Assembly (NCBI GenBank): GCA_008933805.1
Contig: WBUH01000022.1
Span: 1 to 58,074 of the forward strand
Direction of reading: 5' to 3'
Source of the DNA: Bacteroidota bacterium
GTDB taxonomy: Bacteria; Bacteroidota; Bacteroidia; UBA8524
DNA length: 58,074 bases
Positions within the stretch are counted from its first letter, which is position 1. Every line of letters begins with the position of its first letter. Below, piece after piece: positions 1-58,074 of this stretch. The notes beneath the pieces were generated by a model. The model had not been told where the DNA came from, searched no databases, and was given only the letters and a program-made list of their open reading frames with translations. The position numbers were made by a program, and so were the translations under genes.

Positions 1-650
1 CCGCTGTAAAGTTGGGGCGGGGGTTCATATCGCTGGCTCCGTGAAAGGGGTGGTACAATTGATACACCAATGAGTCTCCATCAATATCAGTAGCTGAATG
101 GTCAAAAATCAGCGGAGCATTGGTACACAAAAAATTGGGAGGAAGTTCTTTAAAATCAGCACTGTTGTTATACCCACCGCCAGCGGTGTCTTGTATGTGA
201 GTCCAATAAGTTGCTCCGGTAGCACCGGGTGTAATCAGGTTATTGATGGTGTTGTTACGGCAGCAACGCTGGAAAGCAATAATGTACCCGCCCGGTATGG
301 GGGGTAAATCAAACGTATCAATGTACTCGTATTTGTTTACGCAAGCATTGGGCGGTAAATCAATGCAGTTGTAATTAAGTTTAGTAATGCGTTGGGGTGG
401 TGTACGCGGTACTGAACGGCATAATGATGAAAGTAAAGTACTGTCGGCACCGCTAAAGAAGGTAATGTTGGCAGTGGTGTCTTGTTGTATGGCACCGGGG
501 TTACCATTTACACAATCAACAAATAAATTAAGCGTAACCACATACCTGTTATTGCCAATGTGTTTGTAAAGTACCTCGCCACCAACAATGTGGGTAGCAA
601 AGGCTCTTACACAACACACACAACACAAAATAAGCAGTAATGTACGCATC
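1..650 (-). CDS. Partial exported adhesin-like protein, ATHIVGGE N-terminus
   Basis: Only the first 216 codons are in the window; the gene runs off the left edge. The ATG at 650 opens a signal peptide (hydrophobic LLLILCCVCCV, likely cleaved before ATHIVGGE). Mature proteins that begin with (S/A)THIVGGE are a well-known Bacteroidota class of very large surface proteins with PKD repeats and a gliding-motility-associated C-terminal sorting domain. The IIAFQRCCRN and DIDGDSLVYQL motifs seen here also recur in that class. I infer a T9SS-exported cell-surface protein; the C-terminus that would prove this lies outside the window. A possible -7 element (TAACTTCG) sits 19 bases upstream of the start. 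Confidence 0.8.
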
Positions 651-668
651 TATTTTATGTAATAGACA

Positions 669-676
669 CGAAGTTA
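669..676 (-). promoter_or_regulatory. Possible -7 element TAACTTCG for the adhesin-like gene
   Basis: On the minus strand TAACTTCG lies 18 bases before the ATG at 650. It differs from the Bacteroidota TAnnTTTG consensus by one base. No clear TTTG box was seen 19 bases further upstream. Confidence 0.35.
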
Positions 677-703
677 GTGATTGAGGTTGCCTTATACATA
701 AAA

Positions 704-731
704 TAAAAAAAAACAGGGGCTTTCGCCCCCG
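704..731 (-). terminator. Rho-independent terminator of the prolyl oligopeptidase gene
   Basis: On the minus strand a GC stem (GGGGC with a GAAA loop) is followed by a run of nine T. It lies about 65 bases downstream of the stop codon at 795. Confidence 0.85.
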
Positions 732-794
732 CTCTAAACTCAAATGAAAAGTAGTATTAGGATATGTACTAAAAACTTAAGTTTCTAAGGATAA

Positions 795-2930
795 TTAGTA
801 TTGCAAGCCCATGTTTTTAAACATAAAGGCATACACGTCGGCAATTTCTTCAATTACCAAACTGGTGGGCTTGCCGGCGCCGTGCCCTGCTTTTGTAGTA
901 ATGCGAATCATTACAGGGTTGTTGCCTGCTTGTGCTGCCTGCAAACGGGCTGCAAATTTAAACGAGTGCCAAGGCACTACACGGTCGTCGTGGTCGCCTG
1001 TCATTACAAGAGTAGCAGGATATTTAGTCCCGTCTTTTATGTTGTGTAGCGGAGAGTATTTGTGCAAATAGCTGAAATCTTTTGCACTGTCGGCACAACC
1101 GTATTCAACCACCCATCCCCAGCCTGCGGTGCTTTTGTGGTAGCGAAGCATATCCAATACGCCTACACCCGGCAAACACACTTTAAACAAATCAGGGCGT
1201 TGGGTCATACAAGCACCTACCAATAAACCGCCGTTGCTGCGGCCTTCAATGGCAAGTTTATCATTGCCCGTATACTTTTCTTTTACCAAATATTCGGCAG
1301 CGGCAATAAAGTCATCAAACACATTTTGTTTCTTCTCAAGCATACCCGCTTTGTGCCAGTCTTCACCAAACTCACCGCCACCGCGTAAGCTGGGCATTGC
1401 GTATACAAAGCCTTTTTCAAGCAATGCCATACGTGATATTGAGAAAGAAGGAGTAAGGCTGATGTTAAACCCACCGTAACCGTACAGCAAACAAGGGTTG
1501 CTGCCGTCAAGCTTCAAGCCTTTTTTGTGAACGATAAACATAGGCACTTCGGTACCGTCTTTGCTTTTGTAGGTTACTTGTTTGGTTTCATATTCATCAA
1601 AATTGAATTTTACTTCTGACTTTTTGTAAACCTCAGATGCACCTGTCGCAATATTGAATCTGTATATAGTTGGAGGATAAACAAATGAAGTGAAGGTATA
1701 AAACACCTCGGTATCTTCTTTTTTACCGCTAAATCCACCCGCCGAACCGATTGAAGGCATTTGTATATCGCGTTCTTTTACGCCTTCGTAGGTGTATTGT
1801 ACCATTTTGGTAGCAGCCTTGTGTAAGTATGCAGCAAACAATTTGCCGCCTGCTGTGCTAACTCCCTCAAGCAAGTCTTCGCCCTCGGGTAATACATTCT
1901 TCCAGTTTTCAACCGCAGGGTTTTTAGGGTCAACAAGGGCTAAACGGTATTTGGGTGCGTTTTTATCGGTGTGTACCAATAATTTATCGCCTACGTTTTC
2001 AATAATGCCGTAGTTGTTATCAAACCCGTCAAAAAGCATGGTTAGTTTGCTTTTAGGGTCTTTAAGGTCTTGGTACATAACAGCGGTACCGTGCGTACCT
2101 GCCGAAATGTAAATAAACAAGAAACGCTCGTCATCGGTTACCTGAGCACCGTAATAGCGGTACGGGTTTTTTGGGTCGGTATAAATTACCGCATCACTGC
2201 TTTGCGGAGTACCCAATTTGTGAAAACAGATACTTGGGTTGATACTGGCTGCTGAGTATTCCTCTCCCTTTTTTGGAGCAGGGTAACGGGTATAATAAAA
2301 ACCGTCGCCCTTCCAAGCCGGAGAACTGAATTTTACCCAGTTTAGCTCATCACTTCCTGATGGTTGTTTGGTTTCAACGTCATACACCGTAACGGTTTGC
2401 CAGTCAGAACCTGATTTTGAAGTAGAGATAGCTACCTTTTTATTGTCGTTACTAAACACCATGCCGCCCAACGCTACAGTACCGTCAGCCGATAAGGTAT
2501 TAGGGTCAATAAAAACTTCGGGAGTTCCTTCTAATCCTTTTTGACGGTACACTACCGATTGGTTTTGCAGCCCGTCGTTTTTAGAGAAGAAATAGTAATC
2601 GCCTTTTTTGCTGGGTGCTGAGTATTTGGGGTAGTTCCAAATCTCTTCTAAGCGCTTGCGGATATTATTTCTAAAAGGGATTGCTTCGATGAAGTTTTTG
2701 GTAAATACGTTTTGTGAGTCAATCCAGCTTTTCACATCGGCAGAGCCGTCAGCTTCCAGCCAGTTATAAGGGTCGGCTACTTTAGTGCCGCTATAATCAA
2801 AACTTGTTTCGGTTTTCTTTGATTCGGGATATGCCATTTTAGCTTCTTTACTGTCGGTTGTTTTGCACGCGGGTGCAATAATAACTGACGCAATGGCAGC
2901 CGAAAACAAATACAATGATATTTTTTTCAT
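795..2930 (-). CDS. Prolyl oligopeptidase (S9A) lipoprotein
   Basis: A 711-residue S9A serine peptidase that cleaves short peptides after proline. The N-terminus is a lipoprotein signal with the lipobox APAC (Cys22), so the enzyme is probably anchored in the cell envelope. Residues of about 35-430 form the N-terminal and seven-bladed propeller regions. The C-terminal alpha/beta hydrolase part carries the triad: Ser565 in GRSNGG, Asp in GDHDDRVVP (about 649) and His683 in KAGHGAGKP. Length matches the family (about 700). It is transcribed alone, with a -7-like TACATTTG upstream and a strong terminator downstream. Confidence 0.95.
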   Translation of the reverse strand: MKKISLYLFSAAIASVIIAPACKTTDSKEAKMAYPESKKTETSFDYSGTKVADPYNWLEADGSADVKSWIDSQNVFTKNFIEAIPFRNNIRKRLEEIWNYPKYSAPSKKGDYYFFSKNDGLQNQSVVYRQKGLEGTPEVFIDPNTLSADGTVALGGMVFSNDNKKVAISTSKSGSDWQTVTVYDVETKQPSGSDELNWVKFSSPAWKGDGFYYTRYPAPKKGEEYSAASINPSICFHKLGTPQSSDAVIYTDPKNPYRYYGAQVTDDERFLFIYISAGTHGTAVMYQDLKDPKSKLTMLFDGFDNNYGIIENVGDKLLVHTDKNAPKYRLALVDPKNPAVENWKNVLPEGEDLLEGVSTAGGKLFAAYLHKAATKMVQYTYEGVKERDIQMPSIGSAGGFSGKKEDTEVFYTFTSFVYPPTIYRFNIATGASEVYKKSEVKFNFDEYETKQVTYKSKDGTEVPMFIVHKKGLKLDGSNPCLLYGYGGFNISLTPSFSISRMALLEKGFVYAMPSLRGGGEFGEDWHKAGMLEKKQNVFDDFIAAAEYLVKEKYTGNDKLAIEGRSNGGLLVGACMTQRPDLFKVCLPGVGVLDMLRYHKSTAGWGWVVEYGCADSAKDFSYLHKYSPLHNIKDGTKYPATLVMTGDHDDRVVPWHSFKFAARLQAAQAGNNPVMIRITTKAGHGAGKPTSLVIEEIADVYAFMFKNMGLQY

Positions 2931-2958
2931 GCTTGCGGGTTTATGGTTTAATTTTAAA

Positions 2959-2966
2959 CAAATGTA
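2959..2966 (-). promoter_or_regulatory. -7 element TACATTTG for the prolyl oligopeptidase gene
   Basis: Minus-strand TACATTTG matches TAnnTTTG, 28 bases before the ATG at 2930. A TTTG occurs upstream but with a 14-base spacer instead of about 19, so only the -7 box is convincing. Confidence 0.5.
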
Positions 2967-3006
2967 TTACATGGGGTAATCAAATAAACAGATTTAGATA
3001 AATGGT

Positions 3007-3014
3007 TATCTTCG
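3007..3014 (+). promoter_or_regulatory. Possible -7 element TATCTTCG for the small membrane protein gene
   Basis: TATCTTCG lies 44 bases before the ATG at 3059. The same octamer with the same following GTAC occurs upstream of dnaB (32439). It differs from TAnnTTTG by one base. Confidence 0.4.
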
Positions 3015-3058
3015 TACTACAAAAAACAATCGCCAAGGTTGGCGGGTAATTGGTGATT

Positions 3059-3220
3059 ATGTGGCGTAAATTCTTGTCTTACATTACTTTTTGGCGCAAA
3101 GACCAAAACAAAACCGAGAACTTTAACCTGCGGGTGATGCACGGTATAAACCGTGTCTCAATCCTTATGTTTCTGGTAGCACTTATTGTACTTATAGTGC
3201 GCTTTGCCACACGCGGCTAA
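3059..3220 (+). CDS. Small single-pass membrane protein, DUF6728-like
   Basis: A 53-residue protein. Its N-terminal half is basic and polar with FWRKDQNK and the motif MHGINRVS; its second half is one hydrophobic helix (ILMFLVALIVLIV) and a short basic tail. The MHGINR-plus-single-helix layout is what I recall for the Bacteroidota family DUF6728, whose function is unknown. The next gene, a membrane zinc peptidase, starts 52 bases downstream on the same strand but has its own -7-like box. The codon pattern is clean and the small size fits the family. Confidence 0.75.
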   Translation: MWRKFLSYITFWRKDQNKTENFNLRVMHGINRVSILMFLVALIVLIVRFATRG

Positions 3221-3230
3221 AGTGTGGTAT

Positions 3231-3238
3231 TAGTTTTG
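3231..3238 (+). promoter_or_regulatory. -7 element TAGTTTTG for the zinc peptidase gene
   Basis: TAGTTTTG matches TAnnTTTG, 34 bases before the ATG at 3273. A TTTG at 3203-3206 is 24 bases upstream, longer than the usual 19. Confidence 0.45.
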
Positions 3239-3272
3239 AATAATAGGTTATACAATAATTTAAATACGAAAA

Positions 3273-3962
3273 ATGGCATATTTAGTTTTAGTACTGATAC
3301 CCTTTATAGCCAGCCTTATTGTGAGCATGAGGTTTAGGTCGGTAGCACGAAAAATGAGTGAAGAGGGATTAAGAAACGGTCTTAGCGGACGTGAGATTGC
3401 TGAGCGTTTATTACGCGACAACGGCTTGCACGATGTGAAAATAATTTCGGTGGAAGGTCAGCTAACTGACCACTACGATCCACGTAATAAAACAGTAAAC
3501 CTAAGCACTGAAGTTTATCACGGACGCAGTGTATTGGCTGCTGCTGTTGCTGCCCACGAGTGCGGTCACGCAATACAACACGCTAAAGCGTACAGCTGGC
3601 TTGAGTTTCGTAGTTTATTGGCAGGCCCGGTAAGCATCGCGTCGCGCTATATGCAATTTATAATTTTGGGTGGTATTATCGCTCTGATGTTTAACATGGG
3701 ACCCACTTTGTTAGGCATAGGTGTGGTGTTGTTTGCATTAACAACACTGTTTACTTTTATTACCTTACCTGTAGAGTTTGATGCAAGCAAACGTGCATTG
3801 GCATGGCTTACAAGCTCAGGTCTTATTTACCAAGACGAGTTAGAGAAATCTCGCAAGGCTTTAAATTGGGCGGCATCAACCTACGTAGTAGCTGCGTTAT
3901 CGTCATTAGGTACTTTGATGTATTATGTAATGATGTACATGGGCGCCAGCCGCGAAGACTAA
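3273..3962 (+). CDS. Membrane zinc metallopeptidase, YugP/Zn_peptidase_2 family
   Basis: A 229-residue integral membrane protein with an N-terminal hydrophobic helix, then the zinc-binding motif HECGH (His95, Glu96, His99), followed by two or more membrane helices (about 120-170 and 200-225). The helix-HExxH-helices order and the length match the YugP-like neutral zinc metallopeptidase family. The family is widespread in bacteria; its substrates are unknown to me. The phrase PVEFDASKRALAWL after the third helix is typical. The gene ends at a strong bidirectional hairpin. Confidence 0.92.
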   Translation: MAYLVLVLIPFIASLIVSMRFRSVARKMSEEGLRNGLSGREIAERLLRDNGLHDVKIISVEGQLTDHYDPRNKTVNLSTEVYHGRSVLAAAVAAHECGHAIQHAKAYSWLEFRSLLAGPVSIASRYMQFIILGGIIALMFNMGPTLLGIGVVLFALTTLFTFITLPVEFDASKRALAWLTSSGLIYQDELEKSRKALNWAASTYVVAALSSLGTLMYYVMMYMGASRED

Positions 3963-3982
3963 TACTACTGTAAAAAGTATAA

Positions 3983-4020
3983 GAAAAAACCCTGCTCCCC
4001 TTTCGGGGGCAGGGTTTTTC
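3983..4020. terminator. Bidirectional terminator between convergent genes
   Basis: The stem ACCCTGC(T)CCCC/GGGG(G)CAGGGT with a TTTC loop is flanked by an A tract on the left and a T tract on the right. It can therefore act for the peptidase gene (+) and the lipoprotein gene (-). Confidence 0.9.
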
Positions 4021-4045
4021 ATTACCAGCTACATGAAAAATGTTA

Positions 4046-4678
4046 TTAGTTTTGTGTTGTGTTTGCAACGCGGATACAAGTAACCTCTACAGGAGTGCCG
4101 GCCATACAATTGCTAGCCCTGTAAACAGTTTTGTAACCAATTAATACAGGAGTACCGTCAGAAAACTTAGTTTCATCAATAGCACCCTCATTCAACTCAA
4201 GCATTTCACCGTTGTTTAGTTCAACCATCCAGCCGCAGCCGTCAAGTTTACCTGTCCAGTCATGCAAAATACCTTGCTCTTTGCAATCACCGCTGGGCTC
4301 CTCTTTAGGATTTTCGCCCAATAGTTTCATGCAAGTAATGTGGGCATTAGTATGCTCACCGGGCCAAGCCAAGCAATTCAACAAGCTGTTGCAATCAACA
4401 GTGTTGGGTTTCACAGCATAATAATCCACTTCAACCTCGCGGCCTTCATAAATAAGGCTTGCATCAATGTTAATGTCGCTTTCGCAGGGTTGCAACAAGG
4501 TTCCGTCTTCTAAGCGTATCCAGTAGCTGCCATAAAGGCCCCAACCGCATACAGCTGTTTCAAACTTTCCTTTGTATCTGCAATCGCGGTCGTTTGGAGG
4601 GTCAACCGGTGGTTTTGTACAAGCCGAAAAGGCAACAATACAAACCATCACAATTAAGTGTAAGATGTTGTTTTTCAT
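4046..4678 (-). CDS. Lipoprotein with two copies of a Cys-rich domain
   Basis: Not a family I recognise. The 210-residue protein starts best at the ATG at 4678, which gives a lipoprotein signal with lipobox FSAC (Cys20) followed by a proline-rich linker. Two copies of one domain follow. Copy 1 runs from CRYKGKFE to ITCMKLL, copy 2 from CKEQGIL to VTCIRVA. Each opens with C-x(2-3)-G, has a middle strand of the type W(I/M)xL(E/N)(D/N)G, and closes with (I/V)TC(I/M). The two lipoproteins encoded upstream (starts 5154 and 5737) carry single copies of the same domain. Probably periplasmic or outer-membrane bound; function unknown. Confidence 0.85.
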   Translation of the reverse strand: MKNNILHLIVMVCIVAFSACTKPPVDPPNDRDCRYKGKFETAVCGWGLYGSYWIRLEDGTLLQPCESDINIDASLIYEGREVEVDYYAVKPNTVDCNSLLNCLAWPGEHTNAHITCMKLLGENPKEEPSGDCKEQGILHDWTGKLDGCGWMVELNNGEMLELNEGAIDETKFSDGTPVLIGYKTVYRASNCMAGTPVEVTCIRVANTTQN

Positions 4679-4740
4679 AATTCTAGTTTGGTTAATAATA
4701 TGACACTGGTAAGATTCAATAAGCTGCATCCAGCCTATAA

Positions 4741-5154
4741 TTAATGCTGGATGGTAACAGGTGTTTGCTCAATACAAGTAATGCGAACATATTTCACCGG
4801 TTTATCGGGTACAGCAGTACAAACGATGCGCTCTCTGCATGAACATTCCTCAGCGGGTATTTCTTCATACGAAAAGTTAATAGGTTCGTTTTCGTTCATA
4901 AACTGTGGGCTGCCCGCTGTGCTTTCGCAAGGTACCAAGTACACATCCTCGTTATCTGGCACAATGCATAGGTCGTTAAAAATACTTGCAGTGCAGGTCG
5001 CATAAGCCAATCGTCCGCTTTGTTTGCAGTCGCCTTTACCGTTGCCGTTATCCGGTGGGGGAACAGGGTCTTGCTTGCACGATGAAAATACGGTCATTGT
5101 AAACATGGCGCAGATTACTGCCAGTTTTGTTGTTTGATGAATAATTGTTTTCAT
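4741..5154 (-). CDS. Lipoprotein with one Cys-rich domain
   Basis: A 137-residue lipoprotein of unknown function. The signal ends at lipobox FSSC (Cys26) and is followed by DPVPPPDNG. The single domain starts CKQSGRL and ends VRITCIEQ, the same boundaries as in the neighbouring lipoproteins, with a central PCEST motif. The EECSCRERIVC stretch adds extra cysteines. It is encoded 62 bases upstream of the two-domain lipoprotein and is separated by a terminator from the third paralogue. The last residues are PVTIQH. Confidence 0.82.
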   Translation of the reverse strand: MKTIIHQTTKLAVICAMFTMTVFSSCKQDPVPPPDNGNGKGDCKQSGRLAYATCTASIFNDLCIVPDNEDVYLVPCESTAGSPQFMNENEPINFSYEEIPAEECSCRERIVCTAVPDKPVKYVRITCIEQTPVTIQH

Positions 5155-5252
5155 GTTTTAATTTGTTATAGTTGATATTTATTTGACAGTATTTGTAATA
5201 ATAATGCTGCACGATTTATTAATTTATTTTGTTTATTTTCAATTGTTTACAA

Positions 5253-5276
5253 AATAAAAAAGCCCCTTTCGGGGCC
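5253..5276 (-). terminator. Terminator of the sigma/barrel/lipoprotein transcript
   Basis: On the minus strand, GGCCCCGAAAGGGGC is followed by TTTTTT. It lies about 35 bases downstream of the stop codon at 5312. Confidence 0.85.
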
Positions 5277-5311
5277 AAGCAGATAATCAAAAGTTTGTAT
5301 TTTTAATATTT

Positions 5312-5737
5312 TTACCTTGTACCACACCATCCGCCGGTGCCGCACCTTACTACTTGCTCAGATATACAAGTGATACGGGCTTGGGGAGGTACTACACAAC
5401 CGCCGGGCAAAATGCTGCTATTAACTTGGCAAGCACCTTCTTCGGTTGAAATTAGTTTATACGTAAGGGTTATTGGCATACCATCGTAAACATCACGTTG
5501 ATTAATGGTGTTACCTTCAACAACGCAAGGGTAGATAAGGCTGCCGTCTTCAACACGTATAAAATACTCACCGTAAAAGGTATTGAAACCTTCAGCACGT
5601 TCAAAAGTTCCTGTTAGTTCGCATTGAGTTACAGGAGGAGCGGGTGGCTCGCTTTTGCATGCAGTTACTAAAATAGCAGCCATAATTGCAATTACGGTTA
5701 TGGCTTTTTTTGGGTTTAATGCAGATAATATATTCAT
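5312..5737 (-). CDS. Lipoprotein with one Cys-rich domain, next to the sigma factor operon
   Basis: A 141-residue lipoprotein. The ATG at 5737 gives a basic N-terminus, a hydrophobic helix and lipobox VTAC (Cys27). The domain opens with CELTGTFERAEG, has the strand YFIRVEDGSLIYPC (compare YWIRLEDGTLLQPC in the two-domain paralogue) and closes with ARITCISE. The shared layout and wording show that the three lipoproteins are paralogues. It starts 57 bases after the stop of the beta-barrel protein gene on the same strand, so it is probably cotranscribed with the sigma factor. Function unknown. Confidence 0.83.
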   Translation of the reverse strand: MNILSALNPKKAITVIAIMAAILVTACKSEPPAPPVTQCELTGTFERAEGFNTFYGEYFIRVEDGSLIYPCVVEGNTINQRDVYDGMPITLTYKLISTEEGACQVNSSILPGGCVVPPQARITCISEQVVRCGTGGWCGTR

Positions 5738-5794
5738 AGTTTTATTATAGTTTGTATTAGTATGACAGTAACTGTTTTTAGTACGCTGCACCGG

Positions 5795-7234
5795 TTATAA
5801 ATTAATTTTCAATCCGGTTTCAAATCCTATAAACAAAGGCAATTCTTTTTGCACCCCGTTGCTGCTGTTGTTATTAATAGGGCGTAGTGCTGCTGTAGCA
5901 CGCGGACCTAAATAAATACCCCAGCACTTACCCGGTTTATATGTAACAAACCCGGCTACTGATGCCATAATATTCCACTTACGGTAATTGCTTGAAGGCG
6001 CTGTAGATACGTTTTCGTTTTCAGCAGAAGTAGTTAAGTTAAACTGTGCAGGTTTAATGTAGTCTTTGGTTTCTGTTTTTGCTGAGAACAAATAATCTAA
6101 CGAACCGCCGATTTCGGCATCAAAGCCCCATTTGTTTTTTTGTGCCGAATAGGTAAAGGCAACAGGTATTTTAATGCTTTGTAATGTAGTTGTATAGGCT
6201 TCGTCTACAATCTTTTCGCCTTCATACACATTTCTGTACAGGGTGTATGGTTGATTGGTTGTAGGGTCGTAGTAAATGTCTTCAACGGAGTCGTTCTCAA
6301 TAGCAGTTATTTTAGAGTAACCGGTTATGTCACGTTTACTGTACGAGATGCCCGCACTTACTCCAAAATGGCTTGTAAACTTATAGTTTGCCCTAGTTCC
6401 TACATCAAATCCGTTAGCGTACGAATAATCGTGCTCATAGCTATACCTCTGGTAGTTTGATGTGCTGATGCTGTTTGATGGGGTGGTAGTGTTGCTGCTT
6501 GTGGGCTCTGTTTTTGAAATTGTTCTGTAATAATCAGCTGCAAAGGGGTTGTAGTATGCACTTATCGCCCATTTTTCGCCGCAATTACATCCTTTACCTT
6601 TCTTTTCAGGTTTTATGGTTTGAGTTTTAGGGTCGGGCATTTCAGCAAGCTCATTAGTTTTCTCGTTCTCAACAATCTCAGTAGGAGGGATTACATCGCT
6701 TTGAGCAATCACAGTTTTGCTGCTGTCAACAACTATAACAGGTGTTTGCTTTGTATCTTCCACTACTTCAGTATAAATGGCTGAAACTTCGTCCTTCTTA
6801 TTGTTAGCAGGGGTTTCAGTTATGTCAGGCGTCTTAATAGTAGTGTTACGGGTGTTTTTAGGAGTAACCTGTTGTGAACCCGCAAAGCTCTTATCAGTTG
6901 AAGTGGTGCTGCTAGTAATAGCCTGTTGGTTGCCGGTGGTGTTTTCAGCAGTGGTAGTGCTGTTTTGTTTTTTATCAGCGGTAACGGGCTGTTGCGGAGT
7001 AGCCACTGCGGTATTATCAGTTGCGGGGGCCAATGGGGTATTGTTGCTTTGTATAGCAATAGCTAATATACCTGCCGATACAGCTGCCAGCAAGGGTAAC
7101 CAAATGATAAGGCCGCGTTTTTTGCGTTTGTTCTCCATTTTACGCATTACCGAAGCAAACGACCCCGATGAGGGGGTAATTTCAAAGCCTTCGGCCTTTT
7201 GGCGCAAAAACTCATTGAACTCTTCTTCTTTCAT
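5795..7234 (-). CDS. Inner-membrane-anchored beta-barrel protein, candidate anti-sigma factor
   Basis: A 479-residue protein with three parts. Residues 1-40 are charged and cytoplasmic-like, ending KRKKRG. One membrane helix follows (about 40-62). A Thr/Ser/Asn-rich periplasmic linker (about 65-215) then leads to a C-terminal region (about 220-479) with alternating aromatic and polar strands typical of an outer-membrane-type beta-barrel (YSYANGFDVGTRANYKF; VSAGISYSKRDI; end GFETGLKINL). The start codon overlaps the ECF sigma factor gene by 23 bases. That position and topology are what an anti-sigma factor would have, but I see no classical anti-sigma zinc motif. Assignment of the regulatory role is inference. 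Confidence 0.8.
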   Translation of the reverse strand: MKEEEFNEFLRQKAEGFEITPSSGSFASVMRKMENKRKKRGLIIWLPLLAAVSAGILAIAIQSNNTPLAPATDNTAVATPQQPVTADKKQNSTTTAENTTGNQQAITSSTTSTDKSFAGSQQVTPKNTRNTTIKTPDITETPANNKKDEVSAIYTEVVEDTKQTPVIVVDSSKTVIAQSDVIPPTEIVENEKTNELAEMPDPKTQTIKPEKKGKGCNCGEKWAISAYYNPFAADYYRTISKTEPTSSNTTTPSNSISTSNYQRYSYEHDYSYANGFDVGTRANYKFTSHFGVSAGISYSKRDITGYSKITAIENDSVEDIYYDPTTNQPYTLYRNVYEGEKIVDEAYTTTLQSIKIPVAFTYSAQKNKWGFDAEIGGSLDYLFSAKTETKDYIKPAQFNLTTSAENENVSTAPSSNYRKWNIMASVAGFVTYKPGKCWGIYLGPRATAALRPINNNSSNGVQKELPLFIGFETGLKINL

Positions 7235-7817
7235 AATGCTGTTCAGTTTTTTTTAGCGAATCAAGTTTCTTACGTAAAAATTCTTTTGCACGGGCAAATT
7301 GTGAGCGTGAGGTACTTTCTGTAATCCCCAACTGTTCAGCAATTTCTTTATGCGCATACCCCTCAATGGCAAACATATTCAGCACTACTCTATATCCTGC
7401 GGGCAGTTGCTGTATGCATCCCATCAGTATCTCGGCATCTATATCGTGAAGCTGAATTACTGATACATCCAGCGCATTTTCTGCTACTGATATATCTTCT
7501 TCCATGCGTAGCCTGCGAGTACTTTTAAGGTGATTAAGGGCGGTATTCACCATTATGCGTTTTATCCATGCTTCTAAAGAACTTTCGCGTCTAAAACTTC
7601 CTAAATTGTTAAACACTTTTACAAAACCATCCTGCATCACATCTTCTGCTTCGTGAGCAGTTTGTGTATAGCGGAAGCACACACCCAACATTTTAGGCGC
7701 GTATTTATCAAAAAGCCTGTTTTGGGCAGCTCTTTTGCCTGCCAAACAGTCTTTTATCAGTTGGTCTTCCTGCTGTGTAATCACCTTTGGTGGTTTTTGT
7801 ATTTGTGTATTTGACAT
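7212..7817 (-). CDS. ECF-type RNA polymerase sigma factor
   Basis: A 201-residue sigma-70 family factor of the extracytoplasmic function group. Region 2 spans about residues 27-95 (LFDKYAPKMLGVCFRYTQ, EDVMQDGFVKVF, LEAWIKRIMVNTALNHLK). Region 4 spans about 135-185 (LPAGYRVVLNMFAIEGYAHKEIAEQLGI, then TSRSQFARAKEFLRKKL). There is no region 1 or 3. It is the first gene of an overlapping minus-strand operon with the barrel protein and probably a lipoprotein. The family usually senses envelope conditions through its partner; the partner here is proposed to be the barrel protein. Confidence 0.95.
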   Translation of the reverse strand: MSNTQIQKPPKVITQQEDQLIKDCLAGKRAAQNRLFDKYAPKMLGVCFRYTQTAHEAEDVMQDGFVKVFNNLGSFRRESSLEAWIKRIMVNTALNHLKSTRRLRMEEDISVAENALDVSVIQLHDIDAEILMGCIQQLPAGYRVVLNMFAIEGYAHKEIAEQLGITESTSRSQFARAKEFLRKKLDSLKKTEQHYERRRVQ

Positions 7818-7862
7818 ACTGAGTTTTGGAAACGCTGCTTTAGTTTGCTATCAAATACAAAA

Positions 7863-7900
7863 AAATAAGCCCCTACCCTCACAGGGCAGGGGCTTATTTA
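7863..7900 (-). terminator. Terminator of the Omp28-like gene
   Basis: The stem AAGCCCCT(A)CCCT/AGGG(C)AGGGGCTT with a short loop is followed on the minus strand by a T-rich stretch. It lies just below the stop codon at 7914. Confidence 0.8.
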
Positions 7901-7913
7901 TTAAAAAAATATT

Positions 7914-10061
7914 TTAGTTGTTAACTACAAACTTGCTTACACCGGCAACTTGGTTATCAACTTTAATTTGTACAAGGTACAAACCGTTTTTAAGACTAGA
8001 TGCGTCAAACGATGCGAAGTGTTGACCTGAAGTGAAGCTTCCTTCTTTCACGGTTAGTACTTTTACGCCCAACATATCATATACTTCGATGCTTGCTTCA
8101 GCAGCATTGTCAAAAGTAAAGTCAACAGTTGTTAAACCTGAAGCAGGGTTAGGATAAACGTTAGTAGCTACAGAGTTTTTGCTTACGTTTTCAACGCTGT
8201 TGTAACCACCGAACAAACCAACTTCAGTTGCGTTGATTACTTGGCGTTTTACTGCGTTATCATCATAGTATGATACAAAAGCAACCAAATCAATAAAGTC
8301 TGCTTTGTTCATGCTCCTTCTGGCTGTAGTTTCGTTAGGTAGAGTAACGCTGGTTTCAGCAGGAAGAGTGTATGAGTAAGTTTGAGTATAAGTAGCGTTA
8401 GGAGCAACCAATGAAGGAACAACACCTGATGTTCCCCAAGCACCTGAAATAATGCTGCGTACTACGTGCTCGTGGCTGTATCCGATAATAGGATCAGGCT
8501 GGTTGTATAGAGCGTGACCTGCGCCACCTGCTGCTGCACCTGCACTGCTGTAATAGTTGCGTTGGTTAAAGTTGCTGTTGCTTGCACCTACTATACCGTT
8601 TTCAACCACCATAGCGTGGATACGGATATCACCTTTTACATAGTCAACTGATTTAACTTCAACAGTAAAATCAATTTTACGGGTAGCAGGGTCAAAAGTT
8701 TTTGAAGTGATTTTGATTTCAAGCGGAGCAGGTACGTTTGCTTGAGTAGCAACCCTGCTGGCCCACAAACCGCGGTTTTGTCCAACGGTAGCTTCACCGG
8801 CAAACAAAGTACGGTCAATCATACCGTAAGGATAACCGGTAGCATAAGCACTGTTTACAGTGTTACTGTTAGTGTTAGTCATACCGTCGCCGTTGTGGTG
8901 CATTACTGCAACAACTGAAGGAGTTTGGGTTTTGATATCTTTCATACGAAGGTGACCATCGGGGCAGTATCCGCACCAAGCGCCTGTTCCTTCTTCAACC
9001 AATACATTTTTAGTTCCTGAAATGCCGTTGTTTACAAACACTGAAGTTGTGATTTCATCGTTTGCGTTGTTTTCATCAGCATTGTCGTTAATCTCGCTCA
9101 CCCATACTTTAATAGAATATGTTTGACCTGCTGCAGGCAGCATAGCTTTGGTTGGGTGTGAGAAGTTATAAGTACCACCGTTTGGTGCAATGTTTAATGA
9201 AGTTATTTTTTGGCTAACAGGGGCACCGTTATCAACGCTATAGTTAAGCATTATAGAGTTAATAGCTGCGCTACCGTAGTTAGAAAGTGTACCGCTGATG
9301 GTAGCACCGGCAGAAATGCTAACAATGGCAGGAGTGCTTAATGAAACCATGGCTATGTCGCGTGTAGCTTGTGTACCCATGATAAATTCAAACACATCTG
9401 ATTTTGTAGCATCGTATGAACCGTTGTTGCCACCGAAGTTACGGTTAGGGCTTCCGCTAACGGTAGTACCCATGGAACCGTCGCCGTTTTCGCAACCTAT
9501 AGAACCTGTGAAAGTTCCAAAGCCGTAGCTGTTAACAACATCAAAGTTGCCACCTTCGTACAAACGAACAGTAGCATAAACAATGTTGCTTGCAGATGCT
9601 TGGCCAAAAGGTGATGCACCCATCCACTGAATTACGTGGATACGTTTTGGGGCAGTACCATACGTCCAGCTTTTAACAGCGATTACTGCGTTAGCGTTTG
9701 GAGTAAATGTTTTTAGTTCCAAATCATCCCAAAAAGCATAGATGGCATTGTTTGGGCCTGAAACATCGGGCAAGGTAGTGTTGGTGCCAACGCTGGTAGA
9801 AGCAGCGGCATCAAAAGTAATGTAACCATTATCGCTTACCTTGTAAGTTGTAACAGGGTTGCCATAAAAGCTCCATGCAAAAGGGATAGTTTGGTCTGCC
9901 GATAGCACATCGTTGCTAGGCTTGTTAAGCACAGTAGTTGCTCCGGTTGATGTAAAGGGGTCAAAAGCAGCTTCAACGCCTTTCTTGGCAATGTAGTAGT
10001 ACTGGGCTTGTGCTACGCCCGCTACGAACATTAATAATACAATAAGTACATTTTTTTTCAT
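7914..10061 (-). CDS. T9SS-exported Omp28/thioredoxin-like protein
   Basis: A 715-residue exported protein. The ATG at 10061 gives a signal peptide ending AQAQ; a longer reading would run through the promoter at 10097-10126. Residues of about 30-240 look like a beta-rich domain. The middle part resembles Omp28-like proteins and carries a thioredoxin-type CxxC in EEGTGAWCGYCPDG, followed by VVAVMHHNGD and YPYGMIDRTLF. The last 80 residues are a T9SS type A sorting domain (VYPNPASG... IEVYDMLG... NGLYLVQIKVDN). I infer a surface or secreted thiol-disulfide-active protein; substrate unknown. Monocistronic. Confidence 0.9.
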   Translation of the reverse strand: MKKNVLIVLLMFVAGVAQAQYYYIAKKGVEAAFDPFTSTGATTVLNKPSNDVLSADQTIPFAWSFYGNPVTTYKVSDNGYITFDAAASTSVGTNTTLPDVSGPNNAIYAFWDDLELKTFTPNANAVIAVKSWTYGTAPKRIHVIQWMGASPFGQASASNIVYATVRLYEGGNFDVVNSYGFGTFTGSIGCENGDGSMGTTVSGSPNRNFGGNNGSYDATKSDVFEFIMGTQATRDIAMVSLSTPAIVSISAGATISGTLSNYGSAAINSIMLNYSVDNGAPVSQKITSLNIAPNGGTYNFSHPTKAMLPAAGQTYSIKVWVSEINDNADENNANDEITTSVFVNNGISGTKNVLVEEGTGAWCGYCPDGHLRMKDIKTQTPSVVAVMHHNGDGMTNTNSNTVNSAYATGYPYGMIDRTLFAGEATVGQNRGLWASRVATQANVPAPLEIKITSKTFDPATRKIDFTVEVKSVDYVKGDIRIHAMVVENGIVGASNSNFNQRNYYSSAGAAAGGAGHALYNQPDPIIGYSHEHVVRSIISGAWGTSGVVPSLVAPNATYTQTYSYTLPAETSVTLPNETTARRSMNKADFIDLVAFVSYYDDNAVKRQVINATEVGLFGGYNSVENVSKNSVATNVYPNPASGLTTVDFTFDNAAEASIEVYDMLGVKVLTVKEGSFTSGQHFASFDASSLKNGLYLVQIKVDNQVAGVSKFVVNN

Positions 10062-10096
10062 AATCCGAATTGGTTCTGGTGTTAAGAATTCATTAA

Positions 10097-10126
10097 CAAA
10101 GCTATCAATAAAACCGTAATTAGCAA
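10097..10126 (-). promoter_or_regulatory. Bacteroidota-type promoter TTG-N19-TAGCTTTG
   Basis: On the minus strand TTG (10126-10124) and TAGCTTTG (10104-10097) are separated by exactly 19 bases. It lies 35 bases before the start codon of the Omp28-like gene and decides that start. Confidence 0.75.
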
Positions 10127-10340
10127 CCCGTAACAAAGAAATTTTTGTAGCAATTGTGTTGTTTTTAAATGGTTTATAATTAACTTATTTTAAGTGATTT
10201 AAGCTATGGGGTAGATAGTTTAAGGCTTGTAGGTACAGGTTTTTGGTTTGCTTTGCGTGAATGACGAAAACAAGGGTATAAACGTTTGATAGAATTGTAT
10301 AAAATGTGTGTAGAAAGTGTTTGAGTAGGGGTGCAGAAGC

Positions 10341-10934
10341 TTACTTAATCTCCTTTAGCTCTATCGTCCAGCCCAAGTCCATTTTAAGTATGATTGGAAA
10401 CTTTTCATTTTCCCATACAGTTATCGTTTGGGTATCGGTAAGCGATTTAAGATTACTTACTTTCATGTCTAAAGGTTTGCCTTTGTAGCTTATTTTATGT
10501 GCTTCTCCGTCTTCTCTAAAGAAGCCGGTTGCCTCACCATTGTCTAAAGAAATCAGTACCATTTCGTCTTCGTTGTGCATTTCCCGCCACATTGTCCGGC
10601 TAATCCATACACTTGTTTGATCATTTAAACGGGCTGTATCCGTTGCAAAATAGTTAAATAAGCCGGCAGCGTTTTCAACAGCTTCTTCTGCCATCACTAC
10701 AGTCCCCTTCTTATTAATCGGAGCCGTCATTTTCCAGTCAAACGTTATCCCGTCATCCAGCTTTTTCACCGTAACAATAAACTGGTACTTGGCAGAGGCA
10801 GTAGTTACCTCGTACACAAGTTGAGTACCTACTGTAATTTGTGCAGCGGTACCATCAGTAGTAGGCTCGGTTTGGGCACTCAATCCTTTTGCAAAGGCCA
10901 GAATGCACATAAAAAACAAACCAACGTTTTTCAT
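10341..10934 (-). CDS. Small secreted protein of unknown function
   Basis: A 197-residue protein with a clear signal peptide from the ATG at 10934 (MKNVGLFFMCILAFAKGLSAQ). The mature part is beta-rich: YEVTTASAKYQFIVTVKKLDDGITFDWKMT, a helix with EEAVENAAGLFNYF, and a C-terminal strand GWTIELKEIK. There are no cysteines in the mature part, no lipobox and no T9SS sorting domain, so it should be periplasmic. I do not recognise the family. It stands alone, divergent from the agmatinase gene. Confidence 0.8.
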   Translation of the reverse strand: MKNVGLFFMCILAFAKGLSAQTEPTTDGTAAQITVGTQLVYEVTTASAKYQFIVTVKKLDDGITFDWKMTAPINKKGTVVMAEEAVENAAGLFNYFATDTARLNDQTSVWISRTMWREMHNEDEMVLISLDNGEATGFFREDGEAHKISYKGKPLDMKVSNLKSLTDTQTITVWENEKFPIILKMDLGWTIELKEIK

Positions 10935-11050
10935 AAACTTAATAATTTTATGGCAGGGGCACGAAGGTAACAATAACCGCCATTGCTGCCAATATGTAAA
11001 GTTAGCGTATTTTGATGTTTACAAAAAAGAACATAATTGCATAACAGCCT

Positions 11051-11058
11051 TATATTTG
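11051..11058 (+). promoter_or_regulatory. -7 element TATATTTG for speB
   Basis: TATATTTG matches TAnnTTTG and ends 19 bases before the ATG at 11078. No well-spaced TTTG box upstream. Confidence 0.5.
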
Positions 11059-11077
11059 CATTTTCATAACATATTTA

Positions 11078-12025
11078 ATGAAATACCTGCATACCGAAGA
11101 AAACTTTTTAGGCATTGAAGGCGAGGATAACTACTCATACAACAACGCCACTTTTGTAATACAATCACTACCCTACGAATACACCTCGTCATACCTTATG
11201 GGGTCGGCCAAAGGGCCTAAAGCCATTATTAAGGCATCACAATTTGTTGAGTTATACGATGAGGAGTTAGATGCTGAGCCGTATAAAAAAGCAGGCATTT
11301 GCACCCTTAAGCCTCTTAAATTTGGTAAAGCGGTAGATGCTGAAGCCGTAAAACTTATTGAAGAAAGTACTGCACAACTATTGGCAGATAAAAAGTTTGT
11401 GGTATCACTGGGAGCTGAGCATACAGTAAGTTATGGTTTGGTAAAGGCCCATGCTGCAAAACATAAAAACTTAACCGTATTGCAGTTGGATGCACACAGC
11501 GATTTGCGTGAGGCTTATCACGATAATCCATACTCACACGCCAGTGTTATGAAGCGTGTACACGATATGGGAGTAAATCTTGTGCAAGCAGGTATTCGTG
11601 CACAATGTATTGAAGAGGCCGAATTGATTAAAAAATCAAAAAACATTCATACGTTTTATGCGCATTATATCCGTAAGAACGAAAGTACATGGATTGATGA
11701 GGCATTAGCAGCAATGACTGATAATGTTTACATTACCATTGATGCTGACGGGTTTGACCCAAGCATAATGCCAGCCGTAGGAACAGCTGAGCCAAACGGA
11801 TTGTTTTGGAACGAATCGTTAGAGCTGTTGCGTCGCACCATTATGGAGAAAAACGTAGTAGGTTTTGATATAGTTGAGTGTGCCCCTATGAAGGGGACTA
11901 TTTTAAGTGAATATACCCTTGCAAAACTTGCATACAGGTTGATGGGCTATATTACCCTAAAACCCAAAGCAAAAGCAAAAACCGCTGCTGCTCCAGCAAA
12001 AAAATCAACTACCCGTAAAAAATAA
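11078..12025 (+). CDS. speB: Agmatinase/arginase-family ureohydrolase
   Basis: A 315-residue ureohydrolase that probably converts agmatine to putrescine and urea in polyamine synthesis. All dimanganese-binding motifs are visible: GAEHTVSYG, LQLDAHSDLREAY, and ITIDADGFDPSIMP, followed by GTAEPNGL and the late FDIVECAP. The short spacing and the YEYTSSYLMGSAKGP N-terminus fit bacterial agmatinases better than arginases, but substrate choice within this family is not certain from sequence alone. A Lys/Ala-rich tail (about 295-315) extends beyond the fold. The cysteine desulfurase gene follows 31 bases later, so they are probably cotranscribed. Confidence 0.9.
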   Translation: MKYLHTEENFLGIEGEDNYSYNNATFVIQSLPYEYTSSYLMGSAKGPKAIIKASQFVELYDEELDAEPYKKAGICTLKPLKFGKAVDAEAVKLIEESTAQLLADKKFVVSLGAEHTVSYGLVKAHAAKHKNLTVLQLDAHSDLREAYHDNPYSHASVMKRVHDMGVNLVQAGIRAQCIEEAELIKKSKNIHTFYAHYIRKNESTWIDEALAAMTDNVYITIDADGFDPSIMPAVGTAEPNGLFWNESLELLRRTIMEKNVVGFDIVECAPMKGTILSEYTLAKLAYRLMGYITLKPKAKAKTAAAPAKKSTTRKK

Positions 12026-12056
12026 GTTTAACCATTACTAATTTAAAAGCTTAGCT

Positions 12057-13199
12057 GTGAAAGTATATTTTGATAATGCGGCAACTACGCCACTTGATGC
12101 AGAAGTGCTTGATGCAATGATACCTGTATTGCGCAACGAGTTTGGAAATCCTTCATCAACCCATGCGCACGGACGTTCTGTACGTACGTTGATTGAGGAT
12201 GCCCGCAAGCGAGTAGCAAAAATTGTAAACGTAACCCCTTCAGAAATATTTTTTACCTCAGGTGGTACTGAGGCTGATAATATGGCCCTGCGCTGTGCAG
12301 CCGTTGATTTGGGAATAACGCATATTATCACCTCGCCAATTGAGCACCATGCGGTATTGCATACAGTAGAAGAACTGGCTCACAAAGGCAAGATTGAAAT
12401 GCACCTTGTGAATATTATGCCCGACGGACACATTGATTATGCTCATCTTGAGCAATTAATGGCGGCATACCCCGGTGCATTGGTATCTCTGATGTATGCA
12501 AACAATGAAATTGGTAACTTATTAAATGTGGAGCTTGTATCAGCGTTGTGCAAGCAATATTCCTGTTATTTCCACTGTGATACCGTACAAGCAGTAGGTC
12601 ATTATCCTATTGACTTACAAAAAACAACTATCCACTTTATTGCATGTGCTGCACATAAGTTTAACGGACCCAAAGGAGTAGGGTTTATTTATATAAACAA
12701 TAGTTTAAAAATTAAGCCTTTTATAACCGGTGGTGCACAAGAACGCAACATGCGCGGCGGTACTGAAAACGTGTATGGCATTGTAGGGCTTGCTAAAGCA
12801 CTCGAAATTGCCGTGCGTGATATGGACAAAGAAATTGAACATATTACAGAGTTGCGCAGCTATATGATGCAACGTCTTATTGAAGAAATACCCGATGTGA
12901 AGTTTAATGGCGATGTTAATGGCCAAAGCTTGTATACTGTACTAAATGTATCATTCCCCCCCAGCCGGGTATCAGAAATGATGTTATTCCGCTTGGATAT
13001 GGAAGGCATCTCGGCCAGCGGCGGCAGTGCTTGTTCATCAGGCAGTGATGTAGGATCACACGTGCTTAATACACTAAAGGTTGATCCCTCAAGAGCTAAT
13101 GTTCGTTTCTCATTCGGCAAACAAAACACCAAAGAAGAAGTTGATTTTGTGGTAGAGAAAGTAAAAGAAATGATGGGTATCGCCGAACCGGTTAACTAA
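12057..13199 (+). CDS. Cysteine desulfurase, NifS/IscS type
   Basis: A 380-residue PLP enzyme that takes sulfur from cysteine for iron-sulfur clusters and tRNA thiolation. It starts with GTG at 12057, giving the typical N-terminus MKVYFDNAATTPLD. Motifs in order: EFGNPSSTHAHGR, FTSGGTEADN, SPIEHHAV, the PLP lysine in AAHKFNGPKGVGF, GGAQERNMRGGTEN, and the catalytic cysteine in GSACSSGS. The short active-site loop with SSG is group I. No isc or suf genes are nearby; it follows speB by 31 bases and ends at a strong terminator. Confidence 0.95.
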   Translation: MKVYFDNAATTPLDAEVLDAMIPVLRNEFGNPSSTHAHGRSVRTLIEDARKRVAKIVNVTPSEIFFTSGGTEADNMALRCAAVDLGITHIITSPIEHHAVLHTVEELAHKGKIEMHLVNIMPDGHIDYAHLEQLMAAYPGALVSLMYANNEIGNLLNVELVSALCKQYSCYFHCDTVQAVGHYPIDLQKTTIHFIACAAHKFNGPKGVGFIYINNSLKIKPFITGGAQERNMRGGTENVYGIVGLAKALEIAVRDMDKEIEHITELRSYMMQRLIEEIPDVKFNGDVNGQSLYTVLNVSFPPSRVSEMMLFRLDMEGISASGGSACSSGSDVGSHVLNTLKVDPSRANVRFSFGKQNTKEEVDFVVEKVKEMMGIAEPVN

Positions 13200-13229
13200 A
13201 GAAGTAACTGTAAATACTAATAATCTTGA

Positions 13230-13255
13230 AAAAGCCGCCCTGAGCGGCTTTTTTT
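13230..13255 (+). terminator. Terminator after the cysteine desulfurase gene
   Basis: The stem AAGCCGC/GCGGCTT with loop CCTGA is followed by a T run. A near-identical terminator follows the next gene (14926-14952). Confidence 0.9.
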
Positions 13256-13276
13256 ATCGAATTTGGGAGTTCACGC

Positions 13277-13307
13277 TTTGATAAACGTCCCTGCTGGATT
13301 ACTTTCG
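13277..13307 (+). promoter_or_regulatory. Promoter TTTG-N19-TACTTTCG
   Basis: TTTG (13277-13280) and TACTTTCG (13300-13307) are exactly 19 bases apart. They end 16 bases before the ATG at 13324. The -7 box has C instead of T at one position. Confidence 0.65.
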
Positions 13308-13323
13308 CGGCAAATAAATAAGC

Positions 13324-14904
13324 ATGAAAATAACATTACAGAAAATTATTTTAGCATTCATTTTTTCGACGGTTTCAATTTTATCGTATTCGCAAGGGGT
13401 TGATGTTACTTGGGGAAAAGTAGCCCGACTTGAGAAAAAGGGTACTGATTTTAATATTTTGGGTGAGACACAAGGCGGAATCTTTGTAATTAAACAAGAT
13501 AAGAAGAAGAAAAAATATATTGAGAGGTATGATTTAGAAAGCTTGGAACATGACTTTACCAGAGAGATTGAATTTAGCAAAAAGAAAGGCAGTGAAAGCA
13601 AAAAAGATAGGATAGAATTAGAAAGTATCTTTTTGCTAAGCGACGCAATTATAGTTTTTGGAACTTCGTACGATAAAAAGCAAAAGCAATTTAATCTGTT
13701 AGCTCGTAAATATGGTCTTGATGGAAAACCGGAAACTAAATGGGACAAAATTGAAACCATACAAGGCAAAAGAAGAGGGAGCAAAGGTGATTTTACAATT
13801 AAAGCATCAGAAGATAAAAAGCACTTTCTAATTGAGCAGTCTAACCCTGTAAAAGATAAGGAGCCATTTTCTTTTAATTTTTCTATATACGATGGTGACC
13901 TAAACAAAGTATATGAAAAGGAAAATGTAAAATTCAGGCTTTTAGAAGATGAGGCTTCGTTGAGCAGCCATAAAATAAAAGATAACAATGTGTATTTCAT
14001 TGGAAACACAACAACAGGATGTACACTATATTCCTTTAGCTTTGGTTCACCAGAGGCAGATAGTGCAAAAATGAGAGATTATGAAATAACTATCAGTAAA
14101 GATGTAAGGATTCACAATGCCGCCTTTAGCTTTGATGAAGAAGGGAATATATTGGTTGCAGGTTTTTATGAGGATAAAGATGAAGAATCAAGGCGGGCAG
14201 ACGATTTAGCAGGTACTTATTTCATTAAATTAAACCCTAAATCATTTGTTCCTGTAATAAAAACCAGCAATCCCTTTGAAAAAGAGTTTTTAACAAACTT
14301 TGCCTCTGAAAGACAAATACGAAAAGGAAAAACCGGAATTCCACTATCGTTTGCTATGCGTCACTTTTTCATGCACAAAGATGGTGGAGTAAGCCTTTTG
14401 GCTGAGAATAGTTTTGAAGTTGAGCATTGCAGTCAAAGCAGTGGTGTTGGTGTAGCTCCCGGTATTACACTTTCTACGCAATCGTGTTATTATACATACC
14501 ATAAAAACGAGGTAATAATTATGCGTATAAACCCCGATGGAAGTGTTAAATATTCACAGGTTATAAAGAAGGCCGGAAACTCAAGAAATCCATATGATAA
14601 CGCGATCTCATATACAATAATTCCTACTGAGGAAAACATGTATATTTTCTACAACGACCATTACAAAAGCTACCGTCCGGGTGATACAAAAGTTCGCAAT
14701 TTGCCGGGGTACAAAAAGAGGGTGTTGGCTATGGCAACTATAAACGCTAATGGTGAGATGGTTAAAGAAGTTATGATAAGGCATAAAGATATTAAGCTGG
14801 AAATATTGCCTCGAAATGCCATACGTACCAAAAACGGCTTGATTATGTTGGGGTATTATAAGAAAACCGTTAAACTGGGTAGGTTTAATGTAGGAAACAA
14901 TTAA
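13324..14904 (+). CDS. Secreted protein of unknown function, tandem copy 1
   Basis: A 526-residue protein with a signal peptide (hydrophobic IILAFIFSTVSIL, then SYSQ). The mature part reads like a chain of beta-strands, possibly a propeller: short strands with F(N/D)ILGE, GGIFVIKQDKK, IYDGDL, and a late NGLIMLGYYKK. There is no lipobox and no T9SS sorting domain, so a periplasmic place is likely. The next gene encodes a diverged paralogue: compare DFNILGETQGGIFVIKQD with AFNVLGFINDTLIMLEYQ and the similar C-terminal strands. Family not recognised. It has its own promoter and terminator. Confidence 0.85.
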   Translation: MKITLQKIILAFIFSTVSILSYSQGVDVTWGKVARLEKKGTDFNILGETQGGIFVIKQDKKKKKYIERYDLESLEHDFTREIEFSKKKGSESKKDRIELESIFLLSDAIIVFGTSYDKKQKQFNLLARKYGLDGKPETKWDKIETIQGKRRGSKGDFTIKASEDKKHFLIEQSNPVKDKEPFSFNFSIYDGDLNKVYEKENVKFRLLEDEASLSSHKIKDNNVYFIGNTTTGCTLYSFSFGSPEADSAKMRDYEITISKDVRIHNAAFSFDEEGNILVAGFYEDKDEESRRADDLAGTYFIKLNPKSFVPVIKTSNPFEKEFLTNFASERQIRKGKTGIPLSFAMRHFFMHKDGGVSLLAENSFEVEHCSQSSGVGVAPGITLSTQSCYYTYHKNEVIIMRINPDGSVKYSQVIKKAGNSRNPYDNAISYTIIPTEENMYIFYNDHYKSYRPGDTKVRNLPGYKKRVLAMATINANGEMVKEVMIRHKDIKLEILPRNAIRTKNGLIMLGYYKKTVKLGRFNVGNN

Positions 14905-14925
14905 TAAGAAATTGATTTGATTTTA

Positions 14926-14952
14926 AAAAGCCGCCTTGTGCGGCTTTTTTTA
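14926..14952 (+). terminator. Terminator after tandem copy 1
   Basis: The stem AAGCCGC/GCGGCTT with loop CTTGT and a T run is the same design, and has the same TATCGAA after it, as the terminator at 13230. Confidence 0.9.
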
Positions 14953-15019
14953 TCGAAAACTCACAGTAAATTTTTACAAATACAGAGTAATGTATATTTT
15001 GCTGAATAAAATTTAATGT

Positions 15020-16588
15020 ATGAACAAGGCTTTATTATTCATAGTAGTATTGGTGTTTTCAATAGTATCGACGTGTTCTTTTGGACAAAATTTTAACATT
15101 ACTGCAGGCGATGAAATAAAAATTGGAAAAAATAACTCAGCCTTTAATGTTTTAGGCTTTATTAATGACACGTTGATAATGCTTGAATATCAAAAGGGGT
15201 ATAGGGCAGATAGATATAGATTCCATGCTTTTGATAAGAAGAGTAAGTTCAGTCTTATTAAAAGTGCTAAAACTGAATTTATGGGGGAGACGGATGGAGG
15301 TACACCTGAGATTGTACTTATTAAGAATATTGGCAATAGTGTGTATGTTTTATATTTTATTAAGGATAATACTGAGAAAAAGTATTATGGAATATCGTAC
15401 GGATTGAACTTAGATGTTAAGACTGAAACTACAGAGTTGTTTGAGGTTAAATTACCTGAAAATAAGAATGATATAAGTTATTGGGAGTATCAATTTGTTT
15501 GGTATAATGCAATTGACTCTGTTTTTATGATTTCAGATAGCTATTATCCTTCAAGAGCAATGTTTGACCTAGATTTTAATGCGGTTGAAATTGTGAGAGA
15601 TAAAAGCGATTCAATTGACTTTGAAAGTAAGCTAGAGAAGTCAGTTTTTAGTAACTACGATTATAAAGGAGATAAAATGTTAACGGTTACTATCGCTAGT
15701 AAGAATAAAGAATTCGACCACAAACCATCAAGCCAGTCTATCTATTACTCTTTAGAAAGTCAGACAGAATATATAAAATATGGAGAAGGAAAAATCATCA
15801 CTCTCGATGAAAACTTGTATAGCAGATATGTTTCATGCCATTATGATTCTGTTGCTGACGAAATAATTGCTTTAGGATTTTATAATAATTTTAATAGAAA
15901 GAAAGATAAACCAGCAGGAATATTTTTCTTAAAGCATAGTGTAAAGGGTGATAGTTTAATTTGTTCAACTTTTTCAAACACGACAGAGAACTTTAGGAAG
16001 GCTTATGCAGATTCTAAAATAAAAAAAGAGAATAAGAACTACTTTAATGACGAGAGATTTAATATTATTAAAAAATCAGATGAGGGATTTTTTGTAGTTG
16101 ATTGTGATGCAAAAACATCCAGTTTACCGTCTGAGAATTTTACTTGGGATATAAAAATTGCAAAGGTAATTTCCGGGAACATTGTTTTTTTCAATTTTGA
16201 TAATAAAGGAATTTTAAAAAGCCAAAGCGTAATTTCTAGGTATGCTGAAAAAGAAATCGCTTATATGTACACTGAATTGGATAATTACTTAGCATTTACA
16301 GATTCCAATAATATATATATAGTTTTTTCTGATAATATTGGGAATTACACTAATGGTGTGTATAATTCAAAAAGCAAAGAAGATCAATCGGATGATAAAA
16401 CGTGTTTAGCTGTAGTAAAAGTTGATAGCGAAGGGAACGAAACTCGAAAAGTATTGATTAACTCTGTAAGAAATGAATATGGAGTTGATTTGTTAGGTGG
16501 TGGTATTCAAAGAGTTGGAGTGAATGAGTATATCTGGTTCGGTTACAAAGATGGAGTTTGTAAAATAGTGACCATAAAACTGGATTAA
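15020..16588 (+). CDS. Secreted protein of unknown function, tandem copy 2
   Basis: A 522-residue protein with signal peptide (LLFIVVLVFSIVSTCSFGQ). It is a diverged paralogue of the preceding gene: same length, same order of strands, similar N-terminal (NITAGDEIKIGKNNSAFNVLG) and C-terminal (NEYIWFGYKDG) pieces. It is visibly more AT-rich than its neighbours and uses many ATA, TTA and AAT codons, which may mean relaxed selection or transfer. No T9SS sorting domain and no lipobox. Function unknown. Its stop lies 3 bases from the convergent MarC gene. Confidence 0.85.
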   Translation: MNKALLFIVVLVFSIVSTCSFGQNFNITAGDEIKIGKNNSAFNVLGFINDTLIMLEYQKGYRADRYRFHAFDKKSKFSLIKSAKTEFMGETDGGTPEIVLIKNIGNSVYVLYFIKDNTEKKYYGISYGLNLDVKTETTELFEVKLPENKNDISYWEYQFVWYNAIDSVFMISDSYYPSRAMFDLDFNAVEIVRDKSDSIDFESKLEKSVFSNYDYKGDKMLTVTIASKNKEFDHKPSSQSIYYSLESQTEYIKYGEGKIITLDENLYSRYVSCHYDSVADEIIALGFYNNFNRKKDKPAGIFFLKHSVKGDSLICSTFSNTTENFRKAYADSKIKKENKNYFNDERFNIIKKSDEGFFVVDCDAKTSSLPSENFTWDIKIAKVISGNIVFFNFDNKGILKSQSVISRYAEKEIAYMYTELDNYLAFTDSNNIYIVFSDNIGNYTNGVYNSKSKEDQSDDKTCLAVVKVDSEGNETRKVLINSVRNEYGVDLLGGGIQRVGVNEYIWFGYKDGVCKIVTIKLD

Positions 16589-16591
16589 GAC

Positions 16592-17158
16592 CTACGCCAT
16601 CAAATTGCCTTTGAATATTTTTACGGCAATGGCAAGCAGGATAAGCCCAAAGAATTTACGGATTACCAGCAAACCGCCTTTACCCAGTTTACGCTCGATA
16701 AAGTTGGTAGATTTTAGTACTACGTAAATTAAAATAAGGTTAAGGAGTATGCCTACTAATATGTTGTACAATCCGTAATCAGCACGAAGAGAGATAACGG
16801 TAGTTAACGTACCTGAACCGGCTATAATAGGGAAGGCCACGGGGACAATACTTCCTGACGAAGGGTCGGGGTCGGCTTTGAAAATATCAATACCCAAAAT
16901 CATTTCAAGGCCAAGAATAAAGATTACGATAGAACCCGCTACTGCAAACGAGCTTAAATCAACTCCCATCAACCCTAAAAACTCTTTACCGATAAATAGG
17001 AAAAGAATCATTAATGCTCCAGCAGCCAGCGTAACTTTTTCGCTTTGTATATGGCCTATTTTACTGCGCAACGAGATGATTACAGGCACTGACCCGATTA
17101 CATCTATTACCGCAAAAAGGGTAAAAGAAACGGTAAGGATTTCATCAAAACTGAACAT
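16592..17158 (-). CDS. MarC-family (UPF0056) integral membrane protein
   Basis: A 188-residue membrane protein with about six hydrophobic helices. The family signatures are present: FTLFAVIDVIGSVPVIISL near the N-terminus, FILGLEMILG, and PVAFPIIAGSGTLTTVISL in the middle. The function of MarC proteins is not settled; the early link to antibiotic resistance was not upheld. The TATCTTTG -7 element ends only 4 bases before the ATG, so the message may be leaderless. Confidence 0.93.
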   Translation of the reverse strand: MFSFDEILTVSFTLFAVIDVIGSVPVIISLRSKIGHIQSEKVTLAAGALMILFLFIGKEFLGLMGVDLSSFAVAGSIVIFILGLEMILGIDIFKADPDPSSGSIVPVAFPIIAGSGTLTTVISLRADYGLYNILVGILLNLILIYVVLKSTNFIERKLGKGGLLVIRKFFGLILLAIAVKIFKGNLMA

Positions 17159-17162
17159 AGTG

Positions 17163-17170
17163 CAAAGATA
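17163..17170 (-). promoter_or_regulatory. -7 element TATCTTTG for the marC-like gene
   Basis: Minus-strand TATCTTTG is a perfect match to TAnnTTTG. It is so close to the start codon at 17158 that transcription would begin at or near the ATG. Confidence 0.55.
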
Positions 17171-17226
17171 GCGTTCAGTTTTTTGTTTATAGTTTAAGTT
17201 TTTTTGATGGTATAATTAACAGATAA

Positions 17227-18021
17227 CTATACCGCTACAGGGGCTTTGATGGCGGGGTGCGGGTCGTAGTTTTCTAGCTTAAAATCATCAAACGTAAAAT
17301 CAAATACCGATTTCACATCGGGGTTTAATTTCATTACGGGATAGGGGCGTGGTTCGCGGCTTAGTTGTAGCTCCACTTGTTCAAAGTGGTTACTGTATAT
17401 ATGGGCATCGCCGAACGTGTGTACAAAATCACCCAATTCAAGCCCGCATTCTTGGGCTATCATCATGGTAAGCAACGCGTAGCTGGCAATATTAAACGGT
17501 ACACCTAAAAATATATCGGCACTGCGTTGGTATAGCTGGCAGCTTAGTTTATTATCAGCCACATAAAACTGAAACAAAGCATGGCAAGGCATTAACGCCA
17601 TTTTTTCAAGGTCGGCAACGTTCCAGGCACTTACCATTATACGGCGACTATCGGGGCTTTTTTTCAGCATATCCAATACCTGTTGCATTTGGTCAATGTG
17701 CCCGCCATCGGCTTTCGGCCAATTACGCCATTGGTATCCGTACACAGGACCAAGATTACCTTCAGCATCGGCCCATTCGTCCCAAATACTCACCCCGTTA
17801 TCTTTCAGGTATTTAGTGTTAGTATCGCCTTTTAGAAACCACAACAACTCATGGATGATGGATTTAAGATGCACTTTTTTGGTAGTAACCAACGGAAAAC
17901 CCTCGTTCAAATCAAAACGCATTTGGTAGCCAAACACACTGCGGGTTCCCGTGCCGGTGCGGTCGGTTTTAGTAGCCCCGTTTTCATACACAAAGCGTAA
18001 AAAGGTTTCGTATTGGTTCAT
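17227..18021 (-). CDS. thyA: Thymidylate synthase
   Basis: A 264-residue enzyme making dTMP from dUMP with methylene-tetrahydrofolate. The ATG at 18021 gives [10 protein letters not shown], the standard start and exactly the usual length. Motifs: [53 protein letters not shown], the active-site cysteine in [32 protein letters not shown], and [10 protein letters not shown]-like [13 protein letters not shown]. Dihydrofolate reductase, often the neighbour, is not within the window. The gene is divergent from the permease gene at 18162. Confidence 0.98.
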
Positions 18022-18161
18022 GGCAAATCTTAAATTCAATGCAAAGTTCAGCTTTTAAAAAAGGGTAATCAAAACGGTATTATCAACAAAAGGTGAATAG
18101 ACTTAAAATGCCCCTAAAATCATTGTCAAATCATGGGTAAAAGTAGTTTCTTTGCGAAAGG

Positions 18162-19379
18162 TTGAATTACAGTTACTACATAGGTCGCCGTCTCACGGGC
18201 AAAAGCTCCAAGTCGTTTTCAAGACTCATTATCCGTATTGGTATAGCAGGTATCGCTATCAGTATAGGGGTGATGATAGGCTCTGTGGCAATTCTTACGG
18301 GGTTTAAAAACCAAATTACTGATAAAGTAGTAGGCTTTGGGGCACATATACAGGTAAAAGCCCTTGAACTGAATGAATCGTTTGAAGCTACTCCCATCAA
18401 CCGCAACCAACCGTTTTTAAAAACAGTTAAACAAACTGAACCTGTTACCCATGTGCAGGTATATGCCCATAAAGCGGCTATAATAAAAACCGATACCGAT
18501 GTTGAGGGAATTGTGTTGAAGGGCGTAGATAAGGAGTTTGACTGGACGTTTATGCAAGGCTGTCTTACTGAAGGTAAGTTGCCTGATTTTAAAGACTCTA
18601 TAACGGGGCAGGAGATACTAATATCAAAAATACTGGCCGATAAGCTGCGCTTGAAAGTGGGCGATAATGTGCCGTTGTATTTAATACAAGAGCCTGTACG
18701 GGCAAGGGGTTTAACAGTATCTGGTGTGTATGAAACCGGTCTCGAGGATTATGATAAAACCTTTGCCTTGGTTGATTTGCGCCACATACAAAAACTGAAC
18801 GGTTGGGGCGATAGTATGGTGCAAGGTTTTGAGGTGATGCTGACCGATTTTGAGCGTCTTGATGAAACCACCTATAACTTGAACGGAGAGTTGCCTCCCA
18901 ATATAAAAGCATACAATGCCCGTGAACTTAAACCACAAATTTTTGACTGGTTGGCACTGCTGGATACCAACGTGGTAATAATTATGGTGCTGATGATTTT
19001 GGTGGCCTGTATAAACATGATAACTGCCTTGCTGGTGCTTATTATTGAGCGTACAAATATGATTGGTATTTTAAAAGCATTGGGTAGCAGTGATTGGGGC
19101 ATACAACGTATTTTTCTTTACAAGGCTGCTTATCTTATAGGGCAGGGTTTGTTGATTGGTAATGCAATGGGCTTGGGCTTTTGTTACTATCAGCAGAAAA
19201 CAAGTTTTATAAGGCTTGACCCTGAATCGTACTACTTGAATTTTGTGCCTGTAAATATTGAGCTACTCCCCATCATAATTATTAATGTGGGTGCATTTGT
19301 GGTGTGCATTATTGCGATGTTGTTGCCCAGTTTAATGGTTTCCCGCATTACTCCTGTAAAAGCCATACGCTTTGATTAA
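18162..19379 (+). CDS. LolC/E-like (FtsX family) ABC transporter permease
   Basis: A 405-residue permease of the lipoprotein-releasing type. It starts with TTG at 18162; an ATG upstream is in frame but is closed off by a stop just before. One N-terminal helix (about 23-47, IGIAGIAISIGVMIGSVAIL) is followed by a large periplasmic domain (about 50-265) and three C-terminal helices (about 270-300, 320-345, 365-395), the MacB/FtsX topology. LIIERTNMIGILKALGSSDWGIQRIFL is the cytoplasmic coupling motif. The partner ATPase (LolD-like) is not nearby. Likely role: lipoprotein release toward the outer membrane. Confidence 0.9.
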   Translation: MNYSYYIGRRLTGKSSKSFSRLIIRIGIAGIAISIGVMIGSVAILTGFKNQITDKVVGFGAHIQVKALELNESFEATPINRNQPFLKTVKQTEPVTHVQVYAHKAAIIKTDTDVEGIVLKGVDKEFDWTFMQGCLTEGKLPDFKDSITGQEILISKILADKLRLKVGDNVPLYLIQEPVRARGLTVSGVYETGLEDYDKTFALVDLRHIQKLNGWGDSMVQGFEVMLTDFERLDETTYNLNGELPPNIKAYNARELKPQIFDWLALLDTNVVIIMVLMILVACINMITALLVLIIERTNMIGILKALGSSDWGIQRIFLYKAAYLIGQGLLIGNAMGLGFCYYQQKTSFIRLDPESYYLNFVPVNIELLPIIIINVGAFVVCIIAMLLPSLMVSRITPVKAIRFD

Positions 19380-19390
19380 TTTTTTGTTCG

Positions 19391-19942
19391 ATGCAAATAA
19401 TTGCTGAAACTGAACGCCTCATTATTCGTGAGTTGCTGCCCGAGGATGCAACGGGTATGTTTAAAATGGATAGTGACCCCGCGGTGCATAGGTACTTAGG
19501 AAATGACCCTGTGAAGGATATTGAGCAGATACGTAATGTAATCCGTTTTATCAGGCAGCAATACGTAGATAATAGTATCGGCAGGTGGGCGGTGATTGAA
19601 AAGGAAAGCGGAGAATTTATAGGCTGGACGGGACTGAAGTTGATGCGTGAAACGGTGAACAACCACACCAATTATTACGATTTTGGTTACCGATTTGTTA
19701 AAAGCAGTTGGGGCAAGGGGTATGCTACCGAAACAGCTGCACCCTCGTTGCAATATGGGTTTGATGTATTACAAGCCGATGCAATTTATGCAATGGCTGA
19801 TGAAGGTAATACGGCATCGCGCAGGGTATTGCAAAAAGCAGGGTTACAGTTTATAGAAATGTTTGATTACGAAGACACTCAGCACGCATGGTATAAAATT
19901 ACCCGCGATGAGTTTATAAAACAGGAATATAAAACTCAGTAG
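19391..19942 (+). CDS. GNAT N-acetyltransferase, RimJ/RimL-like
   Basis: A 183-residue acetyltransferase of the RimJ/RimL type, which modifies N-termini or small molecules with acetyl-CoA. Visible motifs: TERLIIRELLPEDA at the N-terminus, GEFIGWTGLKLM, YDFGYRFVKSSWGKGYATETA (the acetyl-CoA loop) and DEGNTASRRVLQKAGLQF. It follows the permease gene by 11 bases and could share its transcript. Its last 29 bases overlap the end of the convergent AraC gene. Substrate unknown. Confidence 0.92.
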   Translation: MQIIAETERLIIRELLPEDATGMFKMDSDPAVHRYLGNDPVKDIEQIRNVIRFIRQQYVDNSIGRWAVIEKESGEFIGWTGLKLMRETVNNHTNYYDFGYRFVKSSWGKGYATETAAPSLQYGFDVLQADAIYAMADEGNTASRRVLQKAGLQFIEMFDYEDTQHAWYKITRDEFIKQEYKTQ

Positions 19943-20804
19943 TTGGAACCCCTGTTGCAATATTAATCCGCACCATTGAATGGTGATTACGTATGGATGA
20001 AAGCGAATACCTGCTGGCACTTTCAATCAGCTCAAAAACAAACAACCCGGCCATGGGAGGAGGCAATTTCGATGCTTTGTGTAAAAATCTACCCGCGCTA
20101 ATTGTTTTCTTATACAACCCTGCTGTGATTAACGGCGAGAGTTCATTCGGCTTTACCCAATACCCTACATCAATCCGTATTTTATTTGGGGCGGTAAGCA
20201 TATAAACATCAGGCGATGATGCAGCTACCCGCAAACTTCCCATGTCAGCACCATTTATTGCTGCGTTTTCAAACAGTTGAACCATTTTTTCCTGTACGGT
20301 TTCTTCTGTAGCCCTGCAATACCAATACTCCGTTTCAGGCTCAGTAATATAGCAGGCAGTTTCCATGGTAGCTATTGCAGCAGCGTCGTTAGGGATAAAT
20401 CTTAATATGTGGTTGTTTGGAATTATCAGCGAATTTGAAAAGCGTTTGGGTGATTGTGAAAATTGGTCGCTAAAAGCTTTGGTAAGCGATTGCACCCCGC
20501 CATAGCCTGTCAGTTCAGCAATATCAGAAATACTGTATGCCGAGTGTCGTAACAAACCTGCTGCATACTTTAAACGGTATTGCTTCACATAGTTCCAAAG
20601 CGGTTGGTTTGTATTCTCGCTAAACACATGGGCAAAACGGTGGTACGATAAATGAGCTGCGTCTGCTAATTCTTTAAGACTAAAATTGCGTTGCAGGTTA
20701 CTCTCAATAAAATGATGTGCCCTTTCAATAGCCGGAATATATTTTTCAGCATCAGCAGTTTTCACAGTTTCAAATTTTAGCAAAAATGGATAAAAAAAAT
20801 GCAA
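19914..20804 (-). CDS. AraC-family regulator with GyrI-like effector domain
   Basis: A 296-residue transcription factor. The N-terminal part (about 24-125) holds two helix-turn-helix motifs: LKELADAAHLSYHRFAHVFSEN and ISDIAELTGYGGVQSLTKAFSDQF. The C-terminal part (about 140-296) fits a GyrI-like small-molecule-binding domain, so it may sense a hydrophobic compound. The ATG at 20804 is used here; a GTG at 20765 would remove 13 poorly conserved residues and free the divergent promoter. It is divergent from the TonB-dependent receptor gene and may control it. Confidence 0.88.
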   Translation of the reverse strand: MHFFYPFLLKFETVKTADAEKYIPAIERAHHFIESNLQRNFSLKELADAAHLSYHRFAHVFSENTNQPLWNYVKQYRLKYAAGLLRHSAYSISDIAELTGYGGVQSLTKAFSDQFSQSPKRFSNSLIIPNNHILRFIPNDAAAIATMETACYITEPETEYWYCRATEETVQEKMVQLFENAAINGADMGSLRVAASSPDVYMLTAPNKIRIDVGYWVKPNELSPLITAGLYKKTISAGRFLHKASKLPPPMAGLFVFELIESASRYSLSSIRNHHSMVRINIATGVPTTEFYIPVL

Positions 20805-20814
20805 GCGGTAAAAT

Positions 20815-20822
20815 TACTTTTG
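20815..20822 (+). promoter_or_regulatory. -7 element TACTTTTG for the TonB receptor gene
   Basis: TACTTTTG matches TAnnTTTG and ends 15 bases before the ATG at 20838, which supports that start over the earlier in-frame one. Confidence 0.5.
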
Positions 20823-20837
20823 CGGCGGATGGAAACT

Positions 20838-23198
20838 ATGAAAAAACTTACTGTAATTATCTTATTATTAATCGTTTCGAAGGTAGATGCGCAGCTAACC
20901 CAAACCATACGGGGCACGGTGCTGGATAAAAACCTCCTTACCCCGCTAATAGGTGCTAATGTGCTAATAATGAGCAGTAACCCGTTGATGGGGGCTGTGA
21001 CTGACGAAAATGGTAATTTTAAGTTAGAAAAAGTGCCCATTGGGCGTGTAGATATTAAAGCCAGCTATTTAGGATATAAGGAGGAAGTACTAACCGATAT
21101 TGTGGTTAACTCAGGCAAAGAGGTTGTGTTGCAAATTGTGTTGGAAGAAAACGTGGTGCAACAAACAGAAGTTGTGGTAACGGCCGATAAAGACAAATTG
21201 AAACCAATAAACGATTTAGCGGTGGTAAGTGCCACTACGTTGCGGGTAAATGAAACCAACCGATATGCAGGCTCGCGGCAAGACCCTGCACGTGTGGCCG
21301 CCAATGTGGCCGGCGTAGCGGGTGGCGGCGATTTGCGCAACGATATTATTGTGCGTGGAAACACTCCTATGGGGATTTTATGGCGATTGGAGGGGATAGA
21401 AATACCCAATCCTAACCACTTTGCTGTAACAGGAACTACAGGTGGGGCATTTAGCATACTAAACAACAACCTGCTGGCAAACACCGATTTTTTTACGGGC
21501 GCATTTCCGGCGGAGTATGGTAATAAAACAGCTGCTGTATTTGATGTAAGGATGCGCAGCGGTAACAATGAAAAACGCGAACATACTTTGCAGGCGGGGC
21601 TAAACGGAATGGAGTTTACGACTGAAGGCCCGTTGATGAAAGAAAAAGGAGGCTCGTATCTGGTAAGCTACCGTTTCTTGTCGTTTAGGGCAATTAGGGC
21701 CTTGGGTATAAGTGTAGGGCTTAATGGTATTCCTCAGTTTCAGGATTTATCGTTCAAAATCAACTTACCCGTATCGTCTCGTAATACCCTGTCAATATGG
21801 GCCATTGGCGGTACCAGCAGCATTACAGTAAAAGAAAGTGAAGAAGATACTGCCGAATGGGGTGGTAATAGTGTAACGGATAACGATTTCAGAAGCAGTA
21901 TGTATGCATCGGGCATTACACTTACCACCAAACTGTCACCCAAAACAGTAGGCAAACTTATCTTTTCGGCCACCGGGAGCGGAAGCAAGGTGTACAACGA
22001 GGAGTATTATAAAAATCAAACTCACCAACTGGATGAGGAGTTCCGTTCGTCTGAGCACCAGCAATTGCTGCAGTACACACTTACCCATAAATTCAATCCC
22101 CGCCATTTGTTAAAAGTGGGGGTTACAGGTAGGTTGATAAGCAATAATATCTACCAAAAACAATATGAAACAAGAGATTCATCGTACCGAATAGGTTTGG
22201 ATGAAAAGAACAGCTCGTCGTTAGTGCAGAGTTATGTGCATTGGCAATACCGTCCAAGCTCAAAACTGGATGTAAATACAGGGGTGTATTATCAATTGTT
22301 TACGTTTAATAATACCTATGCGGTTGAGCCTCGCTTGGGCTTGTTGTATCACATGAGCAGCGATAAAAAACTAAGCTTTGGAGCAGGATTGCACAGTCAA
22401 ACACTACCCTTGTTGTACTATGCCTACAAGTTTAGAGATACATCAGGAGGATATCGCCAAACCAACCGAAACCTTGATTTAACCCGCAGTGCGCATTTTG
22501 TAGCAGGATACCAACAGATGATTAAAACTACCATGCGTTTTAAAGTAGAAGCCTATTACCAATACCTGTACGATGTTCCGGTGTCAGCGGTATCGCGTTT
22601 GGGGCATTACTCAACAGTAAATATTGGCGGCGATTTTTCATTTGAAACGGAAGACAGCACTGTAAATAGGGGTAAGGGTGAGAACTATGGCGTGGAGCTT
22701 ACGTTTGAACGCTTTTTTAATAACTCGTACTACTTTTTAACCACCTTATCGCTTTTCGACTCTAAGTTTCAAGGAGGTGATGGTGTTTGGCGCAATACTG
22801 CCTTTGACTTAGGCCATGTGTTTAATGTATTGGCGGGTAAAGAGTTTAAAATAGGCAAGGATAACCGCAAATCTTTTTCAGCAGATATAAAACTAACCCA
22901 CATGGGGGGCCGCAGAATAATACCCGTAGATGTGGAACAAAGTATTTTGCACAACGAGGAACGCAAAGACTTTAAAAGGGCGTTTGAAGAAAAAGCAGCC
23001 GATTATTTCCGATGCGATATAAAACTTGCCTATAACAGTAACCTGAAAAAGGCAACCCATCAGTTTTTTATAGCTGCTGATAATGTATTTAATACCCAGA
23101 ATGAACTAATGCGTGAGTGGGATAATGATAAGAAGAAAGTGAAAGTAATTTATCAGATAGGAATATTCCCGTATGTGGGTTACAGAGTTAACTTTTAA
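20838..23198 (+). CDS. TonB-dependent outer membrane receptor
   Basis: A 786-residue receptor from the ATG at 20838 (MKKLTVIILLLIVSKVDAQ signal peptide). A carboxypeptidase-regulatory-like domain (about 20-100; IRGTVLDKNLLTPLIGANVLI, GAVTDENGNFKLEKVPIGRVDIKASYLGY) precedes the plug (about 105-230; RVAANVAGVAGGGDLRNDIIVRGNTP) and the barrel (about 240-786), ending FPYVGYRVNF with a terminal Phe as usual for outer membrane proteins. No SusD partner gene is adjacent, so it is not a standard polysaccharide locus. The divergent AraC gene may regulate it. Substrate unknown. Confidence 0.93.
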   Translation: MKKLTVIILLLIVSKVDAQLTQTIRGTVLDKNLLTPLIGANVLIMSSNPLMGAVTDENGNFKLEKVPIGRVDIKASYLGYKEEVLTDIVVNSGKEVVLQIVLEENVVQQTEVVVTADKDKLKPINDLAVVSATTLRVNETNRYAGSRQDPARVAANVAGVAGGGDLRNDIIVRGNTPMGILWRLEGIEIPNPNHFAVTGTTGGAFSILNNNLLANTDFFTGAFPAEYGNKTAAVFDVRMRSGNNEKREHTLQAGLNGMEFTTEGPLMKEKGGSYLVSYRFLSFRAIRALGISVGLNGIPQFQDLSFKINLPVSSRNTLSIWAIGGTSSITVKESEEDTAEWGGNSVTDNDFRSSMYASGITLTTKLSPKTVGKLIFSATGSGSKVYNEEYYKNQTHQLDEEFRSSEHQQLLQYTLTHKFNPRHLLKVGVTGRLISNNIYQKQYETRDSSYRIGLDEKNSSSLVQSYVHWQYRPSSKLDVNTGVYYQLFTFNNTYAVEPRLGLLYHMSSDKKLSFGAGLHSQTLPLLYYAYKFRDTSGGYRQTNRNLDLTRSAHFVAGYQQMIKTTMRFKVEAYYQYLYDVPVSAVSRLGHYSTVNIGGDFSFETEDSTVNRGKGENYGVELTFERFFNNSYYFLTTLSLFDSKFQGGDGVWRNTAFDLGHVFNVLAGKEFKIGKDNRKSFSADIKLTHMGGRRIIPVDVEQSILHNEERKDFKRAFEEKAADYFRCDIKLAYNSNLKKATHQFFIAADNVFNTQNELMREWDNDKKKVKVIYQIGIFPYVGYRVNF

Positions 23199-23220
23199 GC
23201 AGATAAACAGCCTTAAAATG

Positions 23221-23258
23221 AAACGGCGCAAAGAACTTAAATGTTCTTTGCGCCGTTT
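23221..23258. terminator. Perfect 16-bp inverted repeat between convergent genes
   Basis: AAACGGCGCAAAGAAC and its exact complement GTTCTTTGCGCCGTTT are separated by 6 bases. They lie between the stops of the TonB receptor gene (+) and the TerC gene (-). No long T tract follows, but the stem is very stable. Confidence 0.75.
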
Positions 23259-23280
23259 GCAGTTATACAAAAACGTATTG

Positions 23281-24036
23281 TTAGTGCGATTCAGTTCCGT
23301 TGGTCTTTTTTCTCATGCGCATATTCAGTATTTCAACAATCAGTGAGAATACAATAGCAGCGTAAATATATCCTTTGGGTACGTGGTTGTGGAACGCATC
23401 CGCAATCAACATAACACCAATCATAATAAGGAATGATAAGGCCAATATTTGCAACGAAGGGTGAGCATTGATAAACTTACTGATGGCACCGCTGAACATC
23501 ATCATAATAATGATTGAGATGATAACGGCTATAATCATTAATATTACTTTATCAGTCATACCGATTGCAGTCAAAATAGAGTCGAATGAGAAAACAATGT
23601 CAAGCATTACAATTTGCACAATAATGCTGCTAAAACTTACGCCTTTGCCTTTAACGGAAACTTCATGCTCTTTGCCTTCCACCTTTCCATAAATTTCGCT
23701 GGTACTTTTAGCTAATAAGAAAATACCACCCGCCAATAAAATTGCATCGCGTCCGCTAAAGCCAAACTCAGTAATATCAAGAGCCAAAAAGTGAAAATCT
23801 TTGATAATGAATAAGGGTGTGTCAAACTTCATAATCCAAGTAAGACCCAGTAGCATAGCGATACGGAATATAAGCGCCAGTGAAAGCCCAATCATACGGG
23901 CCCGGGGTTGTTGTTCTTTTGGTAATTTGTTGGTTACTATTGAGATAAAGATAATGTTATCAATACCCAATACTACCTCAAGAAACGTAAGTGTGAGCAG
24001 GGCCATTATGCCCGCCGAGGTGAAGATTTCTTCCAT
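23281..24036 (-). CDS. TerC-family integral membrane protein
   Basis: A 251-residue membrane protein with about seven helices. TerC signatures are clear: LTFLEVVLGIDNIIFISI near the N-terminus and VMLDIVFSFDSILTAIGM in the second half, each with the acidic residues proposed to bind metal ions. Related proteins are linked to tellurite resistance or to manganese export that supplies exoenzymes; the substrate here cannot be told. A His/Lys-rich C-terminal tail (RMRKKTNGTESH) is probably cytoplasmic. A TATCTTTG -7 element precedes it. Confidence 0.94.
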   Translation of the reverse strand: MEEIFTSAGIMALLTLTFLEVVLGIDNIIFISIVTNKLPKEQQPRARMIGLSLALIFRIAMLLGLTWIMKFDTPLFIIKDFHFLALDITEFGFSGRDAILLAGGIFLLAKSTSEIYGKVEGKEHEVSVKGKGVSFSSIIVQIVMLDIVFSFDSILTAIGMTDKVILMIIAVIISIIIMMMFSGAISKFINAHPSLQILALSFLIMIGVMLIADAFHNHVPKGYIYAAIVFSLIVEILNMRMRKKTNGTESH

Positions 24037-24055
24037 AGGTTGTTTAATTCAGCCG

Positions 24056-24063
24056 CAAAGATA
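24056..24063 (-). promoter_or_regulatory. -7 element TATCTTTG for the terC-like gene
   Basis: A perfect TAnnTTTG match on the minus strand, 19 bases before the ATG at 24036. No TTTG box at the usual distance. Confidence 0.5.
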
Positions 24064-24160
24064 GGAGTATAGCGTACATCTTGCTTTTGGGAGTTTGAAA
24101 AAAATATAAGATTTAAACAGTGTCTATAAATCAATCAGTTTTTAGACTCTGGACATTAAT

Positions 24161-24197
24161 AAAAAAGCCCGATTACATAATAATCGGGCTTTTTTAT
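24161..24197 (-). terminator. Terminator of the DUF4145 gene
   Basis: The stem AAAAAAGCCCGATTA/TAATCGGGCTTTTTT with a 5-base loop lies 20 bases below the stop at 24212. Confidence 0.9.
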
Positions 24198-24211
24198 TAA
24201 TGTGATATAAC

Positions 24212-24889
24212 CTATTTAGCAGCAACCCCTAAAGGGCTTTTACCGCTATCGGTAAGTTTTTTGTTCAGGGCTTCGCGTTTTGCTTTTAGTTTGGCAGGTT
24301 GTACAAAGTATAAATCAAACATTAACTCTAATACATCCAGCATCCACTCGGCTTCTTCGGGCTCAGCGTCCACAATTTCTCCTGCGGCAGTACTTTTAGT
24401 GGGGTAAATATTAAAGTTGGCAATACTTTTTATCTCCAACAAACTTTCAGCAAGGGCAGGGGTAAGGGTACGGTTATCAATTACCTCGTCAATTTCTTTA
24501 GCAAGGTTAGATTTTTTCACTCCTGCTTTCTCACGTAAAATATTCTGAAGGCATCTGCGGCTAAGAGCGGCACTGGCTTTAGGGCTTTGTGCTAAGGTAA
24601 GGCAAGCTTCTTCGTAATCACGTGCATATAACTCGTCAACCTCTTCGGGGGCCGGTGGCCTGCCCGATGTGAACGGCATTACGGTAGTACGTGAAATAAT
24701 ACCTTTACGCAACGAGTTTCCGTTGCTGTCTTTAACCAGTTCGCCTTTACCGAGGTCAATAATAATGCGTTTACAATCAGGATTAGGGCAGTGCATTACA
24801 AATGCTTGCCAGTACACATCAGTTTCGTAACCAATATTAATCTCTTTGAATGTTGCGTTAACCTCTAATTGGCAGTGTGGACACTTCAT
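24212..24889 (-). CDS. DUF4145 domain protein with N-terminal zinc ribbon
   Basis: A 225-residue, probably cytoplasmic protein. The N-terminus has two CxxC-type pairs (MKCPHCQLE and MHCPNPDCKR), a zinc ribbon. The helical middle (about 95-165) matches the DUF4145 pattern: a string like ALSRRCLQNILREK followed by NLAKEIDEVI and IKSIANFNIYP. DUF4145 domains are often found in restriction or defence-related proteins, but here the protein stands alone with no defence gene next to it. Function unknown. The C-terminus is Lys-rich. Confidence 0.82.
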   Translation of the reverse strand: MKCPHCQLEVNATFKEINIGYETDVYWQAFVMHCPNPDCKRIIIDLGKGELVKDSNGNSLRKGIISRTTVMPFTSGRPPAPEEVDELYARDYEEACLTLAQSPKASAALSRRCLQNILREKAGVKKSNLAKEIDEVIDNRTLTPALAESLLEIKSIANFNIYPTKSTAAGEIVDAEPEEAEWMLDVLELMFDLYFVQPAKLKAKREALNKKLTDSGKSPLGVAAK

Positions 24890-25078
24890 GTTAAGGAATT
24901 ATTATGCAATATATCAAACAAGGTTGATATTAAAAGGCAACGATGTGTTGCTTTTTTTATTGCGTGTTGAACGTAAAAATTATATGTTTTTTTAATGACA
25001 ATGAACGCAGTACTGTTTGGTATTGTTTAAACAATGTGTGGGAGATAATCCCGTTTACACAAAGTTACTCAATTTAAA

Positions 25079-25609
25079 TTAAGCCGTTTGTACTAAGTAC
25101 TTTTCTTTAATAACGTTAATATGATGCATTTCGTGTCCTGCTATTAAAAAACCTATCGACCTTACCGATAATTGAGTGTCGCGCGCAGGGCCACTAAGCT
25201 CTAATACCGATGGGTGCAGGGTTTTAAATTGCAGTAACGTAGCATTTCTTAATAACTCCCACTCTTGTAGTAAATCTTCTTTGGTACGTGTATCTGCCAG
25301 TGATGATGTAACAAAGGTATGTACATCATAACCGGGTATTACGCTTAGCTCGTTTCTTGAAAAGCGCATAGCCCTGAAACAAAAGCTGCGTTCAGAATCT
25401 ATAAGGTGTTGCAAAACTTCTTTGATGCTCCATTTACCTTCTGCATATCGGTAATTCAAAGCTTCGTTGCTCAAAGGGTTTAGAAGTGCAAGGGTATCGT
25501 TGTGTATGGTTGTTAAAGCAGTAACTAAATCGGTGTCGGCAGCAAATTTCTTAATGTAGTAATCGTAAAAGCCAAAGGTTTCGTGTGCAGCCGGAGGTGT
25601 TATCGTCAT
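25079..25609 (-). CDS. DinB-family protein
   Basis: A 176-residue four-helix protein of the DinB/DUF664 group. The ATG at 25609 (MTITPP) is preferred to a TTG seven codons earlier. The fold elements are visible: LNYRYAEGKWSIKEVLQHLIDSERSF with the first metal-binding His, and GHEMHHINVIKEKYL with the other two. Many relatives bind a metal and act on thiols such as bacillithiol; the role here is unknown. There is no genetic link to its neighbours. Confidence 0.9.
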   Translation of the reverse strand: MTITPPAAHETFGFYDYYIKKFAADTDLVTALTTIHNDTLALLNPLSNEALNYRYAEGKWSIKEVLQHLIDSERSFCFRAMRFSRNELSVIPGYDVHTFVTSSLADTRTKEDLLQEWELLRNATLLQFKTLHPSVLELSGPARDTQLSVRSIGFLIAGHEMHHINVIKEKYLVQTA

Positions 25610-25694
25610 AAAAAGTGCGGGTATTATCAATCAATACAAAAATACTATTTGTAATGGGTATTAAATCATCCGAAAGTAAAAGGAAAGCAAGATT

Positions 25695-26426
25695 TTAATA
25701 CCGTTTTACATAACAGTGTATTACTGTTGTATTGCTCGTTAACATCAAAGAGCCGCCACTGCCCGAAAATGTTGCCTTGTAACATTTATTATATACGTAT
25801 GATAATGTATCTGCCTGTATACAAACGAGATTGTTTTCAGTAATGTGCCAAGTACCTTGTGCAACGGGGGTATTGATGCCGGGTAATTGTACGGTTGAAC
25901 TTTCATCAAAAGAAAGAGACTCGGTACAAATTCCCGGTATTACAAGAGCAATTCCTGTTGTGTGTGGAGTATATGATTTACCCTCATACTCTATATGAGA
26001 AACACACCACGAATTAGCCACTAACCTGTCGTAGGTTAACGGGATTAATAAATACAGGATAGTAGAGGTGATAGTAACTACTGTAATGGCAAGCAATACG
26101 TATAAACGGTGCTCAACGGATAGCTTTTTTAGTAAGGGTATGTTTGAGGTGCCTTTATCAAAAGCTTTTTGCAGTGCTGTGGGTTCTTGTTCTACCCGTG
26201 GAGTTAAGTACCCGTTCTCTTTTAACACAGCCAATGCTTTTTGGGTGTCGGCTTCAAAAATTTGCAGCTTAACTCCGCCAATTGCTCTTGAGTGCTTTGA
26301 TATTTGAATAGCAAGACTGTCTTTTAGAAAGCAGGTAATACCATTACTTTCAAGCAGACCCACTGTATAGGAAGCTTCAAATGCGGTTGAAAAAGTTAAG
26401 AGCGTTACTAAACGGGTTTGGCTCAT
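25695..26426 (-). CDS. DUF2007-like protein with one membrane helix
   Basis: A 243-residue protein. Residues of about 4-80 match the DUF2007 pattern (VTLLTFSTAFEASYTVGLLESNGI ... GGVKLQIFEADTQKALAVLKENGY), a small domain sometimes called a putative signal-transducing protein. One membrane helix follows (about 110-135). The C-terminal part (about 140-243) is beta-rich and would sit outside the cytoplasm; I do not recognise it. The ATG at 26426 is used instead of a TTG one codon earlier. A terminator separates it from floA upstream. Confidence 0.8.
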   Translation of the reverse strand: MSQTRLVTLLTFSTAFEASYTVGLLESNGITCFLKDSLAIQISKHSRAIGGVKLQIFEADTQKALAVLKENGYLTPRVEQEPTALQKAFDKGTSNIPLLKKLSVEHRLYVLLAITVVTITSTILYLLIPLTYDRLVANSWCVSHIEYEGKSYTPHTTGIALVIPGICTESLSFDESSTVQLPGINTPVAQGTWHITENNLVCIQADTLSYVYNKCYKATFSGSGGSLMLTSNTTVIHCYVKRY

Positions 26427-26435
26427 CAAAACAAT

Positions 26436-26467
26436 TTTTAAAACAAAACCCCGCTTTTGGCGGGGTC
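26436..26467 (-). terminator. Terminator after floA
   Basis: The stem ACCCCGC/GCGGGGT is followed on the minus strand by TTTTGTTTT, 30-odd bases below the floA stop. Confidence 0.8.
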
Positions 26468-26498
26468 TGTATATTTTTCAAATTAAGAAAATTTCAAA

Positions 26499-27473
26499 TT
26501 ACTTGTCTTTCTTTTGAGCATCGGGGCGGGCAATGCTTTCGCGCATATCCGTATCGGCTTTCAGGTTTTGCATTTTGTAATAATCCATAATGCCCAAATT
26601 ACCGCTTCTAAATGCCTCGGCCATTGCCAAAGGTACTTGTGCCTCGGCCTCAATTACTTTGGCGCGTGCTTCTTGTATTTTAGCTTTAAATTCTTGCTCG
26701 GCAGCTACCGCCATTGCACGGCGTTCTTCAGCGCGGGCGTTGGCCACTTTCAAATCAGCATCCGCTTGGTCGGTTTGTAGTTTTGCACCCACGTTGCTAC
26801 CGATATCAATATCTGCAATATCAATAGAAAGTATTTCAAACGCAGTACCTGCATCCAGCCCTTTATCCAATACCACTTTTGATATACGATCGGGGTTTTC
26901 CATCACTTCTTTGTGGTTCAATGCAGAACCAATGGTAGTTACAATACCTTCACCCACACGGGCAAGTACGGTTTCTTCGCCGGCACCACCCACCAATTGG
27001 CGTATGTTGGTACGCACTGTTACACGGGCTTTGGCAATCAGCTGGATACCGTCTTTAGCTACCGCAGCTACAGGAGGTGTATTGATAACGCGAGGGTCAA
27101 CTGAGCGTTTTACCGCATCAAACACATCACGACCTGCAAGGTCAATAGCAGTAGCCATTTTAAAATCAAGAGGGATATTAGCTTTATCAGCCGATATAAG
27201 GGCTTTGATCACGTTGTTTACATTACCGCCCGCCAAAAAGTGGGTTTCCATTTCGTTGGGAGTAATTTTCAAACCGGCTTTGGTTGAGGTAATCAAAGCG
27301 TTTACAATTAATGATGGCGGAACTTTACGGAAACGCATCAGCACTAATTGCAGTAAACTAACCCGTACGTTTGATATAATGGCAGTAAACCACAAACGAA
27401 TGGGAATGAAGTATGAAAAAACTATCAGGCCAACGATTGCCGCAACGGCAATAAAAATCATCATAATATCCAT
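26499..27473 (-). CDS. floA: Flotillin-like protein FloA
   Basis: A 324-residue membrane scaffold of the FloA (formerly UPF0365) family that organises functional membrane microdomains. The N-terminal helix (about 3-25) is followed by a conserved SPFH-like region ([68 protein letters not shown]) and an Ala/Glu-rich coiled coil (about 235-290). Length and wording match the family closely. The NfeD gene lies 12 bases upstream, the classic pairing. Confidence 0.96.
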
Positions 27474-27485
27474 AGTATCGGTGTT

Positions 27486-27953
27486 TTAATTTTCTGTTTT
27501 ACGAACGTATATCTTGTTATCTTCAATCTTATAAACTTCAATAGGGGTGTGGGCTGCAATAATACCGCCCTCGCTGCTCACCTCGTATTTTTCATCACCA
27601 AACAGGGCGTTGCCCATCGGTCTCAACTCTGATATGGTAATGCCGCCTGTACCCACCTTCACCAAATCCTCGTCAATGGTATTCATTTTTCCGTCCAGCT
27701 CATCTTTCAAGGCCAAACGTTTCCATGCCCCTGATTTTAAACTATAGTAAATAATGACTGCTGTACTTATAAGTGTGGCCGCTGCACTGATATGACCTGC
27801 GGTGGTGCCGTATAGCTTGTAAACTTCAAACACGCCAAAGCCCATCATGCCAAAGGCCAATATACCCAATATGCCGCCCGGTACTACCAAAAGCTCTAAT
27901 ACCAGTAATGCAATGCCCAGCAGGATTAATAAAATGATTACGGCAATGTTCAT
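27486..27953 (-). CDS. NfeD-like membrane protein
   Basis: A 155-residue protein with two or three N-terminal membrane helices (about 4-25, 27-45, 55-75; IIIL... LELLVVPGGILGILAFGMMGFGVFEVYKLYG) and a small C-terminal OB-like domain (about 90-155; DLVKVGTGGITISELRPMGNALFGDEKYEVSSEGG). This is the short NfeD form without the protease domain. It is cotranscribed with floA, and such proteins are thought to assist flotillins. A TATATTTG -7 element sits 20 bases upstream. Confidence 0.93.
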   Translation of the reverse strand: MNIAVIILLILLGIALLVLELLVVPGGILGILAFGMMGFGVFEVYKLYGTTAGHISAAATLISTAVIIYYSLKSGAWKRLALKDELDGKMNTIDEDLVKVGTGGITISELRPMGNALFGDEKYEVSSEGGIIAAHTPIEVYKIEDNKIYVRKTEN

Positions 27954-28358
27954 GGCGTGAGAGGTGATTTTAGCAAATATACTGATTTTGCGGCTACGCG
28001 GGGTGAAAATACTGATTAGGTAATAATGATTTTACATTGGGAGAGGGTGCAGTTTACAAATAACAACCAAACCTAAGTGTGAGCGATGATGGGTGAAAGG
28101 CTTGTAAATGAGATGTATATGTAAAAAAAATGGCCGCACTTGAGTTAACAAGTGCAGCCCTATCAATTGCATTGCTTATGTCCCGTCTCCCGACGGATTG
28201 GAAAAGCTGGTACAAAAATACCACGGCTTTTAGTCTCACGCAATAGTTTTATTAAAAAAATTGTTAAGATTGAGGCTAGGGGTATTAACTTTTCACTTTT
28301 TTGATGGCTAAACGTTAAATTATCGTTAATATTGGTCTTCTGTAGGGATTGATATTTC
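27954..28358. other. Intergenic stretch with two hairpins, no gene found
   Basis: About 400 bases between the divergent nfeD and S24 regulator genes. It holds a TATATTTG box for nfeD (minus strand, 27974-27981), a strong hairpin at 28132-28159 (GCACTTG/CAAGTGC flanked by GGC/GCC) and a smaller one at 28183-28196 (CCGTC/GACGG). A short minus-strand reading frame here has no homologous look. I see no protein gene and no RNA family that I recognise. Confidence 0.5.
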
Positions 28359-28389
28359 TTTGACGGTTTATTTTTTAAACATTATTTTG
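28359..28389 (+). promoter_or_regulatory. Promoter TTTG-N19-TTATTTTG for the S24 regulator gene
   Basis: TTTG (28359-28362) is exactly 19 bases before TTATTTTG (28382-28389), one base off TAnnTTTG. Transcription from here would pass through the inverted repeat at 28412-28450. Confidence 0.5.
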
Positions 28390-28411
28390 TTTATTTAAAA
28401 AACATTAAGAA

Positions 28412-28450
28412 ATTTGTACACACAACCAAGTTATCAACAAGTGTACAAAT
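28412..28450. promoter_or_regulatory. Dyad operator overlapping the start codon of the S24 regulator gene
   Basis: ATTTGTACAC (28412-28421) and its exact complement GTGTACAAAT (28441-28450) are 19 bases apart. The right arm covers the ATG at 28449. Each arm contains the palindrome TGTACA. The place suggests autorepression by the encoded helix-turn-helix protein. Confidence 0.65.
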
Positions 28451-29168
28451 GTATATCCACCAAAATCTAAAACTGCTAAGAAAACGCAAAGGCCGCACCC
28501 AGCAAGAGGTTGCGGATGCCGTGAAGCTAAACCGCTCAAGTTTGGCAGGGTATGAGCTGCAAATACAACCCGACCTTGAAGTGCTCATTCGCTTATCAGA
28601 ATACTACAATGTTACCATAGACACGATGGTAAAGGTAGAATTGGAGCGTTTATCTGAAAAACAATTGAGCGAGCTTGACCGAGGCATGGATTATTATGTG
28701 CAGGGTAATAAGCTGCGGATATTGGCTACTACAGTAAATAACGAGAACCGTGATAATATTGAGGTAGTGCACCAACGTGCCAAAGCCAGCTATTTGGCCG
28801 GCTACGCCGACCCTGAGTTTGTAGGCGAATTACCGCTTGCCAACCTGCCTTTTTTGGATAGGGATAAGAAATATCGAGTATTTCAGGTAGACGGAGACAG
28901 TATGTTGCCCATAAAGGATAAGAGCTGGGTGGTAGGAGAGTATGTGGACGATTGGACACGGGTGAAGGACGGCCTATCTTATATTATACTTACCGAAAAC
29001 GAAGGGGTAGTGTTTAAAACCGCCTATAACCGTATTAAAAACGACGGTAAACTGTTGCTATGCTCACTGAACCCATTGTACAAACCGTTTGAAGTAGAAG
29101 TAGGCGATGTGAAAGAGGTATGGCGGTATGTGATGAACATGAGCTTTGCCGATATTGCATGGGATTAA
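28449..29168 (+). CDS. LexA/CI-like regulator: HTH plus S24 peptidase domain
   Basis: A 239-residue regulator. The N-terminal XRE-type helix-turn-helix (about 5-60; RTQQEVADAVKLNRSSLAGYE) binds DNA. The C-terminal S24 domain (about 135-225) has the catalytic Ser151 in GDSMLP and Lys190 in VVFKTAYNR. An Ala-Gly pair (117-118, in YLAGYADPEF) lies 34 residues before the Ser, nearly the spacing between cleavage site and Ser in LexA. RecA-stimulated self-cleavage is therefore plausible but not shown. Promoter and a dyad operator precede it. The exonuclease/GIY-YIG gene follows 46 bases later. Confidence 0.92.
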   Translation: MYIHQNLKLLRKRKGRTQQEVADAVKLNRSSLAGYELQIQPDLEVLIRLSEYYNVTIDTMVKVELERLSEKQLSELDRGMDYYVQGNKLRILATTVNNENRDNIEVVHQRAKASYLAGYADPEFVGELPLANLPFLDRDKKYRVFQVDGDSMLPIKDKSWVVGEYVDDWTRVKDGLSYIILTENEGVVFKTAYNRIKNDGKLLLCSLNPLYKPFEVEVGDVKEVWRYVMNMSFADIAWD

Positions 29169-29214
29169 AAACAGTTGTTAGTGTTTGGTGTTTAGTACGT
29201 AGTATCAAAAAACG

Positions 29215-30603
29215 ATGGCAACCAACGTGTACGCAGTAGTTGATATAGAAACCACGGGAGGTTTTGCCCAAAACCATTGCATTACCGAAATAGCCATTGC
29301 TGTGTTTGATGGCAATGAGGTAGTGGATTGGTTTGAAAGCCTTGTAAACCCCGGTATCTCTATTCCCTTGCACATTACTGCCCTTACGGGGATTAGTAAT
29401 GAAATGGTAGAGGATGCTCCCGCATTTGCAGAGATTGCCGAAAAGGTGTACGAAATGCTAAAACCCTGTATGTTTGTGGCTCACAACGTAAACTTTGATT
29501 ACTCGTTTGTGCGTAGCCAGTTGGCCGATGAAGGCTATAACTGGGATGCCAAAAAACTTTGTACCGTACGTCTTTCACGCAAAATATTCCCCGGTTTTCA
29601 ATCGTACAGCCTTTCATCGTTGTGCAACGAGTTGGGCGTGGTGCAAACCGTGAAACACCGTGCCGGAGCAGATACCATGGCTACGGTTGAGGTGTTTAAG
29701 CAACTGTTGCAAAACGATAAAGACGGGGTGATACAAAAATCGCTGAAAGGCAATGCAGGCGAGTTTAGATTACCTGCCCACCTGAACCGCGAAGAATTTG
29801 ATGCCCTGCCCATGACTACGGGAGTGTATTACCTGATGAATGAAAAAAGTGAGGTGATATATGTGGGCAAGGCCAATAACATTAAAAAAAGAGTAGGGCA
29901 GCACTTTTCGGGCAAAATAACCCAAGAAACCCGCCAAGGTTTTTTGAAAGAGATAGCCCACATAAGCTACGAAGAGTGCGGAAACGAATTGGTGGCTCTG
30001 TTGCTGGAAGAACAGGAGATAAAAAAACACTGGCCTAAGTATAACCGTGCCCAAAAGAAAATAAAGTTTGCGTGGGGCTTGTTTGATTACACCGACCGCA
30101 AAGGCCATATCCGTTTGGGTATTGATTATATAAGACGAGGCGGGAAACCGCTGATGCGCTTTGCCACACAGGCCGAAGCCCGCCATTTTCTGCTCACCAA
30201 AACCGACGAATACCGCTTGTGTCCGAAGTTGTGCGCTATTGACACGTCAGAAAATGAAAGCTGCAACCCTATTATTACCAAACATTGTACGGGCAATTGC
30301 CGCAAAACCCAAAGTGTTGAAGAATACAACAGCCGCGTACAGGAGTTTATAGACCAACTGGACGAATACAAGCCCAGCTTTGCTTTGTTGGGCAAAGGCA
30401 GACGCACCAACGAGTATGCAGTGGTATATGTAAATAAAGGCACCTTTAGGGGGTATGGTTTTATCACCAAAGATGCTGCATTAACCACACCCGATGAGTT
30501 GGAAGACTTTATAAAACCCTGCAAAGCCACCATCGATTCAGAGTTGATTGTCAACTCATACCTGCGCCGCAACCCTACTGCCAAAATGGTGGTTTTCAAT
30601 TAA
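29215..30603 (+). CDS. DEDDh exonuclease fused to a UvrC/Cho-like GIY-YIG nuclease
   Basis: A 462-residue two-nuclease fusion. The N-terminal DnaQ-like 3'-5' exonuclease (about 1-165) has all DEDDh residues: Asp10 and Glu12 in VVDIETT, Asp95 in NVNFDYSF, His148 and Asp153 in HRAGADT. The GIY-YIG domain (about 198-280) has GVYYLMN, IYVGKA and Arg226, as in UvrC and Cho. The C-terminal part (about 290-462) has a CPKLCAID...CTGNC cysteine set. The order exonuclease plus GIY-YIG is known in several phyla and is thought to serve DNA repair. It follows the S24 regulator and may be coregulated. Confidence 0.93.
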   Translation: MATNVYAVVDIETTGGFAQNHCITEIAIAVFDGNEVVDWFESLVNPGISIPLHITALTGISNEMVEDAPAFAEIAEKVYEMLKPCMFVAHNVNFDYSFVRSQLADEGYNWDAKKLCTVRLSRKIFPGFQSYSLSSLCNELGVVQTVKHRAGADTMATVEVFKQLLQNDKDGVIQKSLKGNAGEFRLPAHLNREEFDALPMTTGVYYLMNEKSEVIYVGKANNIKKRVGQHFSGKITQETRQGFLKEIAHISYEECGNELVALLLEEQEIKKHWPKYNRAQKKIKFAWGLFDYTDRKGHIRLGIDYIRRGGKPLMRFATQAEARHFLLTKTDEYRLCPKLCAIDTSENESCNPIITKHCTGNCRKTQSVEEYNSRVQEFIDQLDEYKPSFALLGKGRRTNEYAVVYVNKGTFRGYGFITKDAALTTPDELEDFIKPCKATIDSELIVNSYLRRNPTAKMVVFN

Positions 30604-30702
30604 GTGTCTTTCTCCTTTTTCGACGAGTAAAACCTCTGCGCAATACTTTTTTAGTTTCAACGTCGTTTTCAAAAACAGTAAACCTACTTGTTGTTTGATC
30701 GT

Positions 30703-32148
30703 ATGAAAACACTAAAACTTACCCCGTTATCGGGCATTATTGCCATCATAGGGCTTGCAGTATGCGCCTTAAGTTTTAATTACAGCGCTCCAAAGCCCGG
30801 CCAATCACAAACAAATGCGGGTACGCATTTTATTCCACCCGATACTAATGTGTTTTTAAGCAAATCAACCGTTAAGAGCCACGGGCTTATTACCTTTACT
30901 ACAGGGGTTGATAACAGCTATTACATGACCGACAGTTCTAACTCTGGGTATCTATACCTTGAAGCCAAGGCTGCGAAATTTGTCCCCGAGAACAATACCC
31001 GATTACCGCTAAACATATCATTGGTGCTTGACCACAGCGGCTCGATGAGTGGTGATAAGATGGCCTATGTGCTGCAAGCGGCAAAGTTTGTAGTGGATAA
31101 TCTAAGCAGTGAGGATTACCTATCTGTGGTAGTGTATGACGATGAAGTCACAATAGTGCATTCTTCGTCTAAAGTCACTGATAAATCAGCTATTAAGGCA
31201 AAAATCGATCGTGTGTATTCAGGCGGTAGTACCAACCTAAGCGGGGGTGCATTAGAAGGGTATGCACAAGTGAAATCAACCTTTAGAAAAGAATGTGTGA
31301 ATCGTGTGTTACTGCTTTCTGACGGGTTGGCAAACGTGGGTATAACCGATACCGCACAACTGCAAAAAATTACCCGCGACCGTAACCTTGAGCATGGTAT
31401 TTCGCTATCCACTTTTGGGGTAGGTACCGATTATAACGAAGACTTGATGACAGGCATGGCCGAGTACGGCAGCGGTAATTATTACTTTATTGATGCCCCT
31501 GATAAAATTCCGCAGATATTTCAAAAAGAGCTTTCGGGCTTGTTGAATGTAGTAGCGCAAAATGCTGTAATGGAAATTGAACTGCCTGAAGGGGTGATGT
31601 TAGACTACGTTTTTGGCTATAAATATGAATACAAAGACAATAAAGTGTTGGTTAACTTCCGTGATATCTATTCTGAGGAAACCAAAGGCGTATTGGTGAA
31701 ATACTCGATAAAAAGGAAGATGGATTTACCCCTTACGTTCAGCACACAACTAAAATACGACGATGCACAAACGGGAGCGAGGATAGAGTTGAAAAACACC
31801 GATACACGTTTGGCAACCCGCGATTACAGTATATACCGCACACACAATAACGAACAGGTTTTGCAGCAGATAGTACTGTTTGAAGCCAACCGCCGTATGG
31901 AAATGGCCATGCGCGAGGTGGATTTGGGTAACTACACAAATGCACGTTCACTAATGATTGAAAACACCGTGTATTTGCAAAAAATGTCGGGGGTGGTGAA
32001 TGTAAACAAAGAAATAATTGTAATCGACTCGTTGAACAGGAGCTACTCAAACGGTATTAAAGATATTGAGAATAAAGGGGTAGAAGAACGCAAACGAATA
32101 CAGAAGAGCAATAAAGAAGAAAACTATAAAATGAAGAAAAAGAAATAA
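30703..32148 (+). CDS. VWA domain protein with N-terminal membrane helix or signal
   Basis: A 481-residue protein from the ATG at 30703. An N-terminal hydrophobic stretch (SGIIAIIGLAVCALSF) exports or anchors it. A von Willebrand factor A domain (about 100-275) has a complete metal-ion site: DHSGSMSG, the Thr in GGSTNLSGG and the Asp in LLSDGLANVG. A beta-rich part and a helical region follow (VLFEANRRMEMAMREVDLGNYTNARSLM), and the C-terminus is very Lys/Glu-rich. This layout resembles other exported VWA proteins of bacteria. Partner and function unknown. A terminator follows. Confidence 0.88.
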   Translation: MKTLKLTPLSGIIAIIGLAVCALSFNYSAPKPGQSQTNAGTHFIPPDTNVFLSKSTVKSHGLITFTTGVDNSYYMTDSSNSGYLYLEAKAAKFVPENNTRLPLNISLVLDHSGSMSGDKMAYVLQAAKFVVDNLSSEDYLSVVVYDDEVTIVHSSSKVTDKSAIKAKIDRVYSGGSTNLSGGALEGYAQVKSTFRKECVNRVLLLSDGLANVGITDTAQLQKITRDRNLEHGISLSTFGVGTDYNEDLMTGMAEYGSGNYYFIDAPDKIPQIFQKELSGLLNVVAQNAVMEIELPEGVMLDYVFGYKYEYKDNKVLVNFRDIYSEETKGVLVKYSIKRKMDLPLTFSTQLKYDDAQTGARIELKNTDTRLATRDYSIYRTHNNEQVLQQIVLFEANRRMEMAMREVDLGNYTNARSLMIENTVYLQKMSGVVNVNKEIIVIDSLNRSYSNGIKDIENKGVEERKRIQKSNKEENYKMKKKK

Positions 32149-32172
32149 TGGCAGCGTTTATACCGTGCCAAA

Positions 32173-32207
32173 CAAAAGCAGCCTATACGGCTGCTTTTGT
32201 TCTTTTT
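32173..32207 (+). terminator. Terminator after the VWA gene
   Basis: The stem CAAAAGCAGCC/GGCTGCTTTTG with a 5-base loop is followed by TTCTTTTT. The remaining intergenic stretch up to dnaB holds only a possible -7 element (TATCTTCG at 32439). Confidence 0.85.
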
Positions 32208-32438
32208 GAGCAATAGCAAAGCATACAGCCGATGTTTAAACCTTAATTGTTTTAGGTTGTGCACGTTGTGCGACTTGTGAGGGCTTGCCTGCCGGGTAGT
32301 TATAAACAACTAATACACAAAATATTGGGGCACGGTGCAAAAACAACCCCCAACATTCACTTTATTTTTATCATTATTCTGTTCAATGGGTTCTGCGAAA
32401 ATTAACAAGTTTAATCGGCTACATTAATCTGCCCATAC

Positions 32439-32446
32439 TATCTTCG
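32439..32446 (+). promoter_or_regulatory. Possible -7 element TATCTTCG for dnaB
   Basis: TATCTTCG followed by GTAC, the same string as at 3007. It ends 29 bases before the dnaB ATG. Confidence 0.4.
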
Positions 32447-32475
32447 TACCCCGTTTTTCAAAATGGGATGTTCAT

Positions 32476-33990
32476 ATGGCAAAACAAGTAACTACCCGAA
32501 GGACCAACAAACGTTTAGGAAACGAAGATTTTATGCCGGCCGGCAAAATTCCACCCCAAGCAACTGATTTGGAGGAAGCCGTACTGGGAGCGATGATGCT
32601 TGAAAAAAACGCCTACACGGCCGTTTTAGAAATCTTAAAACCCGAAGCGTTTTATGAGCCTAAACACCAAACCATTTACAATGTTTGCAAAGGGTTGTTT
32701 GAAAGGGGGGAGCCTATTGATATTCTTACCGTTACGGCTGAACTGCGCAAAGCAGGTGAATTGGAAGCCGTAGGCGGGGCATACTATATTACACAGCTTA
32801 CCAACAGGGTATCATCAGCGGCTAACGTTGAGTACCACGCCCGTATCATCTCAGAAAAGCACATACAACGTGAACTGATACGTATAAGCACCGAAATTAC
32901 TAACGAGGCTTTTGAAGAAGGTGCTGATGCACTTGGCTTGCTGGATACTGCCCAACAAAAGATTTTTGAGGTGAGCGAGGGCACTATCAGCCGTGATGTA
33001 GAGAAGATAGACGACCTATTGAAAAAGGCCATTAAGAACCTTGAAAGTATAAAAGACCACGAAAATACATTAACAGGTATTCCCTCAGGGTTTGTGGAGT
33101 TGGATAGGGAAACCAGCGGTTGGCAAAAATCAGATTTGATTATCCTTGCAGCCCGTCCCGGTATGGGTAAAACGGCATTTGCCCTTTCTACTGCACGTAA
33201 TGCGGCCGTAGATTTTGGTAAATCGATAGCCGTATTTTCATTAGAGATGAGCGGTGAGCAGCTAGTCACTCGTCTTATATCGGGTGAAACAGAAATCATT
33301 AGCCAGAAAATGCGTAGCGGTGATTTGACTGCACAAGAGTGGGACAGGCTAAACAACAAGATTGGTAAGCTGGCCAATGCGAAGATATTTATTGACGATA
33401 CCCCGGGTATATCGGTGTTTGAATTGAAGGCAAAATGCCGTCGACTAAAAGCACAGCAGGGCATTGATATGATTATTATAGATTACTTGCAGTTGATGAG
33501 GGGCGAGGATAGCAAAGGGCAAGGAAACCGCGAACAAGAGATTGGTTACATTTCGCGTTCGTTGAAAGGGTTGGCTAAAGAGCTGCATGTACCTGTAATA
33601 GCCCTTGCACAATTGAGCCGTGCGGTGGAAACCAGGGGTGGAAATAAGAAGCCCATGCTTAGTGACTTGAGGGAATCGGGTTCTATTGAGCAGGATGCGG
33701 ATATGGTAATGTTTTTATACCGCCCTGAATATTATCAGATAACTGAATTTGAAGACGGTATGCCTACCCAAGGGCTTGCCGAGGTAATGCTTGCCAAGCA
33801 CAGGCACGGTGCCATTGGTGATTTTAGGGTTCGTTTTCAAGGGGAGTTTGCCCGTTTTGTGGATATTGATGCCATGAGTATGCCAATGGGTGGTACTGAT
33901 TTCGGGTTTAGTGAAGACCCCGGTGTGCGTTCTATTACCCTTCAATCAAAAATGAACAACGACGATTTTGACGATATGCCTCCATTCTAA
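32476..33990 (+). CDS. dnaB: Replicative DNA helicase DnaB
   Basis: A 504-residue hexameric helicase that unwinds DNA at the replication fork. The N-terminal domain (about 25-130; PPQATDLEEAVLGAMMLE) binds primase. A linker helix region leads to the RecA-like motor (about 195-465) with Walker A in AARPGMGKTAFA, Walker B in MIIIDYLQLM, LAQLSRAVE(T)R, and the arginine-finger region LAKHRHGAIGDFRVRF. There is no intein. The C-terminus ends DDFDDMPPF. A copy of the last 25 bases occurs at 34893-34917. Confidence 0.97.
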   Translation: MAKQVTTRRTNKRLGNEDFMPAGKIPPQATDLEEAVLGAMMLEKNAYTAVLEILKPEAFYEPKHQTIYNVCKGLFERGEPIDILTVTAELRKAGELEAVGGAYYITQLTNRVSSAANVEYHARIISEKHIQRELIRISTEITNEAFEEGADALGLLDTAQQKIFEVSEGTISRDVEKIDDLLKKAIKNLESIKDHENTLTGIPSGFVELDRETSGWQKSDLIILAARPGMGKTAFALSTARNAAVDFGKSIAVFSLEMSGEQLVTRLISGETEIISQKMRSGDLTAQEWDRLNNKIGKLANAKIFIDDTPGISVFELKAKCRRLKAQQGIDMIIIDYLQLMRGEDSKGQGNREQEIGYISRSLKGLAKELHVPVIALAQLSRAVETRGGNKKPMLSDLRESGSIEQDADMVMFLYRPEYYQITEFEDGMPTQGLAEVMLAKHRHGAIGDFRVRFQGEFARFVDIDAMSMPMGGTDFGFSEDPGVRSITLQSKMNNDDFDDMPPF

Positions 33991-34085
33991 AATATGTAAG
34001 AAGATTACCTGTGTTAACAATTTGGTAATAATTTGATAATATTTTGCGAGCAAATTCTTAACATTAGAACGGCTTGAAATCTTAC

Positions 34086-34826
34086 ATGAGGCTAATAATG
34101 ACGGTGCTTTGCAGCCTGTTATTTTGTTTTACGGGTACTGCCCAAACAAAGGAAGTGGGAAGTTGGAACATGGCACACGTCCGTTTTTTCTTATCTAATA
34201 ATATAAGTGTATTTGGCGAAGCCCAAATACGGTCGTTACGTTTTTATACCCATTACAATTATTACGAATACAAAGGCGGGATAAACTACCATGTGAACCC
34301 GGGTTTGATGGTTTCTTTGGGCGTGGGGGATTATGATACGTATAAAGAAGGCGGAAACTTTGTAGTACCTAAAAACAACGATGAATATCGCATTTGGCCG
34401 CAAGTGGTGGCTACCCAAACCGTAGGTAAGTTTAGAATTGAACACCGTTACCGTGCAGAGCGCAGGGTGAGTGATGCAGGTTTGCGTTACCGCTTTAGGT
34501 TTAGGGGCGGGGTGATGTATCCTTTCGGAAAGGCAAAAAACAATGTGCAGCCTTTTATGGTGGGGGTTAGCAGCGAACTTTTCTTAACTAATAAAGAGCC
34601 GTTTTTTGAGCGTAACCGCTTCTTCACAGGGTTTAGCTATAGGCCAAATGCTATGGTAACTATGCAGGTGGGCTATATTAACCAGTTTGATTACAAGCTA
34701 ACCAGCAAAAAAGACCACGATTATTTCTTTATTTCGGTGCAGTTTGAGATAAAGGATAACGGAAACTCAAAACCAAAAGAAGGGCAAAAAACAAGTTATG
34801 TGCCCAGTATGGTTGGAAGTATGTAG
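34086..34826 (+). CDS. DUF2490 outer-membrane beta-barrel protein
   Basis: A 246-residue exported protein starting at the ATG at 34086 (signal MTVLCSLLFCFTGTAQ). It reads as alternating beta-strands with turns, such as VGSWNMAHVRFFLSNNISVFGEAQIRS, FRIEHRYRAERR and VTMQVGYINQFDYKL, the pattern of DUF2490, a family of predicted outer-membrane barrels. It ends with a charged tail (KDNGNSKPKEGQK) after the last strand. It follows dnaB on the same strand by 95 bases. Function unknown. Confidence 0.87.
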   Translation: MRLIMTVLCSLLFCFTGTAQTKEVGSWNMAHVRFFLSNNISVFGEAQIRSLRFYTHYNYYEYKGGINYHVNPGLMVSLGVGDYDTYKEGGNFVVPKNNDEYRIWPQVVATQTVGKFRIEHRYRAERRVSDAGLRYRFRFRGGVMYPFGKAKNNVQPFMVGVSSELFLTNKEPFFERNRFFTGFSYRPNAMVTMQVGYINQFDYKLTSKKDHDYFFISVQFEIKDNGNSKPKEGQKTSYVPSMVGSM

Positions 34827-34838
34827 TTAGTGTAAAAA

Positions 34839-34892
34839 CTAATTTATTTCAAACTCATCACCCATTTCGGGTATTTCAATGTTTACAACCCC
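34839..34892 (-). pseudogene. Displaced copy of the 3' end of the beta-CASP nuclease gene
   Basis: On the minus strand this encodes NIEIPEMGDEFEIN and a TAG stop. It aligns base for base with the end of the nuclease gene (35370-35423) with 8 differences in 54, most of them synonymous; 29 bases in a row are identical (34849-34877 and 35380-35408). There is no gene body attached. It is in the same orientation as the real gene end. Confidence 0.8.
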
Positions 34893-34917
34893 TTTTGACG
34901 ATATGTCTTCATTTTAA
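34893..34917 (+). pseudogene. Copy of the last 25 bases of dnaB
   Basis: TTTTGACGATATG is identical to 33966-33978. The following 12 bases differ from the dnaB end at three positions, all T in place of C, and keep the stop codon. It directly abuts the displaced nuclease gene end. Confidence 0.65.
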
Positions 34918-34953
34918 CGACTGATTACCAATTATTTAAGTCTCTATTTGTCA

Positions 34954-35367
34954 TTAATTTAACTGCGACAAAAAATAGTTGTTCTTACTTTTATTGAAAG
35001 TTACCAGCCAGTTGTATTTTTTATCACAAACAAAGTAATTATTACCGTGAAGTTGGGTAATTGCGTCTATAAAACACCCATTGCAGTCGTACAAAAGATT
35101 TATACCCGATGGAGTTCCATTTGTTAAAATCACCCAGTATTTTTTATCATTTTTAATGCGCTGTTTATAGTCTTCCATATTAATGATATGTTTATTCTTT
35201 AGACGATTTTCCCAGTTTTGGTAAGTGTATTTTGCATCCGTTTTGATTAAGAAGTGCTTTTCAATTTCTTTAAAAACCTCGCTCCAAAATGTATAAGGAA
35301 TACTTAGGTCTTTAGTTGTGAGTTTTTTTGACTTGATAAAAAACTCAATTTTCTCTTCCCAAAACAT
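34954..35367 (-). CDS. Small soluble protein of unknown function in an inserted cassette
   Basis: A 137-residue, Lys/Asn/Tyr-rich soluble protein without signal peptide or membrane helix. Readable pieces: MFWEEKIEFFIKSKKLTTKDL, VFKEIEKHFLIKTDAKYTYQNWENRLK, KKYWVILTNGTPSGINLLYDCNGCFIDAI and NYFVCDKKYNWLVTFNKS. Size, charge and the central YWVIL strand recall immunity-type or other small effector-linked proteins, but I cannot place it in a family. It starts 2 bases below the nuclease stop and is more AT-rich than its neighbours. The flanking copies of gene ends mark it as inserted. Confidence 0.75.
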   Translation of the reverse strand: MFWEEKIEFFIKSKKLTTKDLSIPYTFWSEVFKEIEKHFLIKTDAKYTYQNWENRLKNKHIINMEDYKQRIKNDKKYWVILTNGTPSGINLLYDCNGCFIDAITQLHGNNYFVCDKKYNWLVTFNKSKNNYFLSQLN

Positions 35368-35369
35368 AA

Positions 35370-36770
35370 TTAGTTTACCTCAAACTCATCACCCATTTCG
35401 GGTATTTCGATGTTCATAAACCCTTTGGCCGCCAAACGTTCTTTTAATGCAGTTTGTGCTTCGTAATCGCCGTGAACCAAAAACAGTTTACGTACCATAG
35501 CGGGGTTTTGGCTGCTCAAATACTCTAAAATTTCTTTGTAATCTGCGTGTGCACTGAATGAGTCCATCACTTCAACATGGGCGTTTACTTGGTATTCTTC
35601 ACCAAAAATACGCACCATTTGTTCACCTCTGCGGATGGCACCTCCCAAACTGCTGGGTGAGCTGTAGCCCACAATCAGTATGGTGTTTTTGCTATCTGTA
35701 ATGGTATTGGCAATGTGGTGTTTTATCCTTCCTGCCTCGGCCATGCCTGATGCTGATATAATGATACAAGGCTCCTGAAGCTCGTTTATCTTTTTAGATT
35801 CTTCAACCTTTGATATGTAATGAAGATTAGGAAAGCTAAAAGCATCCCCGTCTTTTTCAATGTATTCTAAAATATCGGGGTTAAAGTAGTCTTCGTGCTC
35901 CTTCATTACCATTGTAGCCTTTACTGATAAAGGACTATCCACAAATACCTTTATTGAAGGGAGTAAACCCTCGCTGCTTAATTGGTCAAGTTGGTAAATA
36001 AGCTCTTGGGTACGGTCAACACTAAAAGCGGGTATCACCAGCTTTCCACGTCTTTCAACGCACGTTTCACGCACCACCCTCAACAAGTTATTGCGGGTAT
36101 CGGTGGCAGGTTCGTGCAAACGGTCGCCATACGTGCTTTCACAAAGTATGTAATCGGCTTGCCTAAACGCTTCGGGAGAACGTAAAATCATGTCGCCGGG
36201 GCGGCCTATATCGCCTGTAAACGTTAGTTTAATCTCGCGCTCTTCTTTAATACTCAAATGCACCGCGGCACTGCCTATAATGTGGCCTGCATCGGTATAA
36301 TGAAAGCTCACTTCATCATCAATGGTATATTCAGTTCGGTACGGAACGTTTACAAACAAATCAAGTGTTTTGTAAACATCCGTTTCATCATACAACGGCT
36401 CAAGTTGTTCTTCGCCTCTTTTTTTGCGGCGTTGGTTCACAAACTTCACGTCCATTTCCTGAATGTGGGCGCTATCCAGCAGCATAATCTCGCATAGCGA
36501 TTTAGTGGCCGGAGTGGCATATATAGGCCCGCTAAAGCCTTCAGAAACAAGACGGGGTAATAATCCGCTGTGGTCGATGTGTGCGTGTGAAAGAATCACA
36601 CAATCCACCTCTTTGGGATTAAACCCGAAATGGCGGTTCATGTAATTACTGTCTTGGTCGCTGCCTTGAAAAAGGCCGCAATCAAGAAGAATTTTTTTTC
36701 CGTTGTTGGTGGTAATCAGGTGTTTGGTGCCGGTTACAACCTGCGCCGCTCCGTAAAACTCAATCTTCAT
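35370..36770 (-). CDS. MBL-fold/beta-CASP ribonuclease
   Basis: A 466-residue metallo-beta-lactamase-fold nuclease with a beta-CASP insert, related to archaeal/eukaryotic CPSF73-like RNA-processing enzymes. Motifs in order: CGLFQGSD, the zinc motif HAHIDHSG, TDAGHIIGSAAV, TFTGDIGRP, the beta-CASP signature CESTYGDR and VIPAFSVDRTQEL, IIISASGMAEAGRIKHH, and the late SFSAHAD and LVHGD motifs. Likely role: RNA turnover in the cytoplasm. The unknown 137-residue gene follows 2 bases downstream and may be cotranscribed. Confidence 0.94.
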   Translation of the reverse strand: MKIEFYGAAQVVTGTKHLITTNNGKKILLDCGLFQGSDQDSNYMNRHFGFNPKEVDCVILSHAHIDHSGLLPRLVSEGFSGPIYATPATKSLCEIMLLDSAHIQEMDVKFVNQRRKKRGEEQLEPLYDETDVYKTLDLFVNVPYRTEYTIDDEVSFHYTDAGHIIGSAAVHLSIKEEREIKLTFTGDIGRPGDMILRSPEAFRQADYILCESTYGDRLHEPATDTRNNLLRVVRETCVERRGKLVIPAFSVDRTQELIYQLDQLSSEGLLPSIKVFVDSPLSVKATMVMKEHEDYFNPDILEYIEKDGDAFSFPNLHYISKVEESKKINELQEPCIIISASGMAEAGRIKHHIANTITDSKNTILIVGYSSPSSLGGAIRRGEQMVRIFGEEYQVNAHVEVMDSFSAHADYKEILEYLSSQNPAMVRKLFLVHGDYEAQTALKERLAAKGFMNIEIPEMGDEFEVN

Positions 36771-36866
36771 AACTCTCAGCTAGCAAATTGCATTATTAGG
36801 TGGGAATAAACAAATTTTTCAACGTGATGCTACTATCCTGCACCTTGTACTGTATTAATTCAAACG

Positions 36867-37358
36867 TTAGTTAGATACCTTCACCTGCCAGCCGGCACTC
36901 ATAAAGTATTTTATTTGTGATGGGAACAGTAAGTGGTTCAGTAGCGACCCCGTCAGCCCTATGCCAAACGTAATACCCAGCCGCTGCCCAAAACTCATTT
37001 GCGGGTTGTTGGTTAAAATAAGCGGGTACGCAATTATTGATGCGGTGAGCGTTACTACCTCGGTAACACCTTTAAGTATATCACGGTATTTATTAAACTT
37101 TCTAAAGCCCATTATATCGCTTACCCGCACTTTCCAGTTGTTCTCAAAACCCACAAAAGAGTCGTTGATGTTTTCTATCCGTCCGTAATAATCTTGCACC
37201 TGACCTAAATAACCCCTATACAACACCCGCATCATGTCACCTTGTTTCACCACAACGGTTTTGTTAGCATGGGGCAGGGTAAACACCAGTCGTTGCTGGG
37301 CTACAGCAGTATAAACACAGGCAAGCATTATGCTTAGTACCAAAAAGTATTTTGACAT
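36867..37358 (-). CDS. Exported or membrane protein of unknown function
   Basis: A 163-residue protein with a signal peptide (MSKYFLVLSIMLACVYTAVAQ). The middle part has a small beta motif (VVVKQGDMMRVLYRGYLGQVQDYYGRIENINDSFVGF) that resembles an SH3-like fold. Two hydrophobic segments follow (about 97-115 and 128-147), so the C-terminal half may lie in a membrane. I do not recognise the family. It is divergent from the MarR gene, with only 74 bases between the starts. Confidence 0.75.
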   Translation of the reverse strand: MSKYFLVLSIMLACVYTAVAQQRLVFTLPHANKTVVVKQGDMMRVLYRGYLGQVQDYYGRIENINDSFVGFENNWKVRVSDIMGFRKFNKYRDILKGVTEVVTLTASIIAYPLILTNNPQMSFGQRLGITFGIGLTGSLLNHLLFPSQIKYFMSAGWQVKVSN

Positions 37359-37432
37359 TGTTGCTATTTAGAAAATTAATATTCAAAAAAAAACACAATT
37401 TTGCGAACTGACACAAAAACACCCGATTAACT

Positions 37433-37882
37433 ATGCGGTTGGAAGATGCAATACAACAAAAGAGCTTTGAAAACGAATTTCTGAAACTAGCCTTAAATAT
37501 CATGTACACGGGCAATTGGCTGCACATGCACCAAACCCGCAAGCTAAAAAAGTTTGGGATTAGTCATCAGCAGTACAATGTATTAAGAATTCTTAGAGGA
37601 CAGTATCCTCAAGCAACTTCGGTAGGTTCTGTGCTTAGTCGTATGCTTGAACCTTCATCAAACATTACCCGATTGGTAGATAAGCTTGAGCAAAAAAAGC
37701 TGGTGAGCAGGTGCGAAAACAAAGATAACCGACGCATGCAAGAGTTGCGTATTACTGAAACCGGACTTGAGATGCTTTATGAAATTGGGCTTGTGATGGA
37801 TGACTTGGAAGTGATTTTTAAAGGAATTGCAGAAAAGGATGCAAAAACTGCCAACGAAGTATTGGATGCGTTGAGAGGGTAA
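37433..37882 (+). CDS. MarR-family transcriptional regulator
   Basis: A 149-residue dimeric winged-helix regulator. The order fits MarR: helices for dimerisation (about 1-40, ending LHMHQTRKLKKFGI), the helix-turn-helix (about 40-85; SHQQYNVLRILRG, TSVGSVLSRMLEPSSNITRLVDKLEQKKLV), the wing CENKDNRRMQELRITETGLEML and C-terminal helices. The MarR family commonly responds to phenolic or oxidative signals; the ligand here is unknown. It is divergent from the gene at 36867-37358 and may regulate it. Confidence 0.93.
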   Translation: MRLEDAIQQKSFENEFLKLALNIMYTGNWLHMHQTRKLKKFGISHQQYNVLRILRGQYPQATSVGSVLSRMLEPSSNITRLVDKLEQKKLVSRCENKDNRRMQELRITETGLEMLYEIGLVMDDLEVIFKGIAEKDAKTANEVLDALRG

Positions 37883-37941
37883 CACAATTGCTTTGGTAGG
37901 GGCAACCTGACCAAAATCATAGTTAGCTTATAAAGGTTTTG

Positions 37942-37949
37942 TATATTTG
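37942..37949 (+). promoter_or_regulatory. -7 element TATATTTG for trhO
   Basis: A perfect TAnnTTTG match 12 bases before the ATG at 37962. An alternative TTG start would lie inside this box, so the ATG is the start. Confidence 0.55.
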
Positions 37950-37961
37950 CACCCCAAAATA

Positions 37962-38897
37962 ATGGCAACAAAACCTTTTCAAATATTACTGTATTACTGT
38001 TATGCAAAAATAGCGGATGCTGAGGCTTATGCTGAGCAACACCTGAAGTTTTGCAAACAAATAGGCATTTTAGGTCGGATAATTGTGGCCGACGAGGGAC
38101 TAAACGGTACTGTGAGCGGTACACCTGAACAATGCCGTCAATATATGGACTATGTGAAAGCCGACCCGCGCTTTGCCCACACTGAATTTAAGATTGACGA
38201 TAGCGACGTACATGCGTTTTACAAAATACACGTGCGCTATAAGCCTGAGATTGTGCACTTGGGTCTTGGCCGCAATAAGGGCTGGGATGTAGACCCAACT
38301 GTGAAAACCGGTGTGCACCTTAACGGGCAGGAGTTTCAAGAGTTAAAAGAGCAAGAAGATGTGGTGGTGTTGGATGTGCGCAGTAACTATGAGCACAATG
38401 TAGGACGGTTTAAAAATGCGATAACCCTTGATATAGATAACTTTCGTGAGTTTCCTGATAAAATAGGGGAGTTGGAACACCTTAAAGATAAAAAGGTGAT
38501 AACCTATTGCACCGGTGGTATAAAATGCGAAAAAGCCAGTGCATTGCTATTAGAAGCAGGTTTTAAAGATGTTTACCAATTACACGGCGGTATTATAAAC
38601 TATAGCAAAGAAACCGGAGGTAAAGATTTTGATGGTGTTTGCTACGTGTTTGATGGTAGGGTGACTGTTCCTGTTAATTCGGTTAACCCTGCTAATATTT
38701 CAGAGTGTTATATATGCCACACACCCACCAGCCGTATGGTAAACTGTGCCAACCCTGAGTGTAACGTGCACAAGCCAATTTGCGAAAGCTGCGGATGGGA
38801 AATGCAAGGGGCTTGCAGCCATGAGTGTAAAGAGCATCCTCGTAAACGCCCATACGATGGAACCGGTTTTTATGTAAGCAAAAACCCTACTTTATAA
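37962..38897 (+). CDS. trhO: tRNA uridine(34) hydroxylase TrhO (YceA-like)
   Basis: A 311-residue enzyme that hydroxylates uridine 34 in tRNAs. The N-terminal part (about 1-115; FQILLYYCYAKIADAEAY, GRIIVADEGLNGTVSG) is specific to TrhO. A rhodanese domain follows (about 120-215) with the active-site cysteine in YCTGGIKCEKAS. The C-terminal part carries conserved cysteine pairs (CYICHTPTSRMVNCANPECN, CESCGWEMQGACSHEC), which bind metal in this family. It ends at a strong terminator. Confidence 0.95.
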   Translation: MATKPFQILLYYCYAKIADAEAYAEQHLKFCKQIGILGRIIVADEGLNGTVSGTPEQCRQYMDYVKADPRFAHTEFKIDDSDVHAFYKIHVRYKPEIVHLGLGRNKGWDVDPTVKTGVHLNGQEFQELKEQEDVVVLDVRSNYEHNVGRFKNAITLDIDNFREFPDKIGELEHLKDKKVITYCTGGIKCEKASALLLEAGFKDVYQLHGGIINYSKETGGKDFDGVCYVFDGRVTVPVNSVNPANISECYICHTPTSRMVNCANPECNVHKPICESCGWEMQGACSHECKEHPRKRPYDGTGFYVSKNPTL

Positions 38898-38928
38898 TTA
38901 GCTACTAAATAACATTTAAGATAATACG

Positions 38929-38956
38929 TAAAGCAGCCAACAGGCTGCTTTTTTGT
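38929..38956 (+). terminator. Terminator after trhO
   Basis: The stem AAGCAGCC/GGCTGCTT with loop AACA is followed by TTTTTT. Confidence 0.9.
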
Positions 38957-39325
38957 TTATTATGGATTATTAAAAATTATTTTAAACTTTAAATAATAAC
39001 AATAAATGCTTAAATTTTTAAGATTTTTTTATAATGAAAGTGGATGAAAGTCTTTTGTGATAGAGTGATAAGATTTTTTGGATAAGTGCTTTCGCTTTTT
39101 ACTATAGGTTATAAATGCTGTTGAACTTTATTTAGGAAATGCTTATGTTTGTTTTAACCCCGATGTGTTAAAGGCTTTGTTATACATATCGTGTTTATCA
39201 GTGCGGTAGTTTATCCCTATACACAATAGGCGGGGTTTGTTTAGTCAAGCAGTAGATAAATTGCATCTGTCTGCTTTATATTTACGGTAACGTATACCTG
39301 AACCTATTAATAATCAATTCCATTT
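38957..39325. other. AT-rich intergenic stretch, no gene found
   Basis: About 370 bases before the histidine kinase gene. It is AT-rich and holds no convincing reading frame, hairpin or RNA. A TATATTTA string (39277-39284) resembles a -7 box but has no spaced TTTG. Confidence 0.5.
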
Positions 39326-41173
39326 ATGCTAACTATCGAGACGGAATACTCATACAGAGCGATACTGAACTCTGCTCCTGATGCAATGGTATTAATCGAT
39401 GATTCAGGATTAATTGAACTTGTAAATACCCAAACTGAAACAATGTTTGGCTATAAACGAGATGAATTACTTGGAAAAGAAGTAGAGTTTTTGATACCTG
39501 AGCGTTACAGGGCGGGGCATAAAGCCAAAAAGAAAGGCTTTTTGAAAGCGCCCGAAGTACGAGAAATGGGTAGCGGGCTGGAGCTTTATGCTTTGCACAA
39601 AAACGGCACTGAATTTTTGGTTGAAATTGCTCTCAGCTACGTAGTAACGAACGGTAAACTAAGTGCTTGTGCTGCCATACGTGATATGAGCGAAAAAAAG
39701 GCTGCCGAAAATAAGTTTAAAGCCTTGCTAGAATCGGCACCCGATGCAATGGTGATAGCAGATAGCGAAGGCCGTATAGAATTGGTGAATGCCCAAACCG
39801 AGAAAATGTTTGGCTACTCGCGCACTGAGCTTATTGGTTGTGAAGTAGAGAAGCTGATACCCCAAAGATTTACACAGCGGCACAAAACTGCCAAAATGGA
39901 TTTTATTTCAGCCCCTGAGGTACGGGAAATGGGAACCGGAATTGAACTTTTTGCTTTGCGAAAGGACGGGACCGAATTTATGGTTGAAGTAGCCCTCAGC
40001 TATATAAAAACAGGCAATAAAACCAGTGCGTGTGCTGCAATAAGGGATATTGGCGACCGCAAACGCCTTGAGAAACAAAATGCTCAATTGGCATCGATTG
40101 TAGAATCGTCTCACGATGCCATAATTGCCAAGAACAACGACAGGATAATTGTGAGCTGGAATAAAGGTGCCGAGATGATATTTGGCTTCACAGCACGCGA
40201 AGTATTGGGGGAGCATGTGGATGTGTTGATACCCGAAGAAAAACGCCAAGAAACAAAAGTCCTAATGGAGCAGGTGCTACGGGGAGAAGACACACGCCAT
40301 AAAGAGACTAAGATGTTGAGGAAAAACGGTGAAGAGTTCTATGCTTCAATTACATGTTCGCCAATAAGGGATTCGCAAGGAGAAATTATAGGGATATCAC
40401 AAATAGTAAGGGATATTAGTAAGCAAAAGGCTGATGGGTACAAGATAGAGAGCCTTAGCAACGAAATGATAGAACTGAAGGAGAAGTTGCGCTATCATAA
40501 ACAACTTGAAGATTTTGCATACATCACTTCGCACAATCTGCGGTCGCCGGTGGGTAATCTGGCTTCGCTGTTTTTAATGTATGACCAACAGGCAGAGATG
40601 GAAGACAAAAGTGCTATTGTTGAGAAGCTACGGACGGTGACCCATCATCTTACAAATACACTAAACGAGTTATCAAAAGCACTAAGCATAAAGACCGATA
40701 CATCCATTGAAAAAAGCACTCTCAAGTTTCAGGATTTTTTAGATGCAACAATTGTTGTACTAAGCACTGAGATTGACAATTCAAGGGCGGTAATACAAAG
40801 TAATTTTACTTGCCCCTCGATACATTATCCGGCTATTTATCTTGAAAGTATTTTGCTAAATTTGTTTACCAACGCGATTAAATACCGTGACCCAGAGAGG
40901 AGTCCTGTAATTACCATAGAGACTTATGAGAATAAACGCGATGGGAAAGTTCTTACAATTAGCGACAACGGATTAGGTATTGATATGGCAAGGCATGGCA
41001 AAAAAGTGTTTGGCTTGCACAAAACATTTCACCGCAATACCGATGCAAGAGGAGTGGGGTTGTTTATTACCAAAGCACAGATTGAGGCCATGGGCGGCTC
41101 AATAACGGTGAATAGTGTGCTTGGCCAGGGTACAGTGTTTACAATATATTTTGAGAGAGAAGTTCAACCCTAA
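39326..41173 (+). CDS. Cytoplasmic PAS-domain histidine kinase
   Basis: A 615-residue sensor kinase without signal peptide or membrane helix. Three PAS domains (about 5-125, 130-250, 255-375) precede the histidine kinase core. The first two PAS copies are near-repeats (both contain PEVREMG(S/T)G and ACAAIRD). The phosphoacceptor is in ITSHNLRSPVGNL, the N box in NLFTNAIKYR, and the G boxes in ISDNGLGID and RGVGLFITK. It probably phosphorylates the single-domain response regulator encoded 11 bases downstream. The signal could be a redox state or small ligand bound by a PAS domain. Confidence 0.95.
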   Translation: MLTIETEYSYRAILNSAPDAMVLIDDSGLIELVNTQTETMFGYKRDELLGKEVEFLIPERYRAGHKAKKKGFLKAPEVREMGSGLELYALHKNGTEFLVEIALSYVVTNGKLSACAAIRDMSEKKAAENKFKALLESAPDAMVIADSEGRIELVNAQTEKMFGYSRTELIGCEVEKLIPQRFTQRHKTAKMDFISAPEVREMGTGIELFALRKDGTEFMVEVALSYIKTGNKTSACAAIRDIGDRKRLEKQNAQLASIVESSHDAIIAKNNDRIIVSWNKGAEMIFGFTAREVLGEHVDVLIPEEKRQETKVLMEQVLRGEDTRHKETKMLRKNGEEFYASITCSPIRDSQGEIIGISQIVRDISKQKADGYKIESLSNEMIELKEKLRYHKQLEDFAYITSHNLRSPVGNLASLFLMYDQQAEMEDKSAIVEKLRTVTHHLTNTLNELSKALSIKTDTSIEKSTLKFQDFLDATIVVLSTEIDNSRAVIQSNFTCPSIHYPAIYLESILLNLFTNAIKYRDPERSPVITIETYENKRDGKVLTISDNGLGIDMARHGKKVFGLHKTFHRNTDARGVGLFITKAQIEAMGGSITVNSVLGQGTVFTIYFEREVQP

Positions 41174-41184
41174 TACTATCATCT

Positions 41185-41592
41185 ATGACAACTATTAAAA
41201 ACCCTACAATATGTGTGGTGGACGATGACGAGATTTACCAGTTTGTTATTAAAAGCCAACTTGAAAGTAGAAAGCTAGCCCGCAAAATCCTTATGTTTTC
41301 TGATGGAGAACTGGCTATTGATTTCTTTAAAACGGTGGTTGATAATGCAGATGAACTGCCCGATTTGGTGTTATTAGATTTAAATATGCCAATTATGGAC
41401 GGCTGGGAGTTTTTAGATGAGTTCATAATGCTGAAACCTAAACTACCCAAAAAGGTGACTATTTATGTGGTGACATCCTCTATCAACCAAACAGATATTG
41501 ACCGCGCTAAACGCATCAGTGAGGTAACGGATTATATTGTGAAGCCTATAAATGAGGAAACGTTGATGGATATGCTTTTAAAGCTGTCTTAG
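41185..41592 (+). CDS. Single-domain response regulator
   Basis: A 135-residue CheY-like receiver without an output domain. The acidic pocket is VVDDDE, the phosphoacceptor Asp is in VLLDLNMPIMDG, and the conserved Thr/Ser and Lys are in VVTSS and IVKPI. It forms an operon with the PAS kinase upstream, so it is its likely partner. With no DNA-binding domain it should act through protein contacts. Its end overlaps the end of the convergent DUF2461 gene by four bases. Confidence 0.96.
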   Translation: MTTIKNPTICVVDDDEIYQFVIKSQLESRKLARKILMFSDGELAIDFFKTVVDNADELPDLVLLDLNMPIMDGWEFLDEFIMLKPKLPKKVTIYVVTSSINQTDIDRAKRISEVTDYIVKPINEETLMDMLLKLS

Positions 41593-42257
41593 TTGCCCAA
41601 CGCTTTTTCAAAAAAGGCATTTACGGGTGCGGCAACTTTAAAGGCGGTTATCAGTTTATCAACCAAAGCATCTTGCAATAAGGTTTTTGGTTCAAAATTG
41701 GCAAAGTAATAAAAGCTTTTGTTGTAAATAAGGGGTTGCTTATCAGCTGCGTCTTTAAACTCAGGCATTATTACTTTGTTTTTTTCGCCCAGTATTTCGC
41801 CAAAAACCTCTTTAAAAGCTTTGTTTGTTGTCAGTTTGTTAAACTCGTCAATGTTATCGGCAATATGCTTTCTAACGTTGTACAAGTCTTGCTTTTCAAG
41901 TGTATGGCTACCTGTATATAATCGAAGGTGCTTGTGATTAGCCTCTATATACATACCCGGCTTTGTGGTGTCTTTCTTTCCGTGTGGAGTGACCATAGCA
42001 CTCATGTGCATTTTATAGGGCGATTTATCGTTGCTAAACCGCACATCGCGGTTAATGCGCATTACGGCATCTTTGGCAGTCATAGGGATGTTATACCCCA
42101 AGGAGTTATAAGCGGCTATCAGCTCTTCAATAAATGCTGCAAACGGCTTCTTTACTTTGTTTTCATAGGTTTTCTTATTAGCATCAAACCACTCTTTGGT
42201 ATTGTTGGCTTCTAACCCGCTAAAAAAGGTTATGTAATCGGCATCAAAGTATATCAT
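41589..42257 (-). CDS. DUF2461 domain protein
   Basis: A 222-residue cytoplasmic protein. The ATG at 42257 (MIYFDADYITFF) removes an unlikely extension. Conserved pieces of DUF2461 are visible: FFSGLEANNTKEWFDANKKTYEN near the N-terminus, AVMRINRDVRFSNDKSPYKMHMSAMV, and GMYIEANHKHLRLYTGSH. The family is common in bacteria and its biochemical role is not known to me. Not linked to neighbours by operon structure. Confidence 0.92.
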   Translation of the reverse strand: MIYFDADYITFFSGLEANNTKEWFDANKKTYENKVKKPFAAFIEELIAAYNSLGYNIPMTAKDAVMRINRDVRFSNDKSPYKMHMSAMVTPHGKKDTTKPGMYIEANHKHLRLYTGSHTLEKQDLYNVRKHIADNIDEFNKLTTNKAFKEVFGEILGEKNKVIMPEFKDAADKQPLIYNKSFYYFANFEPKTLLQDALVDKLITAFKVAAPVNAFFEKALGN

Positions 42258-42321
42258 AGTTTTAGTTGTTAAATAGCACACTGGTAAGATACACAAAAAC
42301 CGAGTAAAGCGTTACTATAGT

Positions 42322-44592
42322 TTAATGCTGAATGGCGCCCGTGATGGGCTTGGCGTAAATGGTTACGGCCATCGTATCTTGATTGACACAGCTGCCCGGT
42401 TGCTTGGTAACCTGCACCCTTACACTGCCTGCACCGGGTGTAGGCCATGTGGCTGTTATGGCATTTGTACCTTGCCCGCTGGCAATAGTGCCGTTTGTAG
42501 CCGACCACAGGTAGGTATATTTAGCATTGTTTACTGTTTGATAGCTTGTAATAGCATTGTCCTCACAAACAGGGTTATCACCGCTGATATCCGCCATAGG
42601 GATGCTATCTGTAAACAACGTAAGCGTAACCGTAGAGTCGCAGCCTGTTGTGTTATTGGTTATTTTTAGGCTAACGGTATGAAAGCCGTACTGGGTAAAG
42701 GTAATTTGCGCCGAATCGTTAGCAGTGCCGCCTGCAAAGCTTCCGGTGGCACTGCTCCATAAATAGGTAACTCCTCCTAAGTTGGGAGCTGTAAACAAAT
42801 TTTGAACGCCCGAGCATATTGTGTCGGGGCCTGTAATAGCAGCATTAGGAGCTGCATTAACAACAACTGATAGGGTTGCAGTACTATCACAACCGGTAAC
42901 GGTGTCGGTTTGTGTTAGGTATAAATTTCTATTTCCTGAAGTAGTCCATAAAACAGTTACAGTATCGTTTCCTTGCCCGCTTACAATTGTGCCGCCGTTA
43001 GCACTCCAACTGTAGCTGTATTTAGAGTTTCCTACAGTGGTGTAAGTGGCTTGTTTGTGCTGGCATACCGGCGTAGGTCCGCTGATTGAGGCATCGGGTT
43101 TAGCAACAACCGATATTGGTATTGAAATGTTTGACCAGTCTATCAGCGTGTTTCCGCTACAGCTGCCATCCATTAAAGTACCAATAGTGGCATCGCCCGC
43201 ACCCGTCCAATACAGTTCCCTGCCAGGAGTACCGTTGTACGACCACACTAAGGAGTCGTGCACCATTACTCTTGCCATGCCCGATGCGGAATCGTAACAG
43301 AAGGTAAAATACCTGTGCACATCATCGGCAGGTAAGGTATAGCCGGTTGATAAGGGGCCAACATCAGTATAGCCGCCTGCTCCGTCAGAAATACGCATAC
43401 CAATTTCAAGCATACCGCCCGCAACGCGGAAGGTGAGGCCTCCACGAGTAAAAAAGGTAGCTTGGTTTTCATCGCGTTGCCAGCTATACGTCATACATAG
43501 CTTGCCCATGTTAAAAATGCTTCCGGGTACTACCAAATCAATCCCCTTGTTTCCTCCGCAATTATTGGTAATTACAAATCCAAACCCGTTGGTATAGGCA
43601 TCTGAATCAGAAGATATTGCGTTGGGACCGATGGTGGCTGTGGTAATTGGTCCGGCATTAAAATCAAACCTTGAGAGTGTGTTTATTGCGCCCACCCCTT
43701 GGCAACCGTTGGTATCGGTTTGCACCATATAAATATAGCCGGGGCCTGCTGTGTCCCAAGTCACATTTACTGAATTTGTACCCTGCCCTGATGTGATTCT
43801 TCCGCCCACTAAATGCCAATCGTAACTATGCCCCGTAGATGCTGTTACAGAGTAGGCTTGGTTAATGGCATATTCGCACACTTGGGTGGGTCCTGATATT
43901 ATTGGTAATGGAGCAGAGTATATTGTAACCCTCATGGTATCGCGCACCGTAGTGCAGCCGGTATAGTCGGTACCGCTTAATACTAAATAAGTGCTGCCTG
44001 CGGCAATTTCAGTAAGAGTTGGTATATAAACAGGGTTGAGGCTGGTGGTTGAACCTATAAACGAACCTCCTTGACCTGTCCATTGATAGCTCTCAATATT
44101 GCTGGCTACAGTTCCGTTAAGATGTACTGAGTTGGCTGCCGAGCAAATAGTAGTATCTGCTCCTGCATAAACTGTTGGTTTTTTGATAGAGCGAACCGTA
44201 TACGTTTGGTTGGATGAAGTGCCTGAGCGACAAATAGTAAGTTCGTGCGTGCCTCCACCTGTTAAACATAAGGTATCACCCACTGCTGTTGAACTACCGC
44301 AACTAGACTCGAAGGTGTATCCTGTTGATGTACCTGAAACCACAATGCTGATACCCATTGCATTGGCATCAAGCGTAACAGTGAAGTGGATACATCGGTA
44401 TGATGATGAAAGACCGCAACAGCGGCCGTTTCTTGCAACGGATGTGCTAGACCAAACACTATCAGCCTTTCCGGTCATGTTTATGGTATAGTGGGGTACT
44501 GTGCCTTGGCAGCTTTGGGCCAATAGCTTTTTACCCATAGGCAATGCCAGCAGGATAAAGAGTATTAATATGGCTTTTGAAGCTGCTTTCAT
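42322..44592 (-). CDS. Large exported PKD-like repeat protein with LamG-like domain
   Basis: A 756-residue surface-type protein with a signal peptide ending LLAQ. After an N-terminal Cys-rich domain (about 25-130) come PKD/Ig-like repeats that each start near ISGPTxVC or ITGPDTIC and contain a (Y/V)xWxxxxG core (about 145-310 and 505-756). A LamG/concanavalin-like domain sits between them (about 315-500). There is no T9SS sorting domain; it stops at KPITGAIQH, where the next repeat would begin. Its ATG lies 2 bases after the stop of the T9SS type B protein gene, so it is the last gene of a three-gene operon. Confidence 0.88.
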   Translation of the reverse strand: MKAASKAILILFILLALPMGKKLLAQSCQGTVPHYTINMTGKADSVWSSTSVARNGRCCGLSSSYRCIHFTVTLDANAMGISIVVSGTSTGYTFESSCGSSTAVGDTLCLTGGGTHELTICRSGTSSNQTYTVRSIKKPTVYAGADTTICSAANSVHLNGTVASNIESYQWTGQGGSFIGSTTSLNPVYIPTLTEIAAGSTYLVLSGTDYTGCTTVRDTMRVTIYSAPLPIISGPTQVCEYAINQAYSVTASTGHSYDWHLVGGRITSGQGTNSVNVTWDTAGPGYIYMVQTDTNGCQGVGAINTLSRFDFNAGPITTATIGPNAISSDSDAYTNGFGFVITNNCGGNKGIDLVVPGSIFNMGKLCMTYSWQRDENQATFFTRGGLTFRVAGGMLEIGMRISDGAGGYTDVGPLSTGYTLPADDVHRYFTFCYDSASGMARVMVHDSLVWSYNGTPGRELYWTGAGDATIGTLMDGSCSGNTLIDWSNISIPISVVAKPDASISGPTPVCQHKQATYTTVGNSKYSYSWSANGGTIVSGQGNDTVTVLWTTSGNRNLYLTQTDTVTGCDSTATLSVVVNAAPNAAITGPDTICSGVQNLFTAPNLGGVTYLWSSATGSFAGGTANDSAQITFTQYGFHTVSLKITNNTTGCDSTVTLTLFTDSIPMADISGDNPVCEDNAITSYQTVNNAKYTYLWSATNGTIASGQGTNAITATWPTPGAGSVRVQVTKQPGSCVNQDTMAVTIYAKPITGAIQH

Positions 44593-44594
44593 GA

Positions 44595-45650
44595 TTAGCG
44601 CAGTACGGTTACCGTACCATTAAATACATAATTTTTGTTGTCTTTTCCGGTTACTTGTACAAAGTAAACAAATATACCGTCGGGCACGGGAGCCCCTTTG
44701 TACTTACCGTCCCATCCTTCGTCCAGTGAGGTTGTTTTAAACACTACTTCGCCCCAGCGGTCAAGAACGGAAAACTCAGTTCTTAGTACATTTTCATAAA
44801 CAGGCTTAAACACGTTGTTCATCCCATCGTCATTCGGGGTAAACCCGGTTGGGATAAACACATTAATGCCTGATTCAACAATAATGTATTTGGTAATACT
44901 GTCGGTACAGCCAAAGCTGTTTTTAACAGTAAGCCGCACAGCTTTAACCCCTGCTTTCGTAAATGTGTGTGTAGGGTTTGTTAATTGCGAAGACCCGGTA
45001 GTTTTATCGTTTTCCATAAACTCCCAATCCCAAAAATCAACGTTGTTGGTTCCGGTGTAGGTAAAGTCTACATCTTCATAAATAACCGGCTGTGTGGGAG
45101 AGAAGGCAAAATCGGCCTGTGGCCTGTATTTCACCCGTAAATCGTGAAGAGAAGAATTGTGTCCGCACTCCCCAAAAAATCCTGTTACCACAAACGAGGT
45201 GTCAAAATCAGGCTTCACCGTTATCCGGTCTCCTGTATCACCTGTATTCCAAACGTACATGTCAGCGTCGCCCTTAGCTTCCAAAATCACATCATTTCCT
45301 TTGCACACTTGCTCAGGCCCAAAGATATTTACCGGTCCTGTAGGCCATAATAAAACAAGTGCGTCAACGGGGCTGCCCGGGCAACCTTCTTTTGTACGTT
45401 CTCTTACGGTAATTTTTTTAACTCCCCCTGTCATGCCCCAGTTTACCCATATTTTAGACCCATCGGTAGAGGTGCTGTCGATAGTGCCCCCTTCTACGGT
45501 CCAAAAAAATACCGAACCCACTCTTTCGCCGGTTCGGTACATCGCATGTATTTCACCAATGCAAGCCGTGTCTATATACTGGGAAAATGCCTTGCCGGCA
45601 GAAACTGCCAGCAAGAGCATCACCCCGAAATACAAACCTATGGATTTCAT
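44595..45650 (-). CDS. T9SS type B (gliding motility-associated C-terminal domain) PKD protein
   Basis: A 351-residue exported protein with a signal peptide (MLLLAVSAGKAFSQ). An N-terminal PKD-like domain (about 25-105) and a second beta domain (about 110-170) lead to a PKD domain (about 175-255; NPTHTFTKAGVKAVRLTVKNSFGC). The last 90 residues are a gliding-motility-associated C-terminal domain: VFIPTGFTPNDDGMNN, FSVLDRWGEVVF, GWDGKYKGAPVPDGIFVYFVQV. This signal sends the protein through T9SS to the surface. It is the middle gene of the operon with the two PKD-like proteins. Confidence 0.93.
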   Translation of the reverse strand: MKSIGLYFGVMLLLAVSAGKAFSQYIDTACIGEIHAMYRTGERVGSVFFWTVEGGTIDSTSTDGSKIWVNWGMTGGVKKITVRERTKEGCPGSPVDALVLLWPTGPVNIFGPEQVCKGNDVILEAKGDADMYVWNTGDTGDRITVKPDFDTSFVVTGFFGECGHNSSLHDLRVKYRPQADFAFSPTQPVIYEDVDFTYTGTNNVDFWDWEFMENDKTTGSSQLTNPTHTFTKAGVKAVRLTVKNSFGCTDSITKYIIVESGINVFIPTGFTPNDDGMNNVFKPVYENVLRTEFSVLDRWGEVVFKTTSLDEGWDGKYKGAPVPDGIFVYFVQVTGKDNKNYVFNGTVTVLR

Positions 45651-45702
45651 TGGATATGTGTGCGTATATATATGAAGGTAAACTAACTAAATGCTGATAG
45701 GC

Positions 45703-46302
45703 TTAGTTGTGCTGAATGGATGGGGTAACCACTTGTGGATACACGGTAACCACTGCTGATGTACCTGCGCCTGAAAGTGTAGTAGAGCAGGTTAACCTGT
45801 CAACCACTTGTACCAGTGTGTAGGTTTTTGTAGCAGTTAATGAACTGGTGTTAATTACAAACGGAGATGAAGTAAGGTTAACGGTGGTGTTACCTGAGCC
45901 GTCGTTATACGTCAAATCCCAAGGTGATGTACCCGTAAGTGTGATAGATACACTTGTAGAGTCTTGATAACACAGTGCGGTTGTGCCCGTAATTGAAGCA
46001 TTCGGCAATGGCATACGAACAATAGCTAACTTAACAGGATCGCCAACGCAACCGTTAGAATCGGTTTCGATAACAGTTAGTGTGTCAATACCTGTAGTAG
46101 TTAAAAAATCAATAGTGATACTGTCTGTAGAACCGCCTGAAGCCTGTGTGCCCCCGCCAACAGTCCAAGCATAGGATGAGCCTGCGTTTCCGGGCAGCCA
46201 ATAGCTAATACCGGTAGCACCGGCGCAAACAGTGTCGTTTTGTGCGTTTGCATAAAATACTGCAGATGCAATAATTGCCAAAGTGAGTAGTACCTTTTTC
46301 AT
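45703..46302 (-). CDS. Small exported PKD-like protein without sorting domain
   Basis: A 199-residue exported protein starting at the ATG at 46302 (signal peptide MKKVLLTLAIIASAVFYANAQ). It has two PKD/Ig-like repeats, the second starting at MPLPNASITGTTALC, and ends with YPQVVTPSIQHN. Like the 756-residue protein of the same operon it stops at the first strand of what would be the next repeat and has no T9SS sorting domain. The T9SS type B gene follows 52 bases downstream. A TACCTTTG -7 element lies 30 bases upstream. Function unknown; likely works with its surface partners. Confidence 0.85.
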   Translation of the reverse strand: MKKVLLTLAIIASAVFYANAQNDTVCAGATGISYWLPGNAGSSYAWTVGGGTQASGGSTDSITIDFLTTTGIDTLTVIETDSNGCVGDPVKLAIVRMPLPNASITGTTALCYQDSTSVSITLTGTSPWDLTYNDGSGNTTVNLTSSPFVINTSSLTATKTYTLVQVVDRLTCSTTLSGAGTSAVVTVYPQVVTPSIQHN

Positions 46303-46331
46303 ATGTATTGTGTGTATTAAAATTTCTGGTA

Positions 46332-46339
46332 CAAAGGTA
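46332..46339 (-). promoter_or_regulatory. -7 element TACCTTTG for the PKD-like operon
   Basis: Minus-strand TACCTTTG matches TAnnTTTG, 29 bases before the ATG at 46302. The -33 region reads ATT instead of TTG at the expected distance. Confidence 0.5.
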
Positions 46340-46576
46340 TTTGGGGCCTGCCATAGCGAATTTTCAATCATGCGTGCACCTTTTCACCTGTAAGTAACAG
46401 CCGCAGATTTTTAGTGTTTAATGTTTTTTTCACTATTCAATCAATTGATATTTAGTTGTTTGATTATTTGGAAGGGTGTTTTCACCCTGTTTTAGATTGT
46501 AAATTTTATGCAAAAAGTTTTAAAAAATTTAAATTTTTTAATCACTTTTGTAAGCCAAATAGTTTAATAAGTAGCA

Positions 46577-47998
46577 ATGGATTTGTTAACTAAAATAATC
46601 CAAACGTTGTCTGATGAGCAGTATGAAAAGCTGCTTGACAATGTAGGAGTGAATGAATACCACAACAACTATATCACCTTGCAGGGTTTGCGCAAGGGGC
46701 AAAAAGCTGCTGAAACACTTGCCGCCGAGCTGAAAATGAGCAAGGGGGCATTTAACACGTTTAAATCGCGGTTGCTTAAAAAGGTGAGTGCCCAATTGGG
46801 TCACCTTGAGGAGAATACGATTAGCCAACTGAAAGAAGAAACGGCGCGTATGAACCAGCTTGCTTTGCAAAACGAGCGTGAAGTATCGATACGGATATTG
46901 CGAGATTTGGAGAAGAAGTTGATTGAGTACGATTTATCAAGCGAGTTGGCAATTATTTACAAATTTTTGGCAAGGTTGCACCGTTTTTATCCTGAGTTTG
47001 AGCATTATGAAATGCAGTATAAAAAGTACGTGGCTTTTTCGCTTACCGTAACCAAGGCCGAGGATCAACTGTACGATTATATTTTCTATTTATCACACTA
47101 TCACCTTAATCATTTAAGCGAAGACCAGCGGAATATTACAGCACAATTACAGGAGCTTGAGAGTTATGCAAAGCTGTATAAATCGCACCGCTTATTTGTA
47201 ATTTATAATATTGCCAAAATATACCACGATTGCAGTTTTTTAAAGCCTGAGGAGCTTGCCCTTAAAGAGATTGAAACCGAAGAAACACTGCAACAGTTTA
47301 CGGCAATATTTACCAAATACGGACAGGATGCGTTTTACCAAAACTTGCAATACATTGTTCCGTTTTTGTTTTTTGAGTATTACGTACGCGTGGGCAATAG
47401 TGTAAAAGCAAATCACTACCTAACTAAAATAAATATGGTGATTAGTAAAGTGGCACACAGACAGTTGTGGCCATTTTTCATCACCCAGATGATTAACTCA
47501 ATTGTTTCGAAATTTGTAACAGAGGGCGATACAAACATTATTTACAACCTGCACGAAAAGCTGCAACAGTGTTATTTTCCGAGCCCTGAAGAAGCTCCGC
47601 ATTACATTTGTTATGCAAGGTTTAGGTCGATGGTAGCCTTTTACAAAGGACAGTACAGTACCGGGGCGAAAATTATAAACGATTTGCGTAATGAAATCTC
47701 GTTAAAGAATTTCTCATTTGCCGAGATTGAAATTAAACTTTTTCAAGCGTTTCAATACGCCCTTGAAAATGAAGCCGAACTGGCCGAACGCTTGGTGGCA
47801 AGCGTGAAGAGACAGGTGAGTGACGAGGATGAATTGAAGCCTGTTGTGAAACTATTCAGCAAAACCCTTTCGCTGCTGATAAAGCATATTCACGATGGCA
47901 ACGAAAAGGACAAAGTAGTGAAGTATTGGCGCAAGTTTAAAGAGAAGAACAACGGAAAGTTACTGAACTTTATCCGCCTCTCCCTTATAGAAATCTAA
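46577..47998 (+). CDS. Large helical protein of unknown function
   Basis: A 473-residue, apparently all-alpha cytoplasmic protein with no signal peptide or membrane helix. Its N-terminal 75 residues (LGLRKGQKAAETLAAELKMSKGAFNTFKSRLLKKV-like wording, LQGLRKGQKAAETL and KMSKGAFNTFKSRLLKKV) could form a helix-turn-helix. The rest (about 90-473) looks like a helical-repeat array with TPR-like spacing and ends KVVKYWRKFKEKNNGKL. I do not recognise the family. It stands between surface-protein operons, convergent with a CheY-like regulator. A role as a transcriptional or regulatory scaffold is only a guess. Confidence 0.83.
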   Translation: MDLLTKIIQTLSDEQYEKLLDNVGVNEYHNNYITLQGLRKGQKAAETLAAELKMSKGAFNTFKSRLLKKVSAQLGHLEENTISQLKEETARMNQLALQNEREVSIRILRDLEKKLIEYDLSSELAIIYKFLARLHRFYPEFEHYEMQYKKYVAFSLTVTKAEDQLYDYIFYLSHYHLNHLSEDQRNITAQLQELESYAKLYKSHRLFVIYNIAKIYHDCSFLKPEELALKEIETEETLQQFTAIFTKYGQDAFYQNLQYIVPFLFFEYYVRVGNSVKANHYLTKINMVISKVAHRQLWPFFITQMINSIVSKFVTEGDTNIIYNLHEKLQQCYFPSPEEAPHYICYARFRSMVAFYKGQYSTGAKIINDLRNEISLKNFSFAEIEIKLFQAFQYALENEAELAERLVASVKRQVSDEDELKPVVKLFSKTLSLLIKHIHDGNEKDKVVKYWRKFKEKNNGKLLNFIRLSLIEI

Positions 47999-48001
47999 AT
48001 T

Positions 48002-48025
48002 TAAAAAAGTCCGGATAAACCGGAA
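48002..48025 (-). terminator. Terminator of the second response regulator gene
   Basis: The stem TCCGG/CCGGA with a 5-base loop is followed on the minus strand by CTTTTTT, directly below the stop at 48026. Confidence 0.65.
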
Positions 48026-48466
48026 TTAGCTGGCTATTGCTTGCAAGGTGTGCTTGCGTTTAAGGTCTTCAAGAACCTCTTCGCGCAAGGGTTTGTTCAC
48101 TTTATCCATAATAAAGTTATGAGCATCAAGCAAGTGATCGGGGTATTTATTAATAAATGCCGATAAAATCACAATGCGAGTGTTTTTTAACTCGTCATAC
48201 TTCAAAAGCATTTGTTTAAACTCAAGCAAAAAGTGAAACCCATCGTGTTGGGGTAAATGCAGATCCAGAAAAATTACTTCAGGTATTCCTTCTCCTTTGT
48301 TCAAAACGGTGTAAAGAAAGTTTAATGCTGAAGGAACACTGGTTCTAACATGCACTTTTTCAGCAAAGTAGGCAACCTGCATTAGGCGTTCGTTAATGAG
48401 GTTATCAATCTCTTCATCGTCTATAAGCAAGACGTTTTCAAATGGGGTACCGGTAATCTTTTTCAA
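48026..48466 (-). CDS. Single-domain response regulator, CheY-like
   Basis: A 146-residue receiver-only protein. It appears to start with TTG at 48466 (MKKITGTPFENVLLIDDEE); I see no in-frame ATG nearby. The acidic pocket is LLIDDEE, the phosphoacceptor Asp is in VIFLDLHLPQHDG, and the later Ser and Lys are in VILSAF and VNKPL. No kinase gene is adjacent, so it is an orphan; the kinase at 39326 already has its own regulator. It is divergent from the 815-residue T9SS protein gene. Confidence 0.93.
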   Translation of the reverse strand: MKKITGTPFENVLLIDDEEIDNLINERLMQVAYFAEKVHVRTSVPSALNFLYTVLNKGEGIPEVIFLDLHLPQHDGFHFLLEFKQMLLKYDELKNTRIVILSAFINKYPDHLLDAHNFIMDKVNKPLREEVLEDLKRKHTLQAIAS

Positions 48467-48688
48467 GGTAGTTTTTTGTTTGATGTGTATACAAATGTAT
48501 AAGAACGAAGTTTAAAAAACGTAAAAATTTTTAAAATATTTTACCCAATAATGAAAATTAATCTGTTGATAACCAAAAGCAAACATACAGCAAGGGTTTA
48601 AAGTGGGTAACGGGTATGTAAAAAAACGCGCAATTGTGTAAATGAAGGCGCTTTGTATTGGTTTTTAGACGAAAGCACTATTTACGCA

Positions 48689-48719
48689 TTGTAAATATGG
48701 GCTTTACATTGTAGTTTTG
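48689..48719 (+). promoter_or_regulatory. Promoter TTG-N20-TAGTTTTG
   Basis: TTG (48689-48691) and TAGTTTTG (48712-48719) are 20 bases apart and end 20 bases before the ATG at 48740. Confidence 0.65.
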
Positions 48720-48739
48720 GTATTATAACAATAGGGCTT

Positions 48740-51187
48740 ATGGAAAAAATTATACGCGCATCACTTTTACTCACGTTTTTGTTCACTTGTATTAGTTCTC
48801 GTTTATACTCCCAAACATCATGCGGGGTTGATACTATTAACTATACGTATTACAAAACCACTCAGTTCAGACCGGTATCGCTAAACTCTGTAAACAGCGG
48901 AAATGCCTTTGCACAGTGGTATCCTGCACCGCAACCCATTACCGTTGCCGGGTTTGATTTTTATGCTTGGCAAAGTACCGGAACAAATGCGGTAGTTACG
49001 CTTACTTGTAATATTTACAGGGCATCAGCATCCGATTCGTTACCAACAGGCGCACCCCTGCGCACCATTACCATTAATGTGGATTCAACTTTTGGAAACG
49101 GGCAGTTAGCAGCACTTAAAAAAACAGTTACGTTTGCTACACCCATTACCATTACTGTACCTTATGTACTAACGGTTGAAAACACAGGTTCTACCAACGT
49201 TTCGGTGTTGGCCAATGATTATGCGGCAACAACCCCGAACGGACGTAAAGAATGGTTAAGTTCAGTGCGTATTGGTGCTAATTACCTGCGTTCATACAAT
49301 ATAAACGTGGGCGGTATAGCTTTTGATGCTGATTTTATTTTGCAGCCCCATGTGAGCTATAACTTAAAGGCTGATTTCACAATATCTGAGTGTAACAGGG
49401 GCAGCAACCCTATTGATTTTATAAATACATCATCGGGTGCGCTTGCAAGCCCGTTTTACAACCGCTATGCGTACTTTAATATTCCGCAGTTTTGTTCTAT
49501 GTGGAACTATGGTGATACCACAGGATTGTTTTATAGCGTAAACGGTAACCATTCCTACTTCAATCGTATTGCGTATGATGTGACTTTGAAAGACACCATT
49601 TACGGCTGGACTAAAGGCTGCTCGCACAGCACTACTAAAAAATTGTATGCAGTGCCCGATGCACCCAAAGTATATAACGATGGTCCTGTTTGTAGCGGAA
49701 ATCCCCTACGAATGTGGATTGATACCGTACCCGGACAAACCTATTTTTGGGCCGGCCCTAACGGGTATTTGGCTACAAAACCCGATACTATTTTTAGCAA
49801 TGCCGATACCCTGATAAACGGTATGTATATGGTGAGCGCAGGAATTGGCGGTTGTGTATCATCAGCATCAAACACTATAGTTAAGGTGTATAAAACACCT
49901 GAAACCCCGGTTGCTGACGCTGTAAGCTCTAAATGTGTGGGTGATAGTGTTGACTTTGATGCAAACTCTTCTTCGCCCGGTATTTCTTATGTGTGGACAG
50001 GTGAAAACGGATTTAGCAGAAATTCTAAATCGTTTAAGCTCACAAACCTTGATACTAACTACCGCGGTAATTATACAGTTTACGTTGAGGATGCCTTTTG
50101 CAAATCGGGGTATGATACGGCGCAGTTGTACATTTACCCGCCGCCAACCCCTCCTTCAGTTAGTTCAGCAGCAGGTAATGTGCTGTGTGAAGGCGATTCG
50201 CTGTATCTAATCGGTAATTCAGTGGCCGGTGCAGTGTTTGCATGGCAAGGCCCTGACGGGTTTACATCATCAACAACAAACCCTATACTTTCAGGCATTA
50301 CAACTGCAAAAGCAGGTGTTTACAAAGCCTTTGTGATAATAGGCAGTTGTACGTCTACCGATGATTCGGTTTCAATAGTTATTAATACTAAGCCTGCCGC
50401 TACAGCCATCGCTAATAAAACTGATTTTTGCAACGGAGATAGTGCTACCCTTACCGCTAATACAGGTACGGGGCTAACTTACTTGTGGTATAAGGATAGT
50501 GTGGCTTTAACAAGTGCCCAAGCTAACCAATTGGTGGTGAAAAACACCGGAAACTACCGTGTGCTTGTAACCAATACCGATAATTGTAAAGAAACCTCTA
50601 CACCCGTAAGCATTCTTATGAAGCCATTACCTACTGTTACTACACAACCTTTAGCAGTGGGTGTACACAGTGGTAAGGATGCCGTATTTAGCGTTGTATC
50701 GCCCGAAACAGGCGTAAGCTACCAATGGGAGGGTGACGCAGGCACAACTTCATTTGCTGCACTAAGTAATACAGCCCCTTATTCAGGTGTACAAACCAAC
50801 ACATTAACCATTACCAACACCACACCAACGCTTACCGGTTACCAATACCGTTGCTTGGTTGAGTTGAACGGTTGCAGCACAATGTCATCAGCGGCACCGC
50901 TTACTATTTTTGTGGGTGTTGAAGAGTTTGCCAACGGTGGTAAGGTGTCTGTTTATCCCAACCCTACAAATGGTATGTTAACGATTGATTTGAATCTTTT
51001 ACAGGCTACTGAAATCAGTTTAACCATAATGGATATTGCTGGCAGGGAGTTTATGCAGTTAAACCCTGTTATGGCTGGAAATAACCAGGTATTGCCTGTG
51101 GATGTATCGCAATTATCAAAAGGTATGTACCTGCTGAAAGTAAAAGCCGGTAAGGATGAAAAACTGCTTCGTTTTGCAGTAAATTAA
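48740..51187 (+). CDS. T9SS type A exported protein with Ig/PKD-like repeats
   Basis: An 815-residue surface or secreted protein. A signal peptide (ends RLYSQ) is followed by a beta-sandwich domain (about 25-215; ITVAGFDFYAWQSTG), an intermediate domain (about 215-310), and four Ig/PKD-like repeats (about 310-730) with the recurring Y(V/F)WxGPNG or WxGENGF core and C-x-GDS starts. The last 80 residues are a T9SS type A sorting domain (VSVYPNPTNG, LTIMDIAGREF, LSKGMYLLKVKAGKDE). Own promoter upstream and a shared terminator downstream. Target unknown; adhesion is a likely role. Confidence 0.92.
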   Translation: MEKIIRASLLLTFLFTCISSRLYSQTSCGVDTINYTYYKTTQFRPVSLNSVNSGNAFAQWYPAPQPITVAGFDFYAWQSTGTNAVVTLTCNIYRASASDSLPTGAPLRTITINVDSTFGNGQLAALKKTVTFATPITITVPYVLTVENTGSTNVSVLANDYAATTPNGRKEWLSSVRIGANYLRSYNINVGGIAFDADFILQPHVSYNLKADFTISECNRGSNPIDFINTSSGALASPFYNRYAYFNIPQFCSMWNYGDTTGLFYSVNGNHSYFNRIAYDVTLKDTIYGWTKGCSHSTTKKLYAVPDAPKVYNDGPVCSGNPLRMWIDTVPGQTYFWAGPNGYLATKPDTIFSNADTLINGMYMVSAGIGGCVSSASNTIVKVYKTPETPVADAVSSKCVGDSVDFDANSSSPGISYVWTGENGFSRNSKSFKLTNLDTNYRGNYTVYVEDAFCKSGYDTAQLYIYPPPTPPSVSSAAGNVLCEGDSLYLIGNSVAGAVFAWQGPDGFTSSTTNPILSGITTAKAGVYKAFVIIGSCTSTDDSVSIVINTKPAATAIANKTDFCNGDSATLTANTGTGLTYLWYKDSVALTSAQANQLVVKNTGNYRVLVTNTDNCKETSTPVSILMKPLPTVTTQPLAVGVHSGKDAVFSVVSPETGVSYQWEGDAGTTSFAALSNTAPYSGVQTNTLTITNTTPTLTGYQYRCLVELNGCSTMSSAAPLTIFVGVEEFANGGKVSVYPNPTNGMLTIDLNLLQATEISLTIMDIAGREFMQLNPVMAGNNQVLPVDVSQLSKGMYLLKVKAGKDEKLLRFAVN

Positions 51188-51203
51188 ATCTTACAGATAA
51201 CCA

Positions 51204-51242
51204 TAAAAAAAGCCCGCTGAAATTAATCAGCGGGCTTTTTTG
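51204..51242. terminator. Bidirectional terminator between two surface protein genes
   Basis: The stem AAGCCCGCTGA/TCAGCGGGCTT, flanked by A7 on the left and T7 on the right, lies between the convergent stops at 51187 and 51260. Confidence 0.92.
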
Positions 51243-51259
51243 TTAGTAAGCACGTAAGG

Positions 51260-54200
51260 TTATTGTTTGATAAACTTCACCGTTTTTCGGGTGTTTTCAT
51301 TCACCACTTCTACAAAGTACATTCCCGAAGCAAGCGGGGTAGTATCAAAGGTAAATTGGTTGTTGCCCATGGGTTGAGCACGGCCCACCAAAACGCCTTG
51401 TACACTTCGTATTAAAACAGTGGCATTGGCTATATTATCCACTTGTATAGTCAGCGTTTTGCTAACAGGGTTAGGCGATACGCTAATGCCTGTTTTTGTT
51501 GTGCTGCCGCCAATATCAGGCATTGCTTTAAACGCAGGGTAATTAAAGGCTTCTATTTCGTTGCCCTTGTTGTTATTGTTACCAATTGCCGGTAGTGCCA
51601 AGCAAAGCAAGGTTTGGGTAAAGTCTTTTACACTGGTTAACCAAGAGGTCTCTTGCACAAACGGAGGTGTAAAGTTTATAGCAGGATGAGAAACGGTATA
51701 AGGAGCAGGGTTTTGTACCACCTCGTGATGTGCGGAGAAGCAACCGAATAACAGGTAATGATTCTCAACAGGAAAAATATCTGCGTGGTGGTTAAACAAG
51801 GTAACACGGCCTGTAGGAATGTTATCAACGCTCACAGCGTATTCATCACCACCCAAGTCAGAAATGTTAAAACCGTTTAAAGGTGTACCGTCATTATCAA
51901 GAGATAACTGAACAGCATCCCTTACACCAAAGCCGTTGCGGCTTCCGGCTATCGCCAAACGGTAATCGCCCGTTTTGCAATCCATAATGTCAGTAATACC
52001 ATAGGCTTCTTGCACATTACCGGGCACATCAGCATCGTCGTAGGTATAGCTCCATTCGGGCACCATGTTCACGTCAAACTTCATGGCCAGCATTTCACCA
52101 ATGTTAAATGCGTTAGTATGCGAGTAGCCGCTAACTGCAAACCCGGGTTTGTTACGGTAATCAAGCGGGATAATGTTGGTAAAGGCATCAAACTTGCCGC
52201 TAAAATCATACACCTGAAAATTCATTGTTCCTCCGGCAGCTTCGTCAACCGTAAGCACAAAAGCATCGCGGCTGCTTCCGCTTCCCAATATTTCAACATG
52301 ACCCACTATGTGCAGCCTAGTTAATGGTCCTACCATGCCAAACGGATTTTCAATAATATCAGTAGGCATTTCTTGGGTACTTGGTGGTGTACCGGGCATA
52401 TCGTACAGCATACCGCCTCCCCATTTCATATTACCCATGCGGTCTACAGGCAATACAAATATTTGGGTTTCTTCGCCCTCTTTCACTTGCCCTGTTATTA
52501 CAAACTCATCAATTGCCGGTTTTGTAGCTGTTAATTGCTTTACTGCCGTAACGGTTAAATCAGTTACGCCCAACGGTACGCCGCCCACTAAAGGTGCAAT
52601 GGTGTATTTTTGGGTAAATACTACGTTACCGTATTTATCAAGCTCCATATACAAAACACCACATACAAAGCTGTTTAGCCAAGGCACAGTAGTACGTCTA
52701 ACTTTAAATGATGATACGCACACATAGCCTGAACCGTCTTTTATCTCTACAATCCTGCTGTCGTTTATTTCTAACGGATTGCCGCTTATAGGGTCGATGT
52801 ATTGATAAGCCCGGTTAAATGAAGTAGGACTGCCTCCCATACCGTTATATTGTTCTTTAATAACCAATGGAGACGGAACTGTGATGCCGCTGGACGGGGT
52901 GTTGTATTTAACACCTGCCATAATATGCCCCGAACCGCCGTAGTATCCTTCGATACCGTTGCCTATGCGAGAATCGTAGGTAAATAACTCGCCCAAAGCA
53001 ATGGTAGAGTACATTGAAATTACAGGGGGAGGGTTGGTAGAGGCATAAATTTGAGCCGGAATGGTAATTACACAACCTAAACTGTTGGTATACGTGTAAA
53101 GGAGGGTAAATAAGCCATCGCTTGGAGCAGTAAATGAATATACACCGCCGCTGAAGCTGACACCGGGACCTGAGAAGGTAGCACCCGGAGGAGGCGTGGG
53201 GAATACATAATCAGCAAGGTTATCAATTTTTGATATTTTGCTACACAAATCTCCCGATGGTGGTTGAAATACGGCTGCTGTAGTTGTTGGGGTTAATACT
53301 ACATCATCTAAAAACACATACGTATCAATTGAAGGGTGAAGGGAAGCGTTTGCAACTAAAAGACTCTGTAGAGTTTGGGTGCCAGTATACGTAAATTGTA
53401 ATGAAAAGAAATGCCATTGGTCGTCGTCAATTACAAGTGCCTCTGTAAGGTAATCGCCGTAGTTGAATGAAGGCAAGAAACCTACTCCAACAACGGGCCC
53501 TACATCGCCTCTGAACATCAATGTAGCATTTCCGTCCCATGTTACTATTGTGTTGCTTGACACTGCTCTTGCCCAAAAACTCAATGTGTAGGTTGTATTG
53601 GGTACAATAGGAGTGGAAAGCAAAGTTTGATGCGACTCAAACGCATATCCTGAAAAGCCAGCACCTGCCCACATTCCAACAAATTTATGGTTTCCTAGAG
53701 TTCCATTGTCCCAAGTATCAGCTGGAATAGGTCCAAACATACTTCCAGTTGGAACGGTAATATGAAAATTTGATGGTGGTACACACCCCCTTGCAAAATA
53801 ATCAGGAGACCAATCGATTCCGTCCCAACAATCAAGTGTTATAAAATCGTTCGGACAGCACGAATATTGTTGCCCACAATTGACGCCGCTTTCAAAGCCG
53901 CCGTTCATTACCATATTGCATGAGGTTGCCATACAGATACCATTGTGTATATAAACATATGCGTAGGTAATATTGCCCCTGTTGCCGGTAGTGGTATTTA
54001 CAGGGATGTAACGCAATAACGCAATCCCTGTTGAGCCGCCTGCGGTAAACGTTACAGTTGCTGAGCTGTTACCGTTGGTAAGACTCACAGTGCCCAAGCC
54101 GTTCATTACCTCAAGGCATTCAAATTCATCAGCATTGTAATCATTTCCCAATAAATCAATACCGTTTATGTTTACTGTACCACTGGTAGCTACAAAAAAG

Positions 54201-55546
54201 GTAAACGTACCACCGGTTGTAATACCGTCATTTACACCGGCAACATCTAGCCCTGCGCAAGCACTACCGCCATAGCTGTAATTATTGGCAGTGTACATAG
54301 TATTACCGTAGTAAGTGCCTACTTTGTAGCCGATATCACATAAAACACCCCTTTCTTCGGGCTTCAGGTAGCGTTTCATAAATGTAACCCCTGAGCCTGT
54401 TGCGTTCGACATACAGTAGTATTCATTATTAGGGTGAGGTGATGGAGAGCAGCATTGGTCTTCTAAGTGACTTAGGCTTGATGGCGGTTCAAAACAATCG
54501 GGGGTGTATACCGCTTGGTTCACAGCTCCCGCAAAAACTACCGCAGTGCTGCAGGTAGTGTTGTCTAGACTGCCGCTGTAAGGTATTGAGCTGCCGCAAG
54601 TAGCAGGATTGGGTGAAAGAAGTGTGCTTGCAGTAAGTGAGGGATTAAAGCTATAATCATACAAGCTGCAACCCGAAGTGGTGGTAACAAGGGGATTGGC
54701 TGATTGGTCTTGCAAATACAAATCATAGCGAGAGTAATAGTTAAACGCAGTACCGAATTTAGAATCACCGTTGTAATCAATCAGCGAGGCAAAACCCAAT
54801 GCGTGCGTGGCCTCGTGCAATGCTACGGTATAAAGGTCGTACAAACCTGATGAGGTAGGGTTGTTAAGGTCGGTATGCCAGTTGATAGACCAATTATTAA
54901 AGTTAAAGCCCAGTAAACCATGATAAAACACCCCCGAGCCAGTCGAGGTAGGCTGCGAGCTTTGTGAAATTAGAGGCGAGGTTACATTGGTGTAGCTATC
55001 GTACCCTGTGTTAATAGTTTTCCATATTTCGCCATCAATAATACCCGATGATGACGGGCTAATAGAAGGCGGAACATAAAATGAGCTGGCTACCCCAAGC
55101 ACCCCAGTGGAGTATGCCCCGGGTATAATGTTGTTAATGTCCCTCACCCAAATATTTACCTTGGTACTTGGGTTTACAGGAGTAATAAAATTTGATAAGT
55201 CGGTAAACAACTGGCACAGCACATTGCGGCGGGCAATATCAGTAGAAGAGCTTTGCTCAAAACCGCTGCCCAACTCAAAATACAAATCAAAATACCCTGC
55301 CGTACACAGTAGGGTAGCAGGGGTAATTGTGCTTTCAAGTCTGGTTTCGTTGCCGTTTTGGTTAGGTGCTACCACTTGAGTTCTGATACGGATATCGTTC
55401 AACTCATAGCTGTTGCCAAACCGGTCAAAAACCTTCTCAAAGGTTTTCCCCGGCGATAGGGTTACAGGTTGCTGCTCAGGCTGTGCCCATACCACAGTCC
55501 ATTGCATGGCAACCGTTAGCAGAAAAAGTAAAAGGTTTTTTTTCAT
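51260..55546 (-). CDS. Large T9SS-exported zinc metalloprotease
   Basis: A 1428-residue secreted protein. After a signal peptide (ends VVWAQ), residues of about 40-420 form a zincin-type protease with ALHEATHALGFAS (His244, Glu245, His248). The usual third ligand position of HExxHxxGxxH is Ser, so the third ligand must come from elsewhere, perhaps the FNYYSRYDLYLQD region. A jelly-roll module (about 545-775; NGGFESG start) probably binds carbohydrate. A long beta-rich region follows. The last 80 residues are a T9SS type A sorting domain (SVSPNPVSKTLTI, LASGMYFVEVVNENTRKTVKF). Alone in its transcript. Confidence 0.9.
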   Translation of the reverse strand: MKKNLLLFLLTVAMQWTVVWAQPEQQPVTLSPGKTFEKVFDRFGNSYELNDIRIRTQVVAPNQNGNETRLESTITPATLLCTAGYFDLYFELGSGFEQSSSTDIARRNVLCQLFTDLSNFITPVNPSTKVNIWVRDINNIIPGAYSTGVLGVASSFYVPPSISPSSSGIIDGEIWKTINTGYDSYTNVTSPLISQSSQPTSTGSGVFYHGLLGFNFNNWSINWHTDLNNPTSSGLYDLYTVALHEATHALGFASLIDYNGDSKFGTAFNYYSRYDLYLQDQSANPLVTTTSGCSLYDYSFNPSLTASTLLSPNPATCGSSIPYSGSLDNTTCSTAVVFAGAVNQAVYTPDCFEPPSSLSHLEDQCCSPSPHPNNEYYCMSNATGSGVTFMKRYLKPEERGVLCDIGYKVGTYYGNTMYTANNYSYGGSACAGLDVAGVNDGITTGGTFTFFVATSGTVNINGIDLLGNDYNADEFECLEVMNGLGTVSLTNGNSSATVTFTAGGSTGIALLRYIPVNTTTGNRGNITYAYVYIHNGICMATSCNMVMNGGFESGVNCGQQYSCCPNDFITLDCWDGIDWSPDYFARGCVPPSNFHITVPTGSMFGPIPADTWDNGTLGNHKFVGMWAGAGFSGYAFESHQTLLSTPIVPNTTYTLSFWARAVSSNTIVTWDGNATLMFRGDVGPVVGVGFLPSFNYGDYLTEALVIDDDQWHFFSLQFTYTGTQTLQSLLVANASLHPSIDTYVFLDDVVLTPTTTAAVFQPPSGDLCSKISKIDNLADYVFPTPPPGATFSGPGVSFSGGVYSFTAPSDGLFTLLYTYTNSLGCVITIPAQIYASTNPPPVISMYSTIALGELFTYDSRIGNGIEGYYGGSGHIMAGVKYNTPSSGITVPSPLVIKEQYNGMGGSPTSFNRAYQYIDPISGNPLEINDSRIVEIKDGSGYVCVSSFKVRRTTVPWLNSFVCGVLYMELDKYGNVVFTQKYTIAPLVGGVPLGVTDLTVTAVKQLTATKPAIDEFVITGQVKEGEETQIFVLPVDRMGNMKWGGGMLYDMPGTPPSTQEMPTDIIENPFGMVGPLTRLHIVGHVEILGSGSSRDAFVLTVDEAAGGTMNFQVYDFSGKFDAFTNIIPLDYRNKPGFAVSGYSHTNAFNIGEMLAMKFDVNMVPEWSYTYDDADVPGNVQEAYGITDIMDCKTGDYRLAIAGSRNGFGVRDAVQLSLDNDGTPLNGFNISDLGGDEYAVSVDNIPTGRVTLFNHHADIFPVENHYLLFGCFSAHHEVVQNPAPYTVSHPAINFTPPFVQETSWLTSVKDFTQTLLCLALPAIGNNNNKGNEIEAFNYPAFKAMPDIGGSTTKTGISVSPNPVSKTLTIQVDNIANATVLIRSVQGVLVGRAQPMGNNQFTFDTTPLASGMYFVEVVNENTRKTVKFIKQ

Positions 55547-55680
55547 AAATGATAGATTTTAAAGATGTGTAGACACAAGTAAACAATCATTCGGTACCGG
55601 AGCAATCACCAATGATTAAACAAGGCTTTTGAATGAGTAATTGCAGAAATGCGAGCGTAGATGCAGAATGCGTATAAAAC

Positions 55681-55710
55681 AAAAAAGCCGCGAACTGCGG
55701 CTTTTATTTT
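55681..55710 (-). terminator. Terminator of the (now truncated) tRNA gene
   Basis: The stem AAAGCCGC/GCGGCTTT with loop GAACT is followed on the minus strand by a T run. It directly follows the tRNA 3' fragment. Confidence 0.75.
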
Positions 55711-55712
55711 TT

Positions 55713-55734
55713 GCGGACCGAAGGGATTCGAACC
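55713..55734 (-). other. tRNA gene 3' fragment, likely attachment site of the integrated element
   Basis: On the minus strand GGTTCGAATCCC TTCGGTCCGC holds a complete T-loop (TTCGAAT) and the acceptor 3' strand CGGTCCG with discriminator base C73. No matching D arm, anticodon arm or 5' acceptor strand (CGGACCG, preceded by G) is found upstream. Discriminator C is typical of tRNA-His. The rest of the tRNA appears to be displaced by the element to the right. Confidence 0.75.
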
Positions 55735-55764
55735 ACTTGTCAAGTGTCTTACTCAACCGCTATG

Positions 55765-56244
55765 TTAGCGGGCGGCTAATTGCAACTGTACCCGTTTTTG
55801 TGCCCAATTTGGGTTAAGTACAGCGTAAGGAAAGCAATTAGCCGTCAACTTTCGTAAACCGCCCGGTATGGCTTGCGACAGGTTTAAAACAGCTTGCGTG
55901 AGGTCGGCAACTTGCTTTTCAAGCTCCATCGCTCTCCTTTTCCAATAACCCGCATCATCAGATAATGATTTAACAGCAGCCAAGTTGCTGTTTGTTGCAG
56001 TTTGTTGCTGAACGTTGGGCATTATCCCGCCAATAAAAATTTCACCCTCACCGGTTTCTAACCAAGTCGGGCTAACATTCAGCTTTTCGACAATAAGAGC
56101 CTTTGTTTTGTTGCTCAAAGTCGCGCCATTCTTGATTCCAGTAAAATAAGTTGGCGAAAGCCCTAAAAACCTTGCCAAATCCGTTTGGTTTAATTTGAGT
56201 TGCTCTAAAATCAAATTAATCATTTTATAATCAGATGATTGCAT
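55765..56244 (-). CDS. CI-like repressor: XRE helix-turn-helix with coiled coil
   Basis: A 159-residue regulator. The N-terminal part (about 8-70; LKLNQTDLARFLGLSPTYFTGIKNGATLSNKTKALIVEKLNVSPTWLETGEG) is an XRE-type DNA-binding domain with the PTWLxTGEG motif common in Bacteroidota phage repressors. A coiled coil follows (about 100-130; YWKRRAMELEKQVADLTQAV) and may make dimers. There is no S24 domain, so it is not self-cleaving. An in-frame ATG at 56223 is an alternative start. Its gene ends next to the tRNA fragment. A promoter and dyads lie upstream. Confidence 0.85.
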   Translation of the reverse strand: MQSSDYKMINLILEQLKLNQTDLARFLGLSPTYFTGIKNGATLSNKTKALIVEKLNVSPTWLETGEGEIFIGGIMPNVQQQTATNSNLAAVKSLSDDAGYWKRRAMELEKQVADLTQAVLNLSQAIPGGLRKLTANCFPYAVLNPNWAQKRVQLQLAAR

Positions 56245-56283
56245 AATAGTATAAAAAAAATGTTGTTGAAATTCGTTTTTTAT

Positions 56284-56357
56284 ATCAAATTTGATTTTTG
56301 TTTTGAAATTATGTTTTTGATTTCAAAACAAAGATATGTTATTTAAAACAACATATC
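56284..56357. promoter_or_regulatory. Operator region with three adjacent dyads
   Basis: Three perfect inverted repeats lie between the divergent repressor and early genes: the 12-base palindrome ATCAAATTTGAT (56284-56295); TTTGTTTTGAAAT (56297-56309) with its exact complement at 56320-56332; and GATATGTT (56333-56340) with its complement at 56350-56357. The middle and right dyads overlap the repressor promoter. Confidence 0.65.
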
Positions 56358-56360
56358 AAA
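56329..56360 (-). promoter_or_regulatory. Repressor promoter TTTG-N20-TATCTTTG
   Basis: On the minus strand TTTG (56360-56357) and TATCTTTG (56336-56329) are separated by 20 bases, directing transcription toward the repressor gene and overlapping the dyads. Confidence 0.65.
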
Positions 56361-56383
56361 ACGAAAAGCAACAATTAGCAATT

Positions 56384-56620
56384 ATGGAAAAAGTAACCTT
56401 TAGCGATTGGTGGGACAGTTTGCCCCGCAACAAAGTCGCAAAAACCCGAAAAGAAATCTTTGAATTGATTTTGTGGGAGGAAACTGACAACAACTATCAG
56501 CGTTTCATGGCGCGCAAGCGCGGCGAAGTGGAGTTTTCGGAACTCGAAAAGAAGGCAATTAGGGAATACACCGGAATTGCGGACTTAGTTTTTGAACCAG
56601 CTAAAGACTTAGTAGCATGA
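56384..56620 (+). CDS. Small element protein of unknown function
   Basis: A 78-residue protein (MEKVTFSDWWDSLPRNKVAKTR start), acidic and helical, with no known motif. The ATG at 56384 is preferred to one at 56336, because the earlier one lies in the repressor promoter and operator. Piece KTRKEIFELILWEETDNNYQRFMARKRG suggests a helical fold. It is the first of the co-directional early genes; its stop overlaps the next start by ATGA. Typical of phage early regions. Confidence 0.75.
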   Translation: MEKVTFSDWWDSLPRNKVAKTRKEIFELILWEETDNNYQRFMARKRGEVEFSELEKKAIREYTGIADLVFEPAKDLVA

Positions 56621-57072
56621 TACCGGCGTACAAAAAATATACACTTGATTGCCCGTGCTGTAATACGCAACACGAAGTAGTGCCCTCACACATGATGAGA
56701 ACAGGTGAGAATTACGGCACCGTTATTTGTTACGATACGCAAATGATAGTGGAGGTTAGAATAGCGGATTTTAACGACCCTAACTGCAAAACGATGCAGG
56801 CTATCTCGTATGAAAAAATACCAGATGGGTTAATCACTGAAGAGTACAAAGAAGCCAAAAGAGTCTATAAGGCAGGCCAAGCGGCAAAGAATCCAACTGT
56901 AAAACTTTACCTGTTAGCTATTTTAGGCTATTGTCAAATGCTGGCCAGCGGTTTGGTTGTTCTTTATTTCGCTGCAATGGGGGAAATATTTTGGCTTATG
57001 GCTTCACTATTAATTCTTTCGGGCTTCATTTATCGAGTTGCAAAAGCCCTTTCCATATACAAAAAACTTTAA
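56617..57072 (+). CDS. Small membrane protein with N-terminal Cys cluster
   Basis: A 151-residue protein. The N-terminus has LDCPCCNTQHE, a possible zinc-binding cluster, and the C-terminal half has two hydrophobic helices (about 98-119 and 123-143; LYLLAILGYCQMLASGLVVLYF and IFWLMASLLILSGFIY). So it is probably an inner-membrane protein with a cytoplasmic head. ATGA overlap with the previous gene shows translational coupling. I do not know the family. Possible roles in such elements include exclusion or regulation, but nothing in the sequence says which. Confidence 0.75.
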   Translation: MIPAYKKYTLDCPCCNTQHEVVPSHMMRTGENYGTVICYDTQMIVEVRIADFNDPNCKTMQAISYEKIPDGLITEEYKEAKRVYKAGQAAKNPTVKLYLLAILGYCQMLASGLVVLYFAAMGEIFWLMASLLILSGFIYRVAKALSIYKKL

Positions 57073-57076
57073 GCGA

Positions 57077-57319
57077 ATGGCAGAATTAACTACCCCGATA
57101 GCATTAGATGTACTTATCAACGAAACGCACAACGCGGCAGACCTCTTAAAGCACTACTTAGAACACGGAATACCGCAAGTGTCTGATTTGGGACAACCGG
57201 TCGGCGTGTATCACCTTGAAGGCGAAGAGCGCGAAGCGATGGAGCGAGAGTGCAACAAAGCCAAATCAATCATTCATTACCTGACCGAATACGAAAAACT
57301 TAAAACCGTAAAGAAATGA
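57077..57319 (+). CDS. Small element protein of unknown function
   Basis: An 80-residue soluble protein from the ATG at 57077 (MAELTTPIALDVLINETHNAADLLKHYLEHG start), mostly helical and acidic, with a basic C-terminus (KLKTVKK). A TTG 13 codons earlier would overlap the previous gene and is less likely. Its stop overlaps the next start by ATGA. Unrecognised. Confidence 0.75.
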   Translation: MAELTTPIALDVLINETHNAADLLKHYLEHGIPQVSDLGQPVGVYHLEGEEREAMERECNKAKSIIHYLTEYEKLKTVKK

Positions 57320-57561
57320 CAGAGAAATCATACTTTTTTCCTTCAGACTTTGAAAGCGGTAAAGGCACAATAGGCATAAGGTTAAACTTACTACCCCCCT
57401 CGTGTTCATTTAATGCACAAACCAGGCTGTTTGAACTTCAAATACATTCTATTGAGGCGGCTAAGGCAATACACTTTGAATTAAGCACGCGTATTGCCGA
57501 ATGGGAAAACCATAACGCCGCTTTAATTACCCCGCAAAACCAACAACCAAAATCAGAATAA
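57316..57561 (+). CDS. Small element protein of unknown function
   Basis: An 81-residue soluble protein (MTEKSYFFPSDFESGKGTIG start) with a Gly/Ser-rich N-terminal part and one predicted amphipathic helix (SIEAAKAIHFELSTRIAEWENHNAALI). It overlaps the previous gene by ATGA and is 2 bases from the next start, so the genes form one transcript. Unrecognised. Confidence 0.7.
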   Translation: MTEKSYFFPSDFESGKGTIGIRLNLLPPSCSFNAQTRLFELQIHSIEAAKAIHFELSTRIAEWENHNAALITPQNQQPKSE

Positions 57562-57563
57562 CA

Positions 57564-57803
57564 ATGAAAGAAGCAATCTTACAACACCTTAACCCCACCG
57601 GGACACTTCACCTGACCGACAGTCAAAAAAAGTGGCAAACCAAGGCAGAGATAAAAGAAGCCCTTAGCGCGCAAAAAATTGAAGTTGAGCCTTCAGAGTT
57701 TGATAAAGCTATCGCTGAACTTCTTGAAGAAGGTAAAATCAGAAAACGACTTCGCGAAGAAGGCAGGGTAGGCAGCCCGAACGAGTACACCGACACTTTG
57801 TAG
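57564..57803 (+). CDS. Small element protein, possibly winged-helix-like
   Basis: A 79-residue protein (MKEAILQHLNPTGTLHL start). The order of two helices and a short basic C-terminal hairpin (AEIKEALSAQ, EFDKAIAELLEEGKIRKRL, GRVGSPNEYTDTL) would suit a small winged-helix fold, which points to a possible DNA-binding role. This is a guess from the pattern. It is closely spaced with the preceding genes. Confidence 0.7.
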   Translation: MKEAILQHLNPTGTLHLTDSQKKWQTKAEIKEALSAQKIEVEPSEFDKAIAELLEEGKIRKRLREEGRVGSPNEYTDTL

Positions 57804-57822
57804 CACTAATAAATTAATAGCA

Positions 57823-57975
57823 ATGGAAACCAACAAAAAGCAATCATCCCGGCAAACAACACACATAGTGCTAATTGCGGTTGCCTGTTATTTAACTGCA
57901 ACGCACCTGCTTGGCGGGGCTGACCTGCTAAGTTACCTTATCAGTGAAGGATTAATGACACTGATGGGGGATTAA
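57823..57975 (+). CDS. Very small membrane protein of the element
   Basis: A 50-residue frame starting at ATG 57823 and ending at TAA 57973-57975, 19 bases after the previous stop. The N-terminus is basic (METNKKQSSRQTTH) and is followed by one hydrophobic helix (IVLIAVACYLTATHLL). Size and single helix resemble small phage membrane proteins. Support is only the clean frame and position. Confidence 0.5.
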   Translation: METNKKQSSRQTTHIVLIAVACYLTATHLLGGADLLSYLISEGLMTLMGD

Positions 57976-58012
57976 ACCCGCACCCGATAGCAATTATAAA
58001 TAGCACCCAAAT

Positions 58013-58033
58013 GGGGTCGGCAATACCGACCCC
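58013..58033. other. Perfect 8-bp hairpin before the last gene
   Basis: GGGGTCGG and CCGACCCC are separated by CAATA. There is no T run, so it is not a standard terminator; it could control the next message. Confidence 0.45.
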
Positions 58034-58054
58034 GCAAAGGGTGGAGCAAACCTT

Positions 58055-58074
58055 ATGGAACAGTATTTAAAAAC
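58055..58074 (+). CDS. Start of a further element gene, cut by the window edge
   Basis: An ATG at 58055 opens MEQYLK before the sequence ends, preceded by GGGTGGAG. Too short to judge. Confidence 0.25.

Follow-up and report, generated by a model that had tools for sequence, protein, structure and literature searches.

The locus under study occupies positions 4046-7817 on the minus strand of the window (the whole stretch of 58,074 nucleotides that was analysed), where open reading frame calls give an ECF sigma factor gene, a 479-codon gene that overlaps it by 23 bp and then three lipoprotein genes (Table 1). This anatomy of a sigma factor, an overlapping partner and three paralogous Cys-rich lipoproteins had been proposed in the original prediction and was borne out by the open reading frames, Pfam and an AlphaFold2 model. 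The sigma frame matches Sigma70_r2 (2.8e-17) and Sigma70_r4_2 (2.6e-15) in Pfam, and two lipoprotein starts were corrected, to ATG 5737 rather than GTG 5791 for lipoprotein 1 and to ATG 4678 rather than 4729 for lipoprotein 3. No terminator was found before lipoprotein 1, and one follows it at 5276-5261, so that this gene may be read through from the sigma operon in addition to being transcribed from its own predicted promoter. Sigma-70-type promoter predictions across the region were not commoner than in shuffles. Adjoining the module, at 7914-10136 of the window, an Omp28-like protein carries a T9SS sorting tail (TIGR04183), a type of tail that is abundant in this genome (at least 150 TIGR04183 matches).

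Table 1. Coordinates of the genes, protein segments and regulatory elements of the module in the window
Feature	Positions	Strand	Basis
ECF sigma factor, Das/EcfO-like, 201 aa from ATG 7817	7212..7817	-	Pfam, sigma tree
479-residue barrel partner, presumed anti-sigma factor	5795..7234	-	Pfam, AlphaFold2, fold comparison
Cytoplasmic head, residues 1-43 (helix 3-14 and first half of helix 23-64)	7106..7234	-	Model; relatives
Transmembrane helix, about residues 44-63	7046..7105	-	Hydrophobic stretch and model helix
Disordered Thr/Lys/Pro/Asn-rich linker, about residues 64-217 (~155 residues)	6584..7045	-	pLDDT, composition
8-stranded outer-membrane beta-barrel, residues 218-479	5798..6583	-	Pfam, model, superposition
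Lipoprotein 1, 141 aa, one OB-like domain, lipobox LVTAC	5312..5737	-	
Lipoprotein 2, 137 aa, one OB-like domain, lipobox FSSC	4741..5154	-	
Lipoprotein 3, 210 aa, two tandem domain copies, lipobox FSAC	4046..4678	-	
Predicted ECF promoter of the sigma-dma operon, AGCAGC-N17-TGTCA	7812..7839	-	Box also before relatives' sigma genes
Predicted ECF promoter of lipoprotein 1, TGCAGC-N17-TGTCA	5763..5790	-	
Predicted ECF promoter of lipoprotein 2, TGCAGC-N17-TGTCA	5184..5211	-	
Predicted ECF promoter of lipoprotein 3, TGCAGC-N17-TGTCA	4701..4728	-	
Intrinsic-terminator-like hairpin between lipoproteins 1 and 2	5261..5276	-	
Intrinsic-terminator-like hairpin upstream of the sigma operon	7863..7899	-	

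The AlphaFold2 model of the 479-residue protein, built on a 16-sequence alignment, comprises helices at residues 3-14 and 23-64, a coil of low confidence from 63 to 216 and, between 222 and 478, eight long strands. The best strands reach pLDDT 90-96, while the loops are poor, the linker lies at about 27-48 and the mean is only 59. Structure prediction of this protein alone yielded the barrel, with 8 strands in the model, the single membrane helix and the disordered linker; barrel, helix and linker had been read from the letters. The barrel assignment was further strengthened by a Pfam match to OMP_b-brl_2 (PF13568) at residues 263-426 (4.2e-11) and by superposition of the barrel model on OprF, NspA and OmpA at VIA Z scores of 16-17. 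The barrel ends in GLKINL, which we take to resemble the BAM beta-signal. The pattern of the head is kept in relatives, and by analogy with described systems the head presumably binds the sigma factor.

Two such systems have been described, both only recently. Dma/Das of Bacteroides thetaiotaomicron has a head, one transmembrane helix, a disordered tether and a barrel, and adjoins an ECF21 sigma factor; nigD1, a NigD lipoprotein gene, is under Dma1 control, and the Dma2 operon has a third gene, with deletion of dma2 raising its sigma factor and neighbouring genes (PMC13088901). The window protein shares the head, helix, long tether, C-terminal barrel and adjacent cognate ECF sigma factor with Dma, but its lipoproteins are Cys-rich and without a Pfam NigD domain, each is preceded by a predicted promoter, and the lineage is another one. 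In the EcfO-Reo system of B. fragilis and Phocaeicola vulgatus, the anti-sigma factor spans from the cytoplasm to the cell surface, the regulon includes three nigD lipoprotein genes and the sigma gene itself is induced; one P. vulgatus NigD gene, M0N98_03762, carries the next locus tag after the sigma factor M0N98_03761 (PMC13114119, PMC9308784). The window resembles EcfO-Reo in its periplasm-spanning, barrel-ended anti-sigma factor and in its three lipoprotein targets (predicted in the window), whereas the nigD locus tags of P. vulgatus are widely separated and the three lipoproteins of the window form one cluster and are not NigD by sequence. Because these papers describe exactly such a layout as Dma and EcfO-Reo, the kind is already known and the window is a member of it from another lineage; what appears to be new is its predicted regulon. 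The window is also a compact case, holding the sigma factor, anti-sigma factor, promoter boxes and three predicted target lipoproteins within 4 kb.

As a single-sequence query, the 479-residue protein retrieved no more than three relatives from 60 genomes, all of them faint. Proteins of this type diverge fast, and relatives were therefore sought through the sigma sequence, by taking the 80 nearest sigma loci from 84,980 species genomes. The gene next to the sigma gene encodes a short head and one transmembrane helix in 79 of these 80 loci; in the exception (L136) the head is missing and the gene looks cut or frameshifted. This gene order, together with the model and the conserved head, backs the proposal of a sigma factor with a cross-envelope barrel partner. 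In a tree of 101 sigma factors, all Dma-type sigmas, including that of the window, fall in one group, within which the window, L115-L118 and L120 form a subgroup with a support of 100/97. L115-L118, from four Bacteroidota MAGs, each encode the sigma factor, the anti-sigma factor and a Cys-rich lipoprotein homologous to those of the window (IYGKNLWIKLDDGTLLQPC against LYGSYWIRLEDGTLLQPC), with one lipoprotein gene beside the sigma gene where the window has three. The taxonomy of the relatives is given loosely here, as the names of several MAG records look wrong. Six records (L127, L137, L154, L160, L161 and L193) are labelled Glaciecola, Actinomyces or Chitinophaga while their sigmas lie inside Fluviicola/Flavobacteriales groups, and these names look wrong or contaminated. 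The window's own genome holds five further pairs of a sigma factor and a head-helix protein with a barrel-like end (L199, L200, L201, L208 and L214); Pfam backs the barrel in four of them, one weakly, and that of L214 was assigned by a look at the sequence only.

The three lipoproteins are paralogues with 28-29% identity over the whole proteins, and 8, 9 and 11 Cys were counted in their mature parts. An OB-like fold is modelled with fair confidence for residues 33-121 of lipoprotein 3, its domain 1, and the top fold matches of this domain are Bacteroides/Parabacteroides proteins (3k6o at Z 8.2, 3k0y at 7.3 and the NigD-like 4j8q at 7.1 in VIA), where Z scores of 7-8 are not far above the level reached by unrelated folds. 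No NigD family match was obtained for the three lipoproteins in Pfam or NCBIfam. Given these moderate scores and the lack of a matching family model, we suggest a NigD-like fold for these proteins and do not claim NigD membership. They share an OB-like N-terminal domain within a lipoprotein with the NigD-like lipoproteins (PF22221 NigD_N-like; PDB 4j8q, 4pqx, 3nqi), from which they differ in lacking a Pfam hit and, for lipoproteins 1 and 2, in being single-domain and Cys-rich. The parallel is made stronger by Parabacteroides relatives (L164, L173 and L190), which carry true NigD_N-like lipoproteins directly after their Dma-like anti-sigma genes. A weak profile match of the lipoproteins (window 4046-5737) to monalysin (E 0.0017) was taken as probable chance. 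The four lipoprotein domains as queries found nothing convincing in 118 relatives, and a lipoprotein profile with L115-L118 added brought in another six genomes (E 3e-18 or better), among them G239, evidently the genome behind L115.

The link between the sigma factor and the lipoproteins comes from a shared promoter signature. The box TGCAGC-N17-TGTCA stands 21-28 nt ahead of each lipoprotein ATG (3/3) with identical spacing, and none of 2000 dinucleotide shuffles of the three upstream stretches had a 6+5 dyad of this kind in common. The exact box occurs five times in the 4.29-Mb genome, the two copies outside the cluster both lying within coding frames. The box of the sigma gene begins with A and reaches into the first ATG of the sigma frame; because codon 1 (ATG 7817) overlaps the gene's own predicted -10 box, GTG 7784, which gives 190 aa, is the likelier start if the predicted promoter is used. 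The shared signature strongly suggests that the sigma factor switches on its own gene together with the three adjacent lipoproteins, which had been named as possible outputs and are backed in this role by the common box. Duplication could partly account for the shared promoters of the three paralogues, although their spacers have diverged while boxes and spacing were retained. Scanning found no such box before the remaining Dma-type sigmas of this genome. Another ECF sigma factor of this genome (L196, G000:C3:162213-168716) has AGCAGC-N18-GTCA upstream and a lipoprotein-like gene downstream, and cross-talk between it and the window module is possible.

This signature recurs among the relatives. 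In L115-L118 the box precedes both the sigma and the lipoprotein genes, it was also seen before the sigma genes of L238 and L239, and it is present at L242 as well as at L239. One genome holds L236, L237 and L238: the first two are lipoprotein paralogues with the box and no sigma gene within the ~10-kb stretch examined, and the third lipoprotein lies beside a sigma gene and has the box with one mismatch. The remote lipoprotein homologues L240 and L241 are without the box. Most related sigma genes are preceded by a TGCAAC version, and a wider form, GCA[AG]C-N18-GTC[TA], lies within 260 nt upstream of the sigma gene in 64 of the 80 loci, against a chance expectation of about 0.3 (our own estimate with equal base frequencies); L193 and L194 have it just beyond this limit. 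A related pattern occurs in 27 of the 80 loci against a shuffle mean of 0.33. Elsewhere in 1.16 Mb the wide form has 17 copies, including the four L115-L118 lipoprotein promoters and the two L193/L194 sigma sites. Among the 80 loci, it is absent from those of Bacteroidales (Parabacteroides among them), Cyclobacteriaceae and some others. We met no description of the promoters of Dma and Reo in the open-access literature on them, and the promoter code offers a testable means to find regulons in other Bacteroidota.

Considering these observations together, we think it highly probable that the locus encodes an envelope-stress module of the Dma/Das (EcfO-Reo) kind that regulates its own expression and has the OB-fold lipoproteins as its output. 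At rest, the head would keep the sigma factor at the inner membrane, as the binding in described relatives implies, while the linker crosses the periplasm and the barrel sits in the outer membrane according to the predicted architecture. The trigger would be a disturbance of the barrel, whether through faults in outer-membrane assembly, through membrane-active agents or by a ligand at the surface; for EcfO-Reo, the published evidence favours outer-membrane stress (PMC13114119, PMC9308784). The disturbed barrel would lose its grip on the sigma factor, probably via proteolysis or a pull through the linker, and the freed sigma factor would then read TGCAGC-N17-TGTC[AT] at its own operon and at each lipoprotein gene, a step strongly supported by the promoter sequences. 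The Cys-rich OB-fold lipoproteins would act in the envelope as the protective output, in the role that NigD has in EcfO-Reo and Dma1.

Other roles for the lipoproteins and for the linker have to be weighed against this module. The lipoproteins may instead be feedback ligands that bind the barrel or linker and end the signal, as might be expected from the close linkage and common promoter that they show both in the window and in the L115-L118 clade. Box-bearing paralogues without a sigma gene nearby also exist, however (L236, L237), and the lipoproteins beside the sigma gene differ in number, with three in the window against one in L115-L118, which leaves this reading unlikely. About equally unlikely, and compatible with the output role, is that they are potempin-like OB-fold inhibitors of proteases or other attackers, induced by envelope damage. 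The Tannerella forsythia potempins A and D, which consist of a single OB domain as lipoproteins 1 and 2 seem to do, superpose on domain 1 of lipoprotein 3 at Z 6.5-7.0; however, OB folds are common, no potempin was among the sequence matches of the lipoproteins and no paired secreted protease directly adjoins the cluster.

The original prediction also held that the barrel could sense a gap or load between the two membranes. The linker would then serve as a ruler, such that changed membrane spacing pulls the inner-membrane helix and frees the sigma factor, with the lipoproteins repairing spacing or tethering. Linker length is indeed fairly constant, at 127-165 residues across 16 barrel-type proteins with only about 14-17% identity to the window protein, and most CHU_C-type linkers are similar (about 118-161 residues by a rough count). 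This constancy fits a plain periplasm-spanning tether, and distance as the signal does not follow from it: no length-critical or force-sensing element was seen, about 155 disordered residues leave slack across the few tens of nm of the periplasm, a CHU_C domain can replace the outer domain, and the described relatives answer antibacterial toxins and oxygen (PMC13114119, PMC9308784). Gap or load sensing is accordingly disfavoured and seems quite improbable. That the lipoproteins are mere neighbours, tandem paralogues whose shared box is a duplication relic unrelated to the window sigma factor, is very improbable, given that sigma genes throughout the sigma family, and lipoprotein homologues in other genomes, have the box upstream and that only the spacers diverged.

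The relatives of the presumed envelope-stress module include a second class of outer domain. A scan of 66 proteins encoded at the anti-sigma position gave 50 with a match to CHU_C (a T9SS signal) and 12 with a match to OMP_b-brl_2, and a local profile puts 65 of the proteins examined in the CHU_C class. These proteins, which make up most of L119-L194, have the head, helix and linker of the window protein, with a type IX secretion (type B) domain in place of the barrel. The best sigma tree implies at least four switches between the barrel and CHU_C labels, though its well-supported branches alone force only one. We tentatively propose, as a reading that may well not hold, that cross-envelope anti-sigma factors are one family with exchangeable outer sensors (barrel or CHU_C) and mostly one promoter code, GCA[AG]C-N18-GTC[TA]. 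If this is true, the sigma factor of the CHU_C class would signal the state of type IX secretion or of a secreted anchor, and CHU_C-ended relatives, if they are real anti-sigma factors, would tie gene control directly to type IX secretion. No description of the CHU_C-ended variant was met in the open-access literature, absence from which is weak evidence. One CHU_C-class protein, with two PKD hits and a CHU_C match at 3.1e-13, is encoded in the window's own genome (L197:1273-2589, G000 contig C1).
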